From contig NZ_MU158689.1 in the NCBI RefSeq assembly GCF_015209965.1, positions 965,629-1,029,628 on the forward strand: a stretch of 64,000 nucleotides of DNA. The letters are read 5' to 3'. The notes under the pieces were generated by a model. It made no database searches. It saw only the letters and a program-made list of their open reading frames with translations, and was not told where the DNA came from. Below, one piece after another: positions 1 through 64,000 of the stretch. Every line of letters begins with the position of its first letter. The first letter of the stretch is position 1. Source of the stretch: Sphingobacterium pedocola. GTDB lineage: Bacteria > Bacteroidota > Bacteroidia > Sphingobacteriales > Sphingobacteriaceae. The translations under genes and the position numbers were made by a program.

Positions 1-108
1 TGTGAGGTCGGGGATAAATTGAGGGTCAAATTGCGCACCCATTGGACAGGTTAAATAATAGACATAGTCCTGCTGCATGAGATCATTTACGTAAATTGTT
101 TGGCTCAT
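1..108 (-). CDS. Unidentified protein, N-terminal 36 residues only (cut by window edge)
   Basis: The reading frame starts at an ATG at 108-106 and runs off the left edge after 36 codons, so only the N-terminus is visible. It begins MSQTIYVNDL and is rich in Tyr and Asp/Gln. The start codon shares a base with the stop of the HxlR regulator gene (TAATG), which indicates translational coupling and one operon. I do not recognise the family from this fragment. The coupling suggests that its expression follows that of the regulator. Confidence 0.6.
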   Translation of the reverse strand, partial: MSQTIYVNDLMQQDYVYYLTCPMGAQFDPQFIPDLT

Positions 109-479
109 TAGTCAAACTTAGACAGGTCAGCTTCTCGTTCACTTATTGCCCAGGTAGCCATTGCTTCGATAACGGGCATGAGCCTTTCACCAGCTTGACT
201 GAGCTTATAGGTCACGTGAGGGGGGACGACAGGCTTAGCTTCACGTATCAATAAATTGTCGATTTCGAGCTGCTTAAGCTGCTGAATCAATACTTTTTCT
301 GTAATGCTCGGTATAGCCCGCTTCACTTCGCTATAGCGTTTGGTTCCGCTGGATAGGTGATAGAGTATAATGGGTTTCCAATAACCACCGATCTTTTCCA
401 TTACGTAGGTTACTGGGCATTGTTCCAACGCGTATTGTTTGTTTTCCTGTATAGTTGAGTTCTCTTTAATCGCTGTCAT
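108..479 (-). CDS. HxlR family winged-helix transcriptional regulator
   Basis: This 123-residue protein has the HxlR signature: a conserved cysteine near residue 21 (CPVTYVMEKIGGYWKP), followed by a winged helix covering roughly residues 30-105 with the SEVKRAIPSITEKVL recognition region. Members are dimeric DNA-binding proteins, and several sense electrophiles or oxidants through that cysteine. The gene is divergent from an NmrA-type NAD(P)-binding protein, a common pairing in which the regulator controls the reductase. A TACT-N8-AGTA palindrome lies between them. Translation is coupled (TAATG) to the gene at the left edge. The family call is firm; the signal sensed is unknown. Confidence 0.93.
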   Translation of the reverse strand: MTAIKENSTIQENKQYALEQCPVTYVMEKIGGYWKPIILYHLSSGTKRYSEVKRAIPSITEKVLIQQLKQLEIDNLLIREAKPVVPPHVTYKLSQAGERLMPVIEAMATWAISEREADLSKFD

Positions 480-499
480 GATACATACTATAGGGTAAG

Positions 500-515
500 T
501 ACTTGTATATAAGTA
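500..515. promoter_or_regulatory. Candidate HxlR operator, TACT-N8-AGTA palindrome
   Basis: The 16 bases TACTTGTATATAAGTA form an inverted repeat (TACTT/AAGTA) between the regulator gene and the divergent NmrA-type gene. HxlR/YodB-type regulators are known to bind TACT...AGTA palindromes. It overlaps the -33 box of the promoter reading right, so a bound repressor would block that promoter. An extra AAGTACTT palindrome overlaps at 497-504. The assignment to this regulator is inferred from position and motif. Confidence 0.6.
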
Positions 516-533
516 AGTGCAAATATACCTTTG
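503..533 (+). promoter_or_regulatory. Bacteroidota-type promoter for the NmrA-like gene
   Basis: A TTG at 503-505 is followed after 20 bases by TACCTTTG at 526-533, matching the Bacteroidota primary sigma consensus (TTTG, N19-21, TANNTTTG). Transcription would start near 540, about 20 bases before the ATG at 560. Confidence 0.7.
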
Positions 534-559
534 TTGTCGGAAACTAAAAAATAAAAGAT

Positions 560-1438
560 ATGCAAATTACAATTACAGGTGCCTTAGGGAATATAGGAAG
601 CGCGCTTACTAAGAATTTAGTGAAAGCAGGACATGAGTTAATCGTCGTAACAAGTAACAACGGTAGAACGACTGAAATAGAAGAACTTGGTGCGAAAGCA
701 GTTGTTGGTTCGATATCTGATGCGATGTTTTTGGCAGAAGCATTTGCCGGTAGCGATGCTGTTTTTGCAATGACGCCACCAAATTTAGGTGGAGAGAATG
801 TGATTGCAAATACTACACAAGCAGGTGAAGCCTTCGCAACGGCATTTAAAGCCTCGGGCGTGAAACGCGTGGTGATGTTGAGCAGTATTGGAGCCGATCT
901 TCCAAATGGAAATGGTCCTATCCAAGGACTACACCATATTGAAAAAATTTATAATAATCTTGAAGGAGTGGTATTTACGTTCTTACGGGCAGGTTATTTC
1001 TATACTAATCTGTATAATGATATCCCGGTAATCAACGGAATGAATGCGATAGGTGCTAACTACCCCGCGGAAACTATTGTTCCATTTGTGCATCCGAATG
1101 ATATCGCAACGGCTGTGGCGGAAGAACTGGAACTTGTACCAGAAGGAAATAAAATCCGTTATGTGATCAGCGATGTTCGTTCTGCGGCAGATGTGGCAAA
1201 GGTATTGGGCGCGGCTATTGGTAAACCTGCATTACCATGGGTAGAATTTACAGATGAACAGTCTTTACAAGGGATGATACAAGCTGGGGTGCCAGCGGAA
1301 ATAGCGAACTTGTACACGGAAATGGGGATAGGTATCCGCTCCGGAAAAATCCAATCTGATTTCATACGCCAGGGCTCTCCCGTAATTGGACAGATAAAAT
1401 TGGAAGAATTTGCAAAGGAATTTAGTACTAAATTTTAA
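560..1438 (+). CDS. NmrA-like NAD(P)-binding oxidoreductase
   Basis: This 292-residue protein starts with the Rossmann dinucleotide motif GALGNIGSALTKNL (GxxGxxG) and has the layout of atypical short-chain dehydrogenases of the NmrA/HSCARG and QorB type: nucleotide-binding half first, then a variable C-terminal half. The VKRVVMLSSIGAD stretch near residue 105 is the usual beta-5 strand region. Such proteins are cytosolic NAD(P)H sensors or quinone/aldehyde reductases. The divergent HxlR regulator and the palindrome overlapping its promoter point to induction by a reactive compound. The exact substrate cannot be told. Confidence 0.88.
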   Translation: MQITITGALGNIGSALTKNLVKAGHELIVVTSNNGRTTEIEELGAKAVVGSISDAMFLAEAFAGSDAVFAMTPPNLGGENVIANTTQAGEAFATAFKASGVKRVVMLSSIGADLPNGNGPIQGLHHIEKIYNNLEGVVFTFLRAGYFYTNLYNDIPVINGMNAIGANYPAETIVPFVHPNDIATAVAEELELVPEGNKIRYVISDVRSAADVAKVLGAAIGKPALPWVEFTDEQSLQGMIQAGVPAEIANLYTEMGIGIRSGKIQSDFIRQGSPVIGQIKLEEFAKEFSTKF

Positions 1439-1471
1439 TTTATTAATAAAGGTAGTTGTTTTTTTGAATTA

Positions 1472-1508
1472 AAGAAGCCGCTTTTCTAAAAGGAAAGCGG
1501 CTTCTTTT
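1472..1508. terminator. Bidirectional intrinsic terminator
   Basis: A long hairpin (AAGAAGCCGCTTT pairing with AAAGCGGCTTCTTT) follows the NmrA-like gene and lies just past the 3' end of the oppositely oriented tRNA-Met. It ends in T-rich sequence on the plus strand, with A-rich flank on the other side, so it can serve both units. Confidence 0.8.
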
Positions 1509-1512
1509 CTAG

Positions 1513-1586
1513 TGCGCCCACCTGGGCTCGAACCAGGGACCAAAAGATTATGAGTCTTCTACTCTAACCGACTGAGCTATAGGCGC
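1513..1586 (-). tRNA. tRNA-Met (anticodon CAT)
   Basis: The cloverleaf folds completely: acceptor GCGCCTA pairs with TGGGCGC, D arm GCTCAGTCGGTTAGAGT, anticodon stem GAAGA/TCTTT around loop CTCATAA, and T arm CCTGG-TTCGAGC-CCAGG, with discriminator A. CCA is not encoded. The CAT anticodon could belong to elongator Met, initiator Met or lysidine-modified Ile2. The paired first acceptor position argues against the initiator; elongator Met is the best reading. Confidence 0.9.
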
Positions 1587-1675
1587 AGGGTATTTGTATA
1601 AATGTCAATTTGAAACGTTGTTCCCTTTTGACGATGCAATTATCGATATTTGTAACGAGAAAACAAAATTTTTAG

Positions 1676-2308
1676 ATGCAAAAAATTAAAAATATTATAC
1701 TCGATTACGGCAATGTTATCTTTATGATTGACTTTGCGCGGCTGCGCGAAGCATTTATTTCGCTGGGTATCAAAAATGTAGATGACTTTTTTGGACATCG
1801 TGGTCAGGATTCGCTTTTTGACGCTTTCGATAAAGGAGAAATCGGCGTCCACGAATTTAGAAAGGGAATAAGAGACAAAGCCGGCAAACCAGAATTAACC
1901 GATCAGCAAATTGACAATGCCTGGAATTCGCTGCTAATTGGTGTACCCAAGGGCACACACGAGTTGTTATTAGCTTTAAAGACCAAATATCGAACATTTC
2001 TTCTAAGCAATAATAACGAACTGCATTACACTTGGTGCATGAATCATCTTATGACAACCTACGGTGTATTAGATAATAGTCTGTTTTTTGAAAAGACTTA
2101 CTACTCCCATTTGATGGGCAAACGCAAGCCTAATCCAGATATCTTTGAGGCGGTGCTTGAAGAAAATGATTTGATACCGACTGAAACTCTTTTTATTGAT
2201 GATAGTCCACAGCATTTGGAAACTGCACAGATTTGTGGAATGCAGACTGCATTGTGTACAAAAGATGAGTCACTCGCATATTGGCTTGAACATTATAAAT
2301 TACTGTAA
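1676..2308 (+). CDS. HAD family hydrolase (phosphatase-like)
   Basis: This 210-residue cytosolic protein has all four haloacid dehalogenase motifs: nucleophile Asp10 in ILDYGNVIF, Ser111 in FLLSNNN, Lys151 in KRKPNPDIF, and the acidic pair Asp175-Asp176 in LFIDDSPQHL. The second Asp of motif I is replaced by Gly, as in the YihX (alpha-D-glucose-1-phosphatase) branch, which uses DxGxV. A helical cap between motifs I and II marks subfamily I. The likely activity is dephosphorylation of a small phosphate ester; the substrate is unknown. The gene stands alone ahead of rpsU, which has its own promoter. Confidence 0.9.
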   Translation: MQKIKNIILDYGNVIFMIDFARLREAFISLGIKNVDDFFGHRGQDSLFDAFDKGEIGVHEFRKGIRDKAGKPELTDQQIDNAWNSLLIGVPKGTHELLLALKTKYRTFLLSNNNELHYTWCMNHLMTTYGVLDNSLFFEKTYYSHLMGKRKPNPDIFEAVLEENDLIPTETLFIDDSPQHLETAQICGMQTALCTKDESLAYWLEHYKLL

Positions 2309-2319
2309 GTATTTTATAT

Positions 2320-2355
2320 TTTGCTTTTTAATTTTGAATTTTAATTCTACCTTTG
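2320..2355 (+). promoter_or_regulatory. Promoter upstream of rpsU
   Basis: A perfect TANNTTTG box (TACCTTTG, 2348-2355) lies about 45 bases before the rpsU start. The nearest TTTG upstream (2320-2323) is 24 bases away, longer than the usual 19-21, so the -33 element is uncertain. Confidence 0.5.
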
Positions 2356-2400
2356 TGACTCACAAATTAAAATGGCTACGAAAGGGGGTATATAAGCAGC

Positions 2401-2592
2401 ATGATCATCGTAAATGTAAAAGAAGGAGAATCTTTAGACAGAGCGTTAAAACGTTTCAAAAAGAAATTTGAGAAAACGGGAGTTTTACGCGAACTGCGTT
2501 CACGTCAAGCATACGAGAAAAAATCTGTAACTCGTCGTACGCAAGTTAAAAAAGCTATCTATAAACAAGGATTAAACTTGGATAAAGCTTAA
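2401..2592 (+). CDS. rpsU: 30S ribosomal protein S21
   Basis: The 63-residue, strongly basic protein begins [19 protein letters not shown] and contains the S21 hallmark [20 protein letters not shown], at the usual length for Bacteroidota. S21 sits near the anti-Shine-Dalgarno end of 16S rRNA; in this phylum it takes part in occluding that sequence, which fits the scarcity of Shine-Dalgarno sites here. It is monocistronic, with its own promoter and a strong terminator just downstream. Confidence 0.98.
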
Positions 2593-2616
2593 TTCTGGTT
2601 TTAGTACAGATATAGG

Positions 2617-2645
2617 AAGCCGATCAAAATGATCGGCTTTTTTTA
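2617..2645 (+). terminator. Intrinsic terminator of rpsU
   Basis: The stem AAGCCGATC/GATCGGCTT with a 5-base AT loop is followed by a T tract 25 bases after the rpsU stop. Confidence 0.92.
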
Positions 2646-2822
2646 TGGATAAATTGGACGATAAGTTGAATGTGAATATAAAATGATAATGAATAAAGAA
2701 AACAAATTTAACGGTATATGATAATATTTTTAAAAAAGCTTTCATATAGAGATAGTTATAATCGAAGAGTTGCTTTCCAGAAGTAGAATAGAAAAAAGAT
2801 ATAAATAAAAGCTAAAAATATA

Positions 2823-2830
2823 TATATTTG
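2823..2830 (+). promoter_or_regulatory. -7 box of the tRNA-Ser promoter
   Basis: TATATTTG matches TANNTTTG exactly and ends 11 bases before the mature tRNA-Ser 5' end. No convincing -33 element is visible at the expected distance. Confidence 0.5.
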
Positions 2831-2841
2831 CACACACGATC

Positions 2842-2928
<87 letters not shown>

Positions 2929-3277
2929 GATTCAAAATAAGCCCAACTGTAAAGTTGGGTTTTGTTGTTTATGTCCCTTTGTAAGCTCGCTTAAACAAAG
3001 GACATAAATAACAGGAACCTGAACGAAGTGAAGGGCTTTATTTTGAATTGAAGCCTCCTACCAAGGATGGCTGCTGGCAAACGTGTGGGGATTGTGGGAC
3101 GCAGCCAATCCCGCCCTCTTAGAATAAGCTCTTTTATGCTTCCAGAGAATGGCCAAAGGTCACAGCCCGTAATTAATTGCAATAGACCAGGGATGAGAAC
3201 CCTGCGGGTTCGATCCGAAGAAGGTTTAGGGATGGTGCACGGGGATGCGGGGCTAAACCAATCCCGCCCTCTCCGCC
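2929..3277. repeat. Repeat zone made of tRNA-Ser 3'-end copies and nested inverted repeats
   Basis: The 18 bases ending tRNA-Ser (AATCCCGCCCTCTCCGCC, 2911-2928) recur exactly at 3260-3277, and a shorter copy (CCAATCCCGCCCTCT) lies at 3105-3119. A T-arm-like CTGCGGGTTCGATCCG lies at about 3202-3217. Both full copies are followed within a few bases by CAAAATAA and a hairpin. Inside are two nested inverted repeats (2929-2943 with 3033-3048; 2964-2981 with 2996-3012). No protein is supported here. It may be a scar of integration at the tRNA or a dispersed family repeat. Confidence 0.7.
2941..2964 (+). terminator. Intrinsic terminator of tRNA-Ser
   Basis: The short hairpin CCCAAC/GTTGGG with a 6-base loop (TGTAAA) and a T-rich tail begins 15 bases after the mature tRNA 3' end. 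Confidence 0.75.
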
Positions 3278-3285
3278 AAGACAAA

Positions 3286-3315
3286 ATAAAGCTTAATCTT
3301 TCGATTAAGCTTTAT
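3286..3315. terminator. Bidirectional terminator after the repeat zone
   Basis: A perfect 13-base-pair stem (ATAAAGCTTAATC with GATTAAGCTTTAT, loop TTTC) lies between the repeat zone and the end of the leftward gene at 3356. T-rich or A-rich flanks on each side allow use in both directions. Confidence 0.7.
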
Positions 3316-3355
3316 TATTTAGAGCATATCTCTCATTATCCCCAATATAACTTCA

Positions 3356-3826
3356 TTAATTCTTTAATTTTACGAACACTTCACAAACGACAAATTTACG
3401 ACCTTCATATCCCTCAACAGGACATAGTTTAAATGCTTTTTCTAAAATATTTAGCCTGTCTGCTACGGTATACTGCCGCGGGTTTCCATCGAAGAAATAG
3501 GAATGATTTAGATCAAATTGATCACCAACAGCAATATCACCCACTTTATATTGCCCGTTCATTATGCTTTCTAAAACGTCCTCTACATGCAAGGGGACGT
3601 CTCGGCCGTAATAACGGCCCAGGGGATGTTCAGTGAGTACTCTTTTGATCTGAGAAAGTGCTTCGTCGCTCCACGTAAGCATCTCCTTTAATTCAAAAAT
3701 TTCTTCCTCTCTTTCGTCCAGTTGATTTAGATAATCCCACAGGTCTCCGTCTACCTCTTCGGGTACTCCATTTTTGAGTATTGTATATCCCTTTTCGATC
3801 AACAATTCCACTGCTTCCTTTGTCAT
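3356..3826 (-). CDS. Hypothetical acidic protein, 156 residues
   Basis: I do not recognise this family. The protein is soluble by appearance, with no signal peptide or membrane segment. The first half is acidic and likely helical (DEREEEIFELKEMLTWSDEA), suggesting a coiled coil near residues 33-60. The second half (VGDIAVGDQFDLNHSYFF onward) looks like a small beta-rich domain ending FVVCEVFVKLKN. It stands alone between the tRNA-Ser repeat zone and a two-component system, a position where accessory genes often lie. Start ATG at 3826. The coding call rests on length and plausible composition. Confidence 0.75.
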   Translation of the reverse strand: MTKEAVELLIEKGYTILKNGVPEEVDGDLWDYLNQLDEREEEIFELKEMLTWSDEALSQIKRVLTEHPLGRYYGRDVPLHVEDVLESIMNGQYKVGDIAVGDQFDLNHSYFFDGNPRQYTVADRLNILEKAFKLCPVEGYEGRKFVVCEVFVKLKN

Positions 3827-4126
3827 AATTCAAAGATAATCAATATATTTTAGGTAACGGCATGACCAATCTTTGTTGATTTATGCCTCTTGCCCCTCAT
3901 CGAAGTTTAGTAAAAAAGCAAATAAACATCCGACATCTTTTTTATTGGTAGATGTGCTCTATGAGTATAACGAATTGAAACAGCAATTGTTAGTTGAAAT
4001 ATATCCTTGTGAAGCACAGATATCAAAAGATCAACGGTTTTTGATGTAGATAGTCGATTTTTCATCATTGCTATAGTGCAAGATGATACTATACTGCTTT
4101 TAGATTCTTTAAACTATATTTGTCAA

Positions 4127-4900
4127 ATGGACAAAAGCCATGATCTAATATTGCTTTCTGTTTTGATGATAGTCATAACGCTCTTTTTAGGCGTGGGCGT
4201 TCTATGTGGTTGTCTAATATATAAATACAAGAAACTAAAACAAGAAAAAGGACATTTAGTTCAGGGGCATGAAGACCATAATCTTCGTTTAACGGGGGGG
4301 CATCTGGATACCCTTCATGCACAGCTTAATCCACACTTACTGAAGAATGTGCTAAACTCTATACTATCACATGCTTACCAAACGTATTATACGATGGATA
4401 AGTTATCCTATGTGTTGGACTATGTACTTTATGAGTCTCCCAATAAATTAGTGACGCCAAAAGAAGAAATCGATTTTGCCATCAACTTGATCGAAATCAA
4501 TAAAATAAAAGTAAGCCCACTTTTGGATTTGAGAGTTAAAGTAAATGTAATAGTAACTAAGGAACCACTTTATGGACAAAAAGTCTTGGCTCCCTTAATT
4601 TCGGTTGATTTAATTGAAAATGCATTTAAGCATTCCGATCTGCAAAGTGCTAATGCATTTATTTCAATTGTATTCGAATTTAAAAATGGTTGTTTTCTAT
4701 TGAATGTATCTAACAAAATATCAAATAAAATACCTCTTAAGAAGCTCAGAAGTGGTGTAGGAAGTCGGACGTTGGAAGAAAGGTTACAATTATTATATAA
4801 AGATTATTATTCGTTGCAGCGTTTTGTAGAAGGTGATGTTTTTATTGCACAATTAAAAATAAATTTGGATGGGCACCGTGTTAAAATGCATAGTACTTGA
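4127..4900 (+). CDS. LytS-type sensor histidine kinase
   Basis: From ATG 4127 (257 residues) the protein has one N-terminal transmembrane helix, then the His_kinase domain with QLNPHLLKNVLNSI, whose NPH histidine is the phosphoacceptor, and a compact ATPase domain with N-box DLIENAFKH and G-box SGVGSRTLEERL. The G-box is a variant of the usual GxGLxNxxxRL. A GTG at 4076 would add 17 residues, but a TATATTTG box at 4115-4122 argues for the later start. There is no periplasmic sensing domain. It overlaps the LytTR regulator gene by 32 bases, so the two form a cognate pair. Confidence 0.9.
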   Translation: MDKSHDLILLSVLMIVITLFLGVGVLCGCLIYKYKKLKQEKGHLVQGHEDHNLRLTGGHLDTLHAQLNPHLLKNVLNSILSHAYQTYYTMDKLSYVLDYVLYESPNKLVTPKEEIDFAINLIEINKIKVSPLLDLRVKVNVIVTKEPLYGQKVLAPLISVDLIENAFKHSDLQSANAFISIVFEFKNGCFLLNVSNKISNKIPLKKLRSGVGSRTLEERLQLLYKDYYSLQRFVEGDVFIAQLKINLDGHRVKMHST

Positions 4901-5600
4901 TGATGAACTTCTGGGACTGACCTATTTGAAGATGTTGTGTCAACAGATTGAAGGGGTGGAGGTTGTAAAAGCATATAGTGATCCACTTGTTTTTTTAAGT
5001 GAGGTGCAATATTTGGAATTTGATTTTTGCATTTCTGATATTGAAATGCCCGGTATAAACGGACTGGAACTAGGAAAGTTAATACCTAATTGCCCTATAA
5101 TCTTTACGACCGCCTATAAACAATATGCCGTAGATGCATTCGGAATGGATGCTATAGATTATATTACAAAACCAATTCAAAAAGAACGTCTAATCCAAGG
5201 GGTGAAAAAGTTGCGCAAGTATTTGAACACGAATACTCCCAAACGTACCTATATTCAGCTTCAGACCGATAGGGGTAAAACATCGATTCTATTTAGCCAA
5301 CTCTATTATATCCGAAACTCGGATATCGATAGCCGCGATAAATTGGCGCGTCTTGAAGACGGTAGCACATTGATATTAAAAAATGTTTCTTTCGAAAGAT
5401 TGTTGGAACAGCTGCCTGAAAATCAATTTTGCCGTATTAATAAAAAGGAGATTTTAGCTTTACGGATCGTTAAATACTTTACTGTACATGAAATTACGAC
5501 GCTTTTATTGGATGAAAAAGGACGAGCGTTGAGCTTTTCGCTAAATGATACCTATCGTAAGCGCTTTCTGGGTAAAATGCCTGGCGGACAAATTACATAA
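4869..5600 (+). CDS. LytTR family DNA-binding response regulator
   Basis: This 243-residue regulator has an N-terminal receiver domain (acidic pair Asp11-Asp12 in VLDDE, phosphoacceptor Asp57 in CISDIEMPG, conserved Thr near 81 and Lys101 in DYITKPI) and a C-terminal LytTR DNA-binding domain from about residue 125 (YIQLQTDRGKTSILF onward). It overlaps the sensor kinase gene and is followed after about 130 bases by a Kef-type antiporter gene with its own promoter. Ion or pH homeostasis is a reasonable guess for the pair, from context only. Confidence 0.94.
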   Translation: MGTVLKCIVLDDELLGLTYLKMLCQQIEGVEVVKAYSDPLVFLSEVQYLEFDFCISDIEMPGINGLELGKLIPNCPIIFTTAYKQYAVDAFGMDAIDYITKPIQKERLIQGVKKLRKYLNTNTPKRTYIQLQTDRGKTSILFSQLYYIRNSDIDSRDKLARLEDGSTLILKNVSFERLLEQLPENQFCRINKKEILALRIVKYFTVHEITTLLLDEKGRALSFSLNDTYRKRFLGKMPGGQIT

Positions 5601-5642
5601 GAAGGGGTTTTTGTTACATTTTTAAGGAATCTCAAGAATATT

Positions 5643-5675
5643 TTTTCGAGCATTCGCTCTCGCTGTATATATTTG
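5643..5675 (+). promoter_or_regulatory. Promoter of the cation/proton antiporter gene
   Basis: TATATTTG at 5668-5675 is an exact TANNTTTG box. A T-rich stretch ending TTTCG at 5643-5648 sits about 20 bases upstream as a weak -33 element. The predicted start of transcription, near 5682, precedes both possible start codons. Confidence 0.5.
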
Positions 5676-5731
5676 GTGACCACAACCTACGCTGAGATAT
5701 GCAAAGGGGGAACATTTTCAAAATTCAAGCT

Positions 5732-8011
5732 ATGAAGAACTCTAAAAACATGTTCTATATCGTAACGATTCTGGGCTTTTCTGCAATTATGTATTGGATT
5801 ATCATTCAAGGAGAAAAGTTAGAAGCATTTCGACAGATCGATTTGGTGCAATCCGATAAAGGGGCTTGGACAAATTTCATTGATTCGCTGATCCACGGTG
5901 TACAACATCCATTGGCTATTCTCTTAGCCCAGATCGTGACCATTATTTTCGCTGCTCGGATTTTTGGGTTGATCTGTATCAAAATAAAACAACCCGTAGT
6001 AATAGGAGAGATGGTAGCTGGTATTGTACTGGGACCGTCTTTATTGGGAATGTATTTTCCAGAGTTTTCCAGTTTGCTTTTCCCAGCAGAATCATTGGGT
6101 AATTTGCAATTTTTAAGCCAAATAGGTCTAATTTTATTTATGTTTATCGTGGGAATGGAGCTGGATCTCAAGATTCTTCGTAATAAGGCTCACGATGCCG
6201 TAATTATCAGTCACGCAAGTATTATTGTTCCGTTTACACTTGGAATTGCGCTAGCTTATTTTTTGTATGATCAACATGCACCAGATAATGTCCAATTTTT
6301 ATCATATGGTTTGTTTATTGGAATAGCGATGAGTATTACTGCATTTCCGGTACTTGCCCGTATCGTACAGGAAAGGGGGTTACAGAAAACGAGATTAGGC
6401 ACGATAGTTATCACGTGTGCTGCAGCGGATGATATTACGGCATGGTGTATTTTAGCCGCGGTGATTGCTATTGTAAAAGCGGGTTCTTTTGCCAGTGCTA
6501 TATTCACTATTATTTTGGCGCTTATATATGTATTGGTCATGATTAAAGTTATACGACCATTTTTGATGCGTGTAGCCGACGTCAATTCTACTAAAGAAAG
6601 TATGCGTAAACCGATTGTCGCCATTTTCTTTCTTACATTAATTTTATCTTCATATGCTACCGAAGTAATTGGTATCCATGCACTATTCGGCGCATTCATG
6701 GCCGGAGCAATAATGCCAGAGAATACGAGATTCAGAAGCATATTCATTGAAAAGGTAGAAGATGTTGCCATGGTATTGTTATTGCCTTTGTTTTTTGTGT
6801 TTACGGGACTTCGTACACAAATTGGTTTATTGGATGATGTGAATCTCTGGTTGATTACAGGTGCTATTATTCTAGTAGCAGTGATAGGGAAATTTATCGG
6901 CAGTGCATTTGCCGCTCGACTGGTTGGACAAACCTGGAAAGACAGCCTCAGCATAGGTGCATTGATGAATACCAGAGGACTGATGGAGCTCGTGGTGTTG
7001 AATATTGGATACGACCTGGGCGTATTAAGTGCAGAATTGTTTTCCATGATGGTCGTTATGGCATTGGCTACGACCTTTATGACAGGCCCGAGTCTTGACC
7101 TTATCAACCGGATATTTAAACCAAAACCTTCGAAGAATCCAAACGAAGTCGTGAATACCGGAAAATTTAAGATACTACTTTCATTTGCCAAAAGTGAAAC
7201 GGGGCTATCCTTATTGCGCCTGTCACACGCGATGGTCAAGAAAAATAAAAATACTGCTCTTATTACTGCACTTCACATCTCTCCAGCTAACGAACTCCAT
7301 CTTTATGAACTAGACGAACAAGAAGCAAGCAGCTTCAAGGAACTTGTAAATTTATCAGAAGATTTAGACCAAAAGGTAACTACACTTTTTAAGATATCGG
7401 CAAATATAGATCACGAAATAGTGAATACAGCCAACAATACCGAAAACGACCTACTCTTACTTGGAGTAAGTGAATCCATCTATGAAGGAAGTATTCTAGG
7501 TAAATTCCTGAATTTTACGACTCGTATCATCAATCCTGAAAAGCTTATTTATACGGTAGCCAATAGGGATAATATTTTCAGTTCGTACGAACGGACGGAT
7601 CAAATCCATGCACGTGTAGATGGTGCCGTCGGGATATTAATTGACAAAAATTTTATCAAAGCTGAGCGGATTATCGTTCCTATCTTTGACAAAGAAGATC
7701 AGTTCTTAATTCCTTATATTCGAAAATTTATCCATAATTCGGAAGCTCAAATTATGATATTGGATGTGAAAGAGGTGATAAAACAGTATGCAGAAATAAA
7801 AGAAAAAATTCGTCATATCGAGCAACAGGCCCCTAACTATATTACTATTGATTCTAGAAATGTGATGGAAAAGGAATTCCTGCAGCAGTTTGACCTCATG
7901 TTGATCAGTCTGACCAGTTGGAAAAGCCTTGTTGACACCAAGAGTGTATGGTTAAAGGATGCGCCATCGACGTTAATTCTAGGAGATAGTAAGCGGTCTG
8001 CTAACACCTAG
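5732..8011 (+). CDS. Kef-type cation:proton antiporter (CPA2 family)
   Basis: From ATG 5732 this is 759 residues; an in-frame ATG at 5699 would add 11. One N-terminal helix is followed by the Na/H exchanger domain with about 12 membrane segments (VVIGEMVAGIVLGPSLLG, FLSQIGLILFMFIVGMELD, AADDITAWCILA with the essential DD pair, GALMNTRGLMELVVLNIG). After about residue 450 comes a cytosolic tail of about 300 residues resembling tandem UspA-like nucleotide-binding domains. It should exchange K+ or Na+ for H+ across the inner membrane. It lies just after a LytS/LytTR pair. Confidence 0.9.
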   Translation: MKNSKNMFYIVTILGFSAIMYWIIIQGEKLEAFRQIDLVQSDKGAWTNFIDSLIHGVQHPLAILLAQIVTIIFAARIFGLICIKIKQPVVIGEMVAGIVLGPSLLGMYFPEFSSLLFPAESLGNLQFLSQIGLILFMFIVGMELDLKILRNKAHDAVIISHASIIVPFTLGIALAYFLYDQHAPDNVQFLSYGLFIGIAMSITAFPVLARIVQERGLQKTRLGTIVITCAAADDITAWCILAAVIAIVKAGSFASAIFTIILALIYVLVMIKVIRPFLMRVADVNSTKESMRKPIVAIFFLTLILSSYATEVIGIHALFGAFMAGAIMPENTRFRSIFIEKVEDVAMVLLLPLFFVFTGLRTQIGLLDDVNLWLITGAIILVAVIGKFIGSAFAARLVGQTWKDSLSIGALMNTRGLMELVVLNIGYDLGVLSAELFSMMVVMALATTFMTGPSLDLINRIFKPKPSKNPNEVVNTGKFKILLSFAKSETGLSLLRLSHAMVKKNKNTALITALHISPANELHLYELDEQEASSFKELVNLSEDLDQKVTTLFKISANIDHEIVNTANNTENDLLLLGVSESIYEGSILGKFLNFTTRIINPEKLIYTVANRDNIFSSYERTDQIHARVDGAVGILIDKNFIKAERIIVPIFDKEDQFLIPYIRKFIHNSEAQIMILDVKEVIKQYAEIKEKIRHIEQQAPNYITIDSRNVMEKEFLQQFDLMLISLTSWKSLVDTKSVWLKDAPSTLILGDSKRSANT

Positions 8012-8086
8012 GTATTAAAAATATAATGTTGGATTAGAATAGCTTTTCCGCCTACACTGATGATAAGAACTTTCGCAAACGTATTT

Positions 8087-8117
8087 TTAAAAGTCTCATT
8101 TTTGAATGAGACTTTTA
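8087..8117. terminator. Hairpin between convergent genes
   Basis: The stem AAAAGTCTCATT/AATGAGACTTTT lies in the 111-base gap between the antiporter and the convergent MFS gene. The T-tract is short, so it is a modest bidirectional terminator. Confidence 0.6.
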
Positions 8118-8122
8118 GGAGC

Positions 8123-9343
8123 TTAATCAACTAAGATACCTGAAGCTGATTCGATTTCTTTTCTATGCGCAGCCGCAGCCTCTCTTAGCTTTTGATTCGG
8201 GATGGCATATTTTCTTAGAAAGATGTACGCCAGAATAGCGCCAATGGAAGCCATAATTATACCTATGGCAGAGGGATAATTATAGGCATAACCGTAAGCA
8301 ATAGGGATAGCACCAAAATATGCGCCCAACGAGTTGCCTACATTAAACGCGGCTTGTCCACCAGCAGCAGCAAAGGTTTCTGAACCTTGCGCATTGTTAA
8401 TCAGCATTAATTGCAGGGGGGAGCCGATACTAAAGGCGATCATTCCGGTAATAAAAGCCATAGGATAGGCTAATACGGTAATATGGGCCGTAAAAAAAAC
8501 GACAACAAGACAAGCCGCCATTGCAGAAAAACAGATAATAGCCGCTTTGGTGGGAAGCATGCTGTCTGCCAACTTTCCGCCTATAATATTGCCAATAAAC
8601 ATCCCACATCCTACTAATACCATGACGGTAGATACTTCATTGGGATGTAGGCCTGAGACCGTAGTGACCAATTTAGAAATATAACTTATCCATGCAAACA
8701 GTCCGCCGGTTCCTATCGCGATAACGGCGACAATTAACCACGCATCCCAGCGTTTGAAATAACCAATTTGATGGATAACCTTGTTGCTCTTATCAGCGGG
8801 AATCTTAGGCATCCAAAAATAGATTGCTAGAAATGTAATCAATCCTAAAGCACTGACAATCGAATAGGTAATACGCCAAGAATAATGGTGCCCGATATAT
8901 GTGCCTAAAGGGACACCAGCAAGATTCGCAATAGTCATCCCGGTAAACATCATTGAAATCGCCTGGGCCTCTTTCCCCGGCTTAGCTAGTTTCGCCGCAA
9001 CGACCGATCCTATTCCGAAGAAAGCACCATGGGGTAGTCCTGCGATAAACCGGGAAGCGAAAAGGCTCCACTCATTAGGCGCAATGGTAAAAATACCGTT
9101 GAATAGGAAAAACAATAACATTAAAAATAAAAGAACTGCTTTCGGAGAATACTTCGAAGTGGCCGCCACAAGAGTCGGTGCACCTACCACAACACCCAAT
9201 GCATATAAACCTATTAAATTACTGGCAGAAGGTATATCTATATTTACGTCTTTGGCAATGTCGGGCAATATGCCCATCATTGTGAATTCTGTCATACCTA
9301 TAGCTAACCCTCCGAAAGCTAAGGCAACAAGTCCTTTATTCAT
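8123..9343 (-). CDS. AraJ-like MFS efflux transporter (DHA1 family)
   Basis: The 406-residue protein has twelve predicted membrane helices and follows the E. coli AraJ/YdhP pattern closely: GMTEFTMMGILPDIAKDV in helix 1, LYALGVVVGAPTLVA in helix 2, FIAGLPHGAFFGIGSVVAA in helix 4, and MTIANLAGVPLGTYIGH in helix 5. These are inner-membrane drug/H+ or sugar efflux pumps. The start at 9343 begins MNKGLVALAFGG. The leader is a tandem duplication that includes a copy of this start region, which creates two tiny upstream frames. The substrate is unknown. Confidence 0.92.
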   Translation of the reverse strand: MNKGLVALAFGGLAIGMTEFTMMGILPDIAKDVNIDIPSASNLIGLYALGVVVGAPTLVAATSKYSPKAVLLFLMLLFFLFNGIFTIAPNEWSLFASRFIAGLPHGAFFGIGSVVAAKLAKPGKEAQAISMMFTGMTIANLAGVPLGTYIGHHYSWRITYSIVSALGLITFLAIYFWMPKIPADKSNKVIHQIGYFKRWDAWLIVAVIAIGTGGLFAWISYISKLVTTVSGLHPNEVSTVMVLVGCGMFIGNIIGGKLADSMLPTKAAIICFSAMAACLVVVFFTAHITVLAYPMAFITGMIAFSIGSPLQLMLINNAQGSETFAAAGGQAAFNVGNSLGAYFGAIPIAYGYAYNYPSAIGIIMASIGAILAYIFLRKYAIPNQKLREAAAAHRKEIESASGILVD

Positions 9344-9444
9344 TATTGTATTTGTTTTTTAGTGATATGAATGAGCTCCCTTCGGTCGGTTATTCATTAT
9401 GTATTTGTTTTTTAGTAATATGAATGAGCTCCCTTCGGTCGGTT
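9339..9444 (-). repeat. Tandem duplication of the AraJ-like gene leader
   Basis: Two nearly identical units of 52-53 bases (9339-9391 and 9393-9444) lie head to tail across the start of the MFS gene, with a fragment of a third after 9445. Each upstream unit carries its own ATG followed by 11 codons and a stop, encoding MNNRPKGAHSYH (9397-9359) and MNNRPKGAHSYY (9450-9412) on the minus strand. The repeat is seen directly; whether the mini-frames are translated or act as a leader is not known. Confidence 0.85.
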
Positions 9445-9780
9445 GTTCATTTGTGTTTAGCTGACCTCTTTTATGAAATGCAAAAGTAGAAAAACATTTG
9501 TTATCTGAATGTTATTAATAAAAAAATCAGAAATGTTCTTATCTTTCCTAAAAATATTCAGATTATCGGGAGATGGTCTGAACCGTTCGTGGAAAAAACA
9601 GATAGAGATGTGAATACCGTGGAAAGCGCACATATCAATGAAAAATCTGACTGTGGTAGGCAGTGTATCATCACCTTTCACACCCGCGAAAGCAGCACGA
9701 ACTTAACCTAGTGATCTTATGAAGGCATTTTTAAATAAACACGACTGAATAATGCCTTTTAAAAAAAAAATTAATATAAT
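9445..9780. other. Gap of 336 bases, possible decayed LysR C-terminus
   Basis: No intact gene is seen. On the minus strand an open frame reads VRAAFAGVKGDDTLPTTVRF then FIDMCAF near 9625-9700. This resembles the end of LysR-type regulators (lparVRaFIDf), then loses similarity. A LysR gene divergent from an efflux pump would be a normal arrangement, so this may be a remnant, but the match is short. AT-rich sequence before 9781 presumably holds the promoter of the DUF2891 gene. Confidence 0.3.
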
Positions 9781-10893
9781 ATGCGGATGAAAACGATCGT
9801 AATTACCTCATTTATGGCTTTTGTCATGTTATTTTTTTTGAGTTGCAGTAACAATACACCGAAAGTTATGGATGAGACAGAGCCGGTGTTAGTAAGTTTG
9901 TCCGAAAAACAGGCAAAAGATATTTTTTCTTTACCGGTTCATTGTCTCGAGGTAGAATACCCAAATAAATTAGGACAGGTACTTGGATCGGATAAAGATC
10001 TGAAATCGCCAAAACAGTTACGTCCGATTTTTTACGGATGTTTTGACTGGCATTCTTCGGTGCATGGTTATTGGTCTATTATCAATTTAATGAAAAAATA
10101 CCCAAGTATCGATGGAGACGGAAGGGTAAGGCAGCTTTTGGATATACATATTACCTCTCAAAACGTAGCTATTGAACTGGCATTTTTCAAAGATATAAAC
10201 AATAGTAATTTCGAACGGACTTACGGTTGGGCTTGGCTTTTTAAATTACAGGAAGCCTTGTTAACCTGGGATGACGAAGACGCCAAAAGGTGGAAGATAA
10301 TTCTCCAGCCTTTAGTGGACCACCTCGTAACCGAATATAAAGTGTATCTACCCAAACTGATTTATCCGATTCGAGCAGGTCAACATGATAATTCTGCCTT
10401 CGGATTGTCTCTCTCTTTGGATTATGCGCGTAGCGTAGGAGATAAGGAATTTGAAGATAGCATCATGCAACAAGCAAAACGTTTATTCTTAACAGATGAG
10501 AACTGTAATTTAGCATATGAACCCAGTGGCTATGATTTTTTGTCCCCTTGTTTTGAAGAGGCTTACCTGATGTCCAAAATCATGGATAAGTCCGAATATA
10601 CTGCGTGGTTAAAGCAATTTTTACCTTCTCTTTTTAGCAAATCATTCACGTTAGAGCCTGCGGTTGTCAAAGATCGTACAGACGGAAAACTAGTTCATCT
10701 TGACGGTTTGAATTACAGTAGGGCTGCGTGCCTATATGGCATAACCAAAGCATTGCCCGAACTTGACCATTTGAATACTGTAGCAAATGCGCATATCGCT
10801 TTTTCTTTACCCAACCTTTCGACCCAAGATGACTATATGGGCAGTCATTGGCTAGGTACGTTTGCTTTATACGCGCTGGAACATGTACACTAA
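9781..10893 (+). CDS. DUF2891 family lipoprotein
   Basis: The 370-residue protein has a lipoprotein signal peptide (MAFVMLFFLSC, lipobox Cys22) and then a DUF2891 domain, recognised by RPIFYGCFDWHSSVHGYWSI, TYGWAWLFKLQEAL, and the all-helical layout of an alpha/alpha toroid. In characterised relatives the FDWHSSVHGHW motif lines a pocket as in glycan-active toroid enzymes, but no activity is established for the family. It is probably anchored at the outer or inner membrane facing the periplasm. It overlaps the convergent gene at 10890 by four bases. An alternative start two codons later is equally good. Confidence 0.88.
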   Translation: MRMKTIVITSFMAFVMLFFLSCSNNTPKVMDETEPVLVSLSEKQAKDIFSLPVHCLEVEYPNKLGQVLGSDKDLKSPKQLRPIFYGCFDWHSSVHGYWSIINLMKKYPSIDGDGRVRQLLDIHITSQNVAIELAFFKDINNSNFERTYGWAWLFKLQEALLTWDDEDAKRWKIILQPLVDHLVTEYKVYLPKLIYPIRAGQHDNSAFGLSLSLDYARSVGDKEFEDSIMQQAKRLFLTDENCNLAYEPSGYDFLSPCFEEAYLMSKIMDKSEYTAWLKQFLPSLFSKSFTLEPAVVKDRTDGKLVHLDGLNYSRAACLYGITKALPELDHLNTVANAHIAFSLPNLSTQDDYMGSHWLGTFALYALEHVH

Positions 10894-11153
10894 CTAAGTG
10901 GCACTAATACGTTTTCGTCTAGTCGTACAGGAGCTAAAATTACAGTTGTAAAACCGTCTTCTCTACGAATGATGAGCGAAAGATCTATGCCACGTTTGGA
11001 AAATGTATTTAATATAGCTGTGCGAAATGTCCCTTTGGAAGACCCCCATCCTGTACTTTTTACGATTTCATTATTCAAGTGGATAAGTTCTTCTGTAGAA
11101 TAGTTTCTAAATTTCTCTACGAGATGTTGATACAATTGAACTGGTGTTGACAT
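10890..11153 (-). CDS. Small hypothetical protein, 87 residues
   Basis: I cannot name this family. The sequence is balanced in charge with no membrane segment. It begins MSTPVQLYQHLVEKFRNYS, suggesting an N-terminal helical hairpin, and ends in a beta-rich stretch (DGFTTVILAPVRLDENVLVPLS). It ends inside the last codons of the convergent DUF2891 gene. Composition and a clean ATG support a real gene; homologues among Sphingobacteria would be the deciding evidence. Confidence 0.65.
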   Translation of the reverse strand: MSTPVQLYQHLVEKFRNYSTEELIHLNNEIVKSTGWGSSKGTFRTAILNTFSKRGIDLSLIIRREDGFTTVILAPVRLDENVLVPLS

Positions 11154-11561
11154 ACAATTTAAAATTTAAACGTTAAACCATAAATTGTATCCAGAAATTC
11201 AAAGGGCTTTGTAAATAAGCGCGACGAGACGTTTATTTTGGCTGAAGGCCCGTATTATTTTACCACCGCGGTGTACGCACTCGGTTGGTATTGCTCACGC
11301 AATTCTGAATACCCTACAAAGTTAGTATACTTTTTCGAGGCTACAAATTTTATTTAATTTATTTTTTATTAATTACGGTACACCTACCTGGTTGCTCGGT
11401 GTAATGATCTACAGTCCTGATCAGTTTTTTCTAAGAGGAAACTACCAAATACTGCCATTTTTTTACTTATTAGAAATGAAACTGCCATCCTGTCTTAAAA
11501 TCTATTTTGGAATATTCCTTGATATAGCCTAGTTATTAAAGCTAAAATTAACATATATAAT
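11154..11561. other. 408-base upstream region of htpG
   Basis: No open frame worth calling is present. The right end holds two ACTGCCAT boxes (see 11451-11497) and a TATTTTGG box at 11503-11510 about 50 bases before htpG. The left part is an AT-rich leader of the 87-residue gene, with no recognisable motif. Confidence 0.6.
11451..11497 (+). promoter_or_regulatory. Paired ACTGCCAT boxes, possible heat-shock element of htpG
   Basis: ACTGCCAT occurs at 11451-11458 and again at 11481-11488, exactly 30 bases apart (three helical turns). The second continues as ACTGCCATCCTGTCTTA and resembles ACTGACAGGCTGTCGTA before grpE at 20183-20199. A -7-like TATTTTGG follows at 11503. The shared motif ACTGNCANNCTGTCNTA before two chaperone operons suggests common regulation; the binding factor is unknown. 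Confidence 0.5.
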
Positions 11562-13448
11562 ATGCAAGAACAAGGTACAATCTCGATTCATACCGAGAAT
11601 ATCTTTCCGGTAATTAAAAAATTCTTATACTCAGACAACGAGATCTTTTTACGTGAATTGGTTTCGAATGCAGTGGATGCGTCTCAAAAGATTAGACGAT
11701 TATCTTCGCTGGGTCAGTTTAGTGGTGAAGTGGGGGACCTGATCGTGGAAGTAAAATTTGACGAAGCAGCAAAAACAATTACCATTTCGGATAATGGTAT
11801 AGGTATGACTGCGGAGGAAATCAAAAAGTACATCAATCAGATTGCTTTCTCCGGTGCAACTGAATTTATGGAAAAATTTAAAGAAGCTAATGATGCTAAC
11901 GAAATCATTGGTCGCTTTGGATTAGGATTTTATTCGGCATTCATGGTTGCGGATAAAGTAGAAATCCAAACACTGTCTTATCAAGAAGGAGCTGTGCCCG
12001 CACACTGGACCTGTGACGGTAGTACATCTTATGAAATCTCAGAAGGGGGACGGGTTAATCGTGGCACCGACGTTATTCTTCATATCAATGATGATTCAGT
12101 AGAATTTTTAAATGAACAACGTATTCAAGAGATTTTAGATAAGTATGCTAAATTCTTGCCAGTGCCGATTCGTTTTGGTACGAAGTCAACTTCAGAACCT
12201 GATGGTGAAGATGAGGAAGGTAAACCGAAATATAAATCCGTTGAAGTTGCTAATATTATCAATAATACAAATCCTGCATGGACAAAAGCGCCTTCGGAAT
12301 TGAAAGACGAAGATTATCTAGCATTTTACCGTGAATTGTATCCGTATTCGATGGATGAACCGTTATTTTGGATTCATTTGAACGTAGACTATCCATTTAA
12401 TCTTACCGGTATTCTTTATTTTCCTAAAATCAAGAATGAATTGGAAATACAGCGCAATAAAATCAAGTTGTATTCCCGGCAGGTATTCATTACTGATGAG
12501 GTAAAGGATATCGTACCTGAATTCTTAATGCTGTTGCATGGGCTTATTGATTCTCCGGACATTCCGTTGAACGTTTCGCGTTCTTTCTTACAAGCGGATA
12601 GTAACGTGAAGAAAATCAATAATTATATCACTAAAAAAGTAGCAGACAAATTACAGGAAATTTTTAAATCGGATCGCAAAGGTTTTGAAGAGAAATGGAA
12701 TGATATCGGACTATTTATTAAGTACGGTATGTTAAGTGATGATAAGTTTGCGGAAAAGGCGAATGAATTCTGTTTGGTGAAAAATACAGATAACGAGAGC
12801 TTTACCATTAAAGAGTATTATGAAAAAGTCAGAGATATTCAGGTGGATAAAGATGGAAATATTGTATACTTATATACATCAGATTTAGCGCAACAAGACG
12901 GCTTTATTTCCGCGGCAAAATCCAAAGGATATGATGTGTTAGTGCTGGATGGGTCATTAGATACACATTTTGCGGCCTATCTGGAACAAAAGGGCGGAGA
13001 TAAGGTTCAATTAAAACGTGTGGATTCGGATGTCGTTGACAAACTGATTCAGAAAGATGAGAAAGTGGAGTTGACTTTATCCGAGGAGGAAAGTAAAAAA
13101 GCCGCAGACGTATTTGAAAAATCCATCGGACGCGCAGACATGAAAGTAGAAGTAGATGCGCTTCATGCTGACGAACTTCCGGTATCCGTTACTATCGACG
13201 AGTTCATGAGACGGATGAAAGATATGGCCAAAACAGGTGGCGGCATGGGATTTTACGGTACGCTTCCAGATAACTATAAGGTAACAGTAAATGGCAATCA
13301 CCCCTTGGTAAAGCGTATTTTAGAAAGCGATGCTGAAGAAGGTGAAAAACTAGCTAAACAAGCTTTTGATCTAGCGTTATTGTCACGTGGATTGTTAACA
13401 GGAGCAGACTTAACTTCTTTTGTTAAAAGAAGCGTGGAAATGATCTAA
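11562..13448 (+). CDS. htpG: Molecular chaperone HtpG (Hsp90)
   Basis: The 628-residue protein matches bacterial Hsp90 along its full length. The N-terminal GHKL ATPase domain has ELVSNAVDASQKIR, DNGIGM and GRFGLGFYSAFMVADKV. The middle domain has LYSRQVFITDEVKDIVPEFL and GLIDSPDIPLNVSRSFLQ. A shorter C-terminal dimerisation domain follows, ending after GGGMGFYGTLPDNYKV. It folds client proteins in the cytosol together with the DnaK system. It is monocistronic, with a long upstream region carrying candidate heat-shock boxes and a hairpin terminator after the stop. Confidence 0.98.
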   Translation: MQEQGTISIHTENIFPVIKKFLYSDNEIFLRELVSNAVDASQKIRRLSSLGQFSGEVGDLIVEVKFDEAAKTITISDNGIGMTAEEIKKYINQIAFSGATEFMEKFKEANDANEIIGRFGLGFYSAFMVADKVEIQTLSYQEGAVPAHWTCDGSTSYEISEGGRVNRGTDVILHINDDSVEFLNEQRIQEILDKYAKFLPVPIRFGTKSTSEPDGEDEEGKPKYKSVEVANIINNTNPAWTKAPSELKDEDYLAFYRELYPYSMDEPLFWIHLNVDYPFNLTGILYFPKIKNELEIQRNKIKLYSRQVFITDEVKDIVPEFLMLLHGLIDSPDIPLNVSRSFLQADSNVKKINNYITKKVADKLQEIFKSDRKGFEEKWNDIGLFIKYGMLSDDKFAEKANEFCLVKNTDNESFTIKEYYEKVRDIQVDKDGNIVYLYTSDLAQQDGFISAAKSKGYDVLVLDGSLDTHFAAYLEQKGGDKVQLKRVDSDVVDKLIQKDEKVELTLSEEESKKAADVFEKSIGRADMKVEVDALHADELPVSVTIDEFMRRMKDMAKTGGGMGFYGTLPDNYKVTVNGNHPLVKRILESDAEEGEKLAKQAFDLALLSRGLLTGADLTSFVKRSVEMI

Positions 13449-13471
13449 CGCTGTTTTAAAAATAATTGCTT

Positions 13472-13507
13472 AATCCTCATTGTGTTAATTTACAATGGGG
13501 ATTTTTT
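13472..13507 (+). terminator. Intrinsic terminator of htpG
   Basis: The stem AATCCTCATTGT/ACAATGGGGATT with an 8-base loop is followed by a T tract, about 25 bases past the stop. Confidence 0.88.
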
Positions 13508-13518
13508 GTTAAAAAAGA

Positions 13519-13550
13519 TTTGGAGTGAATGCTGTTTTATACTACTTTTG
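13519..13550 (+). promoter_or_regulatory. Promoter of tRNA-His
   Basis: TTTG (13519-13522), a 20-base spacer, then TACTTTTG (13543-13550) give a full match to the Bacteroidota consensus, ending 14 bases before the tRNA. Confidence 0.85.
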
Positions 13551-13564
13551 TAGCATCAAAATAC

Positions 13565-13639
13565 GGTAGGTATAGCTCAGTTGGTTAGAGCATCGGTTTG
13601 TGGTACCGAGGGTCGTGGGTTCGAGCCCCATTACTTACC
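13565..13639 (+). tRNA. tRNA-His (anticodon GTG)
   Basis: The cloverleaf shows the extra 5' G (position -1) facing C73, unique to tRNA-His. Acceptor GTAGGTA pairs with TACTTAC, the anticodon GTG sits in loop TTGTGGT, and the T arm is GTGGG-TTCGAGC-CCCAT. CCA is not encoded. Confidence 0.96.
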
Positions 13640-13644
13640 CAGAT

Positions 13645-13671
13645 AGCGAAGCAGAAATGTTTCGCTTTTTT
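13645..13671 (+). terminator. Terminator of tRNA-His
   Basis: The hairpin AGCGAA/TTCGCT with a 10-base loop is followed by six Ts, starting 6 bases past the tRNA. Confidence 0.8.
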
Positions 13672-13707
13672 GTTTTCTAGGGTATCTGTGATCCAAAGTA
13701 AATCGTA

Positions 13708-14271
13708 TTAATTTAAATCGGGACTTTTTGGGAAATTGGCGACGTGTGCATATTTCGGACCAAGGCTAATGATCGCTTGTTTCCATAAGTCTTCACCATC
13801 TGTAAGGAAAGTAAGGGTGGGATCGAAAGAACGATGTACCGCCCAGCTGTTTTGTTCGATTTCCTGATTCAATTGTTCGGGGGCCCATCCTGAGTAACCT
13901 AAAAAAAATTTAACTTCATCAGGCACGATAATACCTTCGTTAATAAGTAGAACGAGTTTTTCAAAATCGCCACCCCAATAGACGTCTTCGCAAATAGATG
14001 TGCCGCTCAACAATTTGTCGTATGCACGGTGCAGAAAGAACAACGCATTACTTTCTACGGGACCACCGATATATAAGAAAAAGTTTTCGTTTTGTATTTC
14101 TTCCACCACATCGGAAAGTTGGAGATGAGAACGGTGATTAAGAACGAGTGCTATAGTACCATCTCCATTGTGTTCACATATCATCACTACCGATCTCTCA
14201 AAGTTCGGATCAAGCATAAAAGGTTCGGATAGCAATAGGCTTCCTTGTGTGGGTTTGTTTTCGCTAAACAT
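13708..14271 (-). CDS. YqgE/AlgH family protein (UPF0301, DUF179)
   Basis: The 187-residue cytosolic protein has the UPF0301 hallmarks: GSLLLSEPFMLDPNFERSVV near the N-terminus, HNGDGTIALVLNHRS, YIGGPVESNALFFLH and FFLGYSGWAPEQLNQEI. The family has a known fold but no agreed biochemical role; AlgH was named from alginate regulation in Pseudomonas. It is a single gene, divergent from pdxH. The family call is secure and the function open. Confidence 0.95.
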   Translation of the reverse strand: MFSENKPTQGSLLLSEPFMLDPNFERSVVMICEHNGDGTIALVLNHRSHLQLSDVVEEIQNENFFLYIGGPVESNALFFLHRAYDKLLSGTSICEDVYWGGDFEKLVLLINEGIIVPDEVKFFLGYSGWAPEQLNQEIEQNSWAVHRSFDPTLTFLTDGEDLWKQAIISLGPKYAHVANFPKSPDLN

Positions 14272-14446
14272 GTCTCATTATTTATAGATATTATTAAACT
14301 TAAATAAAATGCTTTGCATTCAAAAATACTTAATGTAAAAAAATCATTAATGAGTAATTTATTTTAATATGCAATATAATAGCATAAAAATGGCGCTGTT
14401 TAAAGGAGGTTTTAGTAAGTTTGTTTTGTCATCAAATAAGTTAATA

Positions 14447-15100
14447 ATGGCAATTGAACACAAAGATATCGCTGCGATTAGAGAAGATTACGTTAAAGGA
14501 ATTCTTTCTGAGGCTGAGATGAAAGCCGATCCCCTGAAACAGTTTAAAGTTTGGTTTGACCAGGCTTTGGATGCTAAGGTAATCGAACCGAACGCAATGG
14601 CACTTTCTACGATCTCAGCAGATGGATTTCCTTCTTCCCGGATCGTACTATTAAAGGACCTACAACATGATGGATTGCGTTTTTTTACGAATTATCAGAG
14701 TCAAAAGGGAAAAGATTTGGTCAATTGTAATCGGGTAAGTGTTTTATTTTTCTGGGCGGAATTGCAGAGACAGATACGTATAGAAGGATGTGTAAACAAA
14801 CTATCCGTTGCGGATTCGGACGAATATTTTGCCTCTCGGCCTCGGGGCAGTCGGATTGGTGCATGGTCTTCTCCTCAAAGTTCGGTAATTCCGGATAGAG
14901 GCTTTTTGGAAAAAATAGTGCAGGATTTTACGAATGATTTTGAAAATAGTGAAGAGATTCCGAGACCTGATTTTTGGGGTGGATATGTGGTCAAACCCGT
15001 TAAATTTGAATTTTGGCAGGGAAGAAGTTCCAGGCTACATGACCGCATTCAATATACTTTAGAGAATAAAAAATGGGTTATAAATCGATTAGCCCCCTAA
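14447..15100 (+). CDS. pdxH: Pyridoxamine 5'-phosphate oxidase
   Basis: From ATG 14447 this is 217 residues, the normal PdxH length; an ATG at 14369 would add 26 residues unlike the family. The FMN enzyme oxidises pyridoxine or pyridoxamine phosphate to pyridoxal phosphate. Seen motifs are SADGFPSSRIVLLKD, FTNYQSQKGKDL, SRPRGSRIGAWSSPQS and the C-terminal FEFWQGRSSRLHDRI that binds FMN and substrate. It is followed 3 bases later by nuoC, an unusual partner, so the three genes pdxH-nuoC-nuoD appear to be cotranscribed. Confidence 0.97.
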   Translation: MAIEHKDIAAIREDYVKGILSEAEMKADPLKQFKVWFDQALDAKVIEPNAMALSTISADGFPSSRIVLLKDLQHDGLRFFTNYQSQKGKDLVNCNRVSVLFFWAELQRQIRIEGCVNKLSVADSDEYFASRPRGSRIGAWSSPQSSVIPDRGFLEKIVQDFTNDFENSEEIPRPDFWGGYVVKPVKFEFWQGRSSRLHDRIQYTLENKKWVINRLAP

Positions 15101-15103
15101 ATT

Positions 15104-15595
15104 ATGATAGATCAACTGAAAACTGAAATAGTGGCTCAATTTGGAGCTGAAAGCGTCGTAGATGTACAATTGGACGGATTGCAACAGGCTTTAGTCATTC
15201 ATCCCGGATATCTTATTGATATATGTGGATGGTTACGAGATAATCCAATATATTATTTTGATTTCTTATCTAATATTACTGCAGTCGATTATCATCCGCA
15301 AACTAAGTTTGCAGTGGTTTATCATTTAGCATCTATTCCGTATCAAAAACAGCTAACGCTCAAAGTTTTTATCACCAATGATAGAACGGCAGCGGCCCTG
15401 CCCGAACTTCCCTCGGTGAGTTCGGTTTGGAAGACAGCGGATTGGCACGAACGGGAAGCTTTTGACCTTATGGGGGTGTATTTTGATGGTCATCCCGATT
15501 TAAGACGAATATTGATGCCAGACGATTGGGAGGGCTACCCGCTGCGCAAAGATTACGAGGATCCAGAAAGTTATCACGGTATAGCAATTAAATAA
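15104..15595 (+). CDS. nuoC: NADH-quinone oxidoreductase subunit C
   Basis: The 163-residue protein is a typical 30-kDa subunit of complex I. Its end carries the signature [20 protein letters not shown] followed by [18 protein letters not shown]. In complex I, NuoC sits in the peripheral arm against NuoD. It lies between pdxH and nuoD with 2-3 base gaps. No nuoA or nuoB precedes it, which is unusual because nuoA-N normally form one cluster. Confidence 0.96.
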
Positions 15596-15597
15596 CT

Positions 15598-16794
15598 ATG
15601 AACTTAACCCGCTATCAGTCGGCTTACGAAAGATATAAAGAAAAGATTGCGAACGTAGGATCGCATGAAATGGTCATTAATATGGGCCCCCAACATCCCT
15701 CCACTCATGGGGTATTACGACTGGAGTTGATTACTGATGGAGAGATTGTAAAAGAGATTATCCCACATCTGGGCTATTTGCACCGCTGTTTTGATAAGCA
15801 TGCAGAATCTATGAACTATACCAAGACTATTCCGTTTACAGATCGCCTGGACTATCTGGCATCCATGAATAATAGTCATTCTTTTGTGATGGGAGTGGAA
15901 CGCATGCTAGGCATTGATCATAAAATACCCAAACGTATTGAATACATCCGGGTACTGGTATGCGAGCTGAATCGGATTGCCTCGCACCTTATAGCGATAG
16001 GAACTTATGGTATTGATATAGGTGCTTTTACGCCCTTTATGTGGTGTTTTAGAGATCGGGAGCATATTATGAATATGCTGGAGTGGGCCTCTGGGTCGCG
16101 TATGCTTTACAATTACATTTGGATCGGTGGTTTGTTTTACGATTTACCAGTCGGTTTTGAAGATAGATGTAAGGAATTCCTCGATTACTTTAAACCGAAG
16201 TTGATCGAGTTAGATGAATTGCTTTCTACTAATCAAATATTTATTTCCAGAACAGCTAATATTGGTGTTTTACCAGCTGACGTGGCGATTAATTACGGTT
16301 GTTCAGGGCCTATGCTTCGTGCTTCGGGAATAAAATGGGATTTACGACGTATAGATGCCTATTCAGTTTATCCTGAAATTGATTTTGATATTCCCGTCGG
16401 TAAAGGTGAAATGGGCGCATTGGGAGATTCTTGGGATCGCTATAAAGTACGCGTGGATGAAGTGTACGAATCTGTTCGTATTATAGAGCAGTGTCTGGAA
16501 CGTCTTGTAAAAGATTTCGCCCGTACGCCCGATTTTGATCCGAGAGCTTTGGTGCCAAAAAAAGTAAATTTGAAGGAACAGGACTATTACGTCCGATCTG
16601 AGAATCCCAAAGGCGAGCTTGGATTCTATTTTGTTACGCAGGAGAAAACGGATATTCCGAGAAGAGTAAAAGCAAGGGGTCCTAGCTTTAATAACCTTTC
16701 CGTATTACCCGAATTGGGTAAGGGAGTCCTGATTGCTGACTTAATTGCGGTTCTAGGATCAATAGATATTGTGCTTGGAGAAGTCGATAGGTGA
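15598..16794 (+). CDS. nuoD: NADH-quinone oxidoreductase subunit D
   Basis: The 398-residue protein matches the 49-kDa subunit, which forms the quinone-binding site of complex I with NuoB. It has [56 protein letters not shown] and RAPSFNNL-like [18 protein letters not shown], with a C-terminus that lacks the full hydrogenase Cys motifs, as normal for NuoD. nuoE and later subunits do not follow; the unit ends in an intergenic region holding a candidate small RNA. The rest of complex I must lie elsewhere if it is functional. Confidence 0.97.
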
Positions 16795-16824
16795 TATAAA
16801 CGTGCATAAAAATGCAAAAAATAG

Positions 16825-16855
16825 TTGTGAATAAACCGAACTATTTGTATCTTCG
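16825..16855 (+). promoter_or_regulatory. Promoter driving the candidate small RNA
   Basis: TTG at 16825-16827, a 20-base spacer and TATCTTCG at 16848-16855 match the Bacteroidota promoter except for one base in the -7 box. The predicted start near 16861 coincides with the first base of the conserved block, and no coding start lies close downstream. Confidence 0.65.
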
Positions 16856-16860
16856 TATTC

Positions 16861-16924
16861 TCATAATTTAAGTTTATAATTGGTTAATAGGAAAGTTCGT
16901 GTCCACTTGGACACGGACTTTTTC
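16861..16924 (+). ncRNA. Candidate small RNA, copy A (conserved 30-base head plus terminator hairpin)
   Basis: The head (TCATAATTTA, AGTTTATAATTGG, TTAATAGG) is almost identical to a block at 43958. It runs into a 13-base-pair hairpin (AAGTTCGTGTCCA/TGGACACGGACTT, loop CT) and a T run ending at 16924. A promoter lies immediately upstream. The transcript would be about 64 bases and would end 77 bases before the next gene. It could instead be only the nuoD terminator, but that would not explain the conserved head. I know no named family with this sequence. Confidence 0.6.
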
Positions 16925-17001
16925 TCATTTATGCATCCTTATAGAATTATATTTATATTCGTATAAAAATCAATTGTAAGTTTAGGTAAGTCTATCCTGT
17001 T

Positions 17002-18333
17002 ATGGCCAGAATAATTTCGATCTTGTTTGTGCTGATTTCATTTTCGGAGATCTACGGCCAACAGTGGATTTTTAGAAACAATGCCACTAAAATAACATTT
17101 TCTTTTGAGCTCGTGCACAACGTTATCATCATTCCCATCCATATCAACGGCGAAGAATTATCTTTCATCTTAGATACTGGAGTAAAAGAGACGCTATTAT
17201 TCGGTAGTTCGGATTCCTTATTACTACACAATGTATCTAAAGTAAAATTTCAGGGGATCGGGATAGGCGAAGGAATTGAAGGGTTACGTTCACTTTCTAA
17301 TCATTTGAGTATTGCAGATTCTGCGATGATGGATCTAAAACATAATTTATTCGTGGTGACCGATGACTCATTACATTTATCTAATTATATTGGATTACCG
17401 GTGCATGGAATTTTGGGTAGTAATTTTTTTCACAACAATGTGGTAGAGATTAACTATGTTAAAAAGAAAATAACGGCGTACCGTAACATACAACATATAG
17501 GGAGAAAATTAAGAGGTTACGACAAAATTCCCTTAAAAATTGAAAAGGATAGACCTTATGTGAATATAGATTTGAGAATTGGTAGGAAAACACATAAACA
17601 AATTAAGGTACTGTTGGATTTGGGGAATTCCGATCCCGCCATGCTTTTTCCGGATCGTTTACCGGAGTTTGAAATATTAGAGCCTACTATATATGAATTC
17701 CTTGGTAAGGGGTTTAATGGCGATATTTATGGGAAGAGAAATAGAATCCATTCTTTGCGGATAAACGATTTTGAGTTTCAACAACCTATTATATCCTATC
17801 CGGATACGAATACTTATGACAACAAAAAATTGGTGAGAGATCGAGTTGGATCTATCGGAAATCAATTACTCACTCGATTCTCTGTCTTGATTGATTACGA
17901 ACATCGTATGTTATATCTCAAACCCAATAAGAATTTTCGTCAGCCGTTTTATGTGGATATGAGTGGAATCGAAGTGAAACATGAAGGCTTTGTATGGGTA
18001 GAAAGTAGAATTCATTTAAATACATCTCCGAATCAAGAGGGAAAAACAATACAGTTTGATGGGAGTAGCAGTTTTAAATATAAAATAGAACTAAAACCTA
18101 ACTTTATAATAAATAACGTGCGGCATAATTCTCCTGCTGAACGGTTTGGTGTAATGAAAGGGGACGTATTAATGAAAATAAATGGGCGATCGGTTCAGTC
18201 ACTTTCGCTGGAACAGATAAAAGATAAATTACAGTCGGGAATAAACAAAACGGTGAAATTAGAAATCGGAAGGGGTGGAGAAGTTCTAAATTTTACTTTT
18301 CAATTACAAGATCCGATTCCGTTGTTGCTATAA
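17002..18333 (+). CDS. Aspartyl protease-like protein with C-terminal PDZ domain
   Basis: The 443-residue exported protein (signal peptide about residues 1-20, ending IYGQ) has two retropepsin-like halves: the first with Asp58 in SFILDTGVKETLLF, the second with Asp206 in KVLLDLGNSDPAML. A PDZ domain follows (about residues 360-432, NSPAERFGVMKGDVLMKING). Bacteroidota encode many such periplasmic proteins; substrates are unknown. The second active-site motif is DLG rather than DTG, which could weaken or abolish catalysis. The gene is monocistronic. Confidence 0.87.
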   Translation: MARIISILFVLISFSEIYGQQWIFRNNATKITFSFELVHNVIIIPIHINGEELSFILDTGVKETLLFGSSDSLLLHNVSKVKFQGIGIGEGIEGLRSLSNHLSIADSAMMDLKHNLFVVTDDSLHLSNYIGLPVHGILGSNFFHNNVVEINYVKKKITAYRNIQHIGRKLRGYDKIPLKIEKDRPYVNIDLRIGRKTHKQIKVLLDLGNSDPAMLFPDRLPEFEILEPTIYEFLGKGFNGDIYGKRNRIHSLRINDFEFQQPIISYPDTNTYDNKKLVRDRVGSIGNQLLTRFSVLIDYEHRMLYLKPNKNFRQPFYVDMSGIEVKHEGFVWVESRIHLNTSPNQEGKTIQFDGSSSFKYKIELKPNFIINNVRHNSPAERFGVMKGDVLMKINGRSVQSLSLEQIKDKLQSGINKTVKLEIGRGGEVLNFTFQLQDPIPLLL

Positions 18334-18383
18334 AGAAATAAGCCGTTATGCTTGTGTCACAAACGCTTCTATATTGATGCATA

Positions 18384-18413
18384 AAAAAGGCAGCCCAAAA
18401 AGACTGCCCTTTA
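18384..18413 (-). terminator. Terminator downstream of dnaJ
   Basis: The hairpin AAAGGCAG/CTGCCCTTT, with one bulged base and a 10-base loop, lies past the dnaJ stop. It ends in a run of Ts on the minus strand and also lies after the convergent protease gene. Confidence 0.7.
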
Positions 18414-18431
18414 AAAACAAAATTTAAATAA

Positions 18432-19574
18432 TTATTCGAAATATTCTTTAATTCTTTCAAAGAATGATTTTTCGCTTTTTCCGGGCTGTGGCCTAAAGTT
18501 GGCAGAATCTTTTAATTTTTCCAGCACTTCGCGCTCTTCAGAAGATACAGCTTTTGGTGTCCAAACATTCACGTATACTAATTGGTCTCCCTTGTGGTAT
18601 GAATTTACTTCAGGAATGCCTTTGCCTTTTAAACGTAGGATTTTACCTCCCTGTGTACCCGGTTCGATCTTGATTTTAGCTTTCCCGTCTATCGTCGGAA
18701 TTTCTACACTTGTACCTAGTGCAGCATCTGCAAAATTGATATATAAATCATAAATGACATTGATGCCGTCACGTTTTAATGTTTCGTGCTGTACTTCTTC
18801 TACCAAGATGATCAAATCTCCGGGTATGCCTCCGCGCGCAGCCGCATTTCCCTTTCCACTCATAGACAGCTGCATACCTTCGCTTACACCTGCTGGGATA
18901 TTAAATGTAATGGTTTCCTCTCCTCGTACAAGACCTTCTCCTTTACAAGAAGTACATTTTGCAGTCACTTCGACACCTTCCCCGTTACAAGTAGGGCAAG
19001 TACTGGTTGTCTGCATTTGTCCTAAAATCGTATTGGTAACTCGTCTTACGGATCCTGCACCACCACAGGTGTTACAGGTGTGGAATGAAGACTTGTCTTT
19101 AGCACCGGTACCATCACAGGTTTGACAGTGAATTTGCTTATTTACTTTTACTTTTTTCTCTATACCGTTGGCAATTTCTTCCAGCGTAAGCTTTACTTTA
19201 ATACGTAGGTTGGTACCTTTTTGAACACGCCGTCCTCCTCGGGAACCACCGCCGAAAAAGCCTTCGAATGGATTTCCACCACCGAAGATATCTCCAAATT
19301 GGCTGAAAATATCATCCATATTCATACCACCTCCGCCAAATCCAGAAGCTGAGTTGCCAGAATGACCGAATTGATCGTAACGAGAACGCTTTTCCGGATT
19401 ACTTAATATTTCGTACGCTTCAGCTGCCTCCTTAAAGTTCTCTTCAGCTTCTTTATCACCTGGATTTTTATCTGGATGAAATTTAATAGCTAGCTTGCGG
19501 TAAGCCGATTTGATTTCAGCGGCGTCGGCTGTACGTGATACACCTAATATATCGTAATAATCTCTTTTTGACAT
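18432..19574 (-). CDS. dnaJ: Molecular chaperone DnaJ (Hsp40)
   Basis: The 380-residue type I DnaJ has a J domain (residues 1-70, with the HPD triad in [10 protein letters not shown]), a Gly/Phe-rich linker ([20 protein letters not shown]), four zinc-binding repeats ([32 protein letters not shown]) and two substrate-binding beta domains. It stimulates the DnaK ATPase and delivers unfolded clients. It follows grpE by 11 bases on the same strand, so both share the upstream promoter; dnaK itself is not in the window. Confidence 0.98.
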
Positions 19575-19585
19575 GTTATATTAAG

Positions 19586-20119
19586 TTATTGTCCAATCAC
19601 CACTTTTGCGAAACGGATTACTTTATCATTTAAAAAGTAACCTTTTTCTACAACATCCAATACTTTATTTTTTTGATTCTCGTCCGGAGCCGGTATCGCG
19701 GTTATAGCTTCCTGATATTCTGCATCAAAAAGTTGTCCCAAAACTTCCATTTCTTTTAAACCTTCGTTCTCAAGTAATTTTCTGAATTTAGAGTTTACCA
19801 ATTCGATTCCTTTCTTTACGGAGTCGACTTCCTGAGCGGTAGACATGGCATGAAGAGCCCTGTCAAAGTCATCTATTATGGGGAGTAATTTAGTAATCAC
19901 GCCCTGGCCGGCCGATTGAATAAGTTCGACACGCTCTTTTGACGTGCGTTTCTTGTAATTGTCGAATTCGGCAAATAAACGAGCATATCTGTCGTTTGCT
20001 TCCGCTAATTCCTGTGTAAGTTTCTCTTCATTTGATACCGTTTCTTGTTCCGCTTGCGGTGTATCTTCTTGCGCTAAATTCTCTTCGTGGGTATTTTCTT
20101 GTTGTTCGTTCATCATCGC
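19586..20119 (-). CDS. grpE: Nucleotide exchange factor GrpE
   Basis: From ATG 20119 this is 177 residues. An acidic N-terminus is followed by a long coiled coil and the GrpE core (YARLFAEFDNYKKRTSKE, LLPIIDDFDRAL, LFDAEYQEAITAI, VEKGYFLNDKVIRFAKVVIG). GrpE releases ADP from DnaK. An upstream ATG at 20173 would add a basic stretch; I prefer the later start because a heat-shock-like box with a TATATTTT element lies directly before 20173, leaving no leader. It is first in the grpE-dnaJ operon. Confidence 0.95.
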   Translation of the reverse strand, partial: AMMNEQQENTHEENLAQEDTPQAEQETVSNEEKLTQELAEANDRYARLFAEFDNYKKRTSKERVELIQSAGQGVITKLLPIIDDFDRALHAMSTAQEVDSVKKGIELVNSKFRKLLENEGLKEMEVLGQLFDAEYQEAITAIPAPDENQKNKVLDVVEKGYFLNDKVIRFAKVVIGQ

Positions 20120-20182
20120 CCTATTTTTAATATACTTAAAAAGCTTCTTGAGATTTCTCAATAATTTTGCCATTGTAAAATA

Positions 20183-20199
20183 TACGACAGCCTGTCAGT
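20183..20199 (-). promoter_or_regulatory. Heat-shock-like box before grpE-dnaJ
   Basis: On the minus strand the sequence reads ACTGACAGGCTGTCGTA, an interrupted repeat of CTGNCA/CTGTC that matches 12 of 17 bases of the second box before htpG (11481-11497). TATATTTT follows at once as a possible -7 element. Shared use by two chaperone units is inferred. Confidence 0.5.
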
Positions 20200-20254
20200 A
20201 CACCACGCTGGTGAACATACAAAATGTCGGATTTAAGATTTTATGTCAGTTGGT

Positions 20255-20935
20255 TTAGATACTTACATTGTCATGCAATGCACCGTCTGAGGTTTTAATT
20301 ATCCGTGCCGGAAGATTTCGGATAATTTGATAATCGTGTGTAGCGATTAATACCGATGTTCCTGCAGCGGCAATGTCGCGGAGCAATAAAACGATTTCTT
20401 CAGACGTGGAGGGATCTAAATTACCGGTGGGTTCGTCCGCAAGTATAATTTCAGGATTATTCAATAACGCACGGGCAATTACTACCCGTTGTTGCTCACC
20501 TCCTGATAGCTCGTGCGGCATTTTTTTTAGTTTAGAACGTAGACCTACCTTTTCCAATACATCCAGCATTCTACTTTGAATCATTCCTTTCTCCGTCCAG
20601 CCCGTGGCTTTAAGTGCAAACTCTAGATTTTTTTCAACTGTTCGGTCATTTAATAGATGAAAATCCTGGAAAACTATACCCAACTTTCTACGTAGAAATG
20701 GAACTTCATTTTCATGGAGTTTTTTTAAATCAAAGCCGGCGATCATACCTTCACCATTTGCAATGTACAAGTCGCCGTAAATAATTTTCAATAAGCTACT
20801 TTTTCCGGTACCGGATTGTCCGATCAAATAGATGAATTCTCCTTTTGCAATATCCAGGTTGACATGCGATAAAACGAGATGCTTTTGCTGGTATATATCG
20901 ACGTTTTTGAGTCTTATTACAGTGTTTTCTGCCAT
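20255..20935 (-). CDS. ftsE: ABC transporter ATP-binding protein, FtsE-like
   Basis: The 226-residue ATPase has Walker A GQSGTGKSS, signature LSGGEQQRVVIARALL, Walker B IILADEPTGNLDP and switch His in IATHDYQ. The sequence around FIYLIGQSGTGKSSLLKIIYGD and the lack of a fused membrane domain place it with FtsE, which with FtsX controls cell-wall hydrolases at the divisome. ftsX is not adjacent, as is usual in this group. It lies 3 bases after a small conserved gene and downstream of a LuxC-type reductase on the same strand. FtsE is favoured over LolD by the FLRRKLGIVFQDFHLL stretch. Confidence 0.85.
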   Translation of the reverse strand: MAENTVIRLKNVDIYQQKHLVLSHVNLDIAKGEFIYLIGQSGTGKSSLLKIIYGDLYIANGEGMIAGFDLKKLHENEVPFLRRKLGIVFQDFHLLNDRTVEKNLEFALKATGWTEKGMIQSRMLDVLEKVGLRSKLKKMPHELSGGEQQRVVIARALLNNPEIILADEPTGNLDPSTSEEIVLLLRDIAAAGTSVLIATHDYQIIRNLPARIIKTSDGALHDNVSI

Positions 20936-20938
20936 GTT

Positions 20939-21142
20939 TTATAATTCGATTTTCTTTATTTGACCAAACGGAAGTTCCCTAACGATTCCCATAATATAGG
21001 CCATTTTGTCTCCGAGACCTATTTTTTCTAACGATTTATCTGGTCTATCTACTCTAAAATATGCTAATAAGGTAAATGCGTCATCGCGCAATTGCACATA
21101 ATCTGGAATTTTAGCAACGCCTTTTACTTTAATTAAATACAT
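20939..21142 (-). CDS. Small conserved protein, 67 residues, upstream of ftsE
   Basis: The sequence begins MYLIKVKGVAKIPDYVQLRD and ends PFGQIKKIEL; it is predicted to be a compact alpha/beta fold without a signal peptide. Spacing of 3 bases to ftsE and about 60 bases from the reductase gene points to one operon. I do not know a function. I rate it real because of composition and tight packing. Confidence 0.75.
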   Translation of the reverse strand: MYLIKVKGVAKIPDYVQLRDDAFTLLAYFRVDRPDKSLEKIGLGDKMAYIMGIVRELPFGQIKKIEL

Positions 21143-21201
21143 AATAGCAAAGTTAGAATTTTTTATGGATTCGCTATGAAACTAACGCTATAAAATCAGA
21201 T

Positions 21202-22215
21202 TTATTGGTTAGCGAATAGAAAGTCCAATGTATTAACACCGTCGGCATAGTCGTCGAGGGCCGGGCACTGGCTTGACCCTAACGGAAAGACAGGTACTTC
21301 TAGTTCAAAAGTCCCTTCTGTGACGACACACTGAACCCGTTCCTTGCTATTATTGATTATAGCAACTGCATCGTTGACATGATCGTATTCTTCGTAAAAT
21401 ACGACCGCTAATGGGGAGGCTATATTTTTATCTTCCTTTAATAATAAAAAACCATTGTCAAAATGTTTTTCGCCGTTAATGAGGTAGATAGATTTGTTAT
21501 AATCGTAATTGTTATTGTATTTAAAATGTTCTTTTGATGGATGAAAATGCTCAATCGCTTCAAAAAACGTCGAAATAGGGTAGCCCGAAGGGATAAATAT
21601 TTTAGAAACAGATCTACAGCCTAAGCCAAAGTAATCGAAAATATCATAGCCTACTTTCCGCAGATCTTCCTCACGTTCTTCGCCTGTAAGTAAAGCGATG
21701 GAATTTCTGTTTTTACGAATGATATTGGGTTTACTAGAAAAATAGTATTCAAAATAACGTGCTGAATTATTTGATCCCGTGGCAATAATAAGATCGTAGC
21801 CCGATAATTTATCGACCAAATCTATTTTATCGACAAACAGCGGCTCTATTTGAGTCAATCTGTCGAGCACCATGGATGTTAGTCCCGCATCATCAGATGA
21901 CACTTTGATTTGTGCCACAAATCCGGAAATAAGTACGGACAGAATATCATGAAAGCCCACCAATGGAAGGTTACCTGCCAAAATGAGACCGACTCTTTTA
22001 GACGAATTAATATCGGGATAGGCCAACAACCATTTGTTAAGTTTCTCTTCCGCTAATTGCTGCCCAAGGGACTGAAATTGCTTCAGAACATATTCCTCAG
22101 TGTACCAGGGATTCTTATAATGAACCTGTTGGATAGATTGAAGGGAGCTTTCGTCTAAGTTTAGCATCCAATCTCCTAGTTTGCATAATGCTTGAACACG
22201 TAGTTTCTTTGTCAA
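21202..22215 (-). CDS. Acyl-CoA reductase, LuxC-like
   Basis: The 337-residue cytosolic protein belongs to the LuxC/aldehyde-dehydrogenase-like acyl-CoA reductase group common in Bacteroidota. Typical stretches are KRVGLILAGNLPLVGFHDIL near residue 75, GYDLIIATGSNNSARYFEYYF, and GLGCRSVSKIFIPSGYP, which holds the likely catalytic Cys in GCRSVSKI. Such enzymes reduce fatty acyl-CoA to aldehyde with NADPH. It is divergent from a ferredoxin gene, an arrangement that recurs in the phylum. The physiological role here is unknown. Confidence 0.85.
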   Translation of the reverse strand: MTKKLRVQALCKLGDWMLNLDESSLQSIQQVHYKNPWYTEEYVLKQFQSLGQQLAEEKLNKWLLAYPDINSSKRVGLILAGNLPLVGFHDILSVLISGFVAQIKVSSDDAGLTSMVLDRLTQIEPLFVDKIDLVDKLSGYDLIIATGSNNSARYFEYYFSSKPNIIRKNRNSIALLTGEEREEDLRKVGYDIFDYFGLGCRSVSKIFIPSGYPISTFFEAIEHFHPSKEHFKYNNNYDYNKSIYLINGEKHFDNGFLLLKEDKNIASPLAVVFYEEYDHVNDAVAIINNSKERVQCVVTEGTFELEVPVFPLGSSQCPALDDYADGVNTLDFLFANQ

Positions 22216-22307
22216 AATATTTTATTTAGAATTGTTCTGATAAATATTTGATTTATCTTTGTATTGTCAAAAAAGTAGATAACCTACTAACTTTGTATAC
22301 ATTTTTG

Positions 22308-22338
22308 TTGATAGTATACAATGAAGGTGCTACCTTTG
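22308..22338 (+). promoter_or_regulatory. Promoter of the ferredoxin gene
   Basis: TTG (22308-22310), a 20-base spacer and TACCTTTG (22331-22338) form a full Bacteroidota promoter about 40 bases before the ATG. Confidence 0.82.
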
Positions 22339-22380
22339 AAGTGCAAAATTAGTTTATTTATTATAATTGTGAGGTTATAA

Positions 22381-22731
22381 ATGGCGATAAAAATTACAGA
22401 CGAGTGTATTAATTGTGGAGCATGCGAGCCAGAATGCCCAAATAATGCGATATATGATGCGGGTGTGTCTTGGAAATTTTCAGAGGGTACGGCTTTAGAT
22501 GGTATTATTGATTTTGGGGATGGTGTAACGTTAGATGCAAATGAAGGGCAGGCTGCAGTTTCTGATGAGGTATATTATATAGTTTCCGATAAATGTACAG
22601 AGTGCGTCGGTTTTCATGATGAACCGCAATGTGCTGCTGTGTGTCCGGTAGACTGTTGTGTGGAGGATGAAGACGTAGTCGAATCTGACGAAGAGTTACT
22701 GGCTAAAAAGGCGTGGTTACACGCTGAATAA
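22381..22731 (+). CDS. 2[4Fe-4S] ferredoxin
   Basis: The 116-residue acidic protein has two cluster motifs: CINCGACEPECPNN at residues 9-22 and CTECVGFHDEPQCAAVCPVD near residue 77. The second carries an eight-residue insertion between its second and third Cys, as in YfhL-type ferredoxins. A middle segment of about 45 residues separates the motifs. It is a soluble electron carrier, single gene, with its own promoter and terminator, divergent from the acyl-CoA reductase. Confidence 0.96.
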   Translation: MAIKITDECINCGACEPECPNNAIYDAGVSWKFSEGTALDGIIDFGDGVTLDANEGQAAVSDEVYYIVSDKCTECVGFHDEPQCAAVCPVDCCVEDEDVVESDEELLAKKAWLHAE

Positions 22732-22753
22732 GTGAGCAAAATATAGATTTAGA

Positions 22754-22786
22754 AAAAGCATTATCCGAAGGGATGATGCTTTTTTT
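22754..22786 (+). terminator. Terminator of the ferredoxin gene
   Basis: AAAAGCATTATCC pairs with GGATGATGCTTTT (one G-T pair), loop GAAG, and is followed by Ts. Confidence 0.9.
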
Positions 22787-22868
22787 ATGTCGGCGCAACT
22801 GGTAATAATTTGGTTTGCCTGTGTATTTTTCTATTTTTGTTGCTGAAGAAATTTAAATTTTGATCTAA

Positions 22869-24323
22869 ATGTTGAAAAAACAAATTGGTTTTGTAACCCT
22901 CCTTACAGTTTCCATTGCTATTATAATCACTATATTTTATGAGTTCAACTGGTTAGGTGTAAGCCCTCGAATCATGATGGGTGTCCGCTGGATTACAGCT
23001 TCAGCGTTGATATTAAACGGAATAGCACGTAAAAATTTAACAACATGGATTCTTACGTGTCTGGTGCTAGGGGTATTTGTAGGACTGGACTTTCCGGATC
23101 TGGCACGCGCAATGCAACCATTAAGCCAAGGGTTTATTAAGCTCGTAAAGACTATTGTCGGACCTATTTTATTTGCAACGTTGGTATTCGGTATCGCAGG
23201 ACATTCAGATCTGAAATCAGTAGGTCGTATGGCTTGGAAATCCATGCTTTACTTTTTTACAGCGACATCATTTGCTATTTTTATAGGTTTATTCGTAATC
23301 AATTTAACCAAAGCTGGGGTGGGTGTAGATGTAGAACACATGCCGCATGAAGAATTACCGCAAACTTCTACTACAACGGCAGGAGATCAGACGGCACTAA
23401 GCCACATCGATGCCGATGTACATTGGGTGTACAAGTTTAATGCATTTATTAGAGATACTTTTCCCGAAAACATTGTAAAAGCGGTGTACGAAAATAAGGT
23501 ATTGCAAATCGTTATTTTTGGTGTAATCTTCGGTATCGGCTTAGCAATGGTCGAAGAGAAGAAGCGAAAGCCACTTGTTGATTTTACCGAAAGCTTGTCG
23601 GAAGCAATGTTTAAATTCACAAATATTGTCATGTTATTTGCTCCAATTGGTGTGGGGGCAGCTATGGCCTATACAGTCGGACATCTCGGTGTAGATATTC
23701 TCAAAAATCTCTTTATGTTGTTGGGAAGCTTATATCTCGCTTTATTGATGTTTCTTGGGTTCATTTTACTACCTATAGCTTTATTTTTAAAGGTACCCAT
23801 TAAGCAGTTTCTTAATGCCATTAAAGAGCCGGTTTCAATAGCTTTTGCGACCACGAGTTCAGACGCGGCCTTGCCAAAGGCAATGGAGAATATGGAAAAA
23901 TTTGGCGTACCCCGTAAGATAGTTTCCTTTGTAATACCTACAGGCTATAGTTTTAATCTGGATGGCACATCCTTATACTTGTCGTTGGCTTCTATTTTTG
24001 TGGCGCAGGCTGCTGGAATAGATCTAAGTATTGGTGAACAACTTCTTATAGCTTTTACCTTAATGATTACTTCTAAAGGAGTTGCGGCAGTTCCAAGAGC
24101 TTCTCTGATCGTTTTGATTGCGACGGCAGATCAGTTTGGCTTGCCAACTTTTGTTATTGCTGCTATATTAGGTATCGACGAATTAATGGACATGGCACGG
24201 ACATCAGTCAACGTAATCGGAAATTGCTTAGCGACAGTAGTGGTAGCAAAATGGGAGGGACAATTCGACGAGGAAGCCCCATTTAGGACGGAATTACCTG
24301 AGAAATCTAATTCTAGTGAATAA
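22869..24323 (+). CDS. Dicarboxylate/amino acid:cation symporter (DAACS family)
   Basis: The 484-residue inner-membrane protein has the GltP/DctA fold. It shows FIKLVKTIVGPILFATLVFGI, the hairpin serine motif in AFATTSSDAALPKAM (HP1), SFVIPTGYSFNLDGTSLYLS with NLDGT (TM7), and the HP2 stretch TSKGVAAVPRASLIVL. It takes up glutamate, aspartate or C4-dicarboxylates with Na+ or H+. An extra helix and a loop of about 40 residues before HP1 are usual in Bacteroidota members. It is monocistronic. Confidence 0.93.
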   Translation: MLKKQIGFVTLLTVSIAIIITIFYEFNWLGVSPRIMMGVRWITASALILNGIARKNLTTWILTCLVLGVFVGLDFPDLARAMQPLSQGFIKLVKTIVGPILFATLVFGIAGHSDLKSVGRMAWKSMLYFFTATSFAIFIGLFVINLTKAGVGVDVEHMPHEELPQTSTTTAGDQTALSHIDADVHWVYKFNAFIRDTFPENIVKAVYENKVLQIVIFGVIFGIGLAMVEEKKRKPLVDFTESLSEAMFKFTNIVMLFAPIGVGAAMAYTVGHLGVDILKNLFMLLGSLYLALLMFLGFILLPIALFLKVPIKQFLNAIKEPVSIAFATTSSDAALPKAMENMEKFGVPRKIVSFVIPTGYSFNLDGTSLYLSLASIFVAQAAGIDLSIGEQLLIAFTLMITSKGVAAVPRASLIVLIATADQFGLPTFVIAAILGIDELMDMARTSVNVIGNCLATVVVAKWEGQFDEEAPFRTELPEKSNSSE

Positions 24324-24499
24324 TACAAAAAGATAACGTCCACGCTACTGAAGCTAAAGGTTTCTAAAAGTGTGCTCCGCTTATACGGGGTTATGCAATG
24401 ACGCATTTTTTTAATGATGGCTATTTTTTTAGACCACCTATTTTTTAATATTTTTAATTGTTACACCACAGTTATTCAAAAAAATGCTATTTTGGATTC

Positions 24500-25816
24500 A
24501 TGATTAATTTCTTAAAGAATGTATCGTCATGTGTAATGGGTCTTCTTTTTCTTTTGCCACATGTACAGGCACAAAACTTTGACTCGTTACAAGGACTATT
24601 CAAAGGTTCTTCGGTTCTGAATAAACACTATTATGGATTCAGTTTATATGATTTGGATAGCAATAGATTTGTTTATGGTGACAATGAAGACAAGCATTTT
24701 ACTCCCGCATCCAACACAAAGGTATTTACCTTGTTTGCCTCTTTAAAAATTATAGGAGATTCTATTCCAGGCATTGAGTATATCGAAAGAGGAGATTCTT
24801 TAGTATTTTGGGGTACCGGCGACCCAACATTTCTGCACCCTATGCTTGACTCCCATCGGGTTTACAATTTCTTGAAATTTTCGAATAAAAAATTATTTTA
24901 TGTCCCACAGCAAACTGCTGAATCTTTTTATAGGGATGGATGGTCCATTGAAGACTATGCTTATGATTATCAACCCGAAATAGCAGTATTTCCCATATAT
25001 GGTAACCTAGTTCGTTTTAGAGCTTCAGGGAAAGATATTATCGCCTCTCCGGAACTATTTAATCAAAAGCTCGCCGTTCGGGAGAAATATGCTCGTTATT
25101 TTAACATCGTTCGCGATATCAATTCCAATACTTTTGAGCTAACGAATTTAAATCCGAGTGCGTCCTATCGTTCAAGTAAACCGTTTCATTGGTCAGACAG
25201 TCTTTTTGTCGATTTGCTGTCGGACACGTTGTCTACTAAAGTTGAATTATTAAATAGCTATAACAAGCCTTCTGATACAAAAATACTTTATTCGGTGCCT
25301 AGGAACGTGGTTTTACGCGAAATGATGCTTCCTAGTGACAACTTTTTGGCGGAACACCTTACTATGGTTGCTGCAAAGATAAAGTACCATGAATTTAAAA
25401 CCGATTCATTGCGTGCAGAAATGCAAGACAAGTTTTATAAATTATTTGCGGATTCTATACAGTTGCGTGACGGAAGTGGTTTATCGACATATAATAAGGT
25501 AACTCCTAGAAGTATGGTTGAACTATTATTATCCGTGAAACAGATTTTTCCGGATTACAATCAATTATTTAATTACTTTCCCGCCGGTGGTATTGATGGC
25601 ACTTTAAAAAACGCTTATGGATTAGATCAAGGAGTTCCTTTTGTTTGGGCTAAAACGGGGACGATTCATGCCGTACATTGCCAATCTGGATATATCGTGA
25701 CGCGTACGGGTAGGAGGTATGCGTTCTCTTTTTTAAATAATAATTTTTTAGGAAGTGCCAATCCTGTGCGCAAAGAGATGGTGCGAATAATGACCTTCAT
25801 TCGTCAAAACTATTAA
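24500..25816 (+). CDS. dacB: D-alanyl-D-alanine carboxypeptidase/endopeptidase (PBP4, DacB-like)
   Basis: From ATG 24500 this is 438 residues with a signal peptide ending HVQAQ; an upstream ATG at 24458 would bury the signal sequence. The S13 motifs are present: SxxK as SNTK in TPASNTKVFTL, SDN in LPSDNFLAEH, and KTG in WAKTGTIHAVH. The protein trims or cuts peptidoglycan cross-links in the periplasm. The usual catalytic order and spacing are kept. It precedes a UMF1 transporter by about 40 bases. Confidence 0.93.
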   Translation: MINFLKNVSSCVMGLLFLLPHVQAQNFDSLQGLFKGSSVLNKHYYGFSLYDLDSNRFVYGDNEDKHFTPASNTKVFTLFASLKIIGDSIPGIEYIERGDSLVFWGTGDPTFLHPMLDSHRVYNFLKFSNKKLFYVPQQTAESFYRDGWSIEDYAYDYQPEIAVFPIYGNLVRFRASGKDIIASPELFNQKLAVREKYARYFNIVRDINSNTFELTNLNPSASYRSSKPFHWSDSLFVDLLSDTLSTKVELLNSYNKPSDTKILYSVPRNVVLREMMLPSDNFLAEHLTMVAAKIKYHEFKTDSLRAEMQDKFYKLFADSIQLRDGSGLSTYNKVTPRSMVELLLSVKQIFPDYNQLFNYFPAGGIDGTLKNAYGLDQGVPFVWAKTGTIHAVHCQSGYIVTRTGRRYAFSFLNNNFLGSANPVRKEMVRIMTFIRQNY

Positions 25817-25857
25817 TATTCTAAAACAATTGGTATCTTCGTCAATCAATTCAAAAA

Positions 25858-27165
25858 ATGCGGGTTTTCAAAAAAAACGATAAAAAACTTGTACGTTCCT
25901 GGGCAATGTACGATTGGGCAAATTCTGCGTATAACCTCGTCATCACTTCTACTATATTTCCGGTCTATTATACGGCTATTACAACGACTAAAGATAAAGG
26001 AGATGTCGTAAGCTTCTTTGGCTTTGAAGTGATAAATACAGTTCTTTCTAATTATGCTTTGGCAATAGCTTACTTAATTATGGCCCTAGCTCTTCCCTTT
26101 TTGTCGGCTTACGCAGATCTGAGCGGTAATAAGAAGTTTTTTATGAAGCTGTTTACCTATATAGGCGCATTGGCTTGCATGGGATTGTTTTTTTTTAAAC
26201 TTGACACGTTGGAAATCAGCATTGTGTTTTTTGCCGTAGCAGCCATGGGATATATAGGTGGCGTGGCTTTCAATAATTCATATCTTCCGCTAATTGCTAC
26301 CGTTGATCAACAAGACAGGATAAGTGCGCAAGGATTCGCATATGGTTATGTAGGCTGCGTAACCCTTCAATTGATCTGTTTTATATTTGTTTTTAAACCG
26401 GAATGGTTTGGAATTATAGATGCTTCGTTTCCTGCAAGGTTTTCGTTTTTTCTAGTGGGACTGTGGTGGGTGATATTTGCGCAAATACCGTTTAGTTACT
26501 TACCGGAAGCAAAACCGTTATTGGGTGATAAGCAAGTCGTCTTTTTTGATAGGGTGAAAAATGAGTTTAAACATGTGTTATCCGAGATAAAGAAAATAGA
26601 ACCTATCCGCCGCTTTTTACCGGCTTATTTCTTCAATGCGATGGGGGTACAGACGATTATGATCGTGGCGGCAGCTTTTGGCGAAAAAGTTTTAAATCTT
26701 GGAGCGACAAAGTTGATAGCAACAATTATATTGATCCAGCTGGTGGCGATTGCCGGTGCTTATCTGATGTCAAGCTTAGCTAAGCGCCACGGGAATATCA
26801 AAGTGTTACTGGTGGTCGTTTTGATGTGGATTTTTATATGTATTTCTGCTTATTTCCTGAATCATGAATTCCAATTTTACGGGATTGCTTTTATGGTAGG
26901 ATTAATGATGGGAGGGATTCAGGCTTTATCAAGGTCAACTTATTCCAAACTCCTGCCACAAGATATGGAAGATACAACGGCATTTTTTAGCTTTTATGAT
27001 GTAACAGAGAAGTTGGCTATTGTCTTTGGATTGTTTACTTTTGGTGTTATTGAACAACTAACGCACAATATTCGTAATTCAGCATTATTTCTTTCTATAT
27101 TTTTTGTGCTAGGATTTGTGTTACTATGGAGAGTATTAAAGTTTAATACGTTATTGAAGAATTAG
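25858..27165 (+). CDS. MFS transporter, UMF1 (Atg22-like) family
   Basis: The 435-residue protein has twelve membrane helices and the UMF1 N-terminal signature SWAMYDWANSAYNLVITSTIFPVYY. A later GLMMGGIQALSRSTYSKLLP matches the cytoplasmic loop of Atg22-type effluxers. The bacterial branch has no defined substrate; fungal Atg22 exports amino acids from the vacuole. It is followed 6 bases later by the LutA-like gene, so the two are likely cotranscribed. Confidence 0.92.
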   Translation: MRVFKKNDKKLVRSWAMYDWANSAYNLVITSTIFPVYYTAITTTKDKGDVVSFFGFEVINTVLSNYALAIAYLIMALALPFLSAYADLSGNKKFFMKLFTYIGALACMGLFFFKLDTLEISIVFFAVAAMGYIGGVAFNNSYLPLIATVDQQDRISAQGFAYGYVGCVTLQLICFIFVFKPEWFGIIDASFPARFSFFLVGLWWVIFAQIPFSYLPEAKPLLGDKQVVFFDRVKNEFKHVLSEIKKIEPIRRFLPAYFFNAMGVQTIMIVAAAFGEKVLNLGATKLIATIILIQLVAIAGAYLMSSLAKRHGNIKVLLVVVLMWIFICISAYFLNHEFQFYGIAFMVGLMMGGIQALSRSTYSKLLPQDMEDTTAFFSFYDVTEKLAIVFGLFTFGVIEQLTHNIRNSALFLSIFFVLGFVLLWRVLKFNTLLKN

Positions 27166-27171
27166 TTTCTT

Positions 27172-27906
27172 ATGCATAAAAAAGTAGAATTATTTATTCC
27201 TTGCTTCATTGATCAATTGTATCCTGACACAGCTTTCAATACAGTAAAGTTATTACAAAAGGCAGGTTGCGAAGTGATTTATAATAGTGAGCAAACGTGC
27301 TGTGGACAGCCTGCTTATAATGCAGGGTTTTGGGATGAGGCTAAGGCGGTAGGTGCAAATTTTTTAAGTAATTTTACTGAAAATAATTATATTGTGTCAC
27401 CTTCGGCCTCTTGTACAGGAATGCTGAAACACGGTTACAATGATCTATTTACCAATTCTATAGAGCATAATAAGTGCAGGGCGGTGCAACGGAACGTTCA
27501 TGAAGTATCTGATTTTTTGGTGAATATATTAAAAAAGGAATATTTTGGCGCTGAACTAGTAGGCACAGCGGTGTATCACGATTCGTGTTCTGGTTTACGT
27601 GAATGTAAGATAAAGGAAGAACCTAGACAGCTGCTTTCGCACGTGGGTGGACTTGAATTGATAGAAATGCGAGATCAGGAAACGTGTTGTGGCTTCGGAG
27701 GAACGTTTGCAGTGAAGTTCGAAGGGATTTCTGCCGCGATGGCGGAGCAAAAAGTAAGAAATGCACAAGCTGTACATGCAGAGTATATCATTTCTACTGA
27801 TTCCTCTTGTCTGCTGCAGCTCCAAGCATATATCGACAAGCATAAAATTCCCATGAAGACGATGCATCTTGTGGATGTATTAACCTCCGGGTGGGCAAAT
27901 ATCTAA
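27172..27906 (+). CDS. LutA/YkgE-like iron-sulfur (CCG-domain) protein
   Basis: The 244-residue protein has two cysteine-rich CCG domains: CFIDQLYPDTAFNTVKLL with CCGQPAYNAGFW in the first half and HDSCSGLRECKIKEEPRQLL with CCGFGGTFAVKFEGIS in the second. LutA works with LutB and LutC in L-lactate oxidation, and the CCG domain binds a cluster for electron transfer. LutB and LutC are not beside it, so it may act with partners elsewhere or in another oxidase. It sits tightly behind a UMF1 transporter and 18 bases before a Tat-exported TIM-barrel gene. Confidence 0.92.
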   Translation: MHKKVELFIPCFIDQLYPDTAFNTVKLLQKAGCEVIYNSEQTCCGQPAYNAGFWDEAKAVGANFLSNFTENNYIVSPSASCTGMLKHGYNDLFTNSIEHNKCRAVQRNVHEVSDFLVNILKKEYFGAELVGTAVYHDSCSGLRECKIKEEPRQLLSHVGGLELIEMRDQETCCGFGGTFAVKFEGISAAMAEQKVRNAQAVHAEYIISTDSSCLLQLQAYIDKHKIPMKTMHLVDVLTSGWANI

Positions 27907-27924
27907 TATATAAATCTATAAATA

Positions 27925-28803
27925 ATGAATTCAAGAAGAGATTTTATTAAAAACCTAGGATTGGCGACAACAGGCGTAATATTAATGCCATCATTAGAAA
28001 GTTTTGCGGCAAAAAAGAATTGGTTCGATATTTCTTTAGCCGAATGGTCCTTACATCGTACCCTTCATAAAGGTGATTTAAAGAATATTGATTTCCCGGA
28101 GTTTACAGCCAAAAATTTTGGTATTCACGGCGTGGAGTATGTCAACTCGTTCTTTAAGGATAAGGCAAAGGATATGAGCTATCTGAAAGACTTGAATAAC
28201 AGAGCAAAGGATAACGGTGTGAAAAATGTGCTGATTATGATAGATGGAGAAGGGGACTTAGGTGATGAAGATGCTCAAAAAAGAACGCAAGCTGTAGAAA
28301 ATCATTATAAATGGGTTGATGCTGCAAGTTTTTTAGGGTGTACATCTATCCGTGTAAACGCAGCCGGAAAAGGGAGTCGTGAAGATGTGAAACAACGGGT
28401 TGTTGAGAGTCTTGCTACGTTATCTAATTATAGTAAAAAAGCGAAGATCAATGTCATTGTCGAAAACCACGGCGGCATATCTTCACATGGTGATTGGTTG
28501 GCCGATGTGTTAAAATCCGTTGGCAACAAATACTGCGGTAGCCTGCCTGATTTTGGCAATTTCTACGAATACGATCGCTATCAAGGTGTAATTGATTTAA
28601 TGCCTTATGCTAAGGGCGTAAGTGCGAAAACACATGATTTTGATAAAAACGGTAACGAAGCAAATATCGATTATGCGAAAATGATGAAAATTGTGAAAGA
28701 TGCAGGCTACAAAGGTTTTGTAGGTATTGAATATGAAGGGAGTACTTTAGGTGAAATCGAAGGAATTAAAGCAACAAAAGCTTTATTAGAACGTTTTCAA
28801 TAA
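27925..28803 (+). CDS. Tat-exported sugar phosphate isomerase/epimerase-like TIM barrel
   Basis: The 292-residue protein has a twin-arginine signal (SRRDFIKNLGLATTG) and a xylose-isomerase-like TIM barrel (AP endonuclease 2 fold). Metal-binding residues are likely in INVIVENHGGISSHG, GSLPDFGNF, and GFVGIEYEGS. Export by Tat means it folds with its metal in the cytosol and acts in the periplasm. Such proteins in Bacteroidota are linked to 3-keto-sugar and inositol-type metabolism; the substrate is unknown. It precedes a secreted hypothetical gene by 3 bases. Confidence 0.88.
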   Translation: MNSRRDFIKNLGLATTGVILMPSLESFAAKKNWFDISLAEWSLHRTLHKGDLKNIDFPEFTAKNFGIHGVEYVNSFFKDKAKDMSYLKDLNNRAKDNGVKNVLIMIDGEGDLGDEDAQKRTQAVENHYKWVDAASFLGCTSIRVNAAGKGSREDVKQRVVESLATLSNYSKKAKINVIVENHGGISSHGDWLADVLKSVGNKYCGSLPDFGNFYEYDRYQGVIDLMPYAKGVSAKTHDFDKNGNEANIDYAKMMKIVKDAGYKGFVGIEYEGSTLGEIEGIKATKALLERFQ

Positions 28804-28806
28804 AGT

Positions 28807-29694
28807 ATGATAAGAAAAATCTTACTATGTGGTTTTCTCACTTGTAATATACTTTCATCTTTTGGACAAAATACCCAAAAGATGCAAGTATGGCAAGATA
28901 GTTTGGTCAGGTTGGGTAATAAAATATTTAGAAGCCCTGCAGAACCCGAGCGGCTTGATAACAATTTTAAATTTGTGAAGACCTTAGTGTCGGCTTTAAA
29001 AGAACCAAACTCATATTATTATTCTTTTGAACAGTTGAATATGATTGCGATTTTGTCGTCGCCCGACAACAATTTCAAGATATTTACATGGAATGTCCCA
29101 TTAGAAGACGGTTCTTACCTCTATTACGGTGCTATCCAGCATAAAACGGCAAACGGCCAAATTAACTTAACACCATTACTTGATAAGACTTTTGAAATCA
29201 ATGCAGTAGATAGTTCTATTTTAAGCAATATAGAATGGTATGGGGCACAGTATTATGACATTGTTTCCCTAGGTAAGAATCGATATGTATTATTGGGCTG
29301 GAAAGGGCATCATACTGAATATACTCAAAAAGTAATAGAAATATTATCGTTAAACGGTGATGATCAAGTTGAGTTAGGAGCCTCAGTCTTTTTAGAAAAC
29401 TCCAAACTCACAAGGCGTATATTTTCATATACCCGTCAAGCAACGATGTATTTAAAATATAATGGGACATATAATAGGATTGAATTTGATAACTTGGTAC
29501 CCGCAGATCCCAACCTTAAAGGTAATTTCAAGTATTACGGGCCTGATTTATCATATGACGCGTATGAAGTTACTAAAGAGGGGAAACTTAAATTATTAGT
29601 GGACGTCGAAGTGAAAAATGTTGAAAGAGGAAATGAGGATCAGTATATCGATCCAACGAAACCGGATAAAAAGCGCAAAAGTGGCTTCCGGTAA
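28807..29694 (+). CDS. Secreted hypothetical protein, 295 residues
   Basis: No family recognised. A signal peptide (MIRKILLCGFLTCNILSSFG) is followed by a soluble domain rich in Tyr, Asn and beta-strand patterns, including FKIFTWNVPLEDGSYLYYG and YVLLGWKGHHTEYTQKVI, which recall proteins that report on a gene product's sugar or metal state but give no firm hit. The C-terminus is highly charged and basic (TKPDKKRKSGFR). Its 3-base spacing to the Tat TIM-barrel gene suggests a shared operon and a periplasmic location. Confidence 0.8.
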   Translation: MIRKILLCGFLTCNILSSFGQNTQKMQVWQDSLVRLGNKIFRSPAEPERLDNNFKFVKTLVSALKEPNSYYYSFEQLNMIAILSSPDNNFKIFTWNVPLEDGSYLYYGAIQHKTANGQINLTPLLDKTFEINAVDSSILSNIEWYGAQYYDIVSLGKNRYVLLGWKGHHTEYTQKVIEILSLNGDDQVELGASVFLENSKLTRRIFSYTRQATMYLKYNGTYNRIEFDNLVPADPNLKGNFKYYGPDLSYDAYEVTKEGKLKLLVDVEVKNVERGNEDQYIDPTKPDKKRKSGFR

Positions 29695-29806
29695 ATGTAA
29701 ATAATTTGGGATAATAGGTTTTTTTAGCTAAAATAATCTTTTCTTTGCCCTGAAAATGTTTGAACCAATAAAATAACAGTATAAATTATAATAAACAAAT
29801 AGGTAT

Positions 29807-31402
29807 ATGGTTGAGCAACGAAATGACGAATCCCTGGTTAAGCATTTGGCGAAACAAGGGATTGATGACAAAATGGTGATGGGGCACCCCGCGAGTCTTT
29901 TTGTCTTATTTTTTACCGAAATGTGGGAGCGTTTTAGCTATTATGGAATGCGCGCTTTATTAGTGACTTTTTTGATTACTGAGATAGCGAAAGGCGGATG
30001 GGAATGGACGAATGCGGAAGCGATGGAACTTTATGGTTGGTATACGGGATTAGTGTATGCGACACCCTTACTGGGTGGTATGTTGGCAGACAGGCTTACT
30101 GGATACAAAAAAGCGATATTGCTTGGAGCGCTAACGATGACTTTAGGGCATGCTTCTATGGCGTTGGAAGGATTTAGTCAATATTTTTTTTATTTGGGTT
30201 TGGGCCTGATGATTTTAGGAAATGGTCTCTTTAAGCCAAATATTTCGTCGATGGTGGGACAATTATATCCAGATAATAGTTCAAAAAAGGATGCAGGTTA
30301 TACTATTTTTTATATGGGCATTAACGCCGGAGCCTTTTTAGGGTCATTACTCTGTGGATATATTGGTGAAAAAATTGGGTGGCATTATGGTTTTGGACTT
30401 GCCGGTGTATTTATGTTTTTTGGCATGCTACAATTTTATTTTGGTCAAAAGATATTTGGAGTGATAGGCGATAAACCGAAAACAGAATCCGAAAAGTTAG
30501 CTTATGATGAGATAAATATAGGGGATGAAAAAAAAGACGAATTACCATCCAATGTCGTGAGGGATCGTCTGGTTGTTGTTGGCGTATTGATCGTGGCGAG
30601 TATATTTTTCTTTTTAGCCTTTGAGCAAGCAGGTGGATCTATGACAATTTTTGCAAAAAACTATACACAAAGAGTTTTAGAAGGGAATTCAGCGATTACT
30701 TTTAAATGGGTAGATGCAATACTGACACTTTTTCCCATTTTAATTGTAACCTATGTGCTTACAAAATTGGCGTCAAAAATTTTCAAGCAGTACCCCATGA
30801 CCATTGCTTTTACGATGGTTTCGTTCGTTTCTATAGCCATTTTAGGATTTTGGAAAATTCATAGAGAATTTACAGCTATCGAAACGGAAGTGACAGTTGC
30901 TTGGTTTCAAATTTTGAATGCTTTCTTTATTGTAACACTAGCTTCGTCGTTCAGTAAATTTTGGGAAAAAATATGGAATCCTTCCGGTCCTGTAAAGTTT
31001 GCGTTGGGACTTATTTTAGTAGGAGTTGGATTTTTAGCATTGTCGTATGGGAGCATGAGTATTCCTCAAGGTGCGGCAACGGCTTCTGTAAGTATGGTTT
31101 GGTTAATATTGGCATATTTTTTCCATACGACTGGAGAATTATGCGTTTCACCTGTAGGGCTATCATATATGAGCAAGCTTTCTCCTAAGAAGTTTATCGG
31201 ACTTATTTTTGGTTTTTGGTTTTTAGCATCAGCAATCGCTAATAAGCTAGCCGGATGGAGTGGAGGATTAATTGACAAAATTACTGAAATGTATTCTATG
31301 TCAACATTCTTTGTAATTATAGCGGCTTTACCTATCAGTGCTGCACTATTGTTACTGCTCTTCAGCCCAGTGTTGAAGAAAATGATGCACGGTATTAATT
31401 AG
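29807..31402 (+). CDS. POT family peptide transporter (copy 1)
   Basis: The 531-residue membrane protein has the proton-coupled oligopeptide transporter signature: TEMWERFSYYGMRALLV (ExxERFxYYG) in helix 1 and GNGLFKPNISSMVGQLY in helix 4. FFLAFEQAGGSMTIFA in helix 7 and ELCVSPVGLSYMSKLSP in helix 10 are also typical. It imports di- and tripeptides with H+. A long central helical pair separates the two six-helix halves. A second POT gene follows 194 bases later; the pair looks like an old duplication. Confidence 0.95.
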   Translation: MVEQRNDESLVKHLAKQGIDDKMVMGHPASLFVLFFTEMWERFSYYGMRALLVTFLITEIAKGGWEWTNAEAMELYGWYTGLVYATPLLGGMLADRLTGYKKAILLGALTMTLGHASMALEGFSQYFFYLGLGLMILGNGLFKPNISSMVGQLYPDNSSKKDAGYTIFYMGINAGAFLGSLLCGYIGEKIGWHYGFGLAGVFMFFGMLQFYFGQKIFGVIGDKPKTESEKLAYDEINIGDEKKDELPSNVVRDRLVVVGVLIVASIFFFLAFEQAGGSMTIFAKNYTQRVLEGNSAITFKWVDAILTLFPILIVTYVLTKLASKIFKQYPMTIAFTMVSFVSIAILGFWKIHREFTAIETEVTVAWFQILNAFFIVTLASSFSKFWEKIWNPSGPVKFALGLILVGVGFLALSYGSMSIPQGAATASVSMVWLILAYFFHTTGELCVSPVGLSYMSKLSPKKFIGLIFGFWFLASAIANKLAGWSGGLIDKITEMYSMSTFFVIIAALPISAALLLLLFSPVLKKMMHGIN

Positions 31403-31421
31403 TAAATAATGTAAAGAAATA

Positions 31422-31460
31422 TTTGAAAAGCGCTCGTTTACTTAACGGGCGCTTTTCAAA
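31422..31460 (+). terminator. Hairpin between the two POT genes
   Basis: The 17-base arms TTTGAAAAGCGCTCGTT and AACGGGCGCTTTTCAAA pair with one G-T, loop TACTT. No long T run follows, but the position 19 bases past the stop fits a terminator. Confidence 0.7.
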
Positions 31461-31595
31461 TTATAATAACAGATGTGATATTCATGTTTCCAAAGATACT
31501 ATTGAACCCATTTACATAAGGGCAATAATAAGCTTACTAGCGAATGAGGCAAATGCTTCTGAAATGAGGCGAAACATGAACAAATAATATGCTAT

Positions 31596-33365
31596 ATGAA
31601 TCAAACGAGCGAAGTAAAAGAGTCGCATTTTTTTGACTCCAAAGTACTAGGACACCCATCAGGGTTATTTGTGCTGTTTTTTACAGAGATGTGGGAACGT
31701 TTTTCATTCTACGGAATGCGTGTCCTCTTAATTCAGTTTTTAACCGCTGCTGTTATTTTTAACGATCCAATGTCGGGATGGGGATGGACTGCCGAACAAG
31801 CAGGTGCGCTATACGGAACTTATGCGATGTTGCTTTACATAACACCAATATTCGGCGGGGTAATTGCCGATAAATTTATTGGTTCTAGAGCCGCAGTAAT
31901 AATAGGTGCAGCGGTCATGACACTTGGACATGCTTCGATGGCCTTCAATTCGCAGATTATGTTTTTCTTAGGTCTGGGTTGCTTAGTCATTGGTACCGGT
32001 TTTTTTAAACCCAACATGCCTGCTATATTAGGCGAAATGTACAAATACTTACCAGCAAAAAAAGATGGCGCGTATACCATTTTTTATATGGGCGTTAATG
32101 CGGGCGCCTTCTTTGGAATGATGCTGTGTGGCTATCTAGCAGAGACTGTTGGATGGCATTGGGGATTTGGATTGGCAGGGATTTTTATGCTATTGGGGAC
32201 GATTCAATTTTGGCTGGCTAAACCACTTATGGGTAATTTGGGGATCTTGGACAAATCAAGTGTTATAAAGTTAGACAAAAAGAGCGATCTGGAGGAAGGT
32301 GAGAAATCGTATAATGCGTTTACGAAAGTAGATGTTTTTTTAATGGTTGTCGTTGGGATTATAGGTTTAGTATACGCATTCAATGATCCATTGTCCAAAA
32401 ATAATGTATTAGATGTTTTTGCATTCTTAGATACTTCTTTTTTGAGAGGACAGAACATCATGATTGTCATTGCACTGATACTATTCCTCTATCTTGTGTT
32501 GTCTCGTATTAGAAGATATAGTCGGATAATTAGAGAGCGGATGTACGGTGTTATTGTACTGGGATTCTTCTTGATTTTCTTTTTCATGAGTTTCGAGCAA
32601 GGAGCTACTTCATTAGTATTGGTCGCACGAGATTATGTAGATCGGCAACTTTCCGGAAATAGTTTACTGATATTCAATGTTATAAATACACTCTTGACGA
32701 TCGTGCCTTTGATGATAATTTCTTGGGTGTTGATCAAGTTGGCAATAGCTACCTGGAGTAAAATCGCCTTATCCAACATTATATTATTTTTATGTTTCGC
32801 TTTAATTTGGGGAGCTGCGATCTGGATGTTGTATAATGAATTTACCGCAGAGATTTCTGCAATAAAGGTGTCTTGGTTTTCTATATTAAACTCATTCTTT
32901 ATTATTGCATTAGCCTCTTCTGTGTCGAAAATATGGGAGTCCAAATATAATCCTTCGGCAGCATACAAATACGGTATTGGGTTGATTTTGGTAGCTATCG
33001 GATTTTTAATACTCGGATTTGGAGCATTGGGAGCAAATGACAGCGTAAAGATCTCTATGGTGTTTCTCGTGTTAACCTATTTGTTTCACACGTTGGGTGA
33101 ATTGTTTATTTCGCCAGTTGGATTATCTTACGTTTCTAAATTAGTACCGGCTAGGATGTTGGCATTTATGTTTGGGATGTGGTATTTAGCGATCGCTATT
33201 GCTCAGAAATTAGCTGCAATTTTAGGAGGACAAGTGGAAACTATTCAGGAAAATTACTCCTTAAGTCATTTCTTTTTCTTATTTACTATTATCCCTGCCG
33301 TGGCGGGATTGGTCGTAATAGCTTTGAATCCATTATTGAAGAAACTGATGCATGGTGTAAAATAG
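31596..33365 (+). CDS. POT family peptide transporter (copy 2)
   Basis: The 589-residue protein shares the layout of the preceding gene: TEMWERFSFYGMRVLLI, GTGFFKPNMPAILGEMY, FFMSFEQGATSLVLVA, and ELFISPVGLSYVSKLVP. Differences are a Phe in the first motif (ERFSFYG), an insertion of about 60 residues in the middle loop with two extra helices, and a longer N-terminus. Two POT genes side by side probably cover different peptides. It has its own upstream region after a hairpin. Confidence 0.95.
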   Translation: MNQTSEVKESHFFDSKVLGHPSGLFVLFFTEMWERFSFYGMRVLLIQFLTAAVIFNDPMSGWGWTAEQAGALYGTYAMLLYITPIFGGVIADKFIGSRAAVIIGAAVMTLGHASMAFNSQIMFFLGLGCLVIGTGFFKPNMPAILGEMYKYLPAKKDGAYTIFYMGVNAGAFFGMMLCGYLAETVGWHWGFGLAGIFMLLGTIQFWLAKPLMGNLGILDKSSVIKLDKKSDLEEGEKSYNAFTKVDVFLMVVVGIIGLVYAFNDPLSKNNVLDVFAFLDTSFLRGQNIMIVIALILFLYLVLSRIRRYSRIIRERMYGVIVLGFFLIFFFMSFEQGATSLVLVARDYVDRQLSGNSLLIFNVINTLLTIVPLMIISWVLIKLAIATWSKIALSNIILFLCFALIWGAAIWMLYNEFTAEISAIKVSWFSILNSFFIIALASSVSKIWESKYNPSAAYKYGIGLILVAIGFLILGFGALGANDSVKISMVFLVLTYLFHTLGELFISPVGLSYVSKLVPARMLAFMFGMWYLAIAIAQKLAAILGGQVETIQENYSLSHFFFLFTIIPAVAGLVVIALNPLLKKLMHGVK

Positions 33366-33431
33366 GGCCGGCTTTGTGTACTTGCATATCAAATCAAGTT
33401 TGTCTAAGTTTGCAACTTAATATTTAAATTA

Positions 33432-34160
33432 GTGACGGATAGCATAGTAATTATTCCAACATACAATGAAATTGATAATATCGAAAATATCATTCGTAAA
33501 GTTTTTTCATTAACTGTTAATTTTCATGTCTTAGTCGTCGATGACGGATCTCCAGACGGAACCGCTGCAGTAGTAAAAAAAATGATGCAATCGGATTATG
33601 CCGGTAAATTATTCATCGAAGAACGAGAAGGAAAATTAGGTCTGGGTACGGCGTATATCCATGGGTTCAAATGGTCACTTAGTCGAGATTATACCTATAT
33701 TTTTGAAATGGATGCAGATTTTAGCCATAATCCCGAGGATTTAATACGCCTGCGACAAGCCGCGCTTGATGGCGCTGATATGGTTATCGGATCTCGCTAT
33801 ATTAAGGGGGTTAACGTGGTGAATTGGCCTATGAGCCGTGTTTTAATGTCGTATTTTGCTTCGGTATATGTACGTATGGTTACACGGGTAAACATTCAGG
33901 ACGCCACTGCAGGTTTTGTTTGTTTCAATAGAACAGTATTGGAGAAAATAAAATTGGATGAAATTCGTTTTGTAGGGTATGCTTTTCAGATTGAGATGAA
34001 ATTTAAAGCCGTACAATACGGATTTAATGTTTTAGAAATTCCAATCATCTTTACTGATCGTACCTTAGGCGTTTCTAAAATGAGTACAAAGATATTCCGG
34101 GAAGCTTTTTGGGGTGTAATACAATTGAAATTAAACAGTTTATTCAGAAAGTATAAATAA
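33432..34160 (+). CDS. Polyprenol-phosphate mannosyltransferase-like glycosyltransferase (GT2)
   Basis: The 242-residue cytosolic enzyme starts at GTG 33432 and has the GT2 fold: IVIIPTYNEIDNIENII, VLVVDDGSPDGTAAVV, and FEMDADFSHNPED with the metal-binding DxD. The sequence matches the dolichyl-phosphate mannose synthase branch without membrane helices (RETRSRYIKG-like MVIGSRYIKGVNVVNW). It transfers a hexose from a nucleotide sugar to a lipid phosphate for glycan assembly. ruvB follows 11 bases later, so they may be cotranscribed. Confidence 0.9.
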   Translation: MTDSIVIIPTYNEIDNIENIIRKVFSLTVNFHVLVVDDGSPDGTAAVVKKMMQSDYAGKLFIEEREGKLGLGTAYIHGFKWSLSRDYTYIFEMDADFSHNPEDLIRLRQAALDGADMVIGSRYIKGVNVVNWPMSRVLMSYFASVYVRMVTRVNIQDATAGFVCFNRTVLEKIKLDEIRFVGYAFQIEMKFKAVQYGFNVLEIPIIFTDRTLGVSKMSTKIFREAFWGVIQLKLNSLFRKYK

Positions 34161-34171
34161 CGAAACTATAA

Positions 34172-35194
34172 ATGAACGAAAATCTTGATCCCAATCCAGA
34201 ACGTCTAAATCCTACTGAGAAAGAATTGGAAAGAGTTTTGCGCCCGCAAAATTTTGAGGATTTTACTGGACAGGCCAAGATTTTGGAGAACCTTTCGATA
34301 TTTGTAAAGGCGGCGAGACTACGCGGTGAAGCACTTGATCATGTATTACTACATGGCCCTCCAGGATTAGGGAAAACAACGCTATCCTACATTATCGCTA
34401 ATGAAATGGGTGTGGGAATCAAAATTACTTCTGGCCCTGTGTTAGATAAGCCTGGAGATCTAGCTGGATTGCTCACCAATTTAGAGGAAGGTGATATTTT
34501 GTTTATTGATGAAATACATCGCCTATCACCAGTTGTAGAGGAATACCTGTATTCGGCGATGGAGGATTTTAAAATAGATATTATGCTGGAGACGGGACCC
34601 AATGCTAGATCGGTGCAAATCTCTTTGAATCCGTTTACCTTGGTAGGGGCTACTACACGTTCCGGTTTACTTACCGCTCCATTAAGAGCTCGATTTGGTA
34701 TTAATTCGAGACTGCAGTATTATGATGCAAAATTGTTGACCACTATTGTACTTCGTTCATCGAGTATTTTGAATACAGCAATCAGTGAGGAAGGTGCTTA
34801 CGAAATTGCAAGGAGAAGTAGGGGAACTCCTCGGATTGCTAATGCGTTGTTGCGTCGAACGCGTGATTTTGCACAGATCAAGGGAAACGGGAGTATTGAT
34901 AAAGCAATTGCACAATATGCGTTGAATGCCTTAAATGTCGATGAACACGGATTGGATGAAATGGATAATCGTATCTTGTCTACAATCATAGATAAATTTA
35001 AGGGAGGACCAGTAGGACTGAAAACGATAGCGACGGCAGTAGGCGAGGATGAAGGTACAATAGAAGAAGTATACGAACCTTTTTTGATTCAAGAAGGGTA
35101 TATCATGCGTACCTCTAGAGGAAGAGAATGTACTGAAGCTGCATATAAGCATTTAGGGAAAAACAATTATAATAAAGGAAACACACTTTTTTAA
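34172..35194 (+). CDS. ruvB: Holliday junction branch migration helicase RuvB
   Basis: The 340-residue AAA+ ATPase has Walker [10 protein letters not shown], Walker B LFIDEIHR, sensor 1 GATTRSGLL, the arginine finger region [20 protein letters not shown], and the C-terminal winged helix that binds DNA ([30 protein letters not shown] region). It drives branch migration with RuvA in recombination repair. The length is standard. ruvA and ruvC are not nearby. Confidence 0.98.
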
Positions 35195-35207
35195 CGTTAA
35201 GACTATT

Positions 35208-35969
35208 ATGAGATACGTTTTATTTTCAATTTTGTTGTTAAATTTATCATTTGCCAATGCCCAATTAGATTGTCCGGTTCCTTACGGCACCAATAAGGGA
35301 GAACAAAAGTATCATATTACAACTGGAATAGGATTGACCAAATTGTACGGTGATATGGATAAATCGGGCACGATGGGAACCGCTTTTTTTTTGAAATTTG
35401 ATTACAAACTACTAAAGGGGCTTCATGTCGGTATAGAAGGACAATTGGGAAGTTTAGAAGCAGTTTCTTCAATCGCAGACGAACGATTTGTAACGAACAA
35501 TTATTATTCGGGAGGCATTTTTGTAACCGCTTATCCTTATGATTTAATTGTTAACAATAAACCCTCGTATAATTATTCATTTAAAAATAGATTATTGAGC
35601 GGTATTTATGTCGGTTTAGGAGTTTCTGGGATACGTAATTCTTATAAAGAGGGGGATATCTACCGGGATCCGAATTTACTTTATACCTATGGTCCAATAG
35701 CGTATTATGATGAAAATGGTCTACCGGTTTTTAAAGAGAAAATAAATTCCCTACTTTTTCCGGCCGTTAACGCCGGCTTGGCATTGCCTATTAATAAACA
35801 TACCACTCGCACGGGAAGATATTGGAGCGCTGTAGTGAACGCACAATTTAATTTTTCAAATAACGAGTTATTGGATGGTTATATCCCATATAATCAAGAC
35901 GGTCAACGTATTGAGGGAAATAACGACATGTACACTTTTTATTCTTTAGGCGTTCGTTATTCGCTTTAA
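35208..35969 (+). CDS. Predicted outer-membrane beta-barrel protein
   Basis: The 253-residue protein has a signal peptide ending FANAQ and then many alternating aromatic/hydrophobic strands (YHITTGIGLTKLYGDM, LHVGIEGQLGSLEAV, NNDMYTFYSLGVRYSL) typical of small outer-membrane barrels; the C-terminal residue is Leu after a Tyr-rich last strand. No specific family recognised. It follows ruvB by 13 bases, likely on the same transcript, and overlaps the last 24 bases of the convergent HEAT-like gene. Confidence 0.82.
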   Translation: MRYVLFSILLLNLSFANAQLDCPVPYGTNKGEQKYHITTGIGLTKLYGDMDKSGTMGTAFFLKFDYKLLKGLHVGIEGQLGSLEAVSSIADERFVTNNYYSGGIFVTAYPYDLIVNNKPSYNYSFKNRLLSGIYVGLGVSGIRNSYKEGDIYRDPNLLYTYGPIAYYDENGLPVFKEKINSLLFPAVNAGLALPINKHTTRTGRYWSAVVNAQFNFSNNELLDGYIPYNQDGQRIEGNNDMYTFYSLGVRYSL

Positions 35970-36503
35970 CTTGTTTAAAACACGATTTCCTCTGCTTTTA
36001 ATAGCCGGGGTTGGACTTTGTGATATACAAAGCTGTAATTGGGCGGTCAATTCTTCCTGGATCCAATCTTCATCATTTTTTAAATAAAATAGGATATCAA
36101 AACAGTTTACTTTTACGGCTATCGGACAATTTAAATTAAGTAAAGAAGTAAATGTTTTTTCTAAAATAACTTTACGTTGATCATTTTCAGGGATAGTGAA
36201 CTTATTTTTAGGTGATAAGATCCACATAATTAGCTTAGTATAGGAGCGCAGGCAACTCCAGTTCTCTGTTTTAATATAAGCATCTATCACGTGCTCTGTA
36301 TGTTTGGTAAAGTAATTGGGTTCTTTTAAAAATACGGTTTCTATAATCCATGCCGCCCGGAAAGCGATTTGCTTGTCGTCGGTTTGTAAGGAAAGTTCAA
36401 ATAATTCATCCAATGAATGCAACGCGAAAACAGCTGAAGAGACTTCCGAAACCCTAATTTTTACTAAGGTTTTAGAAATCTCCTCATAATTCTTCAAATC
36501 CAT
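35946..36503 (-). CDS. HEAT/ARM-repeat-like hypothetical protein
   Basis: From ATG 36503 this is 185 residues, starting one base after the stop of the upstream peptidase gene; an in-frame start at 36569 would overlap the peptidase and is unlikely. The sequence is all-helical with repeating pairs (AFALHSLDELFELSLQTDDK, AFRAAWIIETVFLKEPNYF), as in HEAT-like solenoids. No catalytic motif is visible. It is probably a protein-protein interaction module translated with the DPP-IV-type peptidase. Confidence 0.78.
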   Translation of the reverse strand: MDLKNYEEISKTLVKIRVSEVSSAVFALHSLDELFELSLQTDDKQIAFRAAWIIETVFLKEPNYFTKHTEHVIDAYIKTENWSCLRSYTKLIMWILSPKNKFTIPENDQRKVILEKTFTSLLNLNCPIAVKVNCFDILFYLKNDEDWIQEELTAQLQLCISQSPTPAIKSRGNRVLNKLKRITNA

Positions 36504-36504
36504 A

Positions 36505-38994
36505 TTAGTTCTTAAGCGGTCTGTCCCGATTAACCTCAATGAGGTCAACTTCATTTTGTTTAGACTCACCTAAAAGGTGTTCACTAAAATAATCCGCCAT
36601 TTTCCAGAAGAAGTATTCAGTCATATCTCCGAACGCATGACGTTGTCCAGGTAGCATTACAAAGTCAAAACGTTTATTTGCTTTGATCAATGCCTCGACC
36701 ATACGGATTGAGTTCGCAGGGTGCACATTATTATCAATATCTCCTGTCACGATTAATAGCTTACCTTTTAAGTTTTTTGCTAAATCAGTGTTTTTTTGTA
36801 TCTGGTAATTAAAAGTAGTATCTCCTTTTTCTGTAATAGATTCCTGAACGCCGTGGTGTCGTTCACTCCACCATCTATTATAAATATTGTTTTCATGATT
36901 ACCAGCGCCCGAAACAGCAACTTTAAAAAAATCTGGATAAACAAGCATCGCTGCTGTTGACATAAATCCACCTCCGGAATGTCCTGTAATCCCTACTTTA
37001 TCGATATCAATGAAATGATGACGGGCAGCGAGTTGTTCTGCAACTACTTTTTTATCTTCTAATCCATAGTCCCGTAAATTGCCGTATCCATAGGTATGAT
37101 ACCATTTGGAGCGGGCCGGATGTCCGCCACGGTTACCAACGGAGACCACAATAAAACCCATCTGTGCCAGGCGATCGATGCGATCCATACTTCTTCCAAA
37201 ACTTTTATTCACTGCTTCCGTTTGCGGACCTGGATATACATATTCAATGATAGGATAAGTCTTAGTGGAGTCGAAATCATAAGGCTTATACAATACACCG
37301 TAGAGATCTGTAATACCATCGCCTGCTTTTACTTTGAATGTCTCCGGGAATTGATATCCCGCGGCGAAAAGCTGTGTCAGATCTGCTTCTTCGAGTTTCA
37401 TGATTAATTGGCCAGAAGCATTATATAGGTTAGATGCCGGTACGGTATTCACGCGCGAGAAATTGTCCACAATGAAAGTCCCACTTTCACTTATGTTTAC
37501 TTGATGATCATAATCTCCCGGTGTTAATAATTTTATACCTGACCCATTTTTATTGATTGCATAATAATAGGAATAATAAGGGTCAATGTTTTTCTCACGC
37601 CCGTTGGCTTTGAAATATAAAGTGCCAGTTGATTCGTTATATGACGTTAATTCCTGACAATGAAACTCCCCCTTTGTGATTTGGCTAAGTAGCTTTCCCT
37701 GTGTACTATACAAGTAAAATTGGCCCCATCCATCCCGTTGAGACCAGTGAATAAATTCATTGCCGTTATTGATAAAGGTTGGCTTTTGAATATCAAGGTA
37801 GACGTTTGCGCGTTCCTCAACTAATGTGCGTACACTTCCATCTACACCTACGGCAAGTAGATCGATGCGTTTTAAATCCCGGCTAGAGCGGGCGATATAA
37901 AATTCTTTATCATTGCCCAGCCAATAGTTGATATAATGTTTGCCTTTTAAATTTTCTTTTTTTCTTTCTTTAGACCAAAGACTTAGTGTCTGATTTTTGA
38001 ATCTATAGACAGGGATTTGCTTCGGTTTTAGGGAACTCACTTCGAAAAGGTGAAGCTCGGTTTCTGTCGAATCAGTTTCTCCAGGCATGAGGTATTTATA
38101 GGTCTCCAGGGTTGGTCTTTTTCCGCCAACGTTGTTTATCACCCAAAGCGCAGGATTGTTTCTATTGTCTTTGCGGGTTAGAACAAAATGCTTTCCGTCG
38201 GGACTCCAATTCAACCGTACCGGCTTTCTTTTTTTTAATTCATCGTCTTCAGATTTTTTATCTCCACTGGTAACACTATATTCATCACCGCCCCAAGCGT
38301 AATACTGTACACCATCGGTCGTGAATTGGTTTTCTACAATTGTAGAATCCTTTTCATCTAGGATTGCTTTTTTATAGTTGGCATAATCCATCCAGTATAG
38401 ATTATAGTTTTTAGCATAATATACGCGCGAAGTGTCTGGATTAAAGATGGCCCAATACGGTTTTGCTTTTTCCTTAGTTGTGTCACTTAGTTCTTTTAAA
38501 TCTCTAGAAATAAGGTTGTATTCGAAGAAAAAAGTTTTTTTCTTTATCGTATCCTTTTTATTGGTTAGTTTTTTAATCTCTTCCTTACTCTTTACCGTAT
38601 CTTTTGTACTGGGAACTTCAAAACGGATCAAATTTTCATCTTCCATGAAACGCAGGTTATCTAGTGTCAAGTGCTGCGCATCAAACGGATTACGAACGAT
38701 TGAAGTAATCTTTGCTGCCATTTCGGCGTGGTCAAATAGTTCGGATTTCTGGCGGGATTTAGGATCCACCAAGTACCATTTTTTGCCCGATGACGTTGTG
38801 TATTCATACCAAAATTTATCCCCAAAATTTATCCAGTTGGGCTTCACTTCAGTAGAGAATATCATGGTGCGAAGTTTTGAAGGGGAAAATTTGGAGGCCA
38901 ATTGATAATTAGGTTTTACCTGATTGCCCTTTTCCTGTGCATATGAGAGGAAAATGCCACAGGTAAAGAGTATTCCTAAGATGTAATTCTTCAT
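36505..38994 (-). CDS. S9 family serine peptidase, DPP-IV type
   Basis: The 829-residue protein has a signal peptide (ILGILFTCGIFLSYAQ), an N-terminal beta-propeller (residues about 50-560, VRLNWSPDGKHFVLTRKDNR), and an alpha/beta-hydrolase domain. Catalytic Ser is in GITGHSGGGFMS, Asp in VTGDIDNNVHP and His in LPGQRHAFGD. It should release dipeptides from the N-terminus of peptides, often Xaa-Pro, in the periplasm or at the surface. It is first of a two-gene unit with the HEAT-like gene. The two POT peptide transporters in the window could use its products. Confidence 0.95.
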   Translation of the reverse strand: MKNYILGILFTCGIFLSYAQEKGNQVKPNYQLASKFSPSKLRTMIFSTEVKPNWINFGDKFWYEYTTSSGKKWYLVDPKSRQKSELFDHAEMAAKITSIVRNPFDAQHLTLDNLRFMEDENLIRFEVPSTKDTVKSKEEIKKLTNKKDTIKKKTFFFEYNLISRDLKELSDTTKEKAKPYWAIFNPDTSRVYYAKNYNLYWMDYANYKKAILDEKDSTIVENQFTTDGVQYYAWGGDEYSVTSGDKKSEDDELKKRKPVRLNWSPDGKHFVLTRKDNRNNPALWVINNVGGKRPTLETYKYLMPGETDSTETELHLFEVSSLKPKQIPVYRFKNQTLSLWSKERKKENLKGKHYINYWLGNDKEFYIARSSRDLKRIDLLAVGVDGSVRTLVEERANVYLDIQKPTFINNGNEFIHWSQRDGWGQFYLYSTQGKLLSQITKGEFHCQELTSYNESTGTLYFKANGREKNIDPYYSYYYAINKNGSGIKLLTPGDYDHQVNISESGTFIVDNFSRVNTVPASNLYNASGQLIMKLEEADLTQLFAAGYQFPETFKVKAGDGITDLYGVLYKPYDFDSTKTYPIIEYVYPGPQTEAVNKSFGRSMDRIDRLAQMGFIVVSVGNRGGHPARSKWYHTYGYGNLRDYGLEDKKVVAEQLAARHHFIDIDKVGITGHSGGGFMSTAAMLVYPDFFKVAVSGAGNHENNIYNRWWSERHHGVQESITEKGDTTFNYQIQKNTDLAKNLKGKLLIVTGDIDNNVHPANSIRMVEALIKANKRFDFVMLPGQRHAFGDMTEYFFWKMADYFSEHLLGESKQNEVDLIEVNRDRPLKN

Positions 38995-39089
38995 GTAATA
39001 TAGCGCGTTGATAATAATTGTTAACGAAATTATCTTTTTTTAATAAGAAATAGGGAGGGAGATATTGTAATATTTTTGATAGTAATTTT

Positions 39090-40514
39090 TTAATAAAATT
39101 TCTCATTAAAATTGACTAAAAATAGTTCTTGCGTGGCCCGTGTAATGGCGGTATACAACCACCTCAAAAATTCGGTATTCAACATTTCATCGATTAAATA
39201 ACCTTGATCGATAAATACGAGTGGCCATTGTCCGCCCTGTGCTTTATGACAGGTAATAGCATAAGCAAATTTAACCTGTAGTGCATTATAATACGGGTCT
39301 TTTTTGATGGCTTCAAGACGGTCTTTTTTCGGCCCGATATCTTCATAATCTTTTGCTATGCTTTCATACAGTTGTTGTTGTAACTCATAAGGCAATTGGG
39401 GAGCATCTACATGAAGACTATCGAGTAACACGCGACAGCGAATAGCATCGCCCTCGTTATTATCCAAAAATTCTAAATAGAGATCAGCAAACCGAAATCC
39501 GTGCATATCGTGTATATTGCCAACTTTCCGGATTGCCGCCATATCTCCATTAGCGATAAATCCTGTGTGATTTTCATCATGTTGCTGTAGCCAGTAGTAA
39601 TTATTTCGCACGATCATGACTAGGTCACCGCCAGTAACTTCTTCTTCTCTGAATAGTATTTGGTTTCTAATATGTTTGTTATAAAGATTGGCGGATTTAT
39701 TCGATCGGCAGATAACCATGCAGTTTTCGATTCCGTATTTGTTGTAAGCATAGTGTAACCCCTCAATTAATCGTTCTCCCGTCATTCTGTAAACATCTTT
39801 AAATCCAGATGTTATGAATTTTGGAAAGCTGTATGTCGCATCGCTCTCATCCAGTTTTATTTCATTTCGAATCTTGGTAGCGTTAAAGAGTATCCCTGAG
39901 TTTTTTGCCTGTCGCACTACATCCGTCATTTCATAACTAAAGGTCTGAAGTCCGAATTCTTGATTGATATAGCCTGAATTTAAGGCAGGACTGTTTTCTA
40001 ACCCAACAGGCGGTAGCTGGGCGGTATCTCCCACAAAAAGGATTATACAGTTTTCGCCCGAACGAACATAGGAGATTAAGTCATGCAAGAGACCATTTGA
40101 AAAAATATTTATTCCCTCATTGGATATCATGGATGCCTCATCGATAATGAATAATGTATTTTGATGTCGATTTTCAGCGATCGAAAAATCCATTTGTAGG
40201 CTAGCAGCAGACTTTTTACGGTATATTTTTTTGTGAACGGTTAAGGCATTACGGCCTGAATAGGCTCCCATTACTTTGGCGGCTCGCCCTGTAGGAGCAA
40301 GAAGAATAGCTCTTTTTTGCAACTTGGGGAGCGTTTTTACCAATGAACTAATGATGGTAGTTTTTCCCGTACCTGCGTAACCTTTTAGAATAAAGCAAGA
40401 AGTTTCCGAAAAGGTTTGTAAGAACTCACCCAGTAGAGAAAACACTTCTTCTTGTTGTAGGGTAGGTTTCCAGGAAAACTCTTGAATGAGAAGATCTTTA
40501 ATATACACATCCAA
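39090..40514 (-). CDS. RecD-like ATP-dependent DNA helicase (superfamily 1B)
   Basis: The 474-residue helicase has motif I GYAGTGKTTIIS, motif II LFIIDEASMIS, motif III FVGDTAQLPPVG, and C-terminal motifs VKFAYAITCHKAQGGQWP (V) and LYTAITRATQELFLV (VI). The order and short length match the RecD2/Pif1-like AAA_30 group with a UvrD_C_2 domain, found in Bacteroidota apart from RecBC. It likely moves 5' to 3' on single-stranded DNA in repair or replication. It is a single gene, divergent from the DUF3822-rsmD unit. Confidence 0.92.
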   Translation of the reverse strand: MDVYIKDLLIQEFSWKPTLQQEEVFSLLGEFLQTFSETSCFILKGYAGTGKTTIISSLVKTLPKLQKRAILLAPTGRAAKVMGAYSGRNALTVHKKIYRKKSAASLQMDFSIAENRHQNTLFIIDEASMISNEGINIFSNGLLHDLISYVRSGENCIILFVGDTAQLPPVGLENSPALNSGYINQEFGLQTFSYEMTDVVRQAKNSGILFNATKIRNEIKLDESDATYSFPKFITSGFKDVYRMTGERLIEGLHYAYNKYGIENCMVICRSNKSANLYNKHIRNQILFREEEVTGGDLVMIVRNNYYWLQQHDENHTGFIANGDMAAIRKVGNIHDMHGFRFADLYLEFLDNNEGDAIRCRVLLDSLHVDAPQLPYELQQQLYESIAKDYEDIGPKKDRLEAIKKDPYYNALQVKFAYAITCHKAQGGQWPLVFIDQGYLIDEMLNTEFLRWLYTAITRATQELFLVNFNEKFY

Positions 40515-40528
40515 AGTTATTTAAAAGG

Positions 40529-40559
40529 TTTGTCAATTCAATTGTAAAAGCTAATTTTG
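40529..40559 (+). promoter_or_regulatory. Promoter of the DUF3822-rsmD unit
   Basis: TTTG (40529-40532), a 19-base spacer and TAATTTTG (40552-40559) match the consensus fully, 40 bases before the ATG. Confidence 0.85.
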
Positions 40560-40599
40560 TTGTCAAAGATTGGCTTAATCTGCTAAATAATATTATTCA

Positions 40600-41391
40600 A
40601 TGAACTACACATCAGAAGAATTTCATATTCACTATATTTCCTCTTATACGCTATTTGTCAATAGTGACTATGCGTACGACCACCTAGTGGTTGTAGATGA
40701 GCAAAAGAATGTTTTGGTTTTCATGAAGTATGAAACGACGAAACCTTCTACGGAAGCAATGAAGATATTAAGCCTGCCTTTTCAACATATTTTTGTGACA
40801 CTTCCTCACCAAAGCCTTGTTTTAATTCCAACGGATGTGTTTCAACATGCGGAGAAAGATATTTATGCTGATTATTTTATTGATCAAAATGGAGACCATA
40901 CTTACGTAAAAAATTTATCCTTAGGTATTACGGCACTTTATCAATATGATTTGTTATTATATAATAGATGGAAGAATCTCTTTTCGGAAGCACACTTTGT
41001 TCCATCGTTCGACGTAATTATACGGCAGGCACAATTAAATATCCCTATTCAAGGGGAAACTTTGGGCGTTCATATTTATGATAGTCAAGCCGATCTATTT
41101 TTATATGTAGATGGCGCTTTGCAATTGTACAACACATTTGAGGTCCAGACCGTTGACGACTTAAGTTATTTTATGCTAAGTATATTCAAAAATTTCGGTT
41201 TAACGCATAAAATTCAACGAATTCTATTGAGTGGCGCGGATGAAGGGTCGGAGTGGGGTGAACGGCTGTCTAAGTATACGGAGGATTTAGAAGTAATAAA
41301 GGCTAAATCAAAATGGATAACGACTGATGATGACGTAAAAAGCCAAATTCCTAATTTGAATATTTTAATGGATAGTCAATTATGCGTATAA
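40600..41391 (+). CDS. DUF3822 family protein
   Basis: The 263-residue protein matches DUF3822, a Bacteroidota family that sits directly upstream of rsmD in many genomes. It resembles the actin/Hsp70-type fold used by pilus and competence proteins, with beta-rich N-terminus (HIHYISSYTLFVNSDYAYD) and the GGxD-like RILLSGADEGSEW motif near the end. No function is established. It overlaps rsmD by 10 bases. Confidence 0.88.
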   Translation: MNYTSEEFHIHYISSYTLFVNSDYAYDHLVVVDEQKNVLVFMKYETTKPSTEAMKILSLPFQHIFVTLPHQSLVLIPTDVFQHAEKDIYADYFIDQNGDHTYVKNLSLGITALYQYDLLLYNRWKNLFSEAHFVPSFDVIIRQAQLNIPIQGETLGVHIYDSQADLFLYVDGALQLYNTFEVQTVDDLSYFMLSIFKNFGLTHKIQRILLSGADEGSEWGERLSKYTEDLEVIKAKSKWITTDDDVKSQIPNLNILMDSQLCV

Positions 41392-41918
41392 TCGGAGGAA
41401 GATTAGGAGGAATTAGACTCAACCCGCCAACCAATCTACCCGTACGGCCTACCACCGATATGGCAAAAGAAGCTTTGTTCAATATTTTGTTAAATCAGAT
41501 TGATATTGATGGAACAACATGCTTGGATTTATTTTGTGGCACCGGAAATATTTCGTTCGAACTTGCTTCTCGCGGAGCCACGCACGTTGATGCGATAGAT
41601 ATACACAACAAATGCCTTTTTTATATTAAGGATACATGTGGGAAGTATGAGATTGAAACTATTCATACACGCAAAGCAGACGTCTTTACGTATATTACTT
41701 CTGCTAAAAAAAGCTACGATTTAATTTTTGCCGATCCTCCATATAATATCGACAAATTGCCACAGCTACCCGAGATAATTCTGAGCAATAATTTGTTGGA
41801 GTCAGGGGGTATTCTTGTCATAGAACATCCTTCCACGCGTAAAATGGTTGCACATCCGGCTTTTGTGGAAACGCGAAAATACGGATATTCCTCTTTTAGC
41901 TTTTATGAACAAAAATAA
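41382..41918 (+). CDS. rsmD: 16S rRNA (guanine(966)-N(2))-methyltransferase
   Basis: The 178-residue enzyme begins MRIIGGRLGGIRL and carries RPTTDMAKEALFNIL, the SAM-binding motif DLFCGTGNISFELASRGA, and the catalytic DPPYN motif. It methylates G966 of 16S rRNA in the small subunit. It overlaps the DUF3822 gene by 10 bases and precedes coaD by 91 bases, the order usual in this phylum. Confidence 0.96.
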   Translation: MRIIGGRLGGIRLNPPTNLPVRPTTDMAKEALFNILLNQIDIDGTTCLDLFCGTGNISFELASRGATHVDAIDIHNKCLFYIKDTCGKYEIETIHTRKADVFTYITSAKKSYDLIFADPPYNIDKLPQLPEIILSNNLLESGGILVIEHPSTRKMVAHPAFVETRKYGYSSFSFYEQK

Positions 41919-42009
41919 TGAATAATTGCGCTTGTGAGTTCACAAATTAACCGCTGAACGCCCATGATGTCACTAAAAAGCATTGTTAAATAGTTAACGA
42001 TAAACAAAT

Positions 42010-42474
42010 ATGAAAATAGCAGTCTTCCCCGGTTCATTTGATCCATTTACGTTGGCACACAAAGATTTGGTAGATAGGTCGTTATCGTTGTTTGATAAAA
42101 TATATGTAGCGATCGGCATTAATTCTTCTAAGAAAGGAATGATGGCATTTGAGAAACGTAAGAGCGCAATTGAAGCGGTATACACCAATTCAGAACAGAT
42201 CACTGTGGATCTATTTTCAGGGCTCACGATTGATTATTGTACATCGGTAGGTGCACAATTTATATTGAGAGGCCTTCGTAATACAAACGATTTCATCTAC
42301 GAAGACGCGATTGCTCAAAATAATTTGATTCTTGCTCCTCATATTGAAACCTATTTTTTATTAAGTAGAAGTGGAACCGCACATATATCATCTACAATTG
42401 TTAGAGATATCTTTGTAAACGGTGGGACAATTGATAAGTTGGTGCCGCAAGAAGTAATCGATTTTTTACGATAG
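42010..42474 (+). CDS. coaD: Pantetheine-phosphate adenylyltransferase
   Basis: The 154-residue nucleotidyltransferase has the N-terminal GSFDPFTLAHKDLVDRS (the T/HxxH nucleotide-binding site), GLRNTNDFIYEDAIAQNN and ISSTIVRDI. It makes dephospho-CoA, the penultimate step of coenzyme A synthesis. Length and motifs are standard. It ends 2 bases from the convergent helicase gene. Confidence 0.97.
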   Translation: MKIAVFPGSFDPFTLAHKDLVDRSLSLFDKIYVAIGINSSKKGMMAFEKRKSAIEAVYTNSEQITVDLFSGLTIDYCTSVGAQFILRGLRNTNDFIYEDAIAQNNLILAPHIETYFLLSRSGTAHISSTIVRDIFVNGGTIDKLVPQEVIDFLR

Positions 42475-42475
42475 A

Positions 42476-43783
42476 TTAAGTTCGCATAAATTTAATTTTA
42501 TTACCCTTAATCTTTCCCGGACCATCATTCTTGAGAATGCGGGAAGCTATATTTCTTTTTACCGCGATATAAGCTTCATTATCTTTAACCTCAATAATAC
42601 CAATGTCTTCTTTTTCGACGCCATCAAGTTGAAGCGTATACCCAACCAAATCGATTTTGTTTACTTTATTCTTTTTTCCCACGGGAATATAAAGTGTGGC
42701 ATAGGGGGTGTTTGATGGTAGATCATATTCTTCTTCCAAAATAATTTCTTCCGTTAGATCAGGTATATATGGGAAATCATCGTCCGGTTTGAGCATTACA
42801 ATAACGTCTCCTTCCGTATTCATACGTGCTGTACGTCCGTTTCTGTGAACGAAAGCATCTTCTTTATAGGGTAATTGATAGTGGATAATGGTATCCACGG
42901 CGGGAATATCGAGGCCCCGTGCAGCTAAATCTGTGGTTAATAGTATCCGATTGCTGTTGTTTCTAAACTTTAAGAGTGCTAATTCTCGATCTCTTTGTTC
43001 TAGACCACCGTGAAAAACATCATGAATGAGCAGACGATCTTCCAATAATTCGCTAATATGATCTACGGCATCCCGATGATTGCAAAAAATCAATATTTTT
43101 TTGTCGCCCAGCTCACAGAGTAGCTTAAAAAGCGTTTTGAGTTTGTGCTGAGGGGAAGAGGTTATTTTCTTGTACGTAAGATTAGGGATACTTTCATTAT
43201 CGGCTAAATAATCGATTGTAATTGGGTTATTAAGCGACATAAAATCAGGATATTCAATTAATTTTGTCGCCGAGGTCAATATTTTGTGTTCAATTTGATC
43301 AATCTGTGATAACAAATTAGACATCTGACCATGAAAACCGAATTCCAATGATTTATCAAATTCGTCTAATACAACCGTATGTATTTTTCTAGGGTTAAAG
43401 TGCCCTCTGTCTAAATGGTAGATAAGACGTCCGGGGGTACCAATTAATATGCTAGGTGCTTCTTTTAACGTATTCCGTTCTATCTTGGTATCGTGCCCCC
43501 CATAGCAGCAGGTTACCTTCTGACCTGTCACCACTTTTTTAATAACAGATTCTATTTGTAACGCTAGTTCCCGTGTCGGAACAACGATGAGCACCTGAAC
43601 GAGGTCTTTGATGAACGGATCCACTAGCTGGTTGATTATTAGCGAGAAGGCGAGCGTTTTACCGGTGCCGGTAGGAGATAGAACTATTAGATCCTGTTGC
43701 TTCTTGAATTTTTCCGTAACTTCCAGCTGCATGGGGTTCAACGATTCGATACGTAAGTTTTGAAGAATTTTTTCGATGTCCAT
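42476..43783 (-). CDS. DbpA-like DEAD-box RNA helicase (DEFD variant)
   Basis: The 435-residue protein has a Q motif (SLNPMQLEV), motif I SPTGTGKTLAF, motif Ia PTRELALQIE, motif II VLDEFDKSLEFGF, motif III ILTSATK, motif V TDLAARGLDIP and motif VI HRNGRTARM. The C-terminal 70 residues resemble the DbpA RNA-binding domain, which targets 23S rRNA hairpin 92 in E. coli. The motif II sequence is DEFD instead of DEAD. It is probably a large-subunit ribosome assembly helicase. It is divergent from the OmpA lipoprotein across a gap with a candidate small RNA. Confidence 0.92.
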   Translation of the reverse strand: MDIEKILQNLRIESLNPMQLEVTEKFKKQQDLIVLSPTGTGKTLAFSLIINQLVDPFIKDLVQVLIVVPTRELALQIESVIKKVVTGQKVTCCYGGHDTKIERNTLKEAPSILIGTPGRLIYHLDRGHFNPRKIHTVVLDEFDKSLEFGFHGQMSNLLSQIDQIEHKILTSATKLIEYPDFMSLNNPITIDYLADNESIPNLTYKKITSSPQHKLKTLFKLLCELGDKKILIFCNHRDAVDHISELLEDRLLIHDVFHGGLEQRDRELALLKFRNNSNRILLTTDLAARGLDIPAVDTIIHYQLPYKEDAFVHRNGRTARMNTEGDVIVMLKPDDDFPYIPDLTEEIILEEEYDLPSNTPYATLYIPVGKKNKVNKIDLVGYTLQLDGVEKEDIGIIEVKDNEAYIAVKRNIASRILKNDGPGKIKGNKIKFMRT

Positions 43784-43957
43784 GGCGCTAAATTAAATAA
43801 ATAATACGGTAGCTATGCGATATATTTAACAACTGATTGGATGAAGATCTCAAGCGGCGGGTTAACGTGCCTACTGTATTACAGGATAATTATTAAAAAA
43901 TATGTTAATATAAGTAGTTTGAACTTTTTGTGGCATTAAGATTGATTAATATTTAAT

Positions 43958-44024
43958 TCATAATTTAGGTTAATAATTGGTTTAATAATAAGCCTTCAAT
44001 CTCCCCGGTTGAAGGCTTATTTAT
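43958..44024 (+). ncRNA. Candidate small RNA, copy B
   Basis: The head (TCATAATTTA, GGTTAATAATTGG, TTTAATA) matches the block at 16861 with two substitutions and one inserted base across 30 bases. A perfect 13-base-pair hairpin follows (AATAAGCCTTCAA/TTGAAGGCTTATT, 9-base loop) and then TTATTT. It lies in the 324-base gap between the divergent DbpA-like helicase and OmpA genes, where a terminator for either gene is not expected. Promoter elements upstream are less clear than for copy A (TTTTTG at 43925, TAATATTT at 43947). Confidence 0.5.
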
Positions 44025-44107
44025 TTAAAATCCTTAAATATTGTTAATATGATATGGAAGGGCATTTAATTTGCTATCTTCACATACGTGAAAACAATAA
44101 AAAAAAT

Positions 44108-44995
44108 ATGCTTAGACATAAAAGAATAATTCCATTAACTATATTACTAGGTAGTTTAGTGATGGTGAGCTGTGTTAGCAATAAAAAATATTTAGCCTTG
44201 CAAACACAACATCAGGATCTAGCAACGCTTTACCAAAAGGGACAAGTGGATTTAGCAGAAAGCCGGGCCAAAGTAAAAAGTCTGGAAGACCAATTAGAAC
44301 AAGAAAGAAAAAATAATGCTGCATTAAAAGAAGCATATTCAAAATTGCAAACGACATTGGATAATAGTATATCGCAAAATTCGCAAGGGAATGTGAATAT
44401 TTCTAAACTAGTAGATGAAATCAATGCTTCAAATAAGTATATTAAACATCTTGTAAATACAAAAAATAAGAGTGATTCATTGAATGTCGTGTTGACAAAC
44501 AATCTAACACGTTCACTTAGTCGTGAAGAATTACGTGATGTTGATGTGAAAGTGTTAAAAGGTGTGGTGTACATATCCCTTTCCGATAATATGCTTTACA
44601 AATCAGGTAGTTATGAAATATCTGAAATGGCCGGAGAAACATTGAGCAAAATCGCGAAAATTATTCAGGATTATAAAGATTACGAAGTTCTTATAGAAGG
44701 TAATACGGATAGTGATCCTATTTCGAAAACAAATATTCGTAACAATTGGGATCTGAGTACTTTAAGAGCATCATCTGTTGTGCAAGCGTTACAGAATAAT
44801 TATGGGGTAGAACCTAAAAGATTGACAGCTGGTGGACGTGGTGAGTATAATCCGATTGCGGATAATTCTACGCCAGATGGGAAAGCTAGAAATAGACGGA
44901 CACAGATTATCATTACGCCTAAGCTAGATCAATTTATGGAATTGATTGACAAGGCTCCAGAGACAGATAATGCACCTGCAATAGAAGAATTGTAG
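44108..44995 (+). CDS. OmpA family peptidoglycan-binding lipoprotein
   Basis: From ATG 44108 this is 295 residues; an upstream ATG at 44054 would hide the lipobox. The order is a lipoprotein signal (LGSLVMVSC), a coiled coil of about 90 residues (LAESRAKVKSLEDQLEQERK), a short linker, and a C-terminal OmpA domain with YEVLIEGNTDSDPI, LRASSVVQAL and GRGEYNPIADNSTPDGKARN. It links the outer membrane to peptidoglycan. A lone gene with its own terminator, followed by two more lipoprotein genes on the same strand. Confidence 0.93.
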   Translation: MLRHKRIIPLTILLGSLVMVSCVSNKKYLALQTQHQDLATLYQKGQVDLAESRAKVKSLEDQLEQERKNNAALKEAYSKLQTTLDNSISQNSQGNVNISKLVDEINASNKYIKHLVNTKNKSDSLNVVLTNNLTRSLSREELRDVDVKVLKGVVYISLSDNMLYKSGSYEISEMAGETLSKIAKIIQDYKDYEVLIEGNTDSDPISKTNIRNNWDLSTLRASSVVQALQNNYGVEPKRLTAGGRGEYNPIADNSTPDGKARNRRTQIIITPKLDQFMELIDKAPETDNAPAIEEL

Positions 44996-45012
44996 CTTCC
45001 TTTTAAACGAGT

Positions 45013-45050
45013 AAATGTCCTTAGTAGTAAATTATTAAGGACATTTTTTT
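45013..45050 (+). terminator. Terminator of the OmpA lipoprotein gene
   Basis: AAATGTCCTTA pairs perfectly with TAAGGACATTT across a 12-base loop, followed by Ts. Confidence 0.9.
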
Positions 45051-45128
45051 GTAGGTGATAAGTAAAAGAAACGTTGTCTAAGTTTAAGATGGCGGTAAAT
45101 TTGGCATGATTGTTTATACTCAGCAAGA

Positions 45129-45875
45129 ATGATTGTAAAAAAACTTCGACCGTTAATCGTCTCAACGATTCTTTTTTTATTGACAGGCTGCAGTTCGATG
45201 TACATGCCCAACGTTCCGGCGACTCCGATGTTTAGAAATCAAGGTGAGGGATACATTACAGGACATGTAAATACAAAAGGTAATATTAGTGGTTCGTTCG
45301 GAGTGGCGGCTACCAACCATGTAGCAGTAATTGCGAATGGATCTTATGTGAAAAATGGAATAAAATCCAATGAGGAATTCGCGCAAAAGTTGGTTGAAGG
45401 AGGAATAGGTTATTTCGCTAAAATGGGGAAAAATAAAAGACAGGTATTGGAATTTTATGGTGGTTATGGCATAGGGCATACCCTGAATATTGATAAACGT
45501 GCGTCTACGACAGGGTTTGAGGCTGTCGAAACGCGAGAAATGGATTTTGATAAAATATTTGTTCAAGTAAACTATTCCTCGACCAAAAAACGCAAACTTA
45601 ATTTGTTCGGCAATAAAAATGAGCTAAATTACGGCACAGCAATTCGGTTAAGTAGAGTGGGGATGACAAATTTTACCATAGATGGTATAGATGCGCAAAA
45701 AGAAGAAAACCTGTTTATTGAACCAGTATTCTTTACCCGACTGGAGCTTTTTAAAGGCTTTCAATTGCAGTACACAACAGGGTTTAATATCGGTATCATT
45801 GATAATGAATATTTAAAGGCCGGCAATTCAATTTTTACTTTAGGCGTGTCATATAATTTTGGCCGAAAAAAATAA
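45129..45875 (+). CDS. Hypothetical lipoprotein with beta-barrel-like domain
   Basis: The 248-residue protein has a lipoprotein signal (STILFLLTGCSSM) and then beta-strand-rich sequence (GEGYITGHVNTKGNISGSFG, LQYTTGFNIGIIDNEYL, FTLGVSYNFGRKK) typical of eight-strand outer-membrane barrels. A lipid anchor on a barrel-like domain is somewhat unusual, but seen in Bacteroidota. No family recognised. It is followed 29 bases later by another lipoprotein gene and probably shares its transcript. Confidence 0.8.
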   Translation: MIVKKLRPLIVSTILFLLTGCSSMYMPNVPATPMFRNQGEGYITGHVNTKGNISGSFGVAATNHVAVIANGSYVKNGIKSNEEFAQKLVEGGIGYFAKMGKNKRQVLEFYGGYGIGHTLNIDKRASTTGFEAVETREMDFDKIFVQVNYSSTKKRKLNLFGNKNELNYGTAIRLSRVGMTNFTIDGIDAQKEENLFIEPVFFTRLELFKGFQLQYTTGFNIGIIDNEYLKAGNSIFTLGVSYNFGRKK

Positions 45876-45904
45876 CAAAAAATTAAAAACAAAAAATTTA
45901 CAAT

Positions 45905-46501
45905 ATGAAAAGAATAAGTCTAATATTGGGGGGCATTGTATTATCCTTTGCTATCATTGGATGTGTTGCGAGCAAACGAGCACAGCTGGAAGCATTGGCG
46001 AAATGTACTTACGATATTCACTCCATCAACAATATGTTGGTAGGCGGTAAATCAATTGAAAGTTTTGATGCGGGAAACGGACTTAACATTGCTTCGATAC
46101 CCAGCATTGCATTGGCTATTCTTAGAAAGGACCTCCCTTTGGAGGCCAATGTGAATCTGAAAATAACTAATCCCTCTGCCAAAGTTGCGGCTATCAATCA
46201 GTTTAAATATTTGATTGAAATTCAGGGAAACCCAGTATTTGAAGGAACCGTAGACGAAAACATTCATTTGAGTACCAATGAATCGAGTACAGTTCCATTG
46301 AGTTTTAAGTTAAATTTATTTGGTGCAGATAAAAAAGATAATTACGTAGAGAAGATTTTTGAAGAACTTTTTAAAAAGGAGAAGAGCGATAAATTTATGA
46401 CCTTGAAGATTAAACCCTCCTTCCAGATTGGGGGAAACAATATCTATTATCCAACATACATTACAGTGGATACCAATTTGCTTAAAAAGCTAAAAATTTA
46501 G
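45905..46501 (+). CDS. LEA14/WHy-domain-like lipoprotein
   Basis: The 198-residue protein has a lipobox Cys20 (FAIIGC) and then an immunoglobulin-like beta-sandwich pattern: DLPLEANVNLKITNPSAKVA, FKYLIEIQGNPVFEGTVD, and NESSTVPLSFKLNLFG. This order (N-x-NP, then GxxxF, then alternating strands) is that of WHy/LEA14 domains, linked to desiccation or surface stress. The assignment is by pattern only. It lies behind another lipoprotein gene and ends at a strong hairpin terminator. Confidence 0.7.
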   Translation: MKRISLILGGIVLSFAIIGCVASKRAQLEALAKCTYDIHSINNMLVGGKSIESFDAGNGLNIASIPSIALAILRKDLPLEANVNLKITNPSAKVAAINQFKYLIEIQGNPVFEGTVDENIHLSTNESSTVPLSFKLNLFGADKKDNYVEKIFEELFKKEKSDKFMTLKIKPSFQIGGNNIYYPTYITVDTNLLKKLKI

Positions 46502-46523
46502 ATTTTACGGAGAATTGTCGACC

Positions 46524-46560
46524 AAAGGCTTTTGAAATCATTTCAAAAGCCTTTTCTTTG
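46524..46560 (+). terminator. Terminator after the LEA14-like gene
   Basis: A perfect 14-base-pair stem (AAAGGCTTTTGAAA with TTTCAAAAGCCTTT, loop TCA) is followed by TTCTTTG. Confidence 0.9.
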
Positions 46561-46565
46561 TTACC

Positions 46566-47480
46566 GTGTTAAATTTTATAATAATCTTGGTTTCCTTAGT
46601 GGCGGGTTTTATTGTGAGACAAACCAAGTTGGTGGATGCGAACGCCTATAAGGGAATTAATATATGGGTGATTTATATCGCTCTTCCCGCTGTGGCACTA
46701 AAATGCATACCGCAGATTGATTGGAATATTGCTTATCTATTTACCGTATTGCTGCCATTCTTGATGTTTGGCGGATCGTTTCTGTTCTTTCGATATCTTA
46801 ATATATTCCTAAAACTTTCCAATCGCAACCTGAGAACATTAATCCTAGTTTCAGGATTAAGTAATACATCATTTATCGGATTTCCGTTGATTATCACTTT
46901 TTTTGGAGAGGAATATTTGAAAATTGGTATTGTAAGTGATCAGACTACTTTTTTTATTTTATCGTCATGGGGAGTGATACTTGCATTTGGTGCGAGGAAA
47001 GTTAGGTTTAAGACGCAAAGCAGAACTTCTTTGGTTGTTAAAAGAGTTTTTACCTTTCCGCCGCTGATAGCGTGTATAATAGCTATTGTTTTCCGTGATA
47101 TATGGCTTAATGATACCCCGCAACGTTTGTTTAACGCTTTTGCCTCAACTGTCTCGCCTTTAGCGCTTTTTTCGATAGGAATGCAGTTAAATTTTAAAAA
47201 CTGGAAAAAAGAAATGAATTTAATTTCATATTCCTTGTTTTACAAACTGATTTTAGGCCCTTCCATCCTTATCGCGTTTACACTTCTAATGGGATTGCAC
47301 GGACCTTTTTACCAAGTTTCCGTCTTCGAAATGGTTATGCCAAGTCTAGTCGCTACGAGTGTCGTTATACAGCAATTTGGGCTTAATACTAAACTCGCAA
47401 ATACAATAATAGGGGTAAGTATTATTGTGGGGCTGTTTCTTTCCTTTATATGGCATAGTGTGATAATTACACTATTGTAA
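46566..47480 (+). CDS. AEC family transporter
   Basis: The 304-residue membrane protein has ten predicted helices and the auxin efflux carrier fold: FIVRQTKLVDANAYKGINIW, ALPAVALKCI, SGLSNTSFIGFPLIITFFG and the C-terminal MVMPSLVATSVVIQQFG. Bacterial members export or import malate and similar anions. It starts at GTG 46566, only 5 bases after a terminator hairpin, so its promoter must lie within or before that hairpin, or the gene is read through. Confidence 0.88.
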   Translation: MLNFIIILVSLVAGFIVRQTKLVDANAYKGINIWVIYIALPAVALKCIPQIDWNIAYLFTVLLPFLMFGGSFLFFRYLNIFLKLSNRNLRTLILVSGLSNTSFIGFPLIITFFGEEYLKIGIVSDQTTFFILSSWGVILAFGARKVRFKTQSRTSLVVKRVFTFPPLIACIIAIVFRDIWLNDTPQRLFNAFASTVSPLALFSIGMQLNFKNWKKEMNLISYSLFYKLILGPSILIAFTLLMGLHGPFYQVSVFEMVMPSLVATSVVIQQFGLNTKLANTIIGVSIIVGLFLSFIWHSVIITLL

Positions 47481-47580
47481 CGGCTTTGTTATTTTGTGTT
47501 GTCGGTAACTTGAGTTTTATTTACTACTTTAGATTTAGTTTATCAAAATTGGATAAGCTGAACCTATATATTGATAGTTA

Positions 47581-48543
47581 ATGAATAGAATTTTCTTGTT
47601 TTCTGTTTTGAGTATTTCAACGGCACAGGCCCAATCCTCCCATGAACGTTACGTTCAGCAGATTGAAGGTACTTCACTCGAGTTTACCATGGAAGCGATT
47701 CCCGGTGGAATATTCGTTATGGGAAGTAATAGTTCTTCTAAATCCGATGAAAAGCCTGCTCATAACGTTAAAATCGATCCATTTTGGATGGGAAGCTACG
47801 AAGTTACCTGGGATATTTACGAACCATTTTTATACAAAGACTATGAACAGTCCAAACAGAAAGTTGGTGCGATTCCTCTGCAGGTAGATGCCGTTACTAG
47901 GCCTACTAAGCCTTATTTGGATATGACCTTTGGAATGGGAAAAGAAGGTCATCCAGCCTTAGCGATGACGCATTACAATGCCATTCAGTTTTGTAAATGG
48001 CTATATGTAAGAACAGGCGTATTTTATAGATTGCCTACAGAGGCGGAGTGGGAGTATGCTTGCCGCGCTGGTTCAGATAAGGAGTATTTTTTCGGCGACG
48101 ATGCGACTGCAGCCTCTGAATACGCTTGGTTTGCTTCCAATAGTAATCAATCTACACAAAAAGTAGGACAGAAGAAGCCGAATCCTTACGGATTGTACGA
48201 CATTTTAGGCAACGTCGCAGAGTGGACATATGATCAATACATTGCTGATTTCTATACTATAGATAAAACCGACCTTAATGATAATCCTGTATCGCTTCCC
48301 ACTGCGTTATATCCACATGTGGTGAGGGGCGGATCCTTTGAAAGTACAACCGACGAGTTGCGTTCGGCTGCCCGTACGCCCTCTGATCCTGTTTGGAAAC
48401 AACTGGATCCACAAATGCCCAAATCTAATTGGTGGTTTCCGGAAGCTCCTTTTGTAGGAATGCGTCTGGTTAGGCCCTTGAATCCACCCACACATGAGGA
48501 GATAATGGCTTATTACGATAAAGAACCAATAGCGGATTTTTAA
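47581..48543 (+). CDS. Formylglycine-generating-enzyme-like (SUMF1) protein
   Basis: The 320-residue protein has a signal peptide (FLFSVLSISTAQAQ) and the FGE-sulfatase fold: GGIFVMGSNSSSKSDEKPAH, DPFWMGSYEVTWDIYEPF, YRLPTEAEWEYACRAGS, GLYDILGNVAEWTYDQY and VVRGGSFESTTDELRSAART. True FGE copper cysteines are not obvious, so this is probably a periplasmic lectin-like or EgtB-like member rather than a sulfatase activator; no sulfatase lies nearby. It opens a run of eight co-directional genes for sugar oxidation. Confidence 0.88.
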   Translation: MNRIFLFSVLSISTAQAQSSHERYVQQIEGTSLEFTMEAIPGGIFVMGSNSSSKSDEKPAHNVKIDPFWMGSYEVTWDIYEPFLYKDYEQSKQKVGAIPLQVDAVTRPTKPYLDMTFGMGKEGHPALAMTHYNAIQFCKWLYVRTGVFYRLPTEAEWEYACRAGSDKEYFFGDDATAASEYAWFASNSNQSTQKVGQKKPNPYGLYDILGNVAEWTYDQYIADFYTIDKTDLNDNPVSLPTALYPHVVRGGSFESTTDELRSAARTPSDPVWKQLDPQMPKSNWWFPEAPFVGMRLVRPLNPPTHEEIMAYYDKEPIADF

Positions 48544-48567
48544 AAAAAACCTAATATTTGTATATAC

Positions 48568-49881
48568 ATGAAAAATTTTAACCGTAGAGATTTTATAAAA
48601 TCTTCGTCCATAATAGCCGGATCGGCTGCAGTTACCTTGACATCAGCTTCATCTGTGTTTGCAGCCGGAAATGACGTAATTAAAGTAGCGTTGATCGGCT
48701 GTGGTGGTCGAGGCACAGGAGCTGCTGCGGATGCGCTCGAATCAGGACAAAACGTTCGAATAGTTGCAATGGCAGACGCCTTTCAGGATAATCTCGATTC
48801 TTCATTAAAAAATCTAAAACAGAAATATACCGACAAAATCGATGTTCCTGCGAGTAGACAATACGTGGGGTTTGAAGGGTACAAATCTGCTGTAAAGGAT
48901 GCCGATGTTGTTATTTTAGCAACTCCTCCCGGATTCAGACCAATCCACTTCGAAGAGGCTGTAAAAGCTGGAAAACATGTTTTTATGGAGAAACCAGTGG
49001 CGGTTGATATTCCTGGTATACGTAAGGTGTTGGCCACAGCAGCAGAAGCAAAAAGACAAAAGTTGAACGTCGTCGTAGGATTACAGCGTCGCTATCAAAA
49101 GAATTATAAAGAAGGTATTCAACGTATTCAAGATGGTGCAATAGGTGATATCATATCTGGACAAGTGTATTGGAATAGCGGTGGCGTGTGGGTAAGACCG
49201 CGCAAGCCAGCTCAAACTGAAATGGAATATCAGATGAGAAATTGGTATTATTTCAATTGGTTATGTGGAGATCATATCGTAGAACAGCACGTCCATAATA
49301 TTGATATTGCCAATTGGGTAAAAGGTAAGTATCCGATTTCCATTGAGGGTACAGGTTCTAGGGCACACAGGGATGGAAAAGAATATGGTGAAATCTACGA
49401 TAATTTTGCCGTAGAATTGACCTATGATGACGGTTCAGTTGTATACAGTCAATGTCGTCATTTTGAAGGTATTCATAATCGTGTAGACGAAACTTTTCAG
49501 GGAACCAAGGGACGAGTATATTTATCCGCAGGTAATCAAGCGGTATTATGGGATGCGAAAGGCAATGAAATATATCGCCACCAAGGTAGAGGAGATGCAA
49601 ATCCCTATCGCCAAGAGCATGTTGAACTGTTTGATGCTATTGCAAAAGGAGAATTCAAATTTGACAATGCTGAATATGGAGCATATAGCACATTGACCGG
49701 TATTATCGGGCGTTTAGCCTGTTATTCCGGTAAGGTAATTAAATGGGATCAGGCGATACAATCGGAAATTGATCTCATGCCAGCTATATACACATGGGAC
49801 AGCCTTCCAAAGATATTGCCAGACGAAAATGGTATTTACCCAGTGGCTGTACCCGGCATTAATACGCAATTATACATTTAG
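48568..49881 (+). CDS. Tat-exported Gfo/Idh/MocA oxidoreductase (1)
   Basis: The 437-residue protein has a twin-arginine signal (NRRDFIKSSSIIAGSAA), an N-terminal Rossmann domain with VALIGCGGRGTGAAADAL, the EKP motif in GKHVFMEKPVAVD, and a C-terminal beta domain with HNIDIANWV. The family keeps NAD(P) tightly bound and can oxidise and re-reduce a sugar in one cycle, as in the Tat-exported relatives that cleave glycosides through a 3-keto step. The substrate is unknown. The next gene, apbE, starts 2 bases after its stop. Confidence 0.93.
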   Translation: MKNFNRRDFIKSSSIIAGSAAVTLTSASSVFAAGNDVIKVALIGCGGRGTGAAADALESGQNVRIVAMADAFQDNLDSSLKNLKQKYTDKIDVPASRQYVGFEGYKSAVKDADVVILATPPGFRPIHFEEAVKAGKHVFMEKPVAVDIPGIRKVLATAAEAKRQKLNVVVGLQRRYQKNYKEGIQRIQDGAIGDIISGQVYWNSGGVWVRPRKPAQTEMEYQMRNWYYFNWLCGDHIVEQHVHNIDIANWVKGKYPISIEGTGSRAHRDGKEYGEIYDNFAVELTYDDGSVVYSQCRHFEGIHNRVDETFQGTKGRVYLSAGNQAVLWDAKGNEIYRHQGRGDANPYRQEHVELFDAIAKGEFKFDNAEYGAYSTLTGIIGRLACYSGKVIKWDQAIQSEIDLMPAIYTWDSLPKILPDENGIYPVAVPGINTQLYI

Positions 49882-49883
49882 CG

Positions 49884-50888
49884 TTGAGAATTACGATTGT
49901 TATAGTTCAAATAGTATTAGGATGTTTTGTATTTGCTCAACATCCTAACGCATTTAAGGAGCAGGTAATTCAGGGACGTGCTCAGGGAACTACGTATCTG
50001 ATACGTAATTTTTCAGATAAGGTTATATTAAAAAAAGATATAGATAGTTTATTGGATATTATAGATTTATCGATGTCTATCTACAATCCATCTTCATTAA
50101 TTTCTATTTTTAACCAACCCGCTACTAAAAAGGTAAAAATGGATCGTCATATGGCAAAAGTGATCCATAAAAGCGTGGAGATACATCAACAAACGAATGG
50201 GTATTTTGATATTACCGTATTACCGCTCGTTAGTTTATGGGGATTTGGTCCAGACGGTTATAAAAAGAATCCAACAGACGATGCCGTTTCGAACATTCTT
50301 CCTCGTGTAGGAATGCGAAATCTCACAATTAAATCAAAAAAGATCATAAAAAATAACCCTGATGTGTCAATAGATTTAAATGGCATAGCGCAGGGATATA
50401 GCGTAGACGTCTTAGCGCGATATCTAGAAGATAATGATGTGCAGAATTACCTCGTCGAGCTTGGTGGAGAAATTAAAGTAAAAGGAGTTAAAGACTCAGG
50501 ACAATGGCAAATTGCGATTCAAAGACCCTATTCTAGTAATGGCGTACGCTCAGATTCATTAACTTATATCTTAAATTTAAAAAATAAAGCAGTGACAACG
50601 TCTGGAACTTATGAAAAAAAGAGAATGGTTGGCAATACGTATGTTTCTCATCATATAAATCCGGTAACGGGATACCCAGTTGAAAATGCGACAATTAGTG
50701 CAACCGTAATTGCAAATACGGCTATGGAGGCAGATGCTCTTGATAATTACTTTATATACCTCAAACCTCAACAAGCAGTAGAATTCGCTGATAAATTAAA
50801 AGGGGTCGAAGTATATTTAATCTATGTCGAGAACAATTCTTTTAAAGAAGCCTTTTCTAAAGGCTTTAAAAATTATATTTACAACTAG
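49884..50888 (+). CDS. apbE: FAD:protein FMN transferase (ApbE)
   Basis: The 334-residue exported protein starts at TTG 49884 with a probable lipoprotein signal (VQIVLGCFVFA). It has the ApbE fold: YNPSSLISIFNQ, YFDITVLPLVSLWGFG, DLNGIAQGYSVDVLA, and the Mg-binding region HHINPVTGYPVENATISATV. ApbE attaches FMN to Thr or Ser of a target with a DxxxSGAT-type motif. No such motif is apparent in the neighbours. It follows the first Gfo/Idh/MocA gene by two bases. Confidence 0.94.
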   Translation: MRITIVIVQIVLGCFVFAQHPNAFKEQVIQGRAQGTTYLIRNFSDKVILKKDIDSLLDIIDLSMSIYNPSSLISIFNQPATKKVKMDRHMAKVIHKSVEIHQQTNGYFDITVLPLVSLWGFGPDGYKKNPTDDAVSNILPRVGMRNLTIKSKKIIKNNPDVSIDLNGIAQGYSVDVLARYLEDNDVQNYLVELGGEIKVKGVKDSGQWQIAIQRPYSSNGVRSDSLTYILNLKNKAVTTSGTYEKKRMVGNTYVSHHINPVTGYPVENATISATVIANTAMEADALDNYFIYLKPQQAVEFADKLKGVEVYLIYVENNSFKEAFSKGFKNYIYN

Positions 50889-51043
50889 ATAACGATATAC
50901 TCATATTATTAGATGAGCAGTGAATGAACGAAAGCATTAAAAGAATCGCCCGTCAGATAGGTTGGTGAATGACCTAAATAGTCAAGCCTCAAAATATGCA
51001 ATTGTGCCTTTGAAAATACACTTTAACGAACAATTATATACAT

Positions 51044-51961
51044 ATGAAAAGATCAGATTTTGTTAAAAATGCAGGTTTACTTGTCGGAAGCTCTGTATTT
51101 CTTAATTCATCTCTAAACGCAGCTACGCAAGATAACAATAACATGAAAAATCAAACGTTTAAATTAGACTATGCCCCACATCAAGGAATGTTTAGCACTT
51201 CAGCGGGTAAGGGTTTCCTCGACGAAATACAATATATGTATGATCTGGGTTTCCGCAGCATTGAAGATAATGGCATGCCTGGACGTTCCGTTGAAGAGCA
51301 AAAAAAGGCAGGGGAATTACTTGTGAGGCTGGGGATGAGAATGGGGGTATTCGTCGTACCAAAAGGTGGTAATGGAGCAAATACATTGGCAGCAGGCAAG
51401 AAAGAGCATGTGGATATTTTTTTGAAAGGATGTCATGATTCTGTCGAAATTGCAAAGCGTGTTAATGCCAAATGGGTGACGGTAGTACCGGGTGATTATG
51501 AACGTCGTCTTCCTATCGGTGTACAAACGGCAAACGTAATTGAAGGTTTAAAAAGAGGGGCTGAAATATTTGAGCCACATGGAATTACGATGGTTTTAGA
51601 GCCTTTAAGTGACACCCCAGATCTTTTTCTAAGGTTTACCGATCAGACCTATGAAATTTGTAAGGCAGTAGGTAGTCCATCGTGTAAAATTCTATATGAT
51701 GCGTATCACCAACAAAAAAACGAGGGAAATTTGATTAATTTGATGAACCAGTGTTGGAGCGAGATTGCGTATGTCCAAGTGGGGGATAATCCGGGAAGAA
51801 AAGAACCGACAACCGGAGAAATAAATTATAAAAATATATTTAAATGGTTGTATGAAAAAGGTTACAAAGGCATAGTCGGTATGGAACACGGTATGTCAAA
51901 ATCGGGAAAGGAAGGAGAAATAGCGTTGGTAAATGCTTACCGTGAAGTGGATAATTTCTAA
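51044..51961 (+). CDS. Exported hydroxypyruvate isomerase-like TIM barrel
   Basis: The 305-residue protein has a signal peptide (MKRSDFVKNAGLLVGSS) that lacks the second arginine of a classic Tat signal, then a TIM barrel of the xylose-isomerase-like superfamily: WVTVVPGDYERRLP, TMVLEPLSDTPDLF, CKILYDAYHQQKNEGNL, and GIVGMEHGMSKSGKEG. The Glu/Asp/His set and QxQKNEG pattern match the Hyi branch. It probably isomerises or cleaves an oxidised sugar in the periplasm. A break of 155 bases upstream suggests its own promoter (TGCCTTTG at about 51006). Confidence 0.88.
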   Translation: MKRSDFVKNAGLLVGSSVFLNSSLNAATQDNNNMKNQTFKLDYAPHQGMFSTSAGKGFLDEIQYMYDLGFRSIEDNGMPGRSVEEQKKAGELLVRLGMRMGVFVVPKGGNGANTLAAGKKEHVDIFLKGCHDSVEIAKRVNAKWVTVVPGDYERRLPIGVQTANVIEGLKRGAEIFEPHGITMVLEPLSDTPDLFLRFTDQTYEICKAVGSPSCKILYDAYHQQKNEGNLINLMNQCWSEIAYVQVGDNPGRKEPTTGEINYKNIFKWLYEKGYKGIVGMEHGMSKSGKEGEIALVNAYREVDNF

Positions 51962-52047
51962 TGCTAAATTATATTAGCAAAAAAATAATTTTTAATAATT
52001 TACAATAACTATTATATTTATAAAAATAAACCTATCAATTTATCACG

Positions 52048-53298
52048 ATGTCAACATCAATAAAATTTAAATTATCCTTCATGATGTTTCTCGAATTCTT
52101 TATTTGGGGAGCATGGTTCGTCACGTTGGGAAGATTTCTTCCCGTGAACCTGAATGCAAATGATTTCGAAATCGCGAATGTATTTTCCACGCAGTCATGG
52201 GGTGCAATCATTGCACCGTTTATAATCGGTATGATTGCTGACCGGTTTTTTAATGCAGAGCGAATTTTAGCTGTGTTACATCTAATGGGAGCTGTGTTAA
52301 TGTATTTGATGTACCAAGCAACGGATATTTCAGCATTTTTCCCCTACGTGTTAGCTTACATGATCCTCTTCATGCCGACATTGGCCCTTGTTAATTCCGT
52401 TTCATTCAGACAAATGAAAAATCCGGAAAAGGAATTCTCTAAAATTCGCATCTGGGGTACAATAGGCTGGATAATTGCCGGGTTGAGCATTTCTTTTTTA
52501 TTTGCATGGGATTCTAACGAAGGAGTTGCAAACGGTTTGTTGAAAAATACTTTTTTAATGGCCTCTTTAGGATCGTTAGTATTGGGGCTATTTAGTTTTA
52601 CATTACCCAAGACGCCTCCTACTAAAATAGACTCGTCCGAAAAGCCTTCGTTCGCCTCCATTATTGGATTAGATGCTATTAAACTGTTGAAAGATCGAAA
52701 TTTCTTGGTCTTTTTTGTATCGTCGATATTAATCTGTATTCCATTAGCTTTTTACTATCAAAATGCCAATAACTTTTTAGGAGAAGTTGGAATGGAAAAC
52801 GTGACGGGATTTATGACGATAGGTCAAATTTCTGAAGCGTTATGTTTATTATTATTACCAGTCTTTTTTACCCGATTTGGCTTTAAAAATACTATTCTAA
52901 TCGGCATGTTGGCGTGGTCCATTCGCTATTTATTATTTGCTTACGGTGATGCAGGATCAGCGACTTATATGCTACTGATAGGTATAGCACTTCATGGGAT
53001 ATGCTATGATTTCTTTTTTGTATCTGGTCAAATTTATACGGATTCAAAAGCGGGGGTCAAATACAAGAGCGCTGCGCAGGGGTTGATCACATTAGCTACT
53101 TATGGGGTAGGTCAATTAATCGGTTTCTGGGTAGCGGGATATGTGGGTACATTATATGGAAATATTAAAGCAACAGATATCGGTATGTTCTGGCAGAACG
53201 TATGGCTGGTTCCTGCAGCTATTGCATTTGTGGTATTTATCCTATTCTTAATATTCTTTAAGGATGAAAAAGTAGAGAACAAAACTGAAAATATTTAA
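52048..53298 (+). CDS. NHS-type MFS nucleoside/sugar permease
   Basis: The 416-residue inner-membrane protein has twelve helices and matches the nucleoside:H+ symporter (NupG/XapB) family: FLEFFIWGAWFVTLGRFL, QSWGAIIAPFIIGMIADRFF, FSKIRIWGTIGWIIAGL and LHGICYDFFFVSGQIYTDSKA. In Bacteroidota such permeases recur beside Tat-exported sugar dehydrogenases, importing oxidised or freed sugars. The function here is inferred from that context. It is 21 bases before the GMC gene. Confidence 0.9.
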   Translation: MSTSIKFKLSFMMFLEFFIWGAWFVTLGRFLPVNLNANDFEIANVFSTQSWGAIIAPFIIGMIADRFFNAERILAVLHLMGAVLMYLMYQATDISAFFPYVLAYMILFMPTLALVNSVSFRQMKNPEKEFSKIRIWGTIGWIIAGLSISFLFAWDSNEGVANGLLKNTFLMASLGSLVLGLFSFTLPKTPPTKIDSSEKPSFASIIGLDAIKLLKDRNFLVFFVSSILICIPLAFYYQNANNFLGEVGMENVTGFMTIGQISEALCLLLLPVFFTRFGFKNTILIGMLAWSIRYLLFAYGDAGSATYMLLIGIALHGICYDFFFVSGQIYTDSKAGVKYKSAAQGLITLATYGVGQLIGFWVAGYVGTLYGNIKATDIGMFWQNVWLVPAAIAFVVFILFLIFFKDEKVENKTENI

Positions 53299-53319
53299 AA
53301 ACAAACTAGTAGAAGAAAT

Positions 53320-55002
53320 ATGGCAGACAATGTTTATGATGCAATAGTAATTGGATCAGGTATCAGTGGAGGATGGGCTGCGAAAGAGCTTACGGAGAAA
53401 GGATTAAAAACCATTATGTTGGAACGTGGTCGGAATGTTGAACATGTTAAGGACTACCATGCGAATAAAGATACATGGGAATATCCACATCGCGGCGGTC
53501 GTACAAAACAGATGGAAGCAGATTATCCCGTTTTGAAACGCGATTACCCATTGAATGAGAAAAATTTAGATTTTTGGGTCAACGAAAAAGAAAGCCCTTA
53601 TACTGAAACCAAACGTTTTGATTGGTATAGAGGATACCACGTAGGAGGAAGGTCTTTAATGTGGGGGCGTCAAAGTTATCGCTTTTCAGACCTGGATTTT
53701 GAAGCTAATTTAAAAGACGGACATGGCACAGATTGGCCTATTCGATATGCCGATATCGCTCCTTGGTACAGTTACGCTGAAAAATGGGCTGGAATCTCGG
53801 GTAATCGCGATGGCTTAGCAGTATTGCCAGACGGCGATTTTATGCCCCCGATGGATATGAATATTGTGGAGAAAGATCTTGCTTCACGATTAAAGAAAGA
53901 ATACGGAGGCCAGCGTCATTTTATTATGGGGCGGACTGCGAATATCACCAAACCACATACAGGGCGCATCAATTGTCAATATCAAAACCAGTGTTGGCTA
54001 GGTTGTAATTTCGGTGCATACTTTAGTACGCAGTCGTCGACATTACCGCCGGCTGTAGCGACAGGAAATCTTACCTTAAGACCATTTTCTATTGTTACCG
54101 AAATCATTTACGATAAGGATACACAGAAAGCAAAGGGCGTAAGAATCATCGATGCAGAGACCAATCAAACTTATGAGTTTTTTGCTAAAGTGATATTCGT
54201 TTGTGCTTCCGCATTTAATTCAACTTGGGTGTTGATGAATTCTGCAACGGATGTATGGGAAAATGGATTGGGTAGTAGTAGTGGAGAGCTTGGACACAAC
54301 GCGATGGATCATCATTTTCGGGTTGGTGCAGGTGGGCGAGTAGAGGGGTACGAGGACAAATATATTTTTGGCCGTAGGCCGACCGGATTATATGTTCCTC
54401 GGTTTGTCAATGTAGATGGAGATAATAAACAGCGTGACTATGTACGTGGGTTTGGATACCAGGGAGCGGCTAGCCGCGGACGTTGGTCTGGTGAGGTAGC
54501 TGAGATGAGCGTGGGTGGAGACTGGAAAGATGCGATGCTCGAACCAGGGGATTGGTCTGTCGGTTTCACTGCCTTCGGAGAAATTCTGCCTTATCACGAA
54601 AATCGCATTTACTTGGACAAAAAGACCAAAGACAAGTGGGGGTTACCTGTATTGGCGATGGATATGGAGATAAAAGACAATGAGAAGAAGATGCGTAAGG
54701 ATATGTCCGAAGAGATGAAAGATATGTTAGATAAGGTGGGCGTGAAAGACGTCTACACCTATGATAATGAATATCATTTCGGTATGGGTATACATGAAAT
54801 GGGCACGGCACGTATGGGTACAGATGCTAAGAATTCCGTGCTTAATAAGCATAATCAAGTATGGGATGCGAAAAATGTATTCGTTACAGACGGTGCGAGT
54901 ATGACATCCGGAGCTTGTGTGAACCCATCTTTGACCTATATGGCTTTGACAGCTAGGGCTGTAGACTTCGCTGTTGCTGAATTAAAAAAGGGAAATTTAT
55001 AA
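53320..55002 (+). CDS. GMC family FAD-dependent oxidoreductase
   Basis: The 560-residue flavoprotein has FAD-binding DAIVIGSGISGGWAAKEL, the conserved DWYRGYHVGGRSLMWGRQ, and the C-terminal MGIHEMGTARMG with the active-site His, then VTDGASMTSGACVNPSLTYMA. There is no signal peptide; the partner subunit with a Tat signal two genes on is likely to carry it out as a hitchhiker, as known for FAD gluconate and glucose dehydrogenases. Glucoside 3-dehydrogenases have this subunit pair. It probably oxidises a sugar or glycoside in the periplasm. Confidence 0.93.
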   Translation: MADNVYDAIVIGSGISGGWAAKELTEKGLKTIMLERGRNVEHVKDYHANKDTWEYPHRGGRTKQMEADYPVLKRDYPLNEKNLDFWVNEKESPYTETKRFDWYRGYHVGGRSLMWGRQSYRFSDLDFEANLKDGHGTDWPIRYADIAPWYSYAEKWAGISGNRDGLAVLPDGDFMPPMDMNIVEKDLASRLKKEYGGQRHFIMGRTANITKPHTGRINCQYQNQCWLGCNFGAYFSTQSSTLPPAVATGNLTLRPFSIVTEIIYDKDTQKAKGVRIIDAETNQTYEFFAKVIFVCASAFNSTWVLMNSATDVWENGLGSSSGELGHNAMDHHFRVGAGGRVEGYEDKYIFGRRPTGLYVPRFVNVDGDNKQRDYVRGFGYQGAASRGRWSGEVAEMSVGGDWKDAMLEPGDWSVGFTAFGEILPYHENRIYLDKKTKDKWGLPVLAMDMEIKDNEKKMRKDMSEEMKDMLDKVGVKDVYTYDNEYHFGMGIHEMGTARMGTDAKNSVLNKHNQVWDAKNVFVTDGASMTSGACVNPSLTYMALTARAVDFAVAELKKGNL

Positions 55003-55026
55003 CTTAAGCGAGTAAACCTATAAAAC

Positions 55027-56457
55027 ATGGATATAACAAACAAAAGTAGAAGAGATTTTATAAAAACAGCAGCTATAGCGGCAGCTGGTATTACAATAGT
55101 ACCGAGGCACGTGCTAGGAGGTACTGGCTATAGAGCACCTAGTGACATGCTGCAGATTGCATCAATCGGTGTTGGCGGAATGGGACAATCCGACGTAAAT
55201 AATTTTTTTAAGAGCGGAAAAGCAAACATCGCGTATTTATGTGATGTAGATACCGCAAGAGCAAAGAATTCGGTAGAGAAGTTTCCTAAAGCAAAGTTTT
55301 ATACCGACTTCAGGGAAATGTTAGATAAGGAACACGCACATATTGACGCAGTATCGATTTCGACACCGGATCATAACCATGCTATACAAACGCTAGCTGC
55401 CATGCAGCTAAACAAACATGTGTACGTACAAAAGCCGATGGCACATGATGTATGGGAAGCAAGAGCGTTGACAGATGCTGCCAAGAAATATAAAGTAGTA
55501 ACACAAATGGGGAATCAAGGGGCCTCAGGAGACGGTGTCCGCCAGATGCGCGAATGGATTGATGCTGGTCTTATTGGAGACCTGGAAGAAATCTATTGCT
55601 GGACAGATAGACCTGTTTGGCCGCAAGGTATATCTTGGCCTGCGCAAAAGGCCAAAGTTCCAAGTTCATTGGATTGGGACAAATGGCTAGGAACAGCTCC
55701 ACAGACTGATTATTTTGATAAACTGGTTCCTTTCAACTGGCGAGGTTGGTGGCCTTATGGTACAGGAGCGCTAGGTGATATGGGTTGTCATAATATGGAA
55801 GCTCCATTCAGTATTTATGGATTGCAATATGTTAAAGATGTACAAGCGAGTGTAGGATCTGTATACGTCGATGAGTTTAAACGCGGATATTTTCCAGAGT
55901 CGTGCCCGCCATCTAGTTATGCGACATTAACTTTCCCTAAAACAGCGAAAACTAAAGGTGATGTGAAAGTGCATTGGATGGATGGAGGTATTCAACCACC
56001 GAGACCAGAGGAACTAGGACCAAACGAAATGTTCGGCGATGGCGGAAATGGTATTTTATTTATTGGCAAGAAGGGTAAAATTTTAGCGGATACGTACGCT
56101 GCGAATCCGCGATTGTTGCCAACGGATAAAAAACATAAAGAAGTAAAACAAAAATACGCTCGCGTAGAAGGAGGTGCTTCAGGGCATTGGGCGCAGTGGG
56201 TAGAAGGTTGTCTTGCCGGCTACGGCAATATGGAGATGTCTTCGCCTTTCGAAATTGCCGGACCTTTGACCGAAGCATTGTTAATGGCTAACTTAGCTAT
56301 TAGAGGATCCGATTTGAGGGTTGATAACAAATATCCAGGACGTGGATTGAAATTATTGTGGGACAATGATAATATGCGCGTTACTAATTTTGACGATGTA
56401 AATCAATTCGTCAAAAGAACGTATCGTCCGGGATGGGAGGTTAATTATACTTTTTAA
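55027..56457 (+). CDS. Tat-exported Gfo/Idh/MocA oxidoreductase (2)
   Basis: The 476-residue protein has a Tat signal (SRRDFIKTAAIAAAGITIV), a Rossmann start IASIGVGGMGQSDVNNF, the DHNH region of this branch (STPDHNHAIQTLAAM), VQKPMAHDVWEAR in place of EKP, and a large C-terminal beta domain (FNWRGWWPYGTGALGDMGCHNM). It belongs to the longer, NAD-bound periplasmic branch and is not a close copy of the oxidoreductase at 48568. It sits between the GMC gene and its small subunit. Confidence 0.93.
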   Translation: MDITNKSRRDFIKTAAIAAAGITIVPRHVLGGTGYRAPSDMLQIASIGVGGMGQSDVNNFFKSGKANIAYLCDVDTARAKNSVEKFPKAKFYTDFREMLDKEHAHIDAVSISTPDHNHAIQTLAAMQLNKHVYVQKPMAHDVWEARALTDAAKKYKVVTQMGNQGASGDGVRQMREWIDAGLIGDLEEIYCWTDRPVWPQGISWPAQKAKVPSSLDWDKWLGTAPQTDYFDKLVPFNWRGWWPYGTGALGDMGCHNMEAPFSIYGLQYVKDVQASVGSVYVDEFKRGYFPESCPPSSYATLTFPKTAKTKGDVKVHWMDGGIQPPRPEELGPNEMFGDGGNGILFIGKKGKILADTYAANPRLLPTDKKHKEVKQKYARVEGGASGHWAQWVEGCLAGYGNMEMSSPFEIAGPLTEALLMANLAIRGSDLRVDNKYPGRGLKLLWDNDNMRVTNFDDVNQFVKRTYRPGWEVNYTF

Positions 56458-56468
56458 TAATTAAAGAG

Positions 56469-57128
56469 ATGAATAGAAGACAAGCAATACAACGCGTTGC
56501 GATGATCATAGGTGGATCTGTAATCGGCGCAAATCTATTTTTAGAAGGCTGTACCAGATCTGCTTCCAAAGATGTAGAGACGTTATTCGAACAATCCAAT
56601 GTAGATTTATTAAATGAGTTGGCAGATGCTATTTTACCGCGTACGTCGACTCCGGGAGCGAAAGATGCAAATGTAGGCGCGTTCATTCCTGTAATGATAA
56701 GAGACTGTTATACATCAGTTGATCAGAAAGCTTTTGTGGAAGGATTATCTACCGTAGATGAAGTCGCACAAAAAGAATTTAATAAAAAATTCGCTGAGTT
56801 GACGCCGGAGGAACGCTTACAGTTTGTAAATAGATTAGATAAACAAGCAAAGGACTTCCAAAAAGAGAAGAAAGAGAAAGAAAAGGCAAGGGAGCAAGAC
56901 AGGGCCAATCAAAATGAGAGTTCCACAAATAGGCAAAATCAAAATGCTAATAAAGTTAATGATTTAGACGAATTCCCTAATCACTTCTTTACTATGCTGA
57001 AGCAACTAACGCTTACAGGTTTTTTTACTTCTGAAGTTGGAATGACCCAAGCATTACGATATGTAAAGATTCCCGGCAAATTTGATGGTGCTTACCCCTA
57101 TAAAAAAGGCGATAGAGCATTTGCATAA
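56469..57128 (+). CDS. Gluconate 2-dehydrogenase subunit 3-like protein
   Basis: The 219-residue protein has a Tat-lipoprotein signal (MNRRQAIQRVAMIIGG, lipobox FLEGC) and the subunit 3 helical domain (LADAILPRTSTPGAKDANVG, MIRDCYTSVDQKAFVEGL, GFFTSEVGMTQALRYV). This subunit supports GMC-type dehydrogenases and exports the large subunit. Residues about 135-178 form a Lys/Glu- then Asn/Gln-rich insertion (EKKEKEKAREQDRANQNE) of low complexity, not seen in well-studied members. It closes the oxidation cluster. Confidence 0.93.
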   Translation: MNRRQAIQRVAMIIGGSVIGANLFLEGCTRSASKDVETLFEQSNVDLLNELADAILPRTSTPGAKDANVGAFIPVMIRDCYTSVDQKAFVEGLSTVDEVAQKEFNKKFAELTPEERLQFVNRLDKQAKDFQKEKKEKEKAREQDRANQNESSTNRQNQNANKVNDLDEFPNHFFTMLKQLTLTGFFTSEVGMTQALRYVKIPGKFDGAYPYKKGDRAFA

Positions 57129-57270
57129 TAACATCTTCATGATTAGTGGTAACACCAACATTCATGAAGATTCTTGATGACCATTGAAAGCGATCCCGCT
57201 GAGGCGAGACAGCTCTTTGATTCCCTTGGAAAATGAATGATCATCAATAAACAAACTTTCAAAGAAAGTG

Positions 57271-57299
57271 ACCAGCATCTCGATGTCGGAGATGCTGGT
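57271..57299 (-). terminator. Hairpin at the end of the LacI-type regulator gene
   Basis: A perfect 11-base-pair stem (ACCAGCATCTC/GAGATGCTGGT, 7-base loop) begins at the stop codon of the leftward regulator gene. The following T content is weak. The rest of the 170-base gap to the oxidation cluster has a second inverted repeat (ATCTTCATGA/TCATGAAGAT, 57132-57170). Confidence 0.65.
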
Positions 57300-58309
57300 T
57301 ATCTTGTAGAATCTCTCGCAATTAAGATAGGGTCTAAAATTATTTTTTCCGGACTATTAACACTTGTTTTTTTGCTGATTAATCTTAAAAATAAAGAAGC
57401 GCATTCCTGACCCATTTTTACCGCTTGTTGATCAATGGTAGAAAGACTAGGTGTTATATACTCCGAAAAAGTTTGATTAGCAAACCCAATTACACCTATT
57501 TTTGGAGGAACAATTCCTTTTATTGATAGACCTTTTATAATACCTAGGGCGGTAAAATCATCACCACCAATAATGGCATCTGGTTTTTCCTTTAATTTGA
57601 GTAGCTTTTCGGTTGCTTTAATTCCGCCTTGGATGGAGAGTTCGTCTAAAATAACGAAGTTTTCATTTATTGGCATATTTGCTTCCTGTAATGCGTTAAT
57701 ATAGCCTTTAAATCGATCATCAAAAATTTTAATTTTATGTCGAGTAGATACATAAGCTATCTTTTTATACCCTGAATCAATGAGGTGCTTGGTGGCAATG
57801 TATCCAGCCTGTATATCATTAATAGCGACCGAGGGGACGTTGAGTTCACTGTGTACACGGTCAAATATGATCAAAGGCTTTCCTTCTGATTCTACCTTCC
57901 GTATATGATCAATATTATCTGTCTCTAAAGACAGAGAGATAATTATACCGTCCACTTGTGCCTCCAATAAGGTCTGAATTCCATTTTTTTCCGATTCAAT
58001 AGATTCATTCGTTTGATATAACAGAATACTGTAACCGGCTTTTTTTAGCGCCTGTTCTAAGCTGTGTATCACAGAAGAAAAGAATTGAATTTTTGCACTG
58101 GGAATAATTATACCTATAATATTAGTTTTTCCTGAACTTAATGAGGTGGCAATTTTGTTGGGGCGATAGTTTAGTTTTTTTGCCATTTCCCAAACAGCAT
58201 TTCTAGTTTCTTCACTTATGGATGATATATTATTTAATGCTCTTGAAACGGTAGAAACCGTAATATTGAGCGCTTTAGCTATATCGTAGATGGTGGTTCT
58301 CTTTTCCAA
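57299..58309 (-). CDS. LacI family transcriptional regulator, probable xylose repressor
   Basis: The 336-residue protein has the LacI helix-turn-helix (TTIYDIAKALNITVSTVSRAL) with hinge helix NKIATSLSSGKTN and a periplasmic-binding-like sugar domain (IIGIIIPSAKIQFFSSVIHSL, DAIIGGDDFTALGIIK). No ATG fits; the frame starts at TTG 58309. It is divergent from xylB, and a TGCAA-N4-TTGCA palindrome overlaps the xylB start site, so repression of the xylose genes relieved by sugar is the likely role. The gene pair is typical, but the inducer is inferred. Confidence 0.93.
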   Translation of the reverse strand: MEKRTTIYDIAKALNITVSTVSRALNNISSISEETRNAVWEMAKKLNYRPNKIATSLSSGKTNIIGIIIPSAKIQFFSSVIHSLEQALKKAGYSILLYQTNESIESEKNGIQTLLEAQVDGIIISLSLETDNIDHIRKVESEGKPLIIFDRVHSELNVPSVAINDIQAGYIATKHLIDSGYKKIAYVSTRHKIKIFDDRFKGYINALQEANMPINENFVILDELSIQGGIKATEKLLKLKEKPDAIIGGDDFTALGIIKGLSIKGIVPPKIGVIGFANQTFSEYITPSLSTIDQQAVKMGQECASLFLRLISKKTSVNSPEKIILDPILIARDSTR

Positions 58310-58331
58310 AGATTTTATATTTAAAATTTAG

Positions 58332-58362
58332 TTGTAAATATAAATAAAAATAAATACTTTTA
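58332..58362 (+). promoter_or_regulatory. Promoter of the xylB-xylA operon
   Basis: TTG at 58332-58334, a 20-base spacer and TACTTTTA at 58355-58362 match the Bacteroidota consensus in all but one -7 base. Transcription would begin near 58368, inside the operator. Confidence 0.75.
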
Positions 58363-58377
58363 TGCAATCGGTTGCAT
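58362..58377. promoter_or_regulatory. LacI-type operator of the xylose operon
   Basis: ATGCAATCGGTTGCAT is an inverted repeat with the CG centre and TGCAA/TTGCA arms of LacI-family operators. It overlaps the end of the -7 box and the expected transcription start, so binding would block initiation. It lies between the divergent regulator and xylB genes. Confidence 0.8.
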
Positions 58378-58393
58378 TGTTATATTGTTTGTC

Positions 58394-59872
58394 ATGTTAT
58401 TATTAGGTATAGATTTAGGAACGTCGTCCATAAAAGTATCAGTTATCGATGCTTATCGACAAAAATTAATAGTTTCGGTTAATTATCCAGAAACAGAAAC
58501 GGAAATAATAGCTCCAGAAGTGGGCTGGGCAGAGCAGAATCCCAATTTATGGTGGGAGCATACCGTGCGTTGCATCCAAAAAGCACATGCTTCTAACCTA
58601 TATAATCCCAAAGAGATTAAGGCAATTGGTATAGCTTACCAAATGCATGGCCTCGTACTCGTAGATAAATTGCAACAGGTATTGCGTAATGCAATCATTT
58701 GGTGCGATAGCCGAGCGGTTGCTATTGGAGACGAAGCGTTTAACGACTTGGGACATGAAGAGTGTTTGACGACTTTGTTAAATTCCCCTGGAAACTTTAC
58801 GGCTTCCAAGTTGGCTTGGGTGAAAGCAAATGAGCCTGATATTTATGAAAATATTGATAAGATCTTGTTGCCGGGTGATTTTCTTACCATGAAGTTAACC
58901 GGAGAAGTCAATACAACTAGCAGCGCACTTTCAGAAGGTGTTTTTTGGGATTTTTCGACAAATACACTCTCTAGCAAGCTCATGTCTTATTTTAATTTTT
59001 CTGATTCGTTCATTCCCTCGATTAATCCCGTATTCAGTAACCATGGTAGATTACATGTTAGCGTGGCAGCCCAGTTGGGATTGGCTACAGATGTTACAGT
59101 TACTTACAAAGCAGGAGATCAGCCAAATAATGCGCTATCACTCAATGTTTTGAAGCCTGGCGAGGTGGCTGCAACAGCTGGTACGTCAGGAGTCATCTAT
59201 GGGGTAAGTAATCAACTTGTATATGATAAGGAGTCGCGTATTAACACGTTTGCTCACGTCAATCACGATAAGGAGCGTATCAGTACAGGGGTATTACTTT
59301 GTATCAATGGAACCGGAATACAAAACAGCTGGATGAAAAAAATGGTGGGTGAAAATTTAACGTATAATGATCTTAACAGCATAGCAGCTGGTGCGTCTGT
59401 TGGAAGTAACGGACTTCGGATGCTTCCCTTTGGGAATGGAGCCGAGCGTATGCTGAACAATAAACTGATCAACGCACATATGCATCAAATCGATTTCAAT
59501 CGTCATGGTAGAGCGGAGGTGCTCCGTGCTACACAGGAGGGAATTGCATTTTCATTCCGTTACGGGTTAGATATCATGCGTGAGAATGGATTGAACCCCT
59601 CGATCATAAGAGCTGGTAACGCCAATTTGTTTTTGAGTCCAATATTTACGTCGTCCTTCGTTGGAGTGACAAATACGCCTGTAGAACTGTACAACAACGA
59701 TGGCAGTGTTGGTGCAGCGTTAGGGGCCGGCATCGGTGCTGATATCTATCATACAGCAGGAGAAGCATTTTCTGAAATGCAGATGATTCGTGAAATAGAA
59801 CCCCAACAAGTAGATGTCTACGAGGAACTATATCAAGACTGGAAAACATTGTTAATTAAACAACTTAACTAA
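58394..59872 (+). CDS. xylB: Xylulokinase
   Basis: From ATG 58394 this is 492 residues; a TTG at 58385 is not needed. The FGGY-type sugar kinase has LLGIDLGTSSIKVSVID (phosphate 1), AYQMHGLVLVD, IIWCDSRAV and a C-terminal ATP-binding region with AGNANLFLSPIFTSSFVGVT and VGAALGAGIGA. It phosphorylates D-xylulose with ATP. It is first of xylB-xylA-symporter and is regulated by the LacI-type site just upstream. Confidence 0.96.
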   Translation: MLLLGIDLGTSSIKVSVIDAYRQKLIVSVNYPETETEIIAPEVGWAEQNPNLWWEHTVRCIQKAHASNLYNPKEIKAIGIAYQMHGLVLVDKLQQVLRNAIIWCDSRAVAIGDEAFNDLGHEECLTTLLNSPGNFTASKLAWVKANEPDIYENIDKILLPGDFLTMKLTGEVNTTSSALSEGVFWDFSTNTLSSKLMSYFNFSDSFIPSINPVFSNHGRLHVSVAAQLGLATDVTVTYKAGDQPNNALSLNVLKPGEVAATAGTSGVIYGVSNQLVYDKESRINTFAHVNHDKERISTGVLLCINGTGIQNSWMKKMVGENLTYNDLNSIAAGASVGSNGLRMLPFGNGAERMLNNKLINAHMHQIDFNRHGRAEVLRATQEGIAFSFRYGLDIMRENGLNPSIIRAGNANLFLSPIFTSSFVGVTNTPVELYNNDGSVGAALGAGIGADIYHTAGEAFSEMQMIREIEPQQVDVYEELYQDWKTLLIKQLN

Positions 59873-59895
59873 ATAATAATTTATAAACAACGAAT

Positions 59896-61224
59896 ATGAA
59901 CATTTTAAAAACAGAAAAAGAGTATTTCGAAGGTATTGGTCAAATCCAATTTGAAGGAAATGGGAGTGATAATCCATTAGCGTTTCGTTGGTATAATCCG
60001 AGTCAGGTAGTCCGGGGGAAAACCATGGCAGATCATTTTAAATTTGCATGTGCCTATTGGCATTCTTTCAACGCCAATGGCAGTGATCCTTTTGGCGGCC
60101 CGACCCACGTTTTCTCTTGGGACAAGAAAACAGATGCTGTAGAAAGAGCAAAGGACAAAATGGATGCAGCATTTGAATTTATCACGAAGCTACAGATTCC
60201 TTATTACTGTTTTCACGATGTGGATTTAGTAGACTATACAAATGACATCGTAGAAAATGAAAGACGATTAGAAGCAATTACGGAATATGCGAAGGTTAAA
60301 CAAGCAGAAAGTGGCGTTAAATTACTCTGGGGAACCGCAAATTTGTTTAGTCACAGCAGATATATGAATGGAGCTTCTACAAATCCCGATTTTCACGTCG
60401 TAGCACATGGTGCTGCACAGGTAAAAGCTGCATTGGACGCGACAATCGCGTTAGGTGGCGAAAACTATGTGTTCTGGGGCGGACGTGAGGGATACATGTC
60501 ATTGCTAAATACGAATATGAAACGTGAGCAAGAACACCTAGCGAAATTCTTGCATTTATCTAAAGATTATGCACGTAAAAATGGTTTCAAGGGAACATTC
60601 TTTATTGAACCTAAGCCATGTGAACCGTCTAAGCATCAATACGATTATGACGCTGCGACCGTGATTGGTTTTTTACGTCAATATGATCTTTTAGGCGATT
60701 TTAAATTGAATTTAGAGGTAAATCATGCGACATTAGCGGGCCATACGTTTCAACATGAATTGCAAGTGGCTGCCGATGCGGGATTATTAGGCTCTATTGA
60801 TGCTAATCGAGGAGACTACCAAAATGGGTGGGATACGGATCAGTTTCCTAATGATATAAATGAATTGACAGAAAGTTTGTTGATTATTTTGGAGTCCGGT
60901 GGTCTTCAGGGGGGAGGTGTAAATTTTGATGCTAAAATACGACGAAATTCTACCGATCCAAAAGACTTATTCTATGCACACGTAGGAGGGATGGATATTT
61001 TCGCAAGAGCATTGTTAACTGCAGATCGTATCTTAGAAAAATCCGAATATTTAAAAGTTCGTGAGGAAAGATACGCTTCATTTGATAGTGGTCAAGGTTT
61101 GGATTTTGAGAACGGTTTATTGTCTTTGGAAGACTTGCGCAACTATGCAGCCGCTAATGGCGAGCCTAAATCGATTAGTGGTCGTCAAGAATATTTAGAA
61201 AATTTGATTAATAGGTTTATATAA
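59896..61224 (+). CDS. xylA: Xylose isomerase
   Basis: The 442-residue enzyme is of class II length and has YCFHDVDL with the catalytic His, [16 protein letters not shown], the metal ligands in [33 protein letters not shown], and [20 protein letters not shown]. It converts D-xylose to D-xylulose with Mg or Mn. It lies 23 bases after xylB on the same strand. Confidence 0.98.
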
Positions 61225-61274
61225 GTCCGAACATTTTCTTACATTTAGGCCCTAAACTAATATCGAATAAACCG

Positions 61275-62960
61275 ATGAATAATTATTTAAGTACGCAAGA
61301 TTACATTGTGTTCCTGATTTATTTCGTGATCGTTGCTTCCTATGGGATTTGGGTTTACTATAAGAAAAACGTAAAGACGGAAGGATCGGAATCAAAAGAT
61401 TACTTCTTAGCCGAGGGCTCATTAACGTGGTGGGCAATTGGAGCCTCTTTAATCGCTTCCAATATTTCTGCCGAACAATTTATTGGCATGAGCGGTTCTG
61501 GATTCAAGATGGGGCTGGCCATTGCCACGTATGAATGGATGGCTGCAATTACACTAATTGTAGTTGCTATTTTCTTTATTCCAGTATACCTGAAGAATAA
61601 GATTTTTACGATGCCGCAGTTCCTTAATCAGCGTTATAATGGTACTGTTGCCATGATTATGGCTGTGTTTTGGTTGATGTTATATGTCGTGGTGAATTTG
61701 ACATCCATTCTGTATTTGGGCGCTCTGGCGGTAAGCAGTATTTCAGGGATTAGCCTTACATTCTGTATGTATGCTATTGCCATTTTTGCCATCATTATTA
61801 CTTTGGGTGGCATGAAGGTAATTGGTTACACCGATGTCATTCAAGTTTTCTTTCTAATTTTAGGAGGCTTGGCTACGACTTACATAGCATTAAATTTGGT
61901 CTCTGACCATTTTGGAGGTGGGGGCGGAATTCTTCAGGGATATCAGATCATGACAGAGAAAGCATCGGAACATTTTCATATGATACTAGAACCTGATAAT
62001 GAAAATTATCTCGATTTACCAGGTCTAACTGTATTAGTCGGTGGTATGTGGATTGTAAATCTTAATTATTGGGGATGTAATCAGTATATCACGCAAAGAG
62101 CATTGGGAGCCGACCTTAAAACGGCTCGTAATGGAATTCTATTCGCTGCGTTTTTAAAGCTACTCATGCCTGTTATTGTTGTGCTCCCTGGTATTGCTGC
62201 ATATGTGTTGTGGAAAGATGGCTTATTTCAACAAGAAATGCTTCAAGCAGGAGAAACTAATCCAGATCGCGCTTATCCTGTTTTATTAAATCTATTGCCT
62301 ACAGGTCTGAAAGGACTTTCTTTTGCGGCTCTTACCGCAGCGGTCGTAGCATCACTAGCTGGTAAAGCAAACAGTATAGCGACAATATTTTCTTTGGACG
62401 TCTATAAAAAGGTGTTCAATAGAGATGCATCGGAGAGACAGCTGGTGAACGTAGGTAAAATCACCATTATCGTGTCCATGATTTTAGCTGTAATTATTGC
62501 ACCACACTTGGGAATCGATAAAAAAGGTGGATTTCAATATATTCAAGAATATACAGGATTTGTTTCTCCCGGTATTTTCGCCATGTTTATTTTAGGATTC
62601 TTCTGGAAGAAAACTACATCCAATGCGGCGTTGTTTGCTACTATTGGAGGATTCTTGTTTTCGATCTTCTTCAAGTTCCTGCCGGGGTATGTCGATCTTT
62701 CTTTTTTAAGCCCGATGAATTTTGCGGTTCTTAGTCCAGCCAGCGGTCTTTACGAAATCCCATTCTTAGATCGTATGGGCTTTGTATTTGTCATCTGTAT
62801 TGTTGGAATGATCATAATTAGTAAAATCGAAAATGCAAGAGGAGTAGTTCCTAAAGGACTTGAGATTGATGTCAAAATGTTTAGAATGCATCCCGGTTTT
62901 ATCGCTGGAGCACTGATCGTAACTTTTATTACGATCGCATTGTATACTATTTACTGGTAG
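61275..62960 (+). CDS. Sodium/sugar symporter (SSS family), probable xylose uptake
   Basis: The 561-residue membrane protein has about 14 helices and the SGLT pattern: TWWAIGASLIASNISAEQFIG (Na2-site region), FWLMLYVVVNLTSILYLGAL, ALGADLKTARNGILFAAFLK and LSFAALTAAVVASLAGKANS. It imports a monosaccharide with Na+. Its place 50 bases behind xylA argues for D-xylose as substrate. The operon then ends at a terminator. Confidence 0.94.
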   Translation: MNNYLSTQDYIVFLIYFVIVASYGIWVYYKKNVKTEGSESKDYFLAEGSLTWWAIGASLIASNISAEQFIGMSGSGFKMGLAIATYEWMAAITLIVVAIFFIPVYLKNKIFTMPQFLNQRYNGTVAMIMAVFWLMLYVVVNLTSILYLGALAVSSISGISLTFCMYAIAIFAIIITLGGMKVIGYTDVIQVFFLILGGLATTYIALNLVSDHFGGGGGILQGYQIMTEKASEHFHMILEPDNENYLDLPGLTVLVGGMWIVNLNYWGCNQYITQRALGADLKTARNGILFAAFLKLLMPVIVVLPGIAAYVLWKDGLFQQEMLQAGETNPDRAYPVLLNLLPTGLKGLSFAALTAAVVASLAGKANSIATIFSLDVYKKVFNRDASERQLVNVGKITIIVSMILAVIIAPHLGIDKKGGFQYIQEYTGFVSPGIFAMFILGFFWKKTTSNAALFATIGGFLFSIFFKFLPGYVDLSFLSPMNFAVLSPASGLYEIPFLDRMGFVFVICIVGMIIISKIENARGVVPKGLEIDVKMFRMHPGFIAGALIVTFITIALYTIYW

Positions 62961-63033
62961 CGTATCACTATAGAAAATATTTATGTATTTCCTATGAAGT
63001 TCTCATAGACGGAGGAGAGGCCGTTAAAAGTTT

Positions 63034-63066
63034 AATCCCAAATGTTAAGGCATTTGGGATTTTTTA
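63034..63066 (+). terminator. Terminator of the xylose operon
   Basis: AATCCCAAATG pairs perfectly with CATTTGGGATT, loop TTAAGG, with a T tract after it. Confidence 0.92.
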
Positions 63067-63224
63067 TTCGTTCATTATCGCCATTTATTCATCATCCTCT
63101 TTTTATGATATATGCTTACCTCTATTATATTATATAGGTACTGCTGAAGGATCCGTATGATTGATTGGAACAAAGGTCGGTAGCCACAATTTTCTGGGAA
63201 TGCTATTAGTTGGTCTATATATAT

Positions 63225-63269
63225 AAAAAAGAGGAGGCATGAAATAAAATTTCATGCCTCCTCTTTTTT
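63225..63269. terminator. Long terminator of the TPR gene
   Basis: A perfect 21-base-pair stem, centred on GAGGAGGCATGAAAT and its complement with a 3-base loop, is flanked by A and T runs. It lies 15 bases past the end of the leftward TPR gene and works in both directions. Confidence 0.92.
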
Positions 63270-63283
63270 ATATATTTTACGCT

Positions 63284-64000
63284 TTAGTTTAAAGCATCTA
63301 ATTTGTCTTGAATGGCCTTGCCTTTGACTTCATCTTGTGTGAAGTCATAAAGACCTTTAAGCCCTCTTAACGCACTTTCACTTTTTGGATCAACTTCAAT
63401 TACCTTAGTAAAGTATCCTTCAGCCGGTTTAATCTTCTCTTTGAGTGCATTTACTTTTTCGTTGTATTGATTGTTGTTTAACGTTTTATCGTCGTTAGTG
63501 AGTTGTAATTCTTCACGAACGGAGTTCATTAATACAACACCTGCATTGAGATTTGCATCGGCATAATTTGGATCAATTTCAATCGCCTTTTTATATGCAT
63601 CCAGCGCTTTTTGAGAATCATTAGCCGCCGAATATGCAATACCCAAATAGTAATACAAGCTTTTGTTTCCCGGATCTTTAGTTAATTGATTTTCGATTTC
63701 GGAAATAATCTTAGATTCGTTTCCCACAATGAGGTTTAATTCAATATTTTGAATTACAGCGTCATTGTCGTTTGGATAAGTTTGTGCTGCTTGAGCTGCA
63801 TACTCTATCGCAGAAGTAGTATCTCCCAACGACAGGTATAACTTAGGTAGATCGACTACGACCAATTTATGTGATGAAAAATCCTTTCTATCTAATAATT
63901 GCTTATATTTTTCGATTCCATTCTTATAATCTTGATTTTGTATAGCTGCTAGGCCCGAATAATAAGTCAATGTCGTATCTCCAGGTAAATAAGTCAATGC
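63284..64000 (-). CDS. Tetratricopeptide repeat protein (N-terminus beyond the window)
   Basis: The frame is open to the right edge, so the start is outside; 238 residues are visible. At least five TPR units are seen, such as GLAAIQNQDYKNGIEKYKQL, YYYLGIAYSAANDSQKALDA and PNYADANLNAGVVLMN. The repeats mediate protein interactions; in Bacteroidota many such proteins are secreted or periplasmic, but the signal region is not in view. Function unknown. Confidence 0.9.
   Translation of the reverse strand, partial: ALTYLPGDTTLTYYSGLAAIQNQDYKNGIEKYKQLLDRKDFSSHKLVVVDLPKLYLSLGDTTSAIEYAAQAAQTYPNDNDAVIQNIELNLIVGNESKIISEIENQLTKDPGNKSLYYYLGIAYSAANDSQKALDAYKKAIEIDPNYADANLNAGVVLMNSVREELQLTNDDKTLNNNQYNEKVNALKEKIKPAEGYFTKVIEVDPKSESALRGLKGLYDFTQDEVKGKAIQDKLDALN

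Follow-up and report, generated by a model that had tools for sequence, protein, structure and literature searches.

The two nearly identical blocks of the analysed window (the whole stretch of 64,000 nucleotides from Sphingobacterium pedocola) belong to two genes, here called copies A and B, of a multicopy small-RNA family of the Sphingobacteriaceae, which is larger than first described. The head shared by these RNAs is antisense to the translation starts of SusC genes in two genera, and the members of the family are probably trans-acting small RNAs which repress SusC translation and resemble in their working the FopS RNAs of Bacteroides.

The original prediction described the blocks as differing by two substitutions and one indel and as lying in unrelated intergenic gaps. 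Re-reading of the sequence gave the same differences, and the flanking genes are distinct: copy A is located 3' of nuoD, and copy B is flanked by genes for a DEAD-box helicase and an OmpA-family protein (Table 1). The predicted promoter of copy A was found with its TTG, its 20-base spacer and its downstream box, but the gap between this promoter and the block amounts to five bases, not six. The hairpin of copy A with the T following it and the RNA of about 64 bases were recovered as well, the latter as a predicted RNA matching the covariance model, and the unit folds with an energy of -21.4 kcal/mol. The promoter-like site of copy B, of another type than that of copy A, had been overlooked. 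In a scan of the window with the covariance model the two copies stood first, with scores that are partly by construction (both are among the 22 sequences used to build the model), and the next best match reached 18.0 bits.

Table 1. Positions of the elements of copies A and B and of associated sites (window coordinates unless otherwise indicated)
Feature	Position	Strand	Details and basis
Head (seed), copy A	16861-16890	+	Alignment of copies; folds unpaired
Head (seed), copy B	43958-43988	+	Alignment of copies
Predicted sRNA, copy A, about 64 nt	16860-16923	+	Covariance model, 61.5 bits, E 4.4e-11 (score partly by construction)
Predicted sRNA, copy B, about 67 nt	43957-44024	+	Covariance model, 83.2 bits, E 1e-15 (score partly by construction)
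Terminator hairpin, copy A, then T	16892-16921	+	Fold; covariation across copies
Terminator hairpin, copy B	43989-44019	+	CTCCCC at loop (44001-44006); fold; covariance model
Predicted promoter, copy A	16825-16855	+	TTG (16825-16827), 20-base spacer, TATCTTCG (16848-16855); sequence
Sigma-54-like promoter, copy B	43931-43935 and 43942-43945	+	TGGCA, N6, TTGA; 12 bases 5' of TCATAA
Candidate target, nuoC start	15096-15108	+	CCTAAATTATGAT, ATG at 15104; perfect complement of canonical head ATCATAATTTAGG
GTGTA-N-TACAC palindrome, likely operator	Upstream of copies at C1:1845561, C3:441409, C3:388228, C1:1264152, C2:1223729, C3:228351		Also in other genera

A blastn search of the own genome with a 100-base query gave 29 places at E<1e-3 among the 40 scored of 54 candidates. 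The covariance model R1, which covers head and hairpin and was built from 22 aligned own-genome copies, gave 48 matches in this genome at E<=0.01, and 42 of these reach E<=1e-6; the head is present in 47 and the remaining one is a terminator only. Predicted ORFs of at least 90 aa contain none of the 48 copies, and one copy extends a few bases into ORF ends. The covariance search that had been suggested thus returned many intergenic copies in which the head stays constant and the hairpins vary with compensation. R1 was made of own-genome sequences, so that it is independent of the copies found elsewhere; it has matches in 67 of 81 Sphingobacteriaceae genomes (own included) and in 21 of 25 genera. 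A phylum sample of 247 genomes gave matches in 14, of which seven are Sphingobacteriaceae and the other seven weak (best E 4e-5 to 9e-3). The exact head pattern occurs in at least 118 stretches of named genomes; the 80 exact-head stretches among the matches listed come from Sphingobacterium (49), Mucilaginibacter (16), Parapedobacter (11), Olivibacter (3) and 'bacterium A37T11' (1). A plasmid search with one copy as query gave no match. No fitting Rfam family was found in the window, in the own genome (for FopS) or on eight loci (L001-L008) at E<=5, where the matches, apart from one tRNA, were at chance level. Those touching copies were ncr952 over copy A (E 4.0) and, at the edge of one copy, Qrr (E 5), whose genes are sigma-54 dependent and which relies on Hfq. 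Hfq above the cut-off was absent from all 81 Sphingobacteriaceae genomes, the six of the own genus included, with one match below the cut-off. The window also contains a SAM-I-IV riboswitch match (11224-11317, minus strand) of 44.6 bits at a gathering score of 41.1. Titles and abstracts of the searched literature, whose coverage leaves out most subscription journals, do not describe the RNA family.

Each copy consists of a conserved head of about 28 bases followed by an intrinsic terminator, the stem of which changes by compensation. Among 21 distinct own copies 90.4% of cells are paired and 10 of 13 pairs have changed on both sides, while slid controls give at most 60.5% paired cells. For 38 distinct sequences from about 34 other Sphingobacteriaceae genomes the paired share is 91.9%, a figure favoured by the fitting of that alignment to the model; both partners differ in 11 of the 13 pairs, and slid controls stay at or below 58.7%. 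The head holds 1.78 bits of information per column, the stem 1.14 and the loop 1.77, and the core comes close to 2 bits. The best-conserved core, delimited partly by eye, is limited to GGTTwATAATTGGTTAG (RNA GGUUwAUAAUUGGUUAG) because in some relatives, as judged by eye, a TATATTTG-like box replaces the first part of the head. The loop reads CTCCCC in 36 of the 48 own copies despite their differing stems and in 68 of the 128 copies taken from named-genome loci; of 42 viral copies, 21 have CTCCC.

Two unrelated promoter motifs precede the copies and end at the same point, i.e. at the same predicted 5' end. The pair TTG/TAnnTTTG is the -33/-7 promoter type of Bacteroidota. Exact TAnnTTTG is present close 5' of the head in 9/48 copies, compared with 9/301 gene upstream regions and 0.53% of random windows; copy A scores 5/6 against it, i.e. 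one mismatch, with TTG at a spacing of 20. The other motif, TGGCA-N6-TTGA, is sigma-54-like, and there is one sigma-54 gene in the genome. In the form TGGCA-N5..7-TTG it precedes 12 of 48 copies, B included, which represent about seven independent contexts (five copies are in one island and two in a pair), and it is found in 2/301 gene upstream regions and 0.20% of random windows. Its distance to the model start downstream is 12-15 bases, except for two of these copies, where it is 3-5. Neither motif is exact in 27 of the 48 copies. A palindrome, GTGTW-N3..9-WACAC, occurs upstream of six of the 48 copies compared with none of 301 gene upstream regions; as GTGTA-N-TACAC it is placed between or close to the promoter boxes, is kept across genera and is likely the operator of a transcription factor. 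Among the 128 copies from named-genome loci, 33 have TAnnTTTG, 12 have TGGCA-N5..7-TTG and 30 have the palindrome.

The complementarity of the head to SusC starts was estimated as duplex energy with the commonest head, the first ATG being taken as the start. At least 56 SusC genes are present in each of two genomes. In the own genome the set comprised 55 SusC starts (one duplicate of 56 removed) and 283 control genes, 18 of 301 having been removed as at least 900 aa long to exclude SusC-like genes. SusC starts reached -9.80 and other genes -7.65 kcal/mol (Mann-Whitney U test, p 2.0e-8), although such p values are too good because SusC paralogues are not independent, and shuffled heads are the fairer control. 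The SusC-minus-control difference of -2.15 was reached by none of 60 and then none of 300 dinucleotide-shuffled heads, and the absolute SusC-start energy was matched by 4/300. Reversed, complemented and reverse-complemented heads gave differences of -0.95, +0.47 and +0.73 respectively, and the core alone gave -1.20, reached by 3/300 shuffles. The bias persists when the controls are 121 signal-peptide-like genes (p 5.5e-8) and when ATGAA starts alone are compared (p 1.1e-4), and codons downstream of the start show no difference between SusC and control genes (p 0.14). Complementarity peaks at -20 to +5, and the start codon is covered by 38 of the 55 best duplexes. With the head of copy B the values are -9.67 and -7.55 kcal/mol (p 2.0e-8), the head of copy A has a weaker bias (p 3.2e-4), and an earlier test, in which 30 SusC starts were set beside 301 genes, had p values of 4e-6 and 5e-5. 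In a Parapedobacter genome 30 SusC starts (of 56 SusC loci) reached -12.6 against -8.7 for 85 controls, partly from other Parapedobacter records; none of 100 shuffles did as well, and the effect again lies over the start. The FopS head of Bacteroides also has a mild bias to the SusC starts of the own genome (p 0.023), so part of the signal may reflect a phylum-wide leader.

When all gene starts are taken together, the head does no better than its shuffles, 71/100 of which were equal or better; general antisense to all starts is not supported, the start-minus-upstream difference being reached by 17/100 shuffles. Pairing is moderate: long perfect targets were found nowhere but in the copies themselves, plus a few sites with two or three mismatches, and AACCTAAATTATGA is absent from the 30 SusC loci searched. 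The lowest duplex energy of 331 starts ranked (-22.9 kcal/mol) belongs to nuoC (Table 1), to which copy A's own head has one mismatch; this complementarity may be due to chance. Taken together, the copies, the compensated stems and the SusC-start target class lend computational support to the idea that a constant head with a variable hairpin marks a regulatory RNA with a shared seed.

The exact head is also present on 42 viral contigs (27 distinct 60-mers), each locus having a full-length R1 match, of which the weakest located at an exact head has E 2.2e-5. In one locus read for genes by eye (L316) terminase- and portal-like frames were seen. A sequence resembling a tRNA T-loop ends just 5' of the head in 11/42 viral copies versus 11/128 named-genome copies, and ARAGORN placed a tRNA end there in two (L325 and L338) of the 21 viral loci run. 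In these two loci and in L320:3300-3900 (minus strand) the RNA unit stands directly between tRNAs or tRNA-like sequences, as if from a tRNA array. Among named phages a viral-copy query matched Tenacibaculum phage JQ at E 4e-3 and four phages of Bacteroides at E 0.7, five records in all. Two weak matches of copy B, to phage JQ and crAssphage cr60_1 (loci L426 and L427), were rejected as copies, being by eye gene leaders on the opposite strand. By eye, a leader like the head's antisense immediately precedes the ATG of phage genes in both loci, and these leaders look like natural examples of what the RNA would bind.

Two islands of the own genome, C1:1394225-1476052 and C1:2276404-2312660, carry eleven and seven full-length copies respectively, all on the plus strand and between genes. 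Some island copies share 70-300 bp upstream (300 being the length examined), and isolated copies share approximately the stretch from promoter to terminator. Pfam families were assigned to 6/10 neighbouring proteins (DUF4143/AAA_14, DUF6088, YhcG/DUF1016, Abi_2, AbiEii, Schlafen AlbA_2/Fic-like), and the two regions resemble islands of defence or toxin-antitoxin genes in which the RNA gene recurs as a boundary.

According to the preferred reading, each gene would give an RNA of about 60-70 nt, with an unstructured constant 5' head and then an intrinsic terminator. The head would pair with the leader and start codon (approximately -20 to +5) of mRNAs of SusC-type outer-membrane transporters, and the paired head would block ribosomes and thereby silence SusC-led operons. 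The different promoters (TAnnTTTG, partly with the palindrome, and the sigma-54-like one) would let several signals feed one common repressor. Transcription, the exact 5' end and pairing in the cell are inferred here, and repression as the sign of the effect is suggested by analogy with FopS.

A real small-RNA family whose head is chiefly bound by an RNA-binding protein or targets other mRNAs, with the SusC complementarity as a by-product of a shared leader, is rather unlikely. The core, near 2 bits per column, is more constant than moderate pairing requires, the CTCCCC loop persists in 36/48 own copies despite differing stems, the absolute SusC energy is equalled by 4/300 shuffles and nuoC, not a SusC gene, ranks first of 331, all of which argue for such a role. 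The SusC-minus-control difference, reached by 0/300 shuffles here and 0/100 in the second genus and lying exactly over the start, argues against it. High copy number, upstream sequence of up to 300 bp in common among island copies, occurrence on viral contigs and the 27/48 copies devoid of an exact promoter motif would be expected of a terminator-associated or mobile repeat with no action in trans. Such a repeat is nevertheless very improbable: isolated copies share just the promoter-to-terminator stretch, promoter motifs and terminator persist through compensated changes of the stems, and the head is complementary to SusC starts. A cis element, being either the leader or attenuator of the next gene or the other-strand leader of a small gene starting from the ATG of the head, has the slightest chance and was rejected; the similar leaders seen by eye before the ATG of phage genes point towards it, but the next predicted gene has the same direction in 19 of 48 copies and the opposite one in 29, and the antisense-ATG frame has a median of 5 codons.

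If SusC translation is indeed controlled by these RNAs, control of SusC by multicopy small RNAs reaches from gut Bacteroides, which have an RRM protein, to a family in which 49 of 81 genomes have no RRM match. Copies of one seed would also be split between sigma factors, which section 14 of PMC11697453 raises just as a general possibility for paralogues, and the copies on viral contigs would connect phages with the control of transporters in a way that can be tested. It is conceivable, though distinctly unlikely, that the whole forms a start-codon-antisense network free of any of the known chaperones, in which dozens of promoters with different sigma factors, phages too, all make one SusC-silencing RNA, and phages, some with the RNA behind tRNA-like sequences, shut off outer-membrane transporters of the host, e.g. 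against rival phages entering there.

Among known systems, other small RNAs, named Rfp, come from Flavobacterium psychrophilum (PMC9723704). Qrr and LhrC, both named in PMC11697453, and other sibling small RNAs likewise have several copies with one seed, and a sequence relation to them was not found. GibS of Bacteroides (RF04182) shares with the present family a single-stranded 5' seed acting around start codons and a non-standard promoter, but it is encoded by one gene, spans about 142 positions in its model and has two seeds. Its promoter PM2, a near-palindrome with boxes at -10/-30, is not TGGCA-N6-TTG (PMC7366714), and its targets are other ones (PMC11697453).

The original prediction did not recognise the RNA as a named family, which holds for Rfam, yet the RNA would work like the published FopS small RNAs of Bacteroides (PMC11697453). 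Membership in FopS (RF04319, gathering score 56 bits) fails: the Rfam model has no match in the window, none in the own genome at E<=0.01 and none on the eight copies in L001-L008 at E<=5, the head alignment is not better than chance, and RRM_1 has no match in the six genomes of the genus. When four heads were aligned locally with that of FopS, 275-1773 of 5000 shuffles did equally well, and 0/8 head comparisons fell under 5% of shuffles. The best R1 match on FopS loci, located at a FopS site, has 18.0 bits (E 0.08). Another terminator-tailed sequence, at L004:141-207 and not on a copy, scores 32.3 bits with the FopS model, below its gathering score. RRM_1 matches were found in 0/6 genomes of this genus and are absent from 49/81 family genomes; the RNA is present in 32/32 genomes with an RRM match and in 35/49 without it (35 of the 67 RNA-bearing genomes), therefore the RRM is not needed for retention of the RNA, and the two are not exclusive.

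In PMC11697453 FopS (BTncRNA_FopS) is described as multicopy small RNAs of Bacteroides thetaiotaomicron with a head antisense to susC starts. The same source supplies repression through start-codon pairing and the name sigma-ABfr, and there RbpB, an RRM protein, binds and antagonises FopS, an arm missing in the present genus. Further differences from that account (PMC11697453) are the copy number, 48 here versus the 12-15 given for Bacteroides genomes, and the sigma-54-like promoters on part of the copies. Both families are nevertheless multicopy, with RNAs of 65-70 nt made of an unstructured constant 5' seed and an intrinsic terminator, and both have susC start regions as target class, here by computation in two genera. 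Many FopS copies have promoters of the sigma-ABfr type and FopS is also found on a phage (PMC11697453); here exact TAnnTTTG precedes 9 of the 48 own copies, and viral contigs carry the RNA as well.
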